A stretch of DNA of 64,000 nt from Dioscorea cayenensis subsp. rotundata (Eukaryota > Streptophyta > Magnoliopsida > Dioscoreales > Dioscoreaceae), in NCBI RefSeq assembly GCF_009730915.1, contig NC_052475.1:29325016-29389015 (forward strand). Direction: 5' to 3'. Positions 1 to 64,000 of the stretch are shown here, piece after piece; the stretch's first letter is position 1; every line of letters starts with the position of its first letter. The translations under genes and the position numbers were made by a program. The notes beneath the pieces were generated by a model. The model saw only the letters and a program-made list of their open reading frames with translations, searched no databases and was not told where the DNA came from.

Positions 1-2480
1 CTTTTTAAGGTGGTCACTGACCTAAAAGAATGTATGCCTAACATGGTGAATAATATAATCAAGGAACCAAAAAAAAAAAAGACTTCATGAATGAACTATT
101 TGACCTTGTGTTGCCTTGCACATGAGTGTTTGTCCAAAAGCTTTCTCTAAAGTAGCCTTAATTTGCTCTCTTTATCTTGGGAAACTTGAAAGCCATCTTA
201 ACTCAAATAATATTTTACATACATCAACTATTTATAGCATTCTCATTTTTTTTAATAAACCTTTTTTCCTTGTATTATATTCACATAATAGAAAATAAAC
301 AACAATGCATGTGATGAACTAGTTCAACATTAATATCTTATTTTAAAAAGAAACAAGAAGATAATTAGCAAAAGCAAGATAAAGGCACTAAAAACAAAAA
401 GAAAATAGATTGGACATGAATGATAAAAAATCACTGAAGTTAATGTTTGCACTGAATTTAAGCACTAATGAGGGAACACAATAGAACATAACTAGAGCCT
501 TTTTCTCCCCAACATTTCTTATCATCTTCCCATTCTGACTTGCTCTAAAGTTGAAAAATAATAAAGTGACAATGAGAGAGAAAAAAAAAATACTGTGATT
601 TTTGTCTCAATGTTTGTTTGTTTGTTTTGTTTGTTTTTCTCACCACCTTTTACTTTTATAAATTTAAGGTCAGCCACATATATATCTCTTTAGTCTCTAT
701 TAACTGTATATTGTTGCTCCTTTTCACATGCTTAAATAGCCAAACGAGGTACTTCATTTCAAGCTTTTTTTTTGGTCATGCTATTGTTTATTTGTTCTTT
801 GTTACTAATTTTTGCTGGCATATATGCTCTTTATGGTCATGTTCAAGTTAATCAAATTAGCATATAAATAAATATTGGCTAATCATTCAAAAGAAGATTA
901 AGTTGGCAAGGGATTACTCTATTCATAAAATATATAGTAAATTTAATGCATTGATTAATTCATTAACTTTAAACAAAATGGAAGAAAAAAGATATATTGA
1001 GTAGATATGGCATTTTGTTTTGTTTCCATTATTTAAATTTAGAACTTGATTCTTATTGGATTAAAGCAAAATATGATGATTAGAAAGATGCATGGAATTA
1101 ATTACTCACCTTTAATTCTTTTCAATTATTTTGAACAAAAATTCTTGATGAGACAATGTTTTACCAAAAAATAAATTTGTTCTCCTCCCACTTCCTTTGA
1201 ATCCTTCCAAATAAGGCATTTAAATTTTAAATGATGTGAGTTAGGTTTACATGTTCTGTCAAAAGGAAATTGTACATGTGATGTTAACATATAATTATTA
1301 ATAAAAATCACTATTATATATATATATATATAACTAACATTATCAAGATGGATTAAAAGATAATTATATATGATAACATTGATAAATTCTTTTTATTATA
1401 GATATTAAGATATTTATTTTCATTAATGTTGTAAATGTCGCCTATACAAGATATTAATGGCTGGGCTCCTTACCCACGTTGCCAAATAAATAAAAGAGAA
1501 ATATTCGGAGATTTGTTACTATTTTCTCTTTATTAGAGATTCAAAATTCATGTCAGTTTCATCTATAAAATCTTTAATTAAAAAATGGGTAAATTTGTTA
1601 GAATATGTTTTTTTATTTGTAATGTCATTATACTGTGTTTATCAAATAAGCATTTAATTTGTGTTTAAAAAAAACACTTTTGCTGCAGGACATAAGCTTT
1701 TATAAGGATTGGTTGTAATGTACTTGACTACTAACAAACGAGTTTTCAAGATAAAAAACAAAAATTATTTATTTTATAAAATTAAAAATATATAAGAGAT
1801 TGTTAAAAGACATACCAATAAATTGATGCACCAGTGATTTAACAATCTTTAAATATACAGTGAGAGAGTCATTACTCATTAGAGCTTCTCACTTGCTCCT
1901 AAGTTTTTCAATATTTCACTTTCCTTAATTTTTTTTTTTTTTTTGACAAAAGCGACAAGCACCGCTCTATAACGAGGTGTCAAATGATAAACAGGTGCGG
2001 AAGTACATCAGTTATGATGGTTTAATGATTCTTTAAAAATTTATTAATTAAGCTAGACATCATATGGGGTAATTAAATTCCTACCATATGCACGCTTAGA
2101 AAATATTTTAGGAACCAAACCAAGTTAATCAATTCCTCTGCCTTGCGACCCTGGAGGCTAGAGGGAGGGAAACGACATCCTCCCACAAAGGACATATAAA
2201 TAATAAATAAACAGTACCACTATAGTGTTTTTACAGTATCTTCAGTATATGCACAGGACTGTAACAATATTGTTGACCCAGAGATTCAACATTAGGTCAG
2301 CCCATTCACTATCCAAATAACTTATCACTCTCCCAAGTAAATAAAAGCACACTGCTCACTATCCTTAACTTTTAGTTTTTTTAAAATAATAATAATAGTA
2401 AATAAATAAATAAATAAGTTAATTAAAAACAAAATAAACCATTAGTTAAACACACGCACACTGCTCACGCACATTCTTCT
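1..2480. other. AT-rich intergenic spacer
   Basis: No coding exon chain is recognisable on either strand. Open frames here are short, AT-rich and without family motifs. The stretch holds a TTTG-rich tract near 605-640, a TA run at 1313-1331 and a T run at 1927-1944. The segment at about 1965-2105 resembles one at 30843-30990 and is probably a dispersed repeat. Confidence 0.6.
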
Positions 2481-2540
2481 CTCCATAAAGCTCTAATGGC
2501 AATCAAAGCTCACATGGGCATCCTTCTCCTCCATCTATCC

Positions 2541-2952
2541 CTCTTTTTATATATATCTCTCTCTTCCACTAAAAAGGTTCAAGCTTTAAGCTTTCTTTCA
2601 CAAACAAACAATGCTCCTCTCATTCTTCTATCTCTATGGTAAAACTTGAAGTTTTGCACACAGAAAACACGCTCACATTCTTCTTTCTATCTCTCTAGTG
2701 CTTTATTCATCTTCTTTCTACCCACAAAGGTTCACATGCTTCACTCTCTATAAAACTCCAAGCTTTTCCTATCAAGCAACACTTACTTCCTTCCACTTCT
2801 CTTCTCTGACCTCAACCAAAACAAAAAGCCAGCTCCTTTGTGAAGTTATCTTCTTCTTTGCCTCCATCTATTATTACCATTGCACAAGCAGGATCCACTT
2901 CCTCTTGTATTTCCCTGCTGCCTCCATGATCCGAAGACACCAATCTGTTCAG
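2541..2952 (+). promoter_or_regulatory. Core promoter and leader exon of the F-box gene
   Basis: A TATA-like run lies near 2546-2556 and a second (CTATAAAA) near 2747-2755, so transcription could start at about 2580 or about 2780. The pyrimidine-rich leader holds small upstream ORFs at 2611-2649, 2636-2698 and 2736-2753. A donor (CAG|GTTTAC) at 2952/2953 pairs with the acceptor at 4183, directly before the F-box ATG, removing about 1.2 kb. This arrangement is inferred from splice consensus only. Confidence 0.5.
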
Positions 2953-4183
2953 GTTTACCCTTTCTTTCCTTGTAAAGAAGATGCCTTTTTTAGATGAAAT
3001 GATTCATCTTTTATATTGTTTGTTTGTTTGTTTGTTTGAAGTGTTGGTTTTGGGATCTGGCTTCCTGTTTTTGCAGTTTTATGGAGAATTAAATTTTGAG
3101 AATATTGTCTTTGAGCATGCAATTAACTGTTGATTTTTTTTTTCGCCTGGAATTTGCAATTTGCAGCATCTAAGATTTTGTGGTAGGTGCCAACTGCTAA
3201 GTTTTCTTTCTTTATCCGATGATCTTTTGAGCTTGTGCTTGTACTATGTGATTTGATTGTTTTGCTGAAATCACTGAGATAAATTCCATGGAATGGTATA
3301 GAGATCATGGAAGATGATGCAACTGCTACTGGGCTATGAGTTTGTGATGCTCAGCTAAAAAGCTTGATGAGTATGTTGAGATGGACTATTTTATTGTCAC
3401 TTCCAATATCCATTTTAAATGTTTTTAGCAACATTATATCTATCCACTGTATGAGTTAGTGTCTTCTTTGAATAATCTGTAAGGATGGAAATAGACTAGG
3501 AATGGCTTTTGCATTATTTTCCTTGTTTGAGAAGAGCATTGAGCTTTCTTGTTCTATCATTTGCAAATTCATGGAGGTTTCTTCTTTTCTTCAAGCAATT
3601 GCCTCTTCCCCTTGAAAAGGATATTTAAAAGATGAGGTTCCATTTTGCCATCTTTTGTAAATTCAGAAGGGTATCCATAAAACTGCTATTCATATTTCTC
3701 TTTTACTTTCTAAACTTTGTTTCCTTTGGTGCTCCTTTCATTGAAGTTCTTTTCCCTCATTCCACTGTATTATATATATATATAATAAGATTAAAAAAGA
3801 AGAAGATGAAGGAGAAGCTATTTTTGCATATTTACATGAACAAGTATAATGTTTGAGTTCTTATTCTTCTATTGATGTGAATTTTGGAAATAATCTATTT
3901 GCTTTTGCAAAAATTGAACCAGTTATCTTGGAATGTCTTTAGTTCACAGTAAAGCAGATTCTTTGTTTCTTTGTTCTCCTTTCTCCTCCTTTGTCTCTTT
4001 TAATTTTTTTTTCCTTTTGAAAAGCTTTTGTTTTTTCTGAAAGCTTTAAGAGTAACCTGCATGGCTGGTTTAATCTAAGATCTCATTTTCTCTTCGTTTC
4101 TACATGAGCTCAAATCATTCCTCTGATCTGCATCCCTCTTACTAATTATTACTTCTTTTTCCTGATCTTCGAGTATTGAACAG

Positions 4184-5383
4184 ATGGAGCAAAACAAGAA
4201 AAGAAAAGCGGTAAATGAGGCTGAAATGATGTCTGTGTTCTCCTTAGATGAATTGAATGAAGACTTGCTTGAGAAGGTCCTAGCATGGCTTCCGGCTGCG
4301 AGCTTTTGCCGACTCCGTTTGGTGTGCAAAAGATGGAACTCTGTTGCAACCTCTGCAACATTTAAGATTGCATGCTCACAGATACCATGCAGAGATCCAT
4401 GGTTTCTCATGGTTGGCCAAGAACTCAACCAGTCTATTGTTTTTGATACAAGTGAATGGAAATGGAGAAGTATCAGTCATCGAAACCTCTTATATCGAAA
4501 CACTGTCCCAGTTGCATCATCTGGTGGTTTAATTTGCTTCCAAACGATCTCCAGTGACTTCGTAATCGGTAATCCATTGACCGGGGCCTGTCGTGAGCTT
4601 CCTTCAGCGGCCCCTACCAGCAGTGCTCAAACACTCCATGCTGTTGCCATGAATTCATCCCCCAAAGCTCAGTCTTCCTATAGAATCATACTAGTCTATA
4701 GTGAGTTAGCAAAGCTTACTCTCAAAGTATATGATGCATCAACCGGCTTTTGGGAAAATGAGATGATGCTACATCGAAAAGCTGAAAGCTCAACAATGTC
4801 TGGCATGGCTGGCAATGAAACCATTTACTTTCTTAGCAAAGCAGGAGATGTTGTGGCAGCCAGCATACAGAGGTGCTCATCAAAGCAATACTCATCAGTA
4901 CTAATAATCGAGAATGGAGAAGAAGTGGTTTATTTCCTCAGCCATACTGGTTCTGTGATAGCTTGTAATGTTACTCAGAAGTACTTCTTCGAGTACCCGA
5001 GATTGTTGCCAGTTTATTCTGAGTACTCCATTGATGTGGTTGATTGCAAGGGAGAAATGCTGGTCGTCGTCTTGTCGGAGTTTTTAGAAAGTGCGAGTTT
5101 AAGAGTGTGGAGGTTCTGCAAGGAAGATCGAGCATGGCGACAAATTGCTGCAATGCCGCCATGGATGTCTCATGAATTCTATGGAAAGAAGGCTGACATT
5201 AACTGTGTGGGTTGTGGAGATAACATCTTCATATGCATTAATTCGAGCAAATTCAGCAGCTGTGTCATGTGTGATGTTGTGATCAATGAGTGGATTGAAC
5301 TTCCCAAGTGTTTTGTGAACCGGAGACCGATTGAGTTCGTATCTGCCTTCTCCTTTGAGCCAAGAATGGAGGTTTCTGTATGA
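4184..5383 (+). CDS. F-box protein with kelch-like C-terminal region
   Basis: Single-exon frame of 399 aa. Residues about 18-65 form an F-box (LDELNEDLLEKVLAWLP, then RLRLVCKRWNSV), the segment that binds SKP1 in SCF ubiquitin ligases. The rest is a beta-rich region typical of plant F-box/kelch-associated proteins (PWFLMVG, ASSGGLICF, VIGNPLTG, YDASTGFWE, VWRFC), expected to form a substrate-binding propeller. A basic KKRK stretch precedes the F-box. The start chosen is the first Met of the exon; a splice acceptor abuts it, so an upstream in-frame ATG at 2926 could add nine residues. The substrate cannot be told. The family is certain, but the exact orthologue is not. Confidence 0.9.
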   Translation: MEQNKKRKAVNEAEMMSVFSLDELNEDLLEKVLAWLPAASFCRLRLVCKRWNSVATSATFKIACSQIPCRDPWFLMVGQELNQSIVFDTSEWKWRSISHRNLLYRNTVPVASSGGLICFQTISSDFVIGNPLTGACRELPSAAPTSSAQTLHAVAMNSSPKAQSSYRIILVYSELAKLTLKVYDASTGFWENEMMLHRKAESSTMSGMAGNETIYFLSKAGDVVAASIQRCSSKQYSSVLIIENGEEVVYFLSHTGSVIACNVTQKYFFEYPRLLPVYSEYSIDVVDCKGEMLVVVLSEFLESASLRVWRFCKEDRAWRQIAAMPPWMSHEFYGKKADINCVGCGDNIFICINSSKFSSCVMCDVVINEWIELPKCFVNRRPIEFVSAFSFEPRMEVSV

Positions 5384-6467
5384 GTTAATGTCTTCATTCA
5401 AGCACTTCACTTGTTTGCTGTCAATTGGAATCATTTGAAGCTTTTCAGCGGTGATGAATTGAGTGCTGAAAAAACAGCAAAAAAAGAAAAAAAAGTAAAA
5501 AAAAAAAACACAATTGAGGTGAGTCATCACTGATGAATTTTTCGAACCTTTGCTATTGTTTGAAAGTAAATTGATCACTTTTCTGTCTTTTTTGTGGATG
5601 GTTAGCAAATGCTAGCCAAAAGTGATTAAAGATTAGGACCAGTTTCTTTTTCATCTTTGGTTGAGTATTTGGACAAAGTTGTGGTAATAAAAGCATATTT
5701 GTTAGTTGCTTTCTTTAGTTTGTAAAACAACTTTTGTCCAAGAAAAAGAATGTCTATGTTACTGTTTGCATGCATGCTATCTTCAAAAACCTGAATAAAT
5801 ATTTGCAGTTAAATAATGTATATGCTGGAAACAAACAAGCACAGTGCTCAAGAATCTATTAATTATATGAGATTATCATCTTTGTTTATCAGAAGGCATG
5901 GTGTTTGTTTCTTGGAAACATCAGTTCAGTGCTCATTTTGTCAAAGACAGATCTGAATTCAGCATTACATTAACCAAAAAGCCAAGAAAAAAAAAAGTAA
6001 CACGTATAGATTAACTTTCAGATATAAATTAAACATAATACAAGACTATGTTCTTATGTTTGATCAGCCCAAAGAATTGTGATGCTTGGCATTTGATTTA
6101 TAATTATTATAAACTATTGAGTCACATGCCAAGAAAGGCATTCACTTGAAGACATCTTTGCACTGCCAAAAGGAAATACTTGCTTACTACTTCTTGAACT
6201 TTGCAATAATAATTTCTGAGTTCACTGTCTCTATCTCTCTCCAAGTCAGTCAAAGAAACACATAAATTTAGAAGATAGAAGACAACAAACTTGTTCTTCT
6301 TCCCCCCCTTGAACTCTGCAAAGTATTGTATTTAAAGTTGAATACAGGACACTAAACAAGATTGAGGAATCAAATTGACTTTTCTTCATCTTTTTTTTTT
6401 ACTGCAATTTGAGTCCTGGAAAATTACATAGGGGAGGAGAGACAAAAAGGAAGACTTTTGTTTGCTT
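5384..6467. other. 3' flank between F-box and remorin genes
   Basis: Convergent intergenic region between the F-box stop and the remorin stop. It contains A-rich stretches and candidate poly(A) signals (AATAAA-like at about 5686). No further gene is seen. Confidence 0.5.
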
Positions 6468-7959
6468 TTAGAGATTGTTATTGCAAGGGAAACATCCACA
6501 AGATGTGTGATCAGCGAAATGAGAAGAGCTTTGTTGAATTTTCATCCTCTGTGCTTGCCCAGCAGTTTTCAGTAACTGCTGTGAATGCTGCACCTGAGCA
6601 GCTGCTCTCCATTCCTCAGCCTTCCTTTGAACAATAGCCATCCTTTTCATCAACTTCTCCTCTAAATTTGATCTCATCTTCTGTATTTTCACCTGCAAAA
6701 CACATCTAATCAATCAAAACATACACTCAAAGGACATTCACATTCTGCAGCAATGTACACCTCCAGTTTTCTGGATTGAGCTTCTGCTTTTGCATTCTGG
6801 AGGTTCACCCAAGCTTGAATCCTTGCCTCCTCTCTCTGATACCTGAAGAAAAAAAAAAAGAACAAATTTTGATATGTTTCTTCTGCTTCTCAGTTCAATC
6901 TGAGATATATTTCATTATACACACCTGCTGCAGCTCTTTGCTTTCTCTTCTTCTTCCCAAGCAGATGCTCTACATTCAGTAATGCTCTTCCTGCCAGCAC
7001 TTATCTCAAAATGTCTTAGACTCTTTGATATCTCCTCTTCTTCTTCCTCCCTTGAGCTCCAATTTGAAACCAGTGAATCATACTGAGCACTCAGCTCGAG
7101 CTTAGCAAAATGACAATCCTGAAGCTCTGAGATATCAATGGCAGCAGTGTTAGAGGCCACCAGAGGGCCAGACCTGTTGGCTGGAGTGTTGTGCCTTGCT
7201 GGAGATGGACTCTTGATAGGAGTATTGCATCTAGATGCAATGGAGCTCCCAATAGGAGTCATTTCAGTGCCAATATCTCTATGTTGAACCTCTGCAGCCA
7301 CTTCAGTTGCAGCATCTTTCATGGACTCACAGTATGACGAGTTTCTGAAAACAAATCCTTCTTTCATGGGCTCCAAATGCCTCACATTGTCCGTAAACTT
7401 ATCTGCATGGAAAAAGATCATAGTTTGCGAACAAGAAAAAGAGAACAAAAAGTTGCTTTACCTTTTGCCTTTTTAGTTACCAACCTTTGAGAAATACTTC
7501 TGGTGGTACTGAGTTCATCTTCTCAACATGAGCAGGGGATTCATGGCAAGAAGTGCTGTTGAGCCACTTCTCAGCATCATCCCACTTGGAAGGAATGCTC
7601 TTTCTAGGGGGATTCCCTGGACTGAATCTAAACAAAGGCCTGCCAGGAGTTGAAGGTGCTTCTACTTTCTTCCTCTGAGCTAAGATGTCCTTGCTGTTCT
7701 TGTTGTTGTTCATAGGGAATGCCTTCACAAACTCTGATGTCTCCTTGAGGTTTAGCTTGCAAAGAGGATCAGGAAAGGCCTCTGCAAATGGGTTTTCCTT
7801 GTTGTTACAGTACAAGCTTGCATTATCCTCTAATGGTGATTCCTGAAGAGAAAGAACCAGTCTTTAAAATCCAAATGAAACACAAGACAAGTAAAAGAGA
7901 AATCTTTTTTTTTTTTGTGTCATTACCCTTGCTATATACTTTGATGTTTTGAAATCCAT
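6468..7959 (-). CDS. Remorin family protein, long N-terminal type
   Basis: Five exons (7959-7927, 7842-7485, 7402-6925, 6842-6761, 6692-6468) give 391 aa with matching phases. The C-terminal third is a remorin_C domain: AWEEEEKAKS, then YQREEARIQAWVNLQNAKAE, then a Lys/Glu-rich coiled coil (KMRSNLEEKLMKRMAIVQRK). The tail SCGCFPCNNNL has clustered cysteines as in the remorin membrane anchor, where S-acylation is known. The long variable N-terminus holds PSKWDDAEKWL, a motif seen in the long plant remorins of the At2g02170/At1g30320 kind. Remorins are scaffold proteins of plasma-membrane nanodomains. The start chosen (MDFKTSKYIAR) lies just after a GAA/GA microsatellite; the frame is open upstream, so a longer N-terminus cannot be excluded. 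Confidence 0.9.
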
Positions 7960-8010
7960 GCTGCTGCTGGTGATCTTAGAGAGAATGCTTCTTCTTCTTC
8001 TTCTTCTTCT

Positions 8011-8048
<38 letters not shown>

Positions 8049-8769
8049 ACTTTTTCACAGTGAAAGTGACAGAGTTGGCAGGAGGAGCAGGACAACGTGT
8101 GAAGAGAGAGAGAGAGACAAATGACTTTGCTTTGACTGTCACAACACTGTCACAGTAGTAGCATTCTTTTTCTGGAAGGGCTTGAGAGCACCTTTCGGAT
8201 GTTCACTGGAGAAAAGTAGTTAAGATGAGTAGAAGAACAACAAGAAGAGTTAGATGTTATATAAAGAAGGAAAAAAGCTTGTCGATAATGAGAGATCTTA
8301 AAGAGTAGTGTGCTTTATGCGTTTATGAGGTTCAAATTTGCAGGAAGCTTCTTGTTTTGCAGCTCAGTCTCTCTTCTTTCTAGGTTTCTCACCTTCATTT
8401 TTTATTCCCTTCTTCTGTCCGCCGGGAATTTCATGTTTCCATAATTAAAATAATCTGTGTATTTCATTGCAAGTGAAATATGTGCATAAACTGAGAACTG
8501 AATTGAACAAGGCATATAGCTACAGAATTTGACAGCTTCTAAACAAATTTGAACATTTAAAATGTAAGCCAAGGAATATCTTAGAAAAGATTCTGAATAT
8601 GTTTTTCTCAGGCAGATTAGATACATTGAGAGATACAAAATTCACAGGTTTGTATGCATAGATATTCATCGTCGTCCTCCATGTCATGGAGTCGATAATC
8701 GTTATAGATATTCAGACAAGCGATATTGAAGAGTATGTCTGGACATTGGTTGGTGATGAATGTTTTGAG
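7960..8769. promoter_or_regulatory. Remorin promoter/leader and RAD51 3' flank
   Basis: Spacer between the remorin start and the RAD51 stop, both on the minus strand. The first 85 bases carry a compound CTT/CT microsatellite that would be GA-rich in the remorin leader. The part near 8640-8769 should be the RAD51 3' UTR. No extra gene is seen. Confidence 0.5.
7988..8044. repeat. Compound microsatellite (CTT)n(CT)n
   Basis: About nine CTT units are followed by about fifteen CT units. On the remorin mRNA strand this is a GA/GAA-rich leader tract ending 29 bases upstream of the ATG, in a frame open through the start codon. Confidence 0.95.
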
Positions 8770-11700
8770 TCAATCCTTTACATCAGTAACACCTTCAGGT
8801 GAAATCTGAAACCGTGCTTCAGCTTCCGCGAGACACGGAGAGCTTATTACTTTACAGATACGCTCCTCACCCCTTCCTTTGCGCAATGCGAGCCTGGAAA
8901 CAAAACATACTCCAAAAATTAAAGAATAATATCGACAGAAAAAGGAATCTAAGTAAAATCACTAGCTGCATCTAATGAAGGACCTTGTGGTAGAAGCATG
9001 TGCCATGATGTTTCCACCGATCGGTTTGATTTGTGGGCCGGCAAAGATTGCAGACCCATCGACTTGTGCAACAACTTGATTGGTGATCACTACAGCAACC
9101 CCGAACTACACATACAGCATTGCAATCAAACAGATAATTTAGCATAAACAAGTCTTTTATTAACTCGTCCTTGATGGTTTCAGATCAACAGAGCGAAGAT
9201 TTCGAATTCATGAAATAACATGGTACATTGTTCACTAGATGAAAATAATTCATAAACGTTGAGTAAACCGATTCACCTCATCTGCCATCTTTTGAAGGCT
9301 CCTCAAAAACTTTGCAAGATGCATTTGCCTGGCTGACAATTCTCCCCTCCCAGAGAAATCTGTCCTGTAGAGAGCTGTAGCACTATCTACTATCATAAGA
9401 GCAAACCTGTAAAATACTAAACATAAGCATGGTACATTCTACTGAGGCAAAAAAATTCCAATAAGAAGATCAATAGTTGATGAGATTGTTATACACATCA
9501 AAGCCAAATAAAAAAAAAATAAAAAAAAATCAAATCATCAGAGCATAAAAGCCAAACAAAAGCTAAAACATGCAGATAGAACATGCCTGGTCTCGACCAT
9601 CATAGACGCTGCTTCCAACAGAAGCCTCGATTGATGATCAGTGTTATATGCCCTAGCATATGCCACATTCTCTAGAACATCTTCACCATTCAAACCATAC
9701 CTGTAAACATTGAGCTATTCCTCATGTTAGAGATCAAATTTTTCCAAATAAAATGATATCACAGGTTCACAATTACAATAGTATAGCACCTCTCTGCTAT
9801 CTGCAGAAGTCTTTGTGGTCTGAAAGTACCTTCCGCATCAATATACATAGCTTTTCCTTCACCACCTCCTTGATCCAGAGGAAGCTAACAAAGAAAATCA
9901 AATAATAGCACCATTCTTAAGAGTATTTGCATGCATCATAAAAGCAAGAAACATCACAAAAAACAGTCGGCATGGGATACACGTAAGACTATCCTAATCA
10001 CTTCAGCATGCAAGATCTTGGACCCATTTCATATGTTTCTTTTTTAACCAGGATGAAACCACCAAGCAGGATATCATGCTAAAAAAAGGGTCAAAATACA
10101 TGTCATGTGGTCAAACACCATAAAGTTATATAATGAAATGATATTCAGAAAAGAAATCTTACTTGACACGTGACACAAAGAGTGTGGCATAGTTGAGTCT
10201 TTCCAGAACGGAACTCACCATATATCTCAGTAATGGATCCAGTTTCGATCCCTCCTGTCCAGAGCAAACAACAATTATTTACATTAACCAATCAAGAACC
10301 AATACATCCACCAAGGAAAAGGATCTCATTGCCTTCGAAGGTCAACAACTTAAAACTCACCCTCGAGAATCTTATCAAGTTCTTTTGATCCAGAAGTGAT
10401 TTGGATGATTTCAAGCCTCTGTGCATGAAGTTGGCTTGCACTGGTAAAGCCCAAAGGGACAAGCTTTGACGCTGTAGATTAAAAATCTATGAGTCATGTT
10501 GAAGTTTATATATGATTATGATGACTTTAAGTATAATCATGAGCACTAAAAAAAGAACACAGAGTGCCTGCTTCAATGATCTTATCAACTTTTGCTTCAC
10601 TAATTCCTTTAATTTGCAATAAATCTTTTCTTGGTGAGTAGGCAACAGATTCCACAGTGCAGAGACCAGCATCTTTGAGTTTCTTCACATCAACAGCAGC
10701 TATACCAGAAGCCTAAAGTAACATGGTAAATATATTAACTATAAGCATCAACAATAGCTGAGAACTTAAATGTAACCAACCAATCTGACTGCTACATGAC
10801 AGTGATGTTAATATCCACTCATACATTGGGAAAACTAATAAGATCTTAAAAAAAATCAAGGAATTGAAAAAAAAATTCACATAGTCAATTGTAATTATCA
10901 TCAGTTAGTAATGTTTAAATTTGTATTCATGGCGAACAATATCTTGTAATAGCTCACAAAGAGAAACATTTTATTAGAACTAACTTCCTTGGCAACAAGA
11001 AGGTCAAGCATCAGATCAAATTGCATCCAATCATCTAATACATAAATGAAAAGGAATTAATTCATTGTGAAGACAAAAAAAAATAATAATAATAATTAAA
11101 GATCAGTAAACAAGATTGAAAGATCTTGTAACAGCTCACAGATTTTTTTTTTTGTCTTGGCATACAGTGAACAGATGGACTGCCAAAGTATTACTGGTTA
11201 GATAAGAATGACAGAAATCTAAAGTAAACAAAAACTCTGGTAACTCAATCCAACAGAGAACTAGTTTTTCTAGAATTACAGCAAAAATGGACAAGAAAAC
11301 TAAAGAAATTATGGAAACCAAAATCAACCAAATGCAAAGAATTACATAAATAAAAGAATGGAGACCAATATCCAAAACAAAATTTCCTCTCTTTATGAAA
11401 AAAATTAAAAAGGAAAAAAGACAACAACTTGAAACATCATGTGGATATATACAGGCAAACTGAGAGAAACACAACAACAATTGATGGAATACACATAAAA
11501 TTACAAGAAAGATGCAACGATGTGAAGATCTAAGATATAAGAACAAGATTTGGGTTTCCAATTCATATCAAGAATTGGTCTTGATGAAATTACAGAAATA
11601 TGCACAAGAAAAGTCATGAGAAATTACTGAAACCATGATCATCCGACTGCAAAGAGTAACATTTGCTCTCTTTTACCAAACACAGAGAAAGACAGCCACC

Positions 11701-12584
11701 TTGAAACCTCAGGTGGATACATACAGGCAAACTAGAAAGATGGCCTACAGAAATTGATGGACTCCACAAATAAATTTCAAGAAAGGGGCAATGTTGTGAA
11801 GGTCTAACATACAAGAAACGAGATTAAGGTTTCCAACTCATACCAAGAACTAGTTTTGCTAGAATTACTGAAAAAAAAATGAACAAGAAAACTCACAAGA
11901 AATCCCTGAAAACAAGGCCATCCAAATGAAAAGAGAAGCTTAATTAAAACAAGGGAGACTATATCCAAATCAACAAATTCATCTTTAATAAAAAAACAGA
12001 GGAAGATAAAAACTTGACTTAATCTATTACGAGCCATAAGCCAAGTCGATTATATGCGCGTAAGAAAGACACCCAACAGCAATAGCGATAGATGGGCACA
12101 TGCAAACACCCAAGAAAGATGCGATTTTGATAAGGATTAACAAATAAGAACAAGAGCTTTCGATTCAAATCAAGAACTAGTTTTGCCATAACTAAAGAAA
12201 AAAAGAAGAAACTCACTAGATATTATGCAAACCAAGATCATCAAAATGCAAAGAGCAACACAAATCACATCTGCTGTCTCTTTTTATCAAAAAACAGAAA
12301 AAGATAAGAACTTTATCTGATACATTACAAACCAAAAGTCAAATGCATGCAGACACTCAAAACAAGAAAGCTACCAGATAGCAAGAGATGGACTCCACGG
12401 CTAAAAAATCCAAGAAAGAGGCGATCTTGAGACTGTCTAACAAACAAGCACTGAAATTAGGTTTTCCTATTCAAAAACCAGATTCGACCTGAAGCTGCTC
12501 CACAGGGAATGGCCCATGCTGCATGCCATCAACGTTTTCCTGATCCTCAACCATCTTCTGGTGCTTCTGCTGCTGCGCCGCCAT
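8770..12584 (-). CDS. RAD51: DNA repair recombinase RAD51
   Basis: Nine exons: 12584-12489, 10712-10568, 10471-10361, 10254-10163, 9884-9790, 9700-9587, 9406-9277, 9105-8984, 8893-8770. Together they give 342 aa, the usual RAD51 length. RAD51 forms filaments on single-stranded DNA and drives strand exchange in homologous recombination and meiosis. Visible parts are the N-terminal helix-hairpin-helix region ([18 protein letters not shown]), Walker A GEFRSGKT (about residues 131-138), Walker B FALMIVDS, and the DNA-binding loop region around [11 protein letters not shown]. The last residues are GVTDVKD. Two introns (10472-10567 and 9407-9586) begin with GC rather than GT; the conserved EAASK and VETRFALM junctions fix them. 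Intron 1 is 1.8 kb and built of tandem repeats. An E2F-type site lies about 70 bp upstream of the ATG. Confidence 0.96.
11258..12475. repeat. Four-copy diverged tandem repeat in RAD51 intron 1
   Basis: The signature AAGAACTAGTTTTG recurs at about 11258, 11571, 11847 and 12173, with a final weaker match at 12474. Spacings are 312, 276, 326 and 301 bp. Each unit also carries a CAAGAAAG..GCGAT-like block about 70 bp before the signature and a run resembling CAAAAAACAGAAAAAGATAA. The last boundary lies beside the exon 1 donor. Confidence 0.8.
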
Positions 12585-13157
12585 GGCTACCCAAGCTCCG
12601 ACGAGAGAGAGAGAGATGACGCGAAGGTTTGAAGTTTTAAGTGATAGAATGAGAGCGCCAAAATTTCCAGCCCGCCAGATCTAGGGTTTGGGTTGGGCTT
12701 TTTTCATATATGGCCTTACAAAGTAGAAAATTTCGTACAACACCTAACTTTTATTGTTTTTCTTTGTTTTAAAAATTTATGGACATGTTACTTTTTTGTT
12801 TCGCTTCAAAAACAATATATGATTATTCTATAAATTATTTTATATTTATATATCCAATCAACAGTAATTATATATAAAATTCTTTTAAACATATATACAC
12901 AAAAAAATGATTTCCAATTTTGACAGGGCTACATGTGAAAAACTTCCCCGTTCTATCACGTGATAAGCACGGGGGGAGAGAGAAGATCCATTTACAATGA
13001 CGAAAACACCCTCGACCTTATTCACAAATCTCCAGATCAACCCCACTGCTTGTCTTGCTTCGCAAGCAGCAGCAGCAGCAGCCTAGGGCCTCAAAACCAA
13101 GCGAAGAAGACCTCCGAGATTTATCTCTCCCAGAGCTCCATCCTCTAGGGTTTCAAG
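12585..13157. promoter_or_regulatory. Bidirectional promoter of RAD51 and the alpha-5 proteasome gene
   Basis: 573 bp separate the two divergent start codons. The RAD51 side has TTTGGCGC (complement of 12655-12662), which matches the E2F consensus TTTSSCGC, a telo-box TAGGGTTT at 12682-12689 and a site II TGGGCT near 12694. The proteasome side has another telo-box at 13146-13153 and a CAG run at 13066-13082. E2F control of plant RAD51 genes is known; that these elements act here is inferred. Confidence 0.7.
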
Positions 13158-17139
<3,982 letters not shown>

Positions 17140-18102
17140 TTCTGTCAACATTATTCCCTTAAACACTCGTCTGAAATGCTTTTCAATTTGAGGTAATATT
17201 TATATGTGATGAATTTCCATTTTGGAGACATCTTAGACTGTTTTGGCAGACACAATGTGGTGGTTCTACACTTCTACTTGAGAGACTAATGATAAAGAGT
17301 GATTCTGTTTCATTTTGGATGATTTGGATGAAATCAATTATGTAGTAAGGTCAGTTCATTGTTATGCATGTTGATTGAGGGGCCACCATTGATTCCGTGG
17401 TCCTTGCAGGCAAGCACTACAGCAATGCTTCACCCACCCTCCACAGCCTCTTTTATGGCAATCCTTTCATACCTGTGACTTATCTTTTGTGTTCAAATTA
17501 ACTTACTCAAATTAGATTTTCTTTATGTTGTTTTGTCTTTTTTTTTCTGAGTTGTCTAGTCAAAATAATAACTCCCGAGTTTTCAGAGGAAAATATTAAA
17601 TAAAAAATAAAAAAGAGAAATGTGATACTCACTATTCAGTGGCAACCAAACACCAATACTATCCTAGAATAGTTTTAGTTAATATTTTCTGAATTTGTAT
17701 TGGTTGAATTAAATTCAGTCAGCTTCAGCTGATCAAGTTGTAGCCCCAGTAACTATCAAAATGTTAAGTCATGTTTTATTTTGGATTTTTTTTATATATG
17801 TTTTTCTTCACGAATATATTAAAAAAAAAAAAGGTATGAAACATTCAAAGCGATTGGGTTTATACCTATTTCTCAATACATGTCTATATAATATTCAATT
17901 AATTAACAGCATATATTCAAACGATAAAAAAAACAAATTGTAGCACTCTTGAGGTTTAACTGTTCAAGGAGACTTATTAAGTTATATAAAATTTCATGTC
18001 AATATCTGCATGTAAAGACCTCAATTTTATATAAAAAAATCACAAACCCAAAAGCTTTATTCCCTGAGGGTCAAATCATAGCATGAGTATCATCAAGTAT
18101 CA
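17140..18102. other. Convergent intergenic region
   Basis: 3' flanks of the proteasome gene and of the first inhibitor gene. No coding exon, RNA gene or clear transposon is seen. Confidence 0.5.
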
Positions 18103-18699
18103 TCAAACAAGAAGCTTGACAATAGCCAAAGAGTTGCTGCAAAGCTTAAAGAAAAGCTCATTCCTTTCAGTCAACGGCGACGACACACCTTCATCCTGAA
18201 ACCCACCCTCACACGTGTCTGAATTGGTCATCGCCGCCGACACCTTCACGTTGACCGTTTCATAATCACAACTCCCCAGCGCCACCATTGACTCATGGAG
18301 CTCATCCACCGCATCCCCATACTGCTCCAAACAATCACTAAGGCACTGCTCCGAGAAATCAGCGGAGCCGTTACGAATGGCGGCGATGACGGCGGAGGTG
18401 TTGGCAGCGTATGCGGCGGTGGCGTTGATGGAGATAAAGGCGAGGTCATGGATGGTGGTGTTGGTGTAGTTGGAGATGAGGAAGGTTGCCATGCAGACGT
18501 CGGAGTAGGAGGTTTGGTTGCATGTCTTTGAGATTAGATCTTCTTCATCTGATGATGATGATGATGATGATGATGTTATCTTGATGTCTTTGACTTCTTG
18601 TTGTTGCTGCTGCATGGGCATGGAGATGATCATGGTTAGAGGATGCATGAGAGTTATGAAGATGATGAAAATAGATGAACTTTTCATGAGGAGACTCAT
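18103..18699 (-). CDS. Pectinesterase/invertase inhibitor domain protein
   Basis: Single exon, 198 aa. A hydrophobic N-terminus (SSSIFIIFITLMHPLTMIIS) fits a signal peptide for secretion to the wall. A Gln run and a Ser run coded by a TCA microsatellite follow. The mature part is a PMEI-type four-helix domain: CNQTSYSDVC (first disulfide pair, eight residues apart), CLSDCLEQYGDAVDEL, AAMTNSDTCEGGF and FFKLCSNSLAI. PMEI-domain proteins bind and block pectin methylesterase or invertase; which enzyme this one targets cannot be read from sequence. The spacing resembles Pla a 1-like inhibitors. A TATA box (TATATAAAG, complement of about 18743-18752) lies about 45 bp upstream of the ATG. The second inhibitor gene at 22.8 kb is its likely tandem relative. 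Confidence 0.9.
   Translation of the reverse strand: MSLLMKSSSIFIIFITLMHPLTMIISMPMQQQQQEVKDIKITSSSSSSSSDEEDLISKTCNQTSYSDVCMATFLISNYTNTTIHDLAFISINATAAYAANTSAVIAAIRNGSADFSEQCLSDCLEQYGDAVDELHESMVALGSCDYETVNVKVSAAMTNSDTCEGGFQDEGVSSPLTERNELFFKLCSNSLAIVKLLV
18549..18576. repeat. (GAT)n coding microsatellite
   Basis: Eight trinucleotide units code the Ser run of the inhibitor precursor between the signal peptide and the four-helix domain. Length changes here would alter only a linker. Confidence 0.9.
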
Positions 18700-18846
18700 C
18701 TTAATTAATTTCTCTCTTACCTCTCACTCAATAGTTTCTATCTTTATATAGACTACTATATGTTACATATATATATATATATATATACATCACTTGAAGG
18801 AATTAATGATCTATTTCCTCATTTGGGGAAGAAGTAAACTCTCTTT

Positions 18847-18848
<2 letters not shown>

Positions 18849-18882
<34 letters not shown>
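18849..18882. repeat. (CT)n microsatellite
   Basis: About 17 CT units, roughly 150 bp upstream of the inhibitor ATG. They form a GA tract on the gene's strand. Confidence 0.95.
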
Positions 18883-18886
<4 letters not shown>

Positions 18887-19561
18887 CTTAAGTAATTTCT
18901 TTTTATTAACATGGGAAAGTCCATCACTCTTCAGTTTTTTTTTTTATTATATATCAATATATCATGACCAATTCTTTCACTCCTCAGCAACTTTTCAAAT
19001 GCTCTCCATAGCTACAAGACAGTGAAATGATGAATTATATATATTTATATATTGGTAAGCCTATTTACAAGTTATTACATCATGAGCCTCTTAAACAAAT
19101 CAAGACTAGTTGTGGATTAAAGAGAATCCAAATGGACATTAGTTCTTAGTTGTGTGTCAAATAATTAATCATTGTCCAACCAGAAAGCAACAACTTTTTT
19201 TTGCTTAAAAATTTTTATAAAGAAAACAACAACAATTGGATAATTAAGATAACTAAAAAAATAAATTGTTGTTATAAAGAATAATAAAAATAACAACAAC
19301 AACAAACTCACAAAATTTTCATATATTTTCTCATGCTTGTGAATGATTTCTCTTTGAAGAACTCCCATAAAGCAATGGAATCCCAACGACTCTTAAGTCT
19401 TAACACACAGTTTTGTAATTTAAGTGATTTAAATATTCAGACTTTTAACTTATATGTATGTATATATATATAATATCATTTTAGAGATGAAAGTGTTTGT
19501 GCGATTATGCTGTGCATGCGTGTGTTTAGGGTTTACAATTAAAAAATTGTGTACATGCAGG
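18883..19561. other. AT-rich spacer
   Basis: Upstream region of the first inhibitor gene up to the TRIM element. No gene or clear repeat is seen. Confidence 0.4.
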
Positions 19562-19895
19562 TGTTAGATTTTTTTATATTTTTTTGGTACTAGTACGTCT
19601 TATATGGGTTTAGGGGTCTTACACCAAAAAATCTCAATACTTAGTGGCTTAACTCTATATCTATATATAAACCCATTACACTTCTATCATACAACCGATG
19701 CTGACTTATATTTTTCAACTCACTCGAACTTGCTGTCGGACTTCTAGACACCGTGAGAGTCTGCTTTACTGGGAACTTGTACACTACTTTGTGTTTTGAG
19801 GTCCCTACACATATGGACCTGTACACTACACTACTTGTGTTTCAGAGGTCCTACTCACATGGACTTGTACACCACTTGTGTCTCAGAGATCCTTT

Positions 19896-19946
<51 letters not shown>

Positions 19947-20136
19947 GTTCTACTATATTTCTCTGATACCATGTTAGATTTTATATTTTGGTACTAGTGG
20001 GCCCTATATTGGCTATATATGGGCTTAAGGATCTTAAACCAAAAAGTCTCAAGACTTAGTGGCTTAACCCCTTATACTTATATATAAATCAATTACACTT
20101 CTATCATACAACCGATGTGGTACTATATTTTCAACA
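19562..20136 (-). mobile_element. TRIM (terminal-repeat retrotransposon in miniature), non-coding
   Basis: Two similar direct terminal repeats of about 160 bp (19562-19719 and 19972-20136) start TGTTAGATT and end near TTTTCAAC. They flank about 250 bp with no coding capacity. Read on the minus strand, the right-hand repeat is followed at once (19971-19961) by TGGTATCAGAG, the primer-binding site matching initiator tRNA-Met. Short repeats, this site and no genes define a TRIM. The internal part holds a TA run (19902-19942) and about three tandem copies of a ~42-bp unit. The repeats have clearly diverged, so insertion is not recent. No clear target-site duplication is seen. Confidence 0.8.
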
Positions 20137-20596
20137 GTAAGTTCATCTTTTATTATTTATTTGTACCAATGTAGTACGATTATAGAGACGCTATTTTAAC
20201 AATGTTTTTTTTATTTAATATTGATATATTAGGAAAAAAATTATAAAAAAAAGTCTAAAATGTTATACATATCTTGAGCATATGAAATATAAATAACCAA
20301 TGACATCATAATCGTTTTGGAGTGAACATTAAAATGATTTTTCGATTTGATACTATATATATTATTTTTATTGGATTACTTAGGTAAAGAGTAAGTTAAT
20401 TAGTTTATAACTTTTTCAACATTTTTTTTATAGATAATTAAAAATTTTAAGTATTATTAAAAAAATAAGATTGCAAATAGAAAGTTATAGCTGAGTCAAA
20501 GAAAAAACATTTTTTTTATATAACATTTTTCACGGAGAACTCATAGAATTTACGGTAATGTAAACAATACTACTACAATATCACTACAATACTATA

Positions 20597-21464
20597 AGGC
20601 TATGTTTGATTGCCCTTTTTTTCCCTGGAAAAATTTTCTACGAGTCATTTTCCAGCTAAATAGGCTGTTTGTTTGCCAAAATTTTCCGTAAAATTTTTTT
20701 CCACAAACTCTGTCATGTGACCCTATTTTCCCTCAAATTAGAAGAAAATTTTTCCTACCTCCACCCTGGGAAAAGTTTTTCAGAGAAAACGTAAGGGGCT
20801 ATGTGAAAAATAACGTGCGATTGAAATATTTAAAATAACTTTTTAAAAAAAAATTAAAAGAAAAGTTTTTTCTTTTCTTTCAAATTTTTTAAAAAATAGA
20901 TAAATTATATAATTTGATAATATTTTAAATAAATTTTTCCAGATTAATGAACAGATCCCGCGATATTTTGATGGTAAGATTCAATTCTACTTAAAATAAC
21001 TTTTCTTTTCAAAATTTAAAAGAAAAGTTTTTTTTTAAAAAAAAAATTAAAAAAAAAAGATAAATTATATAACTTGATAATATTTTAAATAAATTTATCT
21101 AAATCAGTGAACAGATCTCGTGGCATTTTGATGGTAAGATTCAATTCCACGTAGCGCTGTTTATAATTTTAATAATTTTTAAAAAAAATTTCATGGAAAA
21201 TGTGACTTTTTCCAAGGAAAATTAATGCAATCAAACAACAAATTAGGTTTTTTCCATGAAAAATGTTTCATTTTCCGTGAAAAATAAGATCATTCAAACA
21301 ACAAAATCTGAATTTTCTATGGGAAATTTTTTATTTTCTAGCTAAAAAATAATGCCAATCAAACGACTATTTTTTTTCCCATGTAAAATTTTCAATGGAA
21401 AAATATTCCATGGAAAAATTTTCTTTTCCAGTCATTTTCCATGTTGGCAATCAAACACAGCCTA
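20597..21464. mobile_element. Tourist-like (PIF/Harbinger-type) MITE, about 0.87 kb
   Basis: The ends form an inverted repeat: GGCTATGTTTGATTGCC on the left and GGCAATCAAACACAGCC on the right, differing at one position. Both ends are flanked by TAA, the PIF/Harbinger target. The outer flanks are also partly inverted (AATACTAT / ATAGTATT). The interior is AT-rich, with many copies of TTTTCCATGGAAAA-like motifs and an internal tandem duplication (20897-20997 versus 21059-21154). No transposase is coded. Superfamily placement rests on the TAA target and the GTTTG-rich ends. Confidence 0.7.
20820..21160. repeat. Tandem duplication inside the MITE
   Basis: Two copies about 160 bp apart share GATAAATTATATAA.TTGATAATATTTTAAATAAATTT followed by TGAACAGATC..G..ATTTTGATGGTAAGATTCAATT. 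Confidence 0.85.
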
Positions 21465-21599
21465 ATAGTATTTTGGGTCTAGAGTTTTGACCATATGTCT
21501 TTTACCTGTCCATTGCAAGTGACTACTACCAACCATGAACCAGTGGTTATCAAATAATTCTTTCTCAAAGAGAGATTTATATTTTATAAACATGTTCAT

Positions 21600-21959
21600 C
21601 CAGTCCAGTGTAAATTAAAAATTTTAAAATATTCTTATATTTTTCAGTTTGCCTATTCAATTTTTTTGAATTTAAATTTTAAATCATTAGAAATGTATAG
21701 TGGACAACAACCCATTGGCCACTCTCCGTGTAAACTTTTTAAAAACATTGCATGATAAATAATTAAATGTATTGTGGAAAATGGGATGGTATCCACTATA
21801 CCAAAGTTTAATACCACACACACACATGTACATTATATATGCATTAACATGCATTACTTTCCAAGTGTAAATTAAAACTTTTCAATTTATTCTTGTATTT
21901 ATAATTTTATATTTGTGCCTATTTAATAAATTTGAAAATTTAAATCTTCAGAATTAGAA

Positions 21960-21998
<39 letters not shown>

Positions 21999-22140
21999 TG
22001 GAAAACAACCCATCATCCACTCTCCATGTAAACTTTTGAGAACATTGGTTGACAAATTTATCATGGAAAATAGGTTGGTTTCCACTATATATATTCAAAT
22101 CTTGAAACCGTGCACAAACATAAACACATTATATACAACA
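21600..22140. repeat. Direct duplication of about 0.26 kb
   Basis: Segments at about 21608-21850 and 21866-22140 share, in order, GTAAATTAAAA, a stretch ending GAATTTAAAT, TATAGTGG/TGAGTGGA, ACAACCCAT, CCACTCTCC.TGTAAACTTTT, ACATTG, TGGAAAAT.GG and TCCACTATA. The second copy has gained a TA microsatellite at 21964-21995. No coding content is seen. Confidence 0.8.
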
Positions 22141-22816
22141 TGCAAATCTATTATAACATTAGTCATAAATAACCTAAACACCAACAGAATTTAGTAGATT
22201 AGTAATAAAAATTTTATAAAAAATAAAATGTTCCGTTTGTAATCAAACGATGATTTAAATAATTAATAAACTTAGAAACAGTTTAATTACCAACTGATTA
22301 AAAACTTCATTTGGAAGTTTTAAAACTCTTTTAAAAAACAAATTTGTAATACACATTAGAAATGGACTTAAGATTCCGTTTTTAATTTAAAGATGATTCA
22401 AATCCGAAAATTATTTACATTTTTAATCAAGAAACTAAATGTTATTACTTTTCTAAATTTATAAACCTAATTAAATTTCATTCCTTATAATATACCTCCT
22501 TTACTAAATGTTCCTTTGTCTACCATGCTAGAGAAAAAAAAAACTACATATATGTGAACATGCCCATTTTCAAAGTTCAACAAACCCAAAGTCATGTTGG
22601 AGTTGGAAGGTGTGAGAAAACAATGAAGCTGAAGAGCACTAAAAGGTTTCTCTAAGACATGGGTGGGCTGAAAAGCCTTTGTATATATACATGCTTTCCA
22701 ACCTTGATTAATAAACAAACATCCATTTAATTATCTAAAAAAAAGGGTTAGATTTAATATATGATCTATCTAGTGATCATCTCTAAATAAAGAAAATTTC
22801 TCATTAAAAAGAAAAA
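22141..22816. other. AT-rich spacer
   Basis: Separates the duplicated block from the 3' end of the second inhibitor gene. No gene seen. Confidence 0.4.
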
Positions 22817-23392
22817 TCAAGAAAGAAGGTTAGAAATGGCCATGGAGTTACTACACAACTTCATGAAAAACACATTCAAATCCATTAATGGAGACTGAAC
22901 TCCTTTCTTCTCACCAAACCCATTCTCACAAGAGTTAGCATTAGCCATAGCTCCAGCCACCATAACATTCATAGTCCCAAATTCACCTTCATTGAGAGCT
23001 TCATGAGCTTGCTCAAGATCATCAATGGCCTCTTCATACTCAACCAAACAATCATCAAGACAAATAGTAACATATCTATGATCTTGAGGAGGATGAGGAG
23101 AACTCATTAGTTGATCCTTCATGGCCTTGATGAAGTTGATGTTCTTTATTGCTTGAGATATGGTCACATTAATGGAGATGGATGCAAGGCCATGGAGATC
23201 AGCTGTTTGGCTGTTTGCATGTGATTGAAGGGATGACATGCAGACGTCCACGTACAAAGTATGGTTGCATGTTGACGTGATCAAACTTGATGTTGTGTTT
23301 GAGTCACAGGAGATGTAGGAGAAGAAGGTGGTGGATAAGAGGAGAGTTAAGGTTATGGTTTGGTTTTGGTATAAAGCTTTCATGCTATCCAT
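22817..23392 (-). CDS. Pectinesterase/invertase inhibitor domain protein
   Basis: Single exon, 191 aa from MDSMKALYQNQ. The frame is open 30 codons further upstream, but that part is coded by TA-rich and CT-rich leader and looks non-coding. The hydrophobic stretch TITLTLLLSTTFFSYISC fits a signal peptide. The PMEI-type domain has CNHTLYVDVC, CLDDCLVEYEEAIDDL, GAMANANSCENGF and FFMKLCSNSMAI, with the four disulfide cysteines in place. Layout and wording match the 18.1-kb gene (INVTIS/INATAA, CSNS.AI.LL), so the two are probably diverged tandem duplicates. Its stop lies about 2.5 kb downstream of the pectin methylesterase start on the same strand. The target enzyme is unknown. Confidence 0.9.
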   Translation of the reverse strand: MDSMKALYQNQTITLTLLLSTTFFSYISCDSNTTSSLITSTCNHTLYVDVCMSSLQSHANSQTADLHGLASISINVTISQAIKNINFIKAMKDQLMSSPHPPQDHRYVTICLDDCLVEYEEAIDDLEQAHEALNEGEFGTMNVMVAGAMANANSCENGFGEKKGVQSPLMDLNVFFMKLCSNSMAISNLLS

Positions 23393-23787
23393 TTCTATAA
23401 TCTCTCTCACTCTCTCTATCTTTCTCTTGGAAGAATTAATATATAAGATGATTAATTGGTATATATATATATATATGAACAAAGTTAGGGAAAAAAATAA
23501 TTAAATAAATAAGGATATTAATTTGATTTCATTTATTTAGAGTATAAAGTTTATAAACAAAGCGTAAATGGATGCATCCAATGTAGAGGGGAGGAGAAAT
23601 AAAGAGAATGCACATGGAATGCAAAGAACTCAAAAAAATAAGACCAAGTCAATAACAGCGGCCGGCTTCTTTGATTTGTTGTTTGTAATCTTTGGCGGCA
23701 ATTAAAACTCATTTATTAGTTTAAATTAATACTTTGCAAAAATATATATAAACTTCTCAATTTTGATATAAATAAACATACATATAA

Positions 23788-23820
<33 letters not shown>

Positions 23821-23833
23821 CAATAATCAATAA
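23393..23833. other. Spacer between inhibitor and pectin methylesterase
   Basis: Holds the promoter of the second inhibitor gene and the 3' flank of the pectin methylesterase gene, including an (AAT)n microsatellite at 23789-23820. Confidence 0.5.
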
Positions 23834-24990
23834 TTATAAACCAAGAGAGTAGGGAAAACCAGTAGTTTTTAACCAACTGCCACCTTCAATGAAATTTTCA
23901 ACACTAAACTGCATGGCCTCAGTCTCATTAGTTATAACCTTGAAACCCTCCCACTTGACCCTGTCATCCGTGCTAGACCCAACTCCACTGTTCATATACT
24001 CAGCATAAAACAATGTCTTCAATGCAAACTCACCATTCCACTCATGCCATCCTTCCGGTTCAACCAAATCTCCAATTTCAGACTTTATAATCACTGTTCT
24101 TGAAAATTCTTTCCAAGGTCTTCCTAAAAATGTTTTAATCGATGTTTTATTCGATTCGAGATCTGGTGTTGAGCTGATACGGCAATGTTGTATGACAATA
24201 CCGGTCGGCTCGTTAATGTCGTCTCGGCTTTGAGCCGTGATCATGTTTTTCTGGTTATGGTTTGGTAGACGAGCTTGAATTTCACAGTTCTGGAATACAA
24301 CTGCTGCATTGCCAAATATGAAATCTACGGTGCCTTGTATGGTACAATTTTTGAAAAATTGTCGAAAAGAGTGGACGTAGAGTGTGTCTTGATAACCGAA
24401 GATATCACAGTCATAGAAGGCGGCATGATCTGCATTCACTCGGAGAGCCACAGCTTGATGTTTCGACGGCCCGGCCGTGTTCTCAATCCTTAGACTCCGA
24501 GCTAGAAAGCCTTCTCCGGCCACCGCTGCATTTCATGGTAACATGATACATGTTACTACATTGAAACAATTAATCTTTAATTATAATAAATTTAAATCTA
24601 TATTTATATATATATATATATATATTGAAATTCTTTGTAAAAATATAGTGCGGAGTCGGACCACAGCATGTGTGGTTTGTCTTACAGGACCAACTGATCA
24701 AAACTTGCAGTACGTATGCAATGAAATGAATAAACATGCGGAAAGAATAATGCCAGCTTTATAATTTGTTTCATTGCGCTTTATTGGGCAGTGTGTTTAC
24801 TACTTTACTGCCAAAGTTGTGTTTCTTCACATGATCTTGCTCATATTTATAGAATTTACCATAGATCTAACTATTTAAGCTTTTTTTTTCTCCTGAACAC
24901 ATAGATATAAAAATTTTACCTCAATCTAAATGAGTAGTTTAATCTAGTAAACAAGAGTAATATAAACATGTATATAAAATATATATCATG

Positions 24991-25023
<33 letters not shown>

Positions 25024-25943
25024 GAAGAGAGTTTAATTTGAATGACAAACCTAAGGTGGCAGACCTGAAGGTGGTGCTACCATCCACAACGTTCCTACTA
25101 CCTGTAATGACCGTTTTGTCCCTCCCATCTCCGACAAACATAAGATTTGTCTTCTTCTTGTGCACCTCCACGTTCTCCTCATACCTCCCTTCCCTTATCC
25201 TTATCACATACCTCTTCTTACTCTTCGCCGGAGCAGCCGCCACCGCCTCCCCCACCGTCTTATAATCACCACTCCCATCCTTTGCCACCACCACCACCAC
25301 CTCCTCCTCCTCCTCCTCCACCACCTTTGTCTCTTGATCCACATGCATGGCTTCCACGTGGAACGCATCATTCACGTCAGGCTTTATCATGCTCAAAGCG
25401 TTACAGCACATGCGTCGCACGTGGGTGATGCCGGAGATGATAAGACGGCGTATGCCACGGTCGGCGCCGTCGTGGGAGAAGCCGTCTAAACAGGAGTCTT
25501 GGTTGGTGATGGCGGCGGTGATGAGGAGTTTGAGGTCCGTGGTTAATGGAGTTAGGGTGGTGTTGGCTTGGTGGAGCTCGTCAAGGGTGGAGTCTAGGAG
25601 TTCATGGCAGTCTTGGAGGGCGGCGAGTTCTCGAGGGTGGAGGTTGTGGTGGTGGTGGGAGATGAGGTTGGTGATGGAGGTGATGGGAGAGATGAACGGC
25701 GGTGATGGTGAGATGAAGAGACATGTGTAGGATGTGGGAAGGGACGTTGGAGGAGATGATGGAGGACAAGAGGGAGGGGTTGGAAGAGATGGAAGAGAAG
25801 CAAAGAGAAGGGTAGGGAGTGGAGATGCATGCTGAGTGGAGGATGGACTTTTGGGAGGTGGTGGTGGTTGTGGAGACGGTGGTGGTGGTGGCGGCGGTGG
25901 TGGAGATGAGGAGGAGGAGGAGGAGATTGGAGAGGGAGGCCAT
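23834..25943 (-). CDS. Pectin methylesterase with PMEI-like pro-region, frameshifted
   Basis: Two exons (25943-25051, 24525-23834) joined at phase 1 (...FRSATL|AVAGEGFLAR). The enzyme de-esterifies wall homogalacturonan. The catalytic domain keeps all family motifs: GRYEENVEV, QAVALRVNADHAAFYDC, GYQDTLYVHSFRQF, DFIFGNAAVVFQNCEI and LGRPWKEFSRTV. The start at 25943 gives a signal peptide (MASLSNLLLLLLIS) and the first PMEI helices (ACISTPYPSLC, MSLHLTITAV). This frame then closes; the rest of the pro-region (NLISHHHHNLHPRELAALQDC onward) and the enzyme lie one base over. The switch is near 25676-25705 and exon 1 is one base longer than the phase allows. This is either a real frameshift, making the gene defective, or a sequence error. 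Reading the second frame back to 26092 gives a Pro/Ser-rich N-terminus without a signal peptide. Confidence 0.85.
24990..25021. repeat. (AAT)n microsatellite in the pectin methylesterase intron
   Basis: About ten AAT units lie just inside the 525-bp intron. A like tract (23789-23820) follows the stop codon of the same gene, and both are preceded by an ACAT.TATAAAAT-like string. Confidence 0.9.
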
Positions 25944-28107
25944 TGAGAGGTTATAAGATTAGAGGGAGTGGAGGATAATAAATAGAGTGAGTGTGAGATG
26001 TTTTGAGGTGAGGTTTTTATTATTTGTTTTTTATTTGAAAAAGTAGTTTTTGAAGAAAAAAAGGTGAGGTTTTGAATAATGTTGGGAGCCATTGGGGTTT
26101 TATTGAAATTGTTTTAAATAAAATTTTTGAAAGATTATTGTGAGTTTAATTTAACTTGAAATTAAAATTTAACATAACATGTGTCATCTAGTGTTTGTGT
26201 GTATATGTTGACAATGATCTTACATATACTAAATCTTCAACCATGATTTGAAAATCAATCTTTAATTTTTTTTTTATAAAATTAAAAGTACTACCACGTT
26301 ATTTATTACGATGATATTTATATATATATATATATAAGTAATTAGTATAAAATTTACTATTTGATTATAGTCAAGTGATTTTTTTTAAAAAATTGTAAAT
26401 AAAAAAACATATAGGATTCAAGCACTTGACCTTTTAATGGTCAAGTAAAATCTTAGTTTAAAAAAATTTATGATACAATAGTAAATGATAAAAAATAATA
26501 AGCACGTTAATGGGGTCGGTCTTAGTAGTATAGACTCAAGTGAAAAATAAGTGATTTTGATTTTAAATTTAAGTATTTTGTAGAGACTAATTCTATAAAA
26601 TAAATAAATAATAATAACATATTAAAAATAATTTAGAAAAAAAAAATCAAGACACTCTCGCATGTAATGTAAAAAAACTATAAACAATGAAACATTAACT
26701 AATAATTGTGTAAAAATATGGGAAGATTTTCTCCGGATGTTAAGCAAGAAATTGTGGCATGTTTCTGATTTTAGGTTGACAAACTTCAGCATGAAATGAG
26801 AGTTGCACATGTTATGTGCTGGCGGTGTTCCATGCTTTGCTTGTGTTCTCTTTTTCACACATTGATTAATGATTTTTTTTTTTCTTTTAACTTTTAATTT
26901 TTGTCTTTTAATGCAAAAGAAATCAGCTGATTTTTTATATATATACTGACAAAACATTATTAATATTTTTTTTAATGTGACAAGGGCATTCAAATGTATA
27001 GGCCCAAATTGAGAATTGATCAGAATTTTGGACTGTAAACCTGGACTTATAACCATTGGCAGAGCCAAAAAAAAAAAATTTTAAAGGACAAATTTTTTTT
27101 TAAGAACAAGTAAAAAGTGAAGGAGAAAAATAATATATTTTTATAAATATACCTTGTTAATAATATATATTAATTTATGAAAAATGTCTAACAATAATTT
27201 AAAATATATATATATTTATTATATAACTAATTTATTAAATATCAACTTCTAAACAATAAAATTTTACAAATATAATTTTTTCAAAATTACAATATTTTTA
27301 GACTATATATTAATTTGAAAAAAAAACTAATTATTTAAACAATAATTTTTTTAAAACAATTATATAAATCAATTTATAAAATATTAATATTAAAAAAATC
27401 AAACAATAATTATTCATAATTTTTTTTTAAAAAAATATTATTTTTATATTGTACATATTAATTTGTAGCCATGCCCCACTTGGCCTCTAGCTCCGCGGCT
27501 ACTCATAACCAATTAATAACATGAAACTACTATTGCAACTAGTATTCGGATTGAATGTGGAATTTAAATTTTCTACAATGATACTTGTAATAAAAAACTA
27601 TAATAAAAAATTATTAATTAAAACTCTATTCTAACTCATTTAATATTATTATTTTTAAGTATTCTAATAAATTCCAAACATTCAAACTTTTAAGAAAATA
27701 AAAATATTAATTAAAGACTATCTCACGCCTGCTTATAATATTTTCCTGAACAATGAAACGCTAACCCTATTTTATATAAGGTTATATATATATGCACACA
27801 CAAGCATTAATTTCTTAAAAACATAATTAAGAGAAATATATTATCAGTATAATCCATGAAAGTTCCAGAGACTAGTAAAGTGGTTTATTTAGTATGATTG
27901 GTTTTATTGCGTGGTGTCACATGATTATTAGGTTAGAAGATGCATGCGAGCCCTAAGTGCCACGTACTGATTCATAGTCATCACATGATGCCCTAACCCT
28001 AAAAATTTCTGTCCGTCCATTTGTAAGAAATGCCTTATCCCACATACCCCAGTGCATTTAATTGCCAAGTTTTTTTTTATACTCAGAGAAATTAAAAAGG
28101 GATAATC

Positions 28108-28272
28108 TAAAGTCATTCAATCCGGGAGATAAACAGTAGATCTTAAGAGAATAATCTAAGGGTGCGTTTGGTTCGCGGAATGGGACCATTCTAATAGTGT
28201 TTATTACCTCCATCCAAACACACCCTAAAGTCATTCAATCCGGGGGATTAACAATAGATCTTAAGAGGAGAG
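28108..28272. repeat. 49-bp tandem repeat split by a MITE
   Basis: TAAAGTCATTCAATCCGGG is followed by GAT.AACA.TAGATCTTAAGAG at 28108-28150 and again at 28226-28266. The MITE sits exactly at the junction between the two copies. Confidence 0.9.
28160..28225. mobile_element. Very short Tourist-like MITE (66 bp)
   Basis: Starts GGGTGCGTTTGG and ends CCAAACACACCC, flanked by TAA on both sides. Terminal sequence and TAA target are those of Tourist/PIF-Harbinger MITEs. At 66 bp it is little more than the two inverted ends. Confidence 0.8.
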
Positions 28273-30659
28273 AAAAGAATTATGTAAGTTCAAAATCTAT
28301 ATAAAAATATTAATTTCAGAAGAGTTTGAATTCTCTATTCGAACTCTAATAATTTAAGATGATAGCATGTGAGATATTAACTCAACTCACATTTTTTTCG
28401 CCTAATCATAGATTTATTAATTTTGTCAAAAACTACTTGTAAATCTTTGCAATATCTCAGTGTTCTAAATGTAGGTTTTTGAAACCAAAATATCTCACAT
28501 AAATTTTTGTCTTAAATGACACTTATTTTTTATATATTTTTTCCCCTCATAATTTTGCACATGGCTGAAGAAGATCCTGTAAATTAGCCTGAGCTCTGGA
28601 AAAATAAAGTATTTTTAAAAATAAATTAAATTTAAATATAATTGATTAAAAAGTACAAAATTTAAAACATATCATGTTAAGGCACGTGAGAAATGTAATG
28701 TTAGATCACTTTTAGCTAATGATCAAGTTATAATGATGAAATATAGATAAACTATGTGTCAAGAATGTAAGCATAAGTCCATGATTGATAATCCAGTTAG
28801 CACGCTCTTAGCCGGTGATGAGAAGTTTAGGTTACGACCCCACATCCACAATCAGTGATCAGTTACTATTACTGTACTGTTTCCATCAAATAAATTATTT
28901 TTTAACCCAACATTTAGTTTCAATTGATTATTAATAGTTTGTATAATAAATAACAAGGATTTTGCCCTTTTAACAACCACTCATCTTAAAACCACCCATG
29001 AAGCATAGCGAAGATGAAATCATATAAGAAAAAAAAAAATTTCTACCAATTACTTAGGTATATCTATAAATGCACATATTATTTTGTTATTTTTTTTCTT
29101 TTTAACAATATAGCACAAGCACATACACTGTTAGGGTCTATGTATAGGTCAAAAATCTTATTATCTAACTAGTATGCGCTCACCCGGTGACACAAAATTC
29201 AGACTTAAAACCCAAACTCATAATTAGATATCAGTTACCACTATTTATTTTAGTGAAACTTAAAACTAGGGCTTTTAATACTCACAATAATATTTTATAT
29301 AGTGGAGTTAATACTTATCATATGCGTTTCTCTCCCAAATTAAATTCCAAATCTATACATACTATTAAAGTAGATGTATAATCTAATCCGAGAGCGTTTA
29401 AGGAGTAATTTTATTTTTTTTAATAACATTTAAGTTTTTATTTATATTACTTATAATATTAGAAATTGAAAACATTAATTACACTAATAAATGTCCATAA
29501 AATCTTTGAAATCCAAGGTATAAAATAGTTTTTATGGTAGAAGTTATTTAATTATATTATTTTATATATGATATTGTCTCAAAATTCCTTACAAAATGTT
29601 CAAAACTCCGATGTGAAGACGAAGAAAATGCCTAGTTACTATAATATATATGGTTAAAGCTCCTCATCATGGTCTATGAAAATTCTATTTTGGGTGGTGT
29701 TGAGATCCAATTCATTGTATGAATATATTCAAATGGTAAAAGGAATAAATAAATTAATAATCATATGTGTAATAAAATATTAAATTGGATGATAATTTGG
29801 ATGACTTGCCGACAATATTTGGATAATAATAAATACTAATATCAGAAAAAAAGAAGAAGTTTCCAGAGTCTTTGATATTAGGTATATCAATTATTTGCTT
29901 ATGTAAATTAAAAAAGGATCCCTGAGGTTCAGAATTATTTATTTTTATTCATAAAAATAATGTTTATACGAATAATACAACATTTTTAAAAAGTGAAAAT
30001 TAATACATTTTAAAGATATGTGAATGGACGATTTTATTTTATATTATTTTTATGTTAGAACTAAACAAAATAAACTATTTCAATCAGTAAAGCAATAAAA
30101 ACATCGGGTTTTTTAAATTAATATGTCCTAATTATTTTTATTTAAAAATGCTTTAATAATTAGCATATATAAAAATGCCTAATAAATGAATAAAACTTTT
30201 AATTTTTTTTATCCCTTAAACTTGAACAATAATAACTCATAAAATATGATAAGCATATGGATTAAGAGTAGAATTAAAGTTATTAAACAAAATGGTTAGT
30301 GATCACAATTAATGAAGTTGACATTTAATTTGATAAACAACTTTGTCGGTTGATAAGTCCAATTAACTTATTTATTTAGTTATTTTTATTAATCTAATCA
30401 AGTTCTCTTTCTAATTATTTTTTTATCATATTTATTAAAGTAATTCCCAGAGTTACATCAATTATCACTACTCCGAAAGATATCAAAGCATAAAATTTTT
30501 TATCTTCATATAATGGAGAAGAAAAAGAAATGGAGACCTAAGTATACATTTATGGCATAAAATATAAATTTTAGATGGCTATGATAAGAAAATAACATTA
30601 TTAAACTTAATTATCTTTTTAGAAAATAAAGATATTCAAACAAGCCTTACATAAATATG

Positions 30660-30815
30660 TAATTTATGCATAAGCGGCTTTGGCGGCCTCCATTGAATAT
30701 ACTAATAAAAATTAATTTAAACTTTAAAAAAAATGGGGGAATATATTCATAAGGCCCCTGAATATAATATTGAAGTTAACTTGGATTTATTTAAAAAAAA
30801 AAAAGTTTTTTTTAA

Positions 30816-30847
<32 letters not shown>

Positions 30848-31803
30848 GGGTGTCAAGGAATATGCAGATACTGTGGTGCACCAGTTACAGTGGTTAATGA
30901 TCTCTTAAAAATTTATTAACTCAATTAGATGTCACATGATGGCTATCAATACGATATACACATTCAGTAAAAAATTTATATTATTTACCAATAGTTTTAT
31001 CATCTATTCGATCTAATATTGAATGCTTCAGCCATACAAAATAAGGACATATATAATTATTGAGCGTAGTTAATTTGTGCACATTTCTGACACATATTTA
31101 TTGTATTTCATGTTTATTATATTTTGTGGGAAAAAAATTATATTTATTTGACAGAGGTTTTGGTTGCATTCATACAATATAATATGGAAATTAATTTTGA
31201 CTTTTCTAAAAATTTGATAGATATTCTAAGTATCTTTATAAGCCCATAAAAAGGTTCAGATTTAGATAAAAATCTCTTAAAAAGACAATATGTAATATAA
31301 TAATACCGAAATTAATGTAGATTTTTCAAAAAAATTGAAACCTTTGGTTAAAGCTGTCCACTGTGTTCAGAAAAGCCCCTCAAAAATATCATATTTAAAA
31401 AAAAAATTTTACATATTCAAATAAACCTCACAAAAAGATCCTCAAACTTTATAAGCGGAATTAACTGCATCCATTGATTATAATATGGAAATCAATCCCG
31501 GTTTTGCTTTAAAAAGTTGAGATTTTTTAGATAAACATATTCATAATGACCCTCTAAAATAACATATTTACCACTATATATATATATATATATTGGAGAA
31601 AAATACTCAATTAAGCTCGCTTTAAAGATCTTTTATATATATATATAATTAGATGATTTTGCAGCTTCCATCGATTATAATCCTGGAAATTAATTAGAAT
31701 GTTTTCTTTCCAAAAATAAAAATAAAAATAAAAATAAAAAAATTATTTTTTTTTTAATTTTGAATAAATATTTTCATAAAAGCCCTCCAGAAAGATGACA
31801 TTT
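30660..31803. repeat. Decayed tandem array upstream of the first Raf-like gene
   Basis: A composite motif recurs at about 30668-30757, 31153-31252, 31300-31395, 31466-31572 and 31660-31803. It consists of GC..CCATTGATTATAATATG with GAAATTAAT, then a T/A-rich stretch, then ATTCATAA..CCCTC.AAAA with AT.ACATTTA. Copies are degenerate and the last ends about 70-100 bp before the likely transcription start. No coding content is seen. Confidence 0.6.
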
Positions 31804-31869
31804 AGAAACAGCAAGGTTTGTGAAGTCTGATGAAGAGGCTGTTTTGACTCTTTGGAGAGGCTTGCGAAG

Positions 31870-32486
31870 GGGATGATGCTTTTCTATTTCCATTTGCTTC
31901 GTTTCCAATCACCGCCATTGCCGCCCCTTCATCCTCTCATGGTGTAGCTTCCAAAGATCGCTCCTTTTTCCCTCTACCATCATTTTCAGTACCATCCTCA
32001 CCTTCTCCTCTTCAGCCACTGCCCGATCTCTGTGATTACTCACCGTCGGAGCCACCCTTTCGCCTCGCTTGGCCTCGTTGAGGTCGAGCTCTACTTGCAC
32101 CTTCGTTTAGGTATAGCTTCATCTTCTCACTTGTGATTTATTTTCATAGATCACTGTTTGTTTATATGTTCTGTCTCCCGTGAGGCATTTTTTTAAAACA
32201 TCTCTGTGTCATTGGGTTTGAGTAGTTTTGTTTTTATATAGTTCTCGCAGGAAAGCTATGATCTTTTTAGTGAATTCATCTGATTTCTCATGCTTATCCC
32301 TTCTTTTTTTTTTTTGTTTATTTTTATGTGAACACGATGAATTTTTTATTGTTGTTATCATGTGTTGAATCTGTACAGTTTGTGAGGACTGTTCTGAAAT
32401 GGTTCGCTGTAGTAATCCTTTGCTGGGGATGTGTTTTTTCTGAAATGAAGATAAATGGATTCGTTTGTGCAATTTAAAGATTGCGG
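31870..32486 (+). promoter_or_regulatory. Leader of the first Raf-like gene with intron and upstream ORFs
   Basis: A C/T-rich leader exon ends near 32109 (TTTAG|GTATAG). An acceptor near 32379 (TGTACAG|TTTGTGAGG) starts the exon that carries the main ATG. The leader exon holds a two-codon ORF ATG-GTG-TAG near 31940. After the intron come ORFs MVRCSNPLLGMCFF (32399-32443), MKINGFVCAI (32445-32477) and a third from 32455 that overlaps the main start. The paralogue has the same arrangement. Confidence 0.65.
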
Positions 32487-38017
<5,531 letters not shown>

Positions 38018-38753
38018 ACTTATACAGATACAGATCTTTTTTAAACGTATTGTATCATTTTGAGTCATTTATGTTTTGATTTGTTTATATGTTCATTGTT
38101 GTATCTCATGAGGTCTGTGTGCTTGAATCAAAAAGTTGCATGTAAAACTCATTGGTTTTTCCAGGTTCTTTTCACTCTTAAATAATAGAGATTATTTCAG
38201 GTTGTCAAAGTGAATGTCAGACTAAAATATTTGTTGGTTAGAATTTTAAGACATTTTTATTGTTTCAAAATGCTGCATGATTACCGGGTGATTAAATTTC
38301 AACTTAAGATATTTATCATATCTTTGAGTGAAGGAAAAAAAAAAATTAATAATATTAAATATAAAACTGACATATCACCAACCAGGTTACCAGACACAAG
38401 GAATTTTGTGAATTTTTTTTTTCTTTTCATTTTCATACATATCCCTATAAATTTTTTATTTACAAATACACACACGTTCTGAATTCCAGATTCTTCTATA
38501 AATATCCTTGCTCACTGCTCACTGCACTCAATTTTTTTTCACTTGCCGGGTCGTTCTCTAATATTTTTATTAGTTTCATTATTAATTTAATAATTTATTA
38601 TTTCATAAATTTATTTTTATTTATTTATCATAAAAGTTGAGATTGCATCCATAAAAATATTAAAAAAAACCCAAAAATAAATCATATTTATAGATTGGAA
38701 ACTAAAATGAAAACACTATCTTGACTAATTTGGAGAGAGAGAGAGAGAGAGAG
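38018..38753. promoter_or_regulatory. Spacer between the tandem Raf-like genes
   Basis: About 0.7 kb of AT-rich sequence with the 3' UTR of copy 1 and the promoter of copy 2. A (GA)n tract at 38732-38753 marks the probable start of the copy 2 leader. It lacks the tandem array found upstream of copy 1. Confidence 0.5.
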
Positions 38754-39386
38754 TCGAAGAAGCTATGATGCTTCTCCACTATCCTTTGGTTCGTTCTCGA
38801 TCACCGCCATTGATGGACCTCGGTCCTCTCATGGCGTAGCTTAGTCGCTCGTTTTTCCTCAGCTCTCTCGTCTCCAGTACCACCGTTACCTCCGCCGCCT
38901 CCCGATCCCTCTGATCAGCCACCGTCGCCCCTATCCTTCCGCCCCTCTGTGGTTCGCGTAGGTCAAGCTTCACTTGCACCTTCGGGGCTTTGATTACTTC
39001 GTTTCATCAGTCAGTTAGGTATGGATTGATCCTTTCAGTGGTTCTCATCGATCTCTTGAATAAGTGTGTATTTGTTGTGTTCTTTGAGGCATTTTTTCAA
39101 ACGCCTCGATTCCATTCGTGGGTTTGAGCACCTTATTTTTTGTTGGGATCTCGCTGGGAAATCATGTTCTCGTGCTTATCTTCATGTTTTTGCTTTGATT
39201 TCTTCCTGAATTTGTATGAAAGTAGGATTTTTTTTTTTTTAATTTTTTTTTATTTTGTTATGTGCTGTATCTCTAGAGTTTGCGAGGATTGTTCTGAAAT
39301 GATTTGGGGTGGTGGTTCTTTGCTGGTGATGTGTTTCTTCTGAAATGAAGATAAATGGATTTGTTTGGGCAATCTGAAGACTATAG
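38754..39386 (+). promoter_or_regulatory. Leader of the second Raf-like gene with intron and upstream ORFs
   Basis: Homologous to the copy 1 leader. The leader exon ends near 39018 (GTTAG|GTATGG) and the next exon begins near 39276 (CTCTAG|AGTTTGCG). It holds ATG-GCG-TAG near 38833, then MIWGGGSLLVMCFF (39299-39343), MKINGFVWAI (39345-39377) and an ORF from 39355 overlapping the main ATG in another frame. Confidence 0.65.
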
Positions 39387-45401
<6,015 letters not shown>

Positions 45402-48120
45402 AGTTATACGGATACTATTATTTTGTGCCATTTTAAGTCACCTATGGGTTGGTTATTATGTGTCCGTTGTATGTGTGCTTGAAACCCCAAGTAAAAAAGG
45501 TTCTGTAAAATGCTCTTATAGAGAGTGTTATATGAAAAATGGTAAAGGGTTAAGATTATTTATGTGAGATGTTTACATGAATATGATAAGTAGTGAATAC
45601 AAAAACTCTTGAAATATGATCCTCTGTTGTTTCTATTAATGCTATGCAGTGTTAGCAGCAAAGTTTGAATATTTGGTTATTAGTGAATAAATGTATTAAC
45701 GGCATTATTATTTTATTTTATTTTATTTTTTGAGAAAATTGTAAAAAAAATTGTGGTTTCACATATTTGAGAAATAGAGATAGGTTTTTTTGTTTAAAGA
45801 TATATGGTTTTTTTTATAAAAAAAATGTTAATGATATTAAAAAATTTTTTTTTCATTTGGCAGCAGTCGGTTCATAAAAAAATTAAAATTTTAAAAAATC
45901 AAATAAAATTATAAGAGAAATCATGGTCATTTTATTTTATGTGATAGATTTTTAAATAAATTGATGATTTTATTCCTATTCTTTTCTTATCAAGTAAAAA
46001 GAGTAAACAAATTTTTTATTTGACTGGATCATGTATCCTCGAAATTGGAAAAAACCTTTATCCCAATTTACTAAATATGAGAAATCACATGGTTTTTTTA
46101 GTGTGTTTATCATGAAATAATTGAATAAATGAATTACATCATACCTTGAATAAATTGGCTAGATCTCATGAATATATTTTAGAGTTAGGTTAATGTATTA
46201 GAATTGATATTGTAGGGTATGGGTTCACATTATGTTTCCCACCTAATTCCTTTTAACTTATTTGCCGCCCCTTTTAATTTGGCCTTCAATTATGCCCTTG
46301 AAAATTGTACCTCACTCTACATTAAGACCTCTCTTTTGCCATCAAATCCTAAAAAAGTAAAAAGGCATCTCATTTCCAAGTTCAACAATAAATATTTATC
46401 ACTAAAAACTTGTGAAATATTCCTTGGTTGTTTTTATCTGTCATAAATTTATAGTTTTTTTTTTTTATCTGTTATTTTTTCTAACATCAAAAAGTATTTA
46501 TTATATTTTTTCAAAATTACTCTAACACTCTATTCAATTTTTTTTTTTGAAATTAAATATAAGAGAGAAATGTGAAGATATAAATTAAAGTTTAAAAAAT
46601 AATAAATTTTTTATAAAATTTTATAAAATAACTAAATTTATTAGTATGTGAGATTTGATTAACCACGACAGATAAAAAAGAACGGAGGAAGTACCAACAA
46701 AAAAAATGAACTACAAATTTATACTTAAGACTTACCAAAGGTTGATTACAAAGCAATCAAGTTTAATATATTATTTTATTTATTTTATTTTTTGGCTTAC
46801 ATGGGGATGTTGGCAAGCATCAAGCAACCTTTTTAACTTGAAAAGGATCCAACCTTCAAACTTATGTTTGAAGTTATAATAATAATCAAGTAAAGATTAT
46901 TGTTTAGATTTTATAATAAAATGGCATTGGATATGAAGTGAAGATGAAGTTTAAACCTATATTAAGCAAAACATTTAATAGGTTTTTTTTTTTTTAAAAA
47001 AAAAACTCTTAGCTCTCTCCCTAAGCATCTTCAACACTACTCTAGGGACTTCAGTGAGATGTTGATGTTTAATAAACTCACGTTTTTTTTTGGGTTGTTA
47101 TTTCTTGTTAAGAGAGTTATACCTTGCTAAAGTTCATTCTTGATTCTTCTAAGACCTCATTAATGAAAATATTCTCCATAATTATTTGTAATAAAAAATT
47201 AATACAAATAAAAAATAAATAAAATAAATATATTTTTTTGACAAAGTCTACCAATAAAAAATAAACAGATATGAAAGTACACCAATTGACTGATCTCCTG
47301 TGAATAATCTCATATAATGCAATCCTGAAAGGGAGAACGGAAGAGTTAACCCATAGTTTCTTAATTTTAAAAAAATAATTTTTAATAAAAAAGGACTGTT
47401 TAGATTTAATAAAATTATTATTTATTTATTTTTCTTATTTTGATTTACTAAAATCAGATTAAACTTGTAAAAATAATAAAATTATATATTTTCAGCAATT
47501 AAAAACCACAAAAAAAATATAAAAACAAAATAGAGAGAGGGGTAAACTCACTGGCGGTGATGGAATCCACTTTCTCGGGGACCAGAATACGAAAGGGACA
47601 AGGCTGCCGACAATTCCATCCTCAGATCTCGGCCGTTGGATCAACGGACAGATGACGTGGCAAACACCCAGCCCATCAACTCCTCTTTGCCGATTTATAA
47701 CACACATTCAACCCCTTTAAACTTTTTTATAATCATAAATTCCTACTAAAATGGCCCAGTAATTCGCGAATAATAACTAGAATTCAACTGCACAATATAT
47801 ATTTCAATTAATCAAAATATCTTGAAAAATATGGCTTTTTTGCAAATACATACACCAAGAAAAAAAAATTTCTCATGATTTCATTTATACAACTATAAAA
47901 TGAAAGGTTAATAACAAGCTTTTACAGGCGTAAATATGAAAAAAAAAACTTCAATAAATAATTTAGCTACTCAATCCACAACTTCAAACAGCAACATGAC
48001 CCGCCGCATGTTCTCGAACGTCGACAACCGTCCGATCTTGATCCAACGGTTAAAACTTGTTCAACGGGTCATTTCCATGTCCTTTTTCCAACGAGTTCCG
48101 TGACCCTCAACAAGACTGTT
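45402..48120. other. AT-rich intergenic region
   Basis: About 2.7 kb with no recognisable gene. A segment near 47240-47310 weakly resembles the dispersed repeat at 1965-2105. The part from about 47570 is less AT-rich and probably belongs to the promoter of the downstream receptor kinase. Confidence 0.5.
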
Positions 48121-48168
48121 TGGGAAACGGTTCCCAAGTTTCTGTTCATGTGGGAAACGGTTTCCCAA
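48121..48168. promoter_or_regulatory. Two tandem near-palindromes
   Basis: TGGGAAACGGTTCCCAA at 48121-48137 and TGGGAAACGGTTTCCCAA at 48151-48168 are each nearly self-complementary and exactly 30 bp apart. They lie about 0.27-0.31 kb upstream of the receptor kinase ATG. Symmetry and spacing suggest a paired site for a dimeric factor; no factor can be named. Confidence 0.5.
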
Positions 48169-48395
48169 GCTCATGCTGATGTTCAAGGAATGTGTCCTAT
48201 TTGTTTTTATTTATTAAAAATAATAAAAAAAAGTTGAGCAAAAATTAATTTTTAATTAATTAAACTACATCAGCATTTATTTAATTAATATAAAAACTCA
48301 AAAGAAGCGAAAAAATGGGAAATAATATAAAAAAAGAAAGAAAAAAAAAAGAAAAGAAAGAAAGGCAGCGTTTTTATTCTCTTGGTTTTGGAGTT

Positions 48396-48399
<4 letters not shown>

Positions 48400-48426
<27 letters not shown>
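48400..48426. repeat. (GA)n tract in the receptor kinase leader
   Basis: About 13 GA units end a few bases before the ATG at 48434. GA tracts in 5' leaders are common in plants. Confidence 0.9.
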
Positions 48427-48433
48427 GAAGAGA

Positions 48434-51400
48434 ATGGGAAGGGAATGGGGGATCTGGTTCTTCTTAGCTTGCATTTGGTTATCTAATCAGAGCTTTATCA
48501 ATGGCGACACAAACGCAACTGATGGTGAGATGATGATATGCTACTCTGGTTCTCAAGCTCTGACCTTTCTGCTTTTCAGCTTTTCTTTTGTCTTTCTTTT
48601 GTTAAATATAGTGAGAAATTTATATGAACTGTTTTTGATTGGGTGGCTACAATTGTGGAACATGCTCATTGTTCTTTTGCAGATGCTTGATGCTTTGTGG
48701 TTTCTTTACTGAGATGTGGTTTGTTTTTGTTTCATTTGCTTTTTTAAGGTTACTGGTTCTTTTTTCGCCTCTTTTATTTATTTAGTTTTTGTTTCTTGGA
48801 CTTTGGGTTGGTAGAGTTTAAAGTTCATGTTTTTGGGTTGTTTAGTCTATTTGTTTTTTTGTTAGGAGTTTTGCTTTATTGGATTTGGGTGGAAAGTGAT
48901 ATCTTTTCTCATAGATGTTTACTGCACTAATGTTTTCAAGCTTGAATGGCAGCTTATTGAGAATGATAATTCAGTAATTTATGGTATTTGTGTTATTATT
49001 CTCTTCTTTTTTTTTTAATATTGGATTGGTTTTAGGTATAGAATTGGTACCGTAAGTGTCAAACATTTTAAAAAAAATTATTTCTATATCTCAGACGTTT
49101 ATCATAATACATGGAGTGGCTGTTTTTTGAGAAAGAAAAATTGAATGAATTTGACATTTGTTTGATGCTTATTCTCAGATTGTAACACTGGAAAGAACCA
49201 ATTTTGCTTGCATTGATATTTTGAATGTTTCTTGTTGCAGCTGCTGCTCTCAATGCATTGTATAGCAGCCTGAATTTACCACCTCAGCTTACAGGGTGGA
49301 CACAGAGTGGTGGTGACCCATGTGGCCAGTCATGGAAAGGAATTACTTGTTCTGGCTCATCAGTTACTCAAATGTGAGTATAAGTTGCTTACTGTTTAAC
49401 TGTTTTGTCATGTGTAGCAGGATCTGTCTTTTGTATATCCTTTACATGTTTTGTACTCTGACATTTCAGAAACTTATCTGGTTTGGGGCTTAATGGGAGT
49501 ATGGGCTACATGATATCTAACTTGGCGTCCTTGATTGAACTGTTAGTCTTCTGGTTTATGTCCAAGATTTGCTCTTTTTTATCATGTTTTGATACTTATG
49601 TTGTTTCTTTGATATACTGAGATGGTTGCAGTGACTTGAGCAACAATAATCTTGGTAATGGAAGTCAAATACCATATAATCTTCCCTCGACTCTCCATAG
49701 ACTGTAAGAAATGAAATTATATTTGTTTTGATCATTTGATTTTCAAGCATGAATGTCTGGAGCATCTTACTGGGATCTTTGCCTGCAGGAATCTTGCTGG
49801 GAACCAGTACACTGGCAATATTCCTTATTCCATTGCTCTGATGCTCTCTCTTGAACATCTGTGAGTGACCTTGTGAATTCAATAATTTTTATACCATCAT
49901 TTAAATTTATTTGTAAGGTTGAAATTCTGAACTGTCAGCATTGGTTTTCATGATTGCAGAGATCTTGCTCACAATCAACTACAAGGTAGTTTGGCTGATG
50001 TGTTTCAGCAACTTACAAATCTCTCCATGATGTGAGTAGATTTTCTCTCTTATGGACTTTGAAATTTTCCTATTGGCAGCATTCTAATGGATTATGAGCA
50101 ATGTTAAAGAACTACTCTGTTATTGTTGAGAATTATCTACTTTCCTGTATCAATTGTGTTTTAAGTGCTGGCTGAACTATATATTTTGTATATGATCAAT
50201 TGTGCTAATGTCATTCTTAATATTACTAGCACTAGCAGTCTGGATATAAAATTGGCGGTGTTGTTCTCAATACTAGTCACATTCATTTCTCCAATTTTCG
50301 TCATTGTGTTATCATGCATTATGAAAATCTCATTATTTCCTCGCACAAAAGAAGACATTTATCTTCATATAATTTTGCTAATTTTCCTTTCACATAGTAG
50401 CTACATCTCATGATTTGTTTCTTATGCATCTCTAAATGAAAACTTTATGTTCCAGGGACCTCTCCTTCAATAATTTTTCAGCTGAACTCCCACAGAGTTT
50501 TAGCTCCCTTTCAAGTTTGAAGTCCTTGTAAGAAAATATGTGAATTTATTTTGTTCATAAACTGAGATTTTACTTTATTGCTTTTCTGTGATCTTATTAG
50601 TTGCTAACTTGCTTAACATTCTCCAGATATTTGCAAAGCAACAAGTTCTCAGGCCAGATTGACGTTCTTGCTGATCTGCCACTACAAGATTTGTTAGTGA
50701 ACGTCTATTTAGTTTGTTCATCTAGTAAAATTTTAAGTAATATGTATGGGCACTTGCATTAATATTGTGTTTGCATTGTTTTAGAAATGTTGCAAATAAC
50801 AACTTCAGCGGATCGATTCCTGACCAGTTGCTGAAAATAAATAATCTTCAGTGAGTATATGATGCTCATTAATGAAACCATATGGTCTGTAATGGCTGCT
50901 GTTATACCTGTAATTGTTTTTACACTTTATTTCATAGGATTGGGGGTAATCAATTTAACGTCACATTCACACCACCACCACCATCAAATAAAACTCCACC
51001 TGGCCGACGAGCAAACCCTAGCCAGAGCTCAGGGCGCGATAGTGGTTCATCTAGTGATAGTGGAGGTGAAAAGAGTTCTGGTATAGGTATTGGAGGCATA
51101 GTTGGAATTATTGTATCAGTTCTAGTCATAAGTTTCATTCTCGTGTTCTTGCTGATAAGGAGAAAAAAAAGTGAAGCTTCCTCTAAAGGAAATCGAAATC
51201 CCGAGCAAGACCAGCTTTTCACACCCCTTCCTTCTTATGAAGTTAAAGGTAAGGAAAATGTCATCTCGAAGTACTTTTCTATTCTTAGCATTACTCACTA
51301 TGTACAGATTTATAATATGATTAAAAATATATAAAATACATTCTGGCGTTTACAGAATCTCGTATGTTTGGTTTGCATCTACCACGGAGAAATTCTCTAT

Positions 51401-54400
51401 TGAACTAAATTAACAATGTTATCTGAATTAGAGCCTGATAGTGTTAGCAACTAGAACAAACAAAAGACGAACATATCCTGTCAATGCAGCCTATATATTT
51501 CTCATATGACAATTATCTGCAAAACTGGATACTGGTGACACATTAAAATCTTAGGACGCCTGAGATGTGTCGATAGATATCCCCATGTTTGCAAGGTTTA
51601 TTTATTTGTTCACAACATCTCTAATTAGGAGATCTTCAATGTTGTGATCTAATTTTCTGACCTTACCCAAGCAAATTCATGGAATCACATGAAATAATTG
51701 TGCCTTCATCCAATATCATTTAAATTTCTGGTCATATAAGCAATTTGTAGTTTTCAGATGAGCTGATGATGGATAGCTCTTTCCTGTATATACTAAATGG
51801 TGCATTAGACTGGTTACCAGTAAGATGATCAATCAGCTGAATTTTATGTTAAAACTTAAAGAATGATGAAATTCATTATACTAATAAAGCTTAATAAACC
51901 AAATTGGTATAATGTTGTTTTCTTTAATCTTTGCAGAGATGAAGCAGATCCAAACATCTTCTCTGGTTAGCACAAATGTGGTGCAACCAACTACCCCTAT
52001 TACCCTAAAGCCTCCGCCAAGGCAAAAATCATTCGATTCTGATGAATTTTCAACAAAGGCTGTTGTGAAAAATGCTACTCCAATTTCCATAAAGGCAACT
52101 GTCTATTCTGTTGCTGACCTCCAGATAGCTACAGAAAGCTTCAGTATAGACAATCTCATAGGTGAGGGGTCTAGTGGGCGTGTTTATAAAGCTCAGTTTA
52201 TTGATGGAAAGGTAAGGCATTCTCTTAAGATACAAGATTCTTTCTTTTCCCTATTCGCACATCTTTATTTACTTCTTTGTGTGTCATAAAGGTGTTTTGA
52301 AATGACATTTAGACTAAATTTTTTCTTCTTTATGGGTGCTATACTTAGAGAGATGAATAGAAGGAAAGCAAAGATCTTATTATTTTGCATTTTTTGTCAT
52401 TAGGTTCTGGCTGTGAAGAAAATAAATTCTTCGGCCTTGCCCAACCAATCTTCTGAGGATTTCTTGGAGGTGGTTTCAAATGTCTCACGGTTGCATCATC
52501 CTAATTTGACGGAGCTTGTGGGCTACTGTTCTGAGCATGGGCAGCACTTGATGGTTTATGAGTTTCACAAGAATGGATCACTTCATGATTTCCTTCACAT
52601 CTCTGATGAATACAAGAAGCCATTGTCTTGGAATGCCCGTGTGAAAATTGCACTAGGGAGTGCACGGGCATTAGAGTAAGTATTACTCTCTTAAATAAAA
52701 TTGAATGCACATTTATTGCTTATATTTTATCTGAAGCATATCTGCAAGGCATATAATTATCTCATCCTTCTTCTGATAGTTGCTGGAATTTTACTACTGT
52801 CCTTTGTATTAATGTTCACATAAAGTTGTAAAAGCATAATTGCCTGCAGGCATCAGCTGAGGTTTATGTGCATATTTCTCATATTTTGCTGCTTACTGTG
52901 AACAATTGTTTAAGACAGCAAAGAAAGTGTAAGTGAGTGGTTGAAGTTGTCAATGCCCAATATTTCTTCATCTACAATGTTGCTTTTGTGACATATTCTT
53001 GAATCATCAATTACATACAACAAACTCTAAAGATACTGACACTGTAGATCAATTTGTTTTCTTTGTTTCGCTTGTTCCAATTCCATTGTACTTTGCTTCA
53101 TCACATTCTATATGATTCATAAAATCCCAATAAAGATTTTAACTGTGTTTCTTCGTCAAATTACAAATGTCGTCGTTGGATGTTAGTGCATTTACCCATA
53201 ACTCATGTTGTATCAGGTACTTGCATGAAGTTTGCTCACCATCAGTTGTCCACAAAAATTTCAAGTCGGCCAATATTTTACTTGATGCAGAGCTTAACCC
53301 TCATCTTTCAGATTGTGGGCTAGCAACGCTAATTCCCGATCCAGAATATCAGGTAAAACTCCTTGGCTTCTACAACTAGTTCAGATTCACCATTGTTATT
53401 GGTCAAACTTATAATTAAGAATGACATCATATTATTACTACATCTTCCGTTTAATCAGACAGACCAACCTTCTGAAAAATCAATTAAATTTTGTCATTCT
53501 AGCTAGTGTTCAATTTGATTGAACTCTTATAGGTTTGTATTAACCTTTGGTAGTTACTCATGACTATGAAGTTTTCCCTCAGATAAAGGTTAATTTACAG
53601 ACCCAAGATTAAAATCGTCAGCAGAGAAGTTTCATAATAAAGTATAATAGAGCGGCAAGTTGTTCATCATCGATTAAATTATAATAACTTATACAATAGT
53701 TTCTCCCATTGATTTTTAATATGCAGTCGGTGGAAAATTCTATGAGCTCTGGATATAAAGCCCCTGAGGTTGCAATGTCGGGGCAGTATACTCTGAAGAG
53801 TGATGTCTACAGTTTCGGTGTGGTCATGCTAGAACTCATCACCGGGCGGAAACCTTTTGACAGGTAAACTTGGAACACGGCAATAGCACTTCCTGATTGC
53901 GCTTCATCTTTGATAGTTCTTAAAGAATTATTTGAGACAACTGAAAAATCCTCAAGTTTTTCTTGTTCATGCTGTGATTGTGATAAAAATAATTTGACAC
54001 AGCTCAAGACCGAGGTCAGAGCAGTCTCTAGTTCGGTGGGCGACTCCCCAGCTCCATGACATTGATGCATTGGATAAGATGGTTGATCCTGCACTTAAGG
54101 GACTATGCCCTCCGAAATCACTCTCAAGATTCGCTGATGTGATTGCACTGTGTGTTCAGGTACATAAACTGCACCATATATTTGTTGCCATCTTATGTTA
54201 TTGTTCGAGACACGGTTGCCTTGATACTGCATAGTTTAACCACTAAGATACCACAAACACATGGTTATATATTTTGGTCATCTATCTCTTCAAACACATG
54301 CAACAAAAGATACAATATTTCTGAGACATTTTCTCGGAGAGTTGCATTGACTAATGGATCTCACATTTACATCCTGTTTTGATAGCCTGAGCCAGAATTT

Positions 54401-54517
54401 CGGCCACCGATGTCAGAGGTTGTCCAGGCATTACTTCGTCTGGTTCAGAGGGCCAACATGAGCAAGAGGTTGTCAGCTGGAGATGATGACCAAGATTTGC
54501 AAGAGTTTACATTCTAG
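48434..54517 (+). CDS. STRUBBELIG-receptor family (SRF) LRR receptor kinase, atypical
   Basis: Sixteen exons: 48434-48524, 49241-49373, 49470-49541, 49632-49703, 49789-49860, 49960-50031, 50456-50527, 50627-50692, 50785-50850, 50938-51248, 51937-52211, 52404-52675, 53217-53352, 53727-53863, 54003-54159, 54386-54517. Together they give 711 aa. Order: signal peptide; SUB domain with [14 protein letters not shown]; about seven LRRs on 72- or 66-bp exons; Pro/Ser-rich stretch; membrane helix ([20 protein letters not shown]); kinase domain. The P-loop ([11 protein letters not shown]) and Lys (LAVKKI) remain, but the catalytic loop is [11 protein letters not shown] (no HRD Asp) and DFG is replaced by SDCGLA, so a pseudokinase is expected, as known for STRUBBELIG. 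Such receptors act in cell-surface signalling. The closest family member is not assigned. Confidence 0.94.
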
Positions 54518-55640
54518 ATCATATTTGAGTATTGATGCCTATACTCGTTTCCCAACCAAAATAGCTCCTTCATTTCAGGCCTTTTCTTTGTTCCTCTTTT
54601 TCAAGTGTTAATAGGAATGATGTTCTGAAACATGACTAAAGTTATCATCGAATTGCTTGAGAATTTGTATAGTGTTTGCTAAGGAGGCATCTGTTAAGTA
54701 TTTTTAAAGGATAACAAGGGATGTCTTCTATATCAAGTGGTGGGTTATCTGCTGTACAGGGTTTTGTTTTAATTTGACAACTTTTTGGGCCTTTTCTTTC
54801 TTATCTTTTTTTTTATTTCTTATTTTAAATAAAAAAGGTGATTTGGGGGAATTTAATAAGCTTTTTTGTACACAAATCAATGAATCATGCCTCACAGACC
54901 TCAGATCAATAAAGATTTCGAGAACTGTGTTTAGATTGAAGAAGAAAAGATTAAAAAAAAAGTACTAGATGAAAAAGGAAAACAAATATTTGTGTTTTCC
55001 TTTTCATAGGTTCATCTGATATCCCATCTCATAGTCTACCAAACATTTGGAAAACAATTTATAGTTATTTATTTTTCTGGTGTTCGGTTGCAAAAGGAAA
55101 TAAAATGGATAACCCAATAAAAAAATGTAAATGAAAAAACTAGTTATTATCTTTTATTTTCTTTGTTTTTCCTCATTCTCATGACCCAAAAGCACCACAG
55201 GCCAAGCTTTAGAAGCATTCTTACAACATAGGAGAAATAATAAAAATAAATAAATACATATATATCTATATATATATATATATGCACACACAGAAAATAA
55301 AAAGTTCCTATCAATTAAATTATATCTCAATCCAAACAAGTCCTATGCATTTAAGAAGAAATATTTCAAAAGCAAGATTTCCACAAATAAAAGTGCATCA
55401 TCAATAAACAAACTGCAGAGCTTTTAAAGTCCCAAACCATATCAATTTGCTGGGTTGTAGATACAACATAACATGATCGATCCATAATAATCATCCTGCC
55501 ATCTCTGACTCTGAGCATGTAACAACTAATGATCATAAGCTTAATATTTGAAGAAACACATGCACTAACCCAACATTGAGTAATTAACAAGATCTCATAG
55601 TCCTTTGATAGTCAGTTTATGGCAAAAGAGAGGGAACTCA
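54518..55640. other. Convergent intergenic region
   Basis: 3' flanks of the receptor kinase and RPT1 genes. It is AT-rich with a short TA run near 55257-55281. No gene is seen. Confidence 0.5.
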
Positions 55641-58600
55641 CTAGTTGTAAACCATATACTTCGGTGTTGCACTAAACTTCTGGTAACCCTTGATGACCTT
55701 ATTTACGGCATCAAGGAAGTCTTTCTCTGTAACTGTCTTCCTGCGTGCCCGGATAGCAAACATGCCAGCTTCAGTGCATACACTTCTGATGTCCGCTCCT
55801 GAGTTGAAAAAAATAGAAAAACAATCAGAACTTGTTAAGGAAAGCAAAGCCAGTAATGGAACTCATTTTATATGCAATGTATATTTATGCTGAATAATGA
55901 AAGCACAGTATCAAGTGGTAACAATCTGGGAGAGATAATCAGGGGGATCAATTACCAGTTGAGTTGGGGCAGAGACGAGCAAGAAGCTCAAATCGAATAT
56001 CTCTTTCACAGTTCATTGTTCTCGTGTGGATTTTGAATATCTGTGTTCGGCTCTCCAAATCAGGTAGCCCAAACTCAATTTTGCGATCCAAACGTCCAGG
56101 GCGAAGAAGCGCTGGGTCCAAAGTATCAGGTCTGGATTAACAAAAAAAAAACATAAAGAACTAGTGATTATTTTTATTTTTATTTTTATTTTTATTTTTA
56201 AACTTTATGAAGTCAATTAACATGATTCACGAGATAGCATATGATAGAAGTCAATGTTAAGTTCTGAAAATTGGTTGTTCACAATTATTGTAAGAGCCAA
56301 GAATACAAGACAAGGTACCTATTAGTTGCCATTAGAACTTTAATATTTCCTCTAGCATCAAAACCATCAAGTTGATTCACAATTTCAAGCATGGTGCGCT
56401 GGACTTCATTGTCACCACCAACACCATCATCAAAACGGGCGCCACCAATAGCATCAACTTCATCGAAAAAAACAATGCAAGCCTTTTTTGAGCGTGCCAT
56501 CTATATACAAGATTAAGACAATTGTTACAGATTGTGTGGGGAGAAAGAGATAATATAATATAGGAATTAATTGATTATAAACTCAAGAATAACTGAAAAT
56601 TGACGTAATATCACTAAAAGCTCAAAAACCTGAAACAGTTCGCGAACCATCCGAGCGCCTTCTCCAACATATTTTTGAACAAGCTCACTTCCAATAACCC
56701 GGATAAAGCAGGCATCTGTTCTGTTTGCCACAGCTCTTGCCAGTAATGTTTTGCCAGTTCCAGGGGGGCCATAACACAGGACCCCTTTAGGAGGATCAAT
56801 ACCTAGTTTCACAAATTTCTCAGGATGAAGCATAGGAAGCTCTACAACCTACAAGTCAAATAAATTTGAAGGCTAAGCATCTTGGTCAGTTTCAACAAAA
56901 CAATTAACAATTTTACAATTTCATTAATATCAAGTTCAGAATTCATCTTATACAAGTAAAATCAAACACACCTCTCTCATCTTCTCGATTTGTTCTTTGC
57001 AACCGCCAACATCATTGTAGGTGACATCAGGCTTTTCTTCAACAGTCATCATCGTAACACTCGGATCAATTTTTGGTGGCAAAGGAATTTGTATTTGATA
57101 TTTGTTCCTATCCACTCTACAAAAAGTTGAATCAAACAAAAGATCAACAGTGAATAGGATCAAACATTAAGTCCCAATAAATGATACAGTACACATTACG
57201 GTAGAAAAGGAGGTTGAAATCATCAAAGATTAGATCTTTTCTAACTCTGTCTGTAACTCACTACAGGCTAGGAAAATAAACAGAAGATGTGTCATTGTTA
57301 AATTAGAAGTGCATTCATCACGAAAATGATCACAATGATTTGTGTATTTCATGTGGCAAAAGATGGGAGTCAATGAGCAAAGTTGAGTACATGCTAATCG
57401 CTACTCATAGGTAGAGACAGGTTCATCAAATTAGAGCAGTGTCATGCACCTTGCCAGTGATAATACTTTTGGCTAAATGGAAAGAGTGAGATAAGGAGAA
57501 CTGATTATTCTAATGAGGGCATTGGCAAAGTAAAAGGGTGGTTAGCTTCAGGGAATATGTTCAATTTTGAGAGGGTGTTGAGAAGGAATAGGTGCATCCT
57601 CCTCCTAAAACATCCATCAATTAGCCTAAACTAACTTTACAATTCTCGATCTTGTGACTCCACATCCAGCGTCAATTGAATAAGGCACCAAAAGAGGGAG
57701 ATCCTTTCAGTAGAGGAAACTTAACAATTTTCACTGTATGTGATTGATGTTCATTTGGTGCATTACATACCCAAGACAGACACAAGCCCTTTCTTTACAG
57801 AGAGGGGAAAGGGAACATGAAGACCATATTAAAAAACTTCAGAGAACTGCCATAGTCCTCAGTCCTCATCCACAGAATACACAACGGTCAGGATAATTAA
57901 CTGCCATCCCAAGCCATCTTAAACTTCAATTGTTGGTAAAAACTAGGAAATGTCCTCAATAATCTGATGAGCATGTCCTAAGAAGTACCCACTGTGAACT
58001 TATCTCAAGACATGAAAATAACCGAGTAAGTCACTTGACATTGTTGCTTCTCTTAAATATAATAACATATACAGCAGCATTTGGAAACAGCTTCTCCCCT
58101 TAAATTCCTTCAAATTTGTCATTCCACCCCTCTTTCGTTTTTATAGTACCAAAAGCACAGTGACCGCTGAAAGCTAGACCCCTGGAATCTTACCCACTGT
58201 TATCTCAAGAAATAAACATAACTGGAGTCCTTAATGTCTCCACTTAAATTCCTTCAAATTAGTCATTATGCTACTGTTTCATTTTTATAGCACTAAGAGC
58301 ACACACTTAATGCTGAAACAGCTAGACCCCTGGAATCTTAATATAGTTTGTTCAACTTCAGTGCTAAATGTCAATAGAAACATGAAGCATTTAGGGACGT
58401 CAAATATACTCAAATGTAGGGAAAAAAAATACTAGAATTACCCAACACGCATTCCTTCTTCTATATCAGTTGGAGAAACTTTGTCGCCCAACCCAACAAC
58501 AAACTGCATGTGGTACAAAAAATGACCAACTCAAACCACTTGATGTCAACAAACTCAAATACATGATTTACATAAAAGTAAGATCAATGACCATACCTTA

Positions 58601-60843
58601 GCAATTTGCTTGACGTTTATTATATATTTAGCATCATCTGTATTTGGATTTATTATTTTTGTACACCTTGCAACCTGCAGATAATATAACAGCCAGCCTC
58701 AAATTTCAAGGGCACATGAACAGAATTACAAATGCACACTTGTAATAGAAAATCAAGGATTCAAAATCAAAATAATTAAGATGCTGACAAGGTTAACTAA
58801 TTTACCTGAAGTGGTTGTTCTTCCTGCATCATTTGTTTGTCTGAAACCAGGTCCCATTGGCTTGGTGCAGCTAAACCAGTATCAGACTCCTTAATTCCTG
58901 ATTTTTAATTGAAAATTGAGGTCTTTAGAGATTTGAACATATATCTATTGAAATAACTTGCAATAAGGAATACGACAAAATCCATGATATATAGAGCTGC
59001 AAAATAAGAAGTTTATAAAATCAATTGTACTGTTTTTGAAGGATAGGTAGATGCAAGCTAGGGAACATAAGCGGCAACTATTTGGACAATAGTAGAATGC
59101 TCAGTTATACTACTACATACAGTGCATCTAAGGAAGCACAATAGGAGAAGCATAGCTCTTACCAGCGGAAAGTTGGGCATTTGAATTCATTCACCTAAAG
59201 AAGAGCAATATGCTTTCCTCCAAAATGAAACTATCAGGGCCATCACCAAAATTGAAACAAGATATAAAGAAACATATCCATAACAGGCAGAAAAGAGGTC
59301 GTGTGATCCTTCTCAAGGAGATCTAATCACTTCCCATTACAAGAGAAAAGAGCACCTAAGATCCTACTCAATGCATCTAGGAGCCTCCAATTCCTTGTAA
59401 ACAAGAATTATAAAAGAATGGTTGGCAAGCTGTTAACAATGGGGGAAGAACCAAAGAAAAATATAGTTTGTATTGAAATTCATATACCATCAATACTGTT
59501 AAAACTTACAGCTTCAAGCATAGAGACACATATGGAACAACCATTTTAAAGTTATCAAAGCCAAATTATAACTGCAGAAGTCCTTGCCACAAACATCTGA
59601 ATAATTTGGTAAAAGTAGCACTCTCAATCTTAGGATTATCAGCAATGTGGTAATATTTCAAATTAAATATATATAGCAGAAAACTATAGAAAGATGTATA
59701 ACTTATCCTAAAATGAGCCTTGAGTTCCAATTACAACACAGACATTAAAGACAAAACAACACATAGTAAAGGCAAAGGGCACAATCAATCAACTTTACAA
59801 ACCTAATACAGAGTTTTCTACTTTCTTCCTTCAATTGAGCATGCCTAGCCACTGGACTGGTTCTGATCCCTATCTTCACCACCACCAACTCATATGAAAG
59901 TTAACAAGTTCAACCAAACTCTATATTGGACACCCAATGAAATCTTAATGACAGGAAAAAAAATCTAACAAATGTCTATCCCTCAAGCAATATTCAATAT
60001 TATCTACTCAAGTCAACAGTTACATGAATCGTGAAAGGACAAATTATTATTAGGAATGATGAAAAGCTCAATCCAATGATCCATTTTAACTTCAAAATAT
60101 CATACCACACGATAAAGGCCATAAAAAAAATTCTACTAAAAATAAAGGAGTGTGACACTCTGTGCTTGAGCTTCACAATAGAGCACATTGACTTTACATT
60201 TACCTCAAAAGCAATATAGTTAATCCGGATTAAAATCTAAATCCTAAAAACAGAACTACAAAAAATAAATCAAAGCAACGCAAAAACCATCTAAAACCAT
60301 TGTTTTGTAAATAGAGAACTTGATCAGAGAGAAATAGAAAGAGAGAACAACATATGACCACGCACCGCATAAATCATTGACCTTCTTGGCCATTTCTTTG
60401 ATTTCCTTCTCCACTTTCTTGATGCTTCCAGAGTAAGGTCCTAAGCCCTGCCATCAAACAATTGCAAATCAACAAAAATCACACCAAAGATAACACAATA
60501 GCACTCTCCAGATACAAACCCTATAAAAAAAAATTAAAACATCCCATAAAAAATAAAGGGGACACGAAACCCTAGAAATCAAGCAAGGGCTTCATTCCTA
60601 AATATGGAGGAAAAAAAAAAGAATCGAATTGACCAAAAGGAAACCATATCGCATATAGATATAGAGAAACAAAAAACAAAGGATCAAGGATCTAAATGAT
60701 CGGAATGACAGAAGATATAGAGATGAAAATGAAACTAGTAGGAACAAGGATTGGGCGTATACGTAGGTCTTGAGAAGCGCGATGTCGTCCTCATCGAGAG
60801 GACGAGGGTTCTTCTCGTTCAACTCCTCCGGCTCCGGTGCCAT
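55641..60843 (-). CDS. RPT1: 26S proteasome regulatory ATPase RPT1
   Basis: Ten exons: 60843-60763, 60447-60366, 58897-58806, 58674-58597, 58503-58442, 57116-56972, 56848-56630, 56500-56319, 56131-55956, 55798-55641. Together they give 424 aa, near the usual length. RPT1 is one of six AAA+ ATPases at the base of the 19S particle that unfold substrates into the 20S core. Visible: acidic N-terminus [15 protein letters not shown]; coiled coil ([17 protein letters not shown]); OB-fold region; Walker A GPPGTGKT (about 207-214); Walker B IVFFDEVD (about 262-269); second region of homology [18 protein letters not shown]-terminus TPKYMVYN. Introns 2 and 5 exceed 1.3 kb; intron 5 contains a local duplication. 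Plants often have RPT1A/B copies; which this is cannot be told. Confidence 0.96.
58096..58340. repeat. Tandem duplication in RPT1 intron 5
   Basis: Segments 58096-58192 and 58239-58340 share CTTAAATTCCTTCAAATT, GTCATT, TTTTTATAG.AC.A and GCTAGACCCCTGGAATCTTA, about 145 bp apart. Confidence 0.85.
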
Positions 60844-61632
60844 GGCCGCCTCCTTGAGCTCTCGCGATATCGCTTTTCAGCACTGAATTAAGAGTGCTTT
60901 AAAATATAAAGGAATCACTCCGAAATAGCACTTTCAACGTTTTACACCCTCATTAATTTATATTTACTTTTTAATTAAACATTGTTTTTTTTCATATATA
61001 CCCCTAAATAATTTATAATTTTACGTAAACTTAATTTTTTTTTTATTGTTGAATTTAATATTTTGAAATTTTAATTAATCCGGTTTAGTTGAACATTTAG
61101 ATGTTTTTCTTCTTATTTTTTAGAAACGTCCACCTAGGGATTTTCCATGTAGAAAAAGTCCTTGATAGTTTACGCATGAACAATACTTCATGAAATTATT
61201 TAATTAATCAATAAATAAAAAAAAGCAATAAAACCAATATTTGTTCCACGAATCATAGCTAAAATGGAGACATTTCAAAGGTAAATATTTACAAAATTCA
61301 TAATTTTTTTTTAATGAAAATATGCTGCTTTGTACATATGATGCAACATCCGAGATATTTACAAAATGGAAAACCTATGTTTGAAAATTATGAAAGAACC
61401 AACTATCTGATGTTGCGATAAAGTTAAGAGGATTTGATCATCTCTAGCAACTGGAAGAGAAATTTCGGGCTCGATCTCTTCCAATGTCAGTGAGCAACTG
61501 ATTATTCTAGCAAAATTCAGTCACGTTATTTTTTCCTGGTCTTTGTTTGTCTTTTGTATACCATTATCAACTTGAATAACTGTTAGCAGCTAATCACAAG
61601 CAAGAAGACATCTATGATTAATTTTTTTTTCT
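60844..61632. promoter_or_regulatory. RPT1 promoter and 3' flank of the SAC phosphatase gene
   Basis: AT-rich 0.8 kb between two minus-strand genes. A TATA-like string (complement of about 60901-60913) lies about 60 bp upstream of the RPT1 ATG. The distal part should be the 3' UTR of the SAC gene. Confidence 0.5.
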
Positions 61633-61971
61633 TCAGATCAATGTGAAACAGTTGTCTCCTTCGGCTACCCACTGCACAAAGCTCTCAGAAAATATGTTGA
61701 CAACGTCAGTGCTATGATTGGAAACATCACAAGAAATTTGAGCTCCTTCTGCTTCCTCTCCCTGGATGTAAACAATATGGACGATAAACAAAAATGTTAT
61801 GTTTTGATCTTATTATCATGAGACAGGAAGCAACCGGCAAAATAGAGGCACGGTTCATTTATTTCATGACATACGTTAGTGTGAGGTTCATCCTCAGCCT
61901 CAGGTATTTGTTCAATATCATCTCCTAATGATGTCCTGCAGTAGTGATGAAGATTAGAGTTATTTTGCAGC

Positions 61972-62005
<34 letters not shown>

Positions 62006-63618
62006 TATAGAAATCATTTGCAGGAGGCTAGAGTTAATGTGAAAAGAAGACAATATTTTCATATATGGAGTTGTTGGTGGTCACCTTTCAAACAAATCCT
62101 CACGAGAATTCCCAGTAGATGAAAGCCATTCAAAGTTCAGAAAATTTGAACAGTCTGATACATCAGACCCTTGTTTGTTTAAATATGCGCCACACATATT
62201 CTCTGCAAAGAACTGCCTGACAGGAATCATGGGATCATTCCTACACAAAAAGCATGATATATATTAGTTTAATCTATTGTGGAGGAGTTGAAGCCAAGAC
62301 AATCTCAGACTACATGGCATGAATAGGAGTGCAACAAAGGAATATATAGGAACAAATATTATACAAATGAAAGGGAAAAAAAACCATGGAAGCTAGCCTG
62401 AACTACTAAATACCTCTATTTCCAAGATAAAAGCAAGAAAAGAATGATAAATCTTTTTCCTTTATTCCAACTTTGATGGTTCAACTGTAAAAAATGGAAA
62501 TTTGTGCCTAACTTCTTCACTGCAATGTAAATATTTGCAAGCTGTACAAACTAACCTGGAAAATGATAAACTGTCATCACAATTGGAAAGTTTTGGTGCA
62601 GTATCAGCAAAAGTTTCTGTTTCACCTGTCTGATGCATACTTATAGGAATTTCATTTTCACATATCATGCTGCCATCTGATAGAGACCTTTTAATGTTTA
62701 ACCTACAAAAAAAAATATTGAAATTCTTAATATTTATTTAAACTAGAACTACTAAAGTATCTAAAAAAGATAAGATGCCATGATTAGTAGTGATCAATAC
62801 CAGACTCAGTGTAACATCTTTTCTAAATTCAATTCAGGAGTAACAAACAATTACTATGCTTGTATCCTACTATTAGTTCTTTCAGTACAAGTGGGATAAA
62901 AAAAAGTTAGGTGCATCAATTTTGAGCATTATATACACTAAAATTTAGTGTCACTTGCTGAAATTAGGAAGTGAAAAGTCAAATAAAAAAAATTTGCCAC
63001 CAGTAATTAAAACTTAGAAGATGGCAAATCCATCCTTTTATCTTGCGCAAATAGTTGAAATGAGTAAGAAGGTTGAGCATGCTCAGTGGATAAAGTCATG
63101 ACTCTACCAAACTCAGAAGCATCCATGCAGTGTGTTTTCACAGACTGCGTTCAATGAATATTATCAATTTCACAAAATTGCAAGTCAATCGAACAAATAT
63201 AAAGCAGAAAAAGGAGACGGGGGCAAAAGCACGTTAATATGCTCATTTGTCCTGGTACCTAGCTCTTTCATCAATAAAATCATGATCATGCCTCCCAACA
63301 TTGTAATGCTGATCAGAATCGAGCTCCCAAAGTTCAGGTTTACCAAGTTGAGGTTGGAAGTGCCCCAGAAACCTGCAGAACCAGCAACACATAATCAGTG
63401 CACCAGATTAACCATACCTCATTCATAGTTGGTACTAGTTGCGCACAAGGTCAAGTTAATTCACAGGACAAAAGTTTTCTAAAGTTGCAAGCATACAAAT
63501 TGATTGCATCCTGTTTTTCAGTGTCCATATATGTATTAGTAAAGTATCTTTGAAATATTCTGAACAACTCCTGAGATTGGGTTGCTGCTTTCCATTGACC
63601 TCTTCTCTCGGAGAATAT
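61633..63618 (-). CDS. SAC-domain phosphoinositide phosphatase, C-terminal part
   Basis: Six 3' exons are visible: 63618-63497, 63372-63259, 62702-62556, 62240-62085, 61935-61875, 61761-61633, all in phase, ending FSESFVQWVAEGDNCFTLI. The gene runs off the right edge. Recognition rests on IFSERRGQWKAATQSQE, RYFTNTYMDTEKQDAINLFL, GHFQPQLGKPELWELDSDQH and YNVGRH, which follow the catalytic domain in plant SAC1-SAC5-type enzymes of vacuolar/endomembrane phosphoinositide turnover. The catalytic CX5R motif lies outside the window. The later exons form an acidic, Ser-rich tail typical of the group. No further exon is found between 63619 and the edge, so that stretch is intron. The specific family member is not assignable. 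Confidence 0.88.
61972..62004. repeat. (AAT)n microsatellite in a SAC gene intron
   Basis: About eleven AAT units in the intron between the exons ending at 62085 and starting at 61935. Confidence 0.9.
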
Positions 63619-64000
63619 CTGTATAACAAAAACAAATGGAATAGTTAAACCCAACTATACAAAGATTGTTCAAGTGCTTACTATTAAATTCATGACAGAT
63701 CAAATAACATTAAAAGCAAAAGATGGCCTAGAGCAGATCAATATTCTGTTATAGCCAGAGAAAAGTAATTTCTCATGGGAAATTTGACTTCTAGAACATT
63801 AAATAAAATCAGACATCTAAACAAACTTATTTCAATGATTATATGAAACTTATACAACGCAATTAAGACACAAATCTTTAGTATCCTGACCGAAAACCAA
63901 ATATAATATCAAGTAATTTTTTTAAAAAAAAAACACGCAATAAGAAAGTTCTAACATGCTTATCTTTAACAAAGTAATTGTAATAATATATATTCAAAAA
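63619..64000 (-). other. Intron of the SAC phosphatase gene at the window edge
   Basis: AT-rich, with no coding segment matching the conserved part expected just upstream (the WMAYGDTLA-like region). It is taken as intron. Confidence 0.5.

Follow-up and report, generated by a model that had tools for sequence, protein, structure and literature searches.

Ahead of the main start codons of two tandem Raf-like kinase genes in the yam Dioscorea cayenensis subsp. rotundata lie several short upstream open reading frames (uORFs), and the locus raises the question of whether these act on the kinases at all and, if so, whether through the peptides that they encode or through the positions of their upstream AUGs (uAUGs). 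The stretch of DNA analysed (the window) comprises 64,000 nucleotides of contig C5 in a 584-Mb assembly. Both genes encode a PB1-domain Raf-like kinase; the main ATG of copy A is found at position 32487, and that of copy B 6900 bases further on, at 39387. Each copy consists of a long first coding exon that carries the PB1 domain, followed by kinase exons, which in copy A extend to about 38017.

32487..35588, forward strand: first coding exon of the main ORF, copy A (PB1 domain = residues 183-264)
39387..42440, forward strand: first coding exon of the main ORF, copy B

The N-terminal PB1 domain scores above the curated cut-off in both copies (PF00564, E 1.4e-18 in A and 3.7e-20 in B). The first kinase exon of A, taken alone, reaches 23.8 bits with PF07714 (cut-off 23.1), and with PF00069 this 50-residue piece falls below the cut-off (23.9 against 31.7); the remaining kinase exons were recognised by eye only. 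The combination of PB1 and kinase domains is taken here to denote a B4 Raf-like MAPKKK, an N-terminal PB1 presumably marking group B4, and the pair is provisionally assigned to the RAF18/20/24 subclade, whose members would group with At1g16270, At1g79570 and At2g35050 in a tree. According to the available text of PMC7069986, in which the term PB1 has no match, these three Arabidopsis genes are of the B4 group, to which RAF18, RAF20 and RAF24 belong, and under osmotic stress the RAF18/20/24 kinases of that plant switch on SnRK2s of subclass I. The two yam copies are not a very recent pair, since they have a Ks of 0.45-0.51 and differ at 85 of 322 fourfold sites (26%).

The 5' leader of copy A is apparently interrupted by an intron with the donor TTTAG|GTATAG and the acceptor GTACAG|TTTGTG. 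A similar intron is predicted at the matching place in copy B, where the acceptor is less clear and reads TAGAG; given this reading, the acceptor may sit 2 bases further upstream. The leader portion of exon 2, 108 bases long, aligns between the copies without a gap, against 43 gap columns in exon 1 and 21 in the intron. From the sequence we infer that transcription and splicing of the leader match this layout, and that the uORFs listed below are translated and repress the kinase.

31873..31947, forward strand: u0 of copy A, 24 codons, in leader exon 1, MMLFYFHLLRFQSPPLPPLHPLMV
32111..32378, forward strand: 5' leader intron of copy A, GT..AG, inferred from sequence
32399..32443, forward strand: u1 of copy A, MVRCSNPLLGMCFF
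32445..32477, forward strand: u2 of copy A, MKINGFVCAI
32455..32658, forward strand: u3 of copy A, 67 codons, +1 frame, overlapping the main start
38765..38839, forward strand: u0 of copy B, 24 codons, MMLLHYPLVRSRSPPLMDLGPLMA
39299..39343, forward strand: u1 of copy B, MIWGGGSLLVMCFF
39345..39377, forward strand: u2 of copy B, MKINGFVWAI
39355..39570, forward strand: u3 of copy B, 71 codons

An earlier note on this DNA had described three uORFs before the main ATG of copy A, and these are present at 32399, 32445 and 32455; the last starts, as the note had said, 32 bases upstream and runs through the main start in another frame. Its statement that the tandem copy keeps every start and stop holds for all three starts and for the stops of u1 and u2, but not for that of u3 (32658 against 39570). 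The ATG-GYG-TAG element that it had read as a minimal ORF is indeed kept in both leader exons, where it reads ATG-GTG-TAG in copy A, but forms the last three codons of the in-frame, 24-codon u0. A single base separates the u1 stop from the u2 ATG in copy A, and 9 bases lie between the end of u2 and the main ATG. In both copies u2 shares the frame of the main ORF, with no frame shift, a point absent from the earlier note, and ends in a common stop at codon 11 (TAA in A, TGA in B). Copy B carries in addition an in-frame TAG at 39384-39386, immediately 5' of its main ATG, so that with the TGA of u2 its main ORF cannot be extended upstream. Around the u1 ATG, position -3 is G in both copies, and position +4 is G in A but A in B. 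The u2 start is flanked by G (-3) and A (+4), that of u3 by T (-3) and G (+4), and the main start by C in A or T in B (-3) and by G (+4).

The peptides were compared between the copies. The u1 peptide is not conserved and differs at 7 of 14 residues, through 10 nucleotide differences (constraint test, P 0.93); in u0, 18 of 75 nucleotides are changed, and with them 11 of 24 residues (P 0.74). The middle peptide does show the single residue difference that had been described, MKINGFVCAI against MKINGFVWAI, and 29 of its 33 bases are the same. Scoring of synonymous against non-synonymous change, which the earlier note had proposed across orthologues and which here covers copies A and B, gives two synonymous differences, one stop-to-stop and one residue change among the four; with four changes and the start and stop kept, one residue change or fewer arises in 9.8% of trials (P 0.098). 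These values do not support the peptide-type uORF that the note had suggested, and start positions, not peptides, carry the conservation signal; the peptides appear mostly unconstrained, with u2 a borderline case. A nascent MKINGFV(C/W)AI that stalls, or senses something, and thereby controls the kinase would find some support in the 9 of 10 residues kept, in the two synonymous and one stop-to-stop changes and in the 4 of 33 bases changed, fewer than expected at the 26% rate of fourfold sites (binomial 0.041), but this comparison involves two sequences only, and a degenerate MKINGF pattern, with one base added, has two matches in the 584-Mb genome, both in copies A and B, against one for the reversed control. 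Such peptide control is considered very unlikely.

Kinase genes are represented among the known plant conserved-peptide uORFs (CPuORFs), namely in HG10, HG16 (WNK5), HG23 (WNK8/10), HG25 (GRIK1/2) and HG27 (CIPK6), out of 27 families (PMC3426882, available text). The yam genes resemble these in that the leader of a gene for a signalling kinase contains short uORFs, whereas the described families are conserved angiosperm peptides and here two tandem copies with mostly unconstrained peptides are compared. The available text of PMC7106846 requires of a CPuORF a start and a stop within the 5' leader, a peptide conserved across at least three orders, a low Ka/Ks and a fusion ratio below 0.3. Start and stop of u0, u1 and u2 both lie inside the leader as predicted from the sequence, and u3 is placed outside this class by its overlap with the main ORF. 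No Raf-like kinase is named among the families in the available text of PMC3426882 ("raf", 0 matches); the main text of the ESUCA study (PMC7106846) has 0 matches for kinase or Raf, and that of PMC9305500 has 0 for kinase, Raf, PB1 and MAPKKK. The absence of Raf from these three main texts also speaks against a peptide-type uORF. No uORF of a B4 Raf-like kinase is named in the titles and abstract openings found, a search beyond whose scope lay most subscription papers and all supplements, so that absence from print is unproven.

The start codons behave differently from the peptides. All seven ATG triplets in the leader of copy A from 31857 (exon 1 and exon 2) are kept in copy B, against 151 of 358 triplets of every kind, ATGs included, and against 2 of 6 ATGs in the leader intron and 1 of 8 in the 600 bases upstream. 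The permutation P for this retention is 0.0017 (three alignment settings give 0.0013-0.0016, and holding the base and CpG class gives 0.0023), in a test that was devised after the feature had been seen, that covers one gene pair, and in which adjoining ATGs (ATGATG) are not independent. The result is similar from B to A (7 of 8 kept; P 0.003-0.004) and for the leader counted from 31780 (8 of 9 in either direction; P 0.00055-0.0009), and of the other A/T/G triplets free of overlap with an ATG, 11 of 20 persist in copy B, against seven of seven (Fisher 0.036). Intron ATGs reach 3 of 6 under one of the three alignment settings (P 0.13). Because the leader ATGs are kept so much more completely than leader triplets in general and intron ATGs, the uORF start positions look selected between the copies. 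Retention of starts beyond chance fits the role in translation that the earlier note had assigned to the uORFs; as for control itself, it remains a prediction.

The same data bear on whether the ATGs could be neutral leftovers, chance triplets from the common ancestor of the tandem pair whose erosion is not yet complete. Some of them agree with such an origin: keeping u1, u2 and the u3 start through 20 differences in 108 bases is marginally unlikely only (P 0.049, or 0.015 at the fourfold-site rate), the ATGs of the exon 2 part, the last 108 bases of the leader, are weak by themselves (P 0.073; exon 1 by itself, P 0.019), and the longest identical run, 24 bases, is not significant (P 0.075). 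Complete retention over the leader from 31857 against two of six in the intron, a result that stands with other alignments and with a fixed base class, argues the other way, and neutral persistence is judged improbable.

The in-frame position of u2 suggests a different origin, as the relic of an ancestral N-terminus. The old start would have stayed, the stop at codon 11 would predate the tandem duplication, and translation would now begin 14 codons downstream, with no regulatory role required. The shared frame and the shared stop in both copies, together with the extra TAG of copy B, agree with this. In Arabidopsis RAF18 the distance between the initial Met and the Arg of R-(N/D)-E-G-L-G is presumably 17 codons, as it is here between the Met of u2 and the Arg of RNEGLG, and the Met position of dicot RAF18 and RAF20 upstream of this motif presumably corresponds to that of u2. 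Against it, the residue likeness of u2 to the dicot N-terminus is slight, and the next nearest paralogue, on contig C1, begins MEKVMPNSSGQRF in the chosen reading, a start that lies close to the current main ATG rather than to u2. A literature search with short strings of the dicot N-terminus and of the leader gave no match. In-frame uORFs at the N-termini of orthologues form the "spurious" class of ESUCA, which discards uORFs that match main-protein N-termini (PMC7106846, available text); u2 resembles such uORF-mORF fusions in being in frame at a place where orthologues may begin. A relic origin is a real possibility, if a doubtful one, and may coexist with a repressive leader as the source of its u2.

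Within the yam genome, the leader DNA of copy A matches only at these two copies; the kinase exon gives 6 matches and the N-terminal protein 36, among which only A and B match from residue 1. In three of the others, the genes on contigs C1, C8 and C3, no MKINGF-like uORF occurs in the 250 bases of unspliced genomic sequence upstream of the chosen start, and aligning the leader of A with that of the C1 paralogue gives a score that 71 of 200 shuffled sequences also reach, no better than expected by chance. Within the same 250 bases the C1 paralogue has 8 upstream ATGs, that on C8 has 2 and that on C3 has 1; judged by sequence, uORF-rich leaders may be common in this PB1-kinase family. No relatives were found in IMG/VR (viral) or prokaryote contigs, as expected for a plant gene, and Rfam gives 0 matches at the gathering score over 31500-46000.

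Pieces of the first coding exon of copy A (32829-33415), about 85-95% identical and nearer to A than to B, occur at 7 of 9 fetched places (C10:12215932, C11:18891301, C2:10952083, C17:12641734, C16:10896900, C14:7556370 and C17:2183784). Identical internal deletions recur in at least four of them, and the seven places have longer repeated DNA around the pieces in common, partly tandem repeats. A mobile element thus seems to have picked up a fragment of the gene and dispersed it. The fragments cover 32829-33415 only and are thus uninformative on the leader.

Taken together, the leader looks like an ordinary, sequence-independent, repressive array of uORFs, and the explanation preferred here, to which we give about an even chance, is that in this B4-type pair it lowers translation of the kinase through the positions of its uAUGs and not through peptides. 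Scanning ribosomes would encounter u0 and then u1, whose stop lies just before the next starts, 1 base from the u2 AUG and 11 from the u3 AUG. Those initiating at u3 would be lost to the kinase, since u3 runs across the main start in another frame. The kinase would be reached by leaky scanning; alternatively, 40S subunits that scan on from the u1 stop would become competent again only beyond u2 and u3, and initiate at 32487. With the three near uORFs so close to the main AUG, however, reinitiation at that site may be inefficient. Points against damping of this kind are the single gene pair, the weak effect over the exon 2 leader taken alone, the A at +4 of u1 in copy B and the lack of an unusual RNA fold (32379-32520, z -0.62; 39 of 200 shuffles fold as well).

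A short uORF followed by an out-of-frame uORF that overlaps the main start is the layout of delayed-reinitiation leaders of the GCN4/ATF4 type, whose output goes up under limiting eIF2 through bypass of the overlapping uORF. The yam leader shares this order of ORFs and differs in its very tight spacing, since the next AUGs follow the u1 stop after 1-11 bases and the main AUG after 43. It might by analogy form a compact bypass switch, in which u1 captures ribosomes and carries them past the u2 and u3 starts, and more kinase is made when stress delays the re-acquisition of initiator tRNA, with u2 perhaps a decapitated old N-terminus that is now part of the switch; this elaboration is distinctly improbable. 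Leaky scanning, reinitiation and delayed reinitiation are reviewed in PMC11062462, according to whose available text most identified uORFs have no peptide conservation across plant species.

The locus illustrates that an in-frame uORF should be labelled a conserved peptide only after comparison with the N-termini of orthologues. A bypass switch, if true, would feed into Raf-SnRK2 signalling under osmotic stress at the level of translation. Should the uAUGs control output, translation would be a further layer of control over B4 Raf-like kinases and the uAUGs could be edited.
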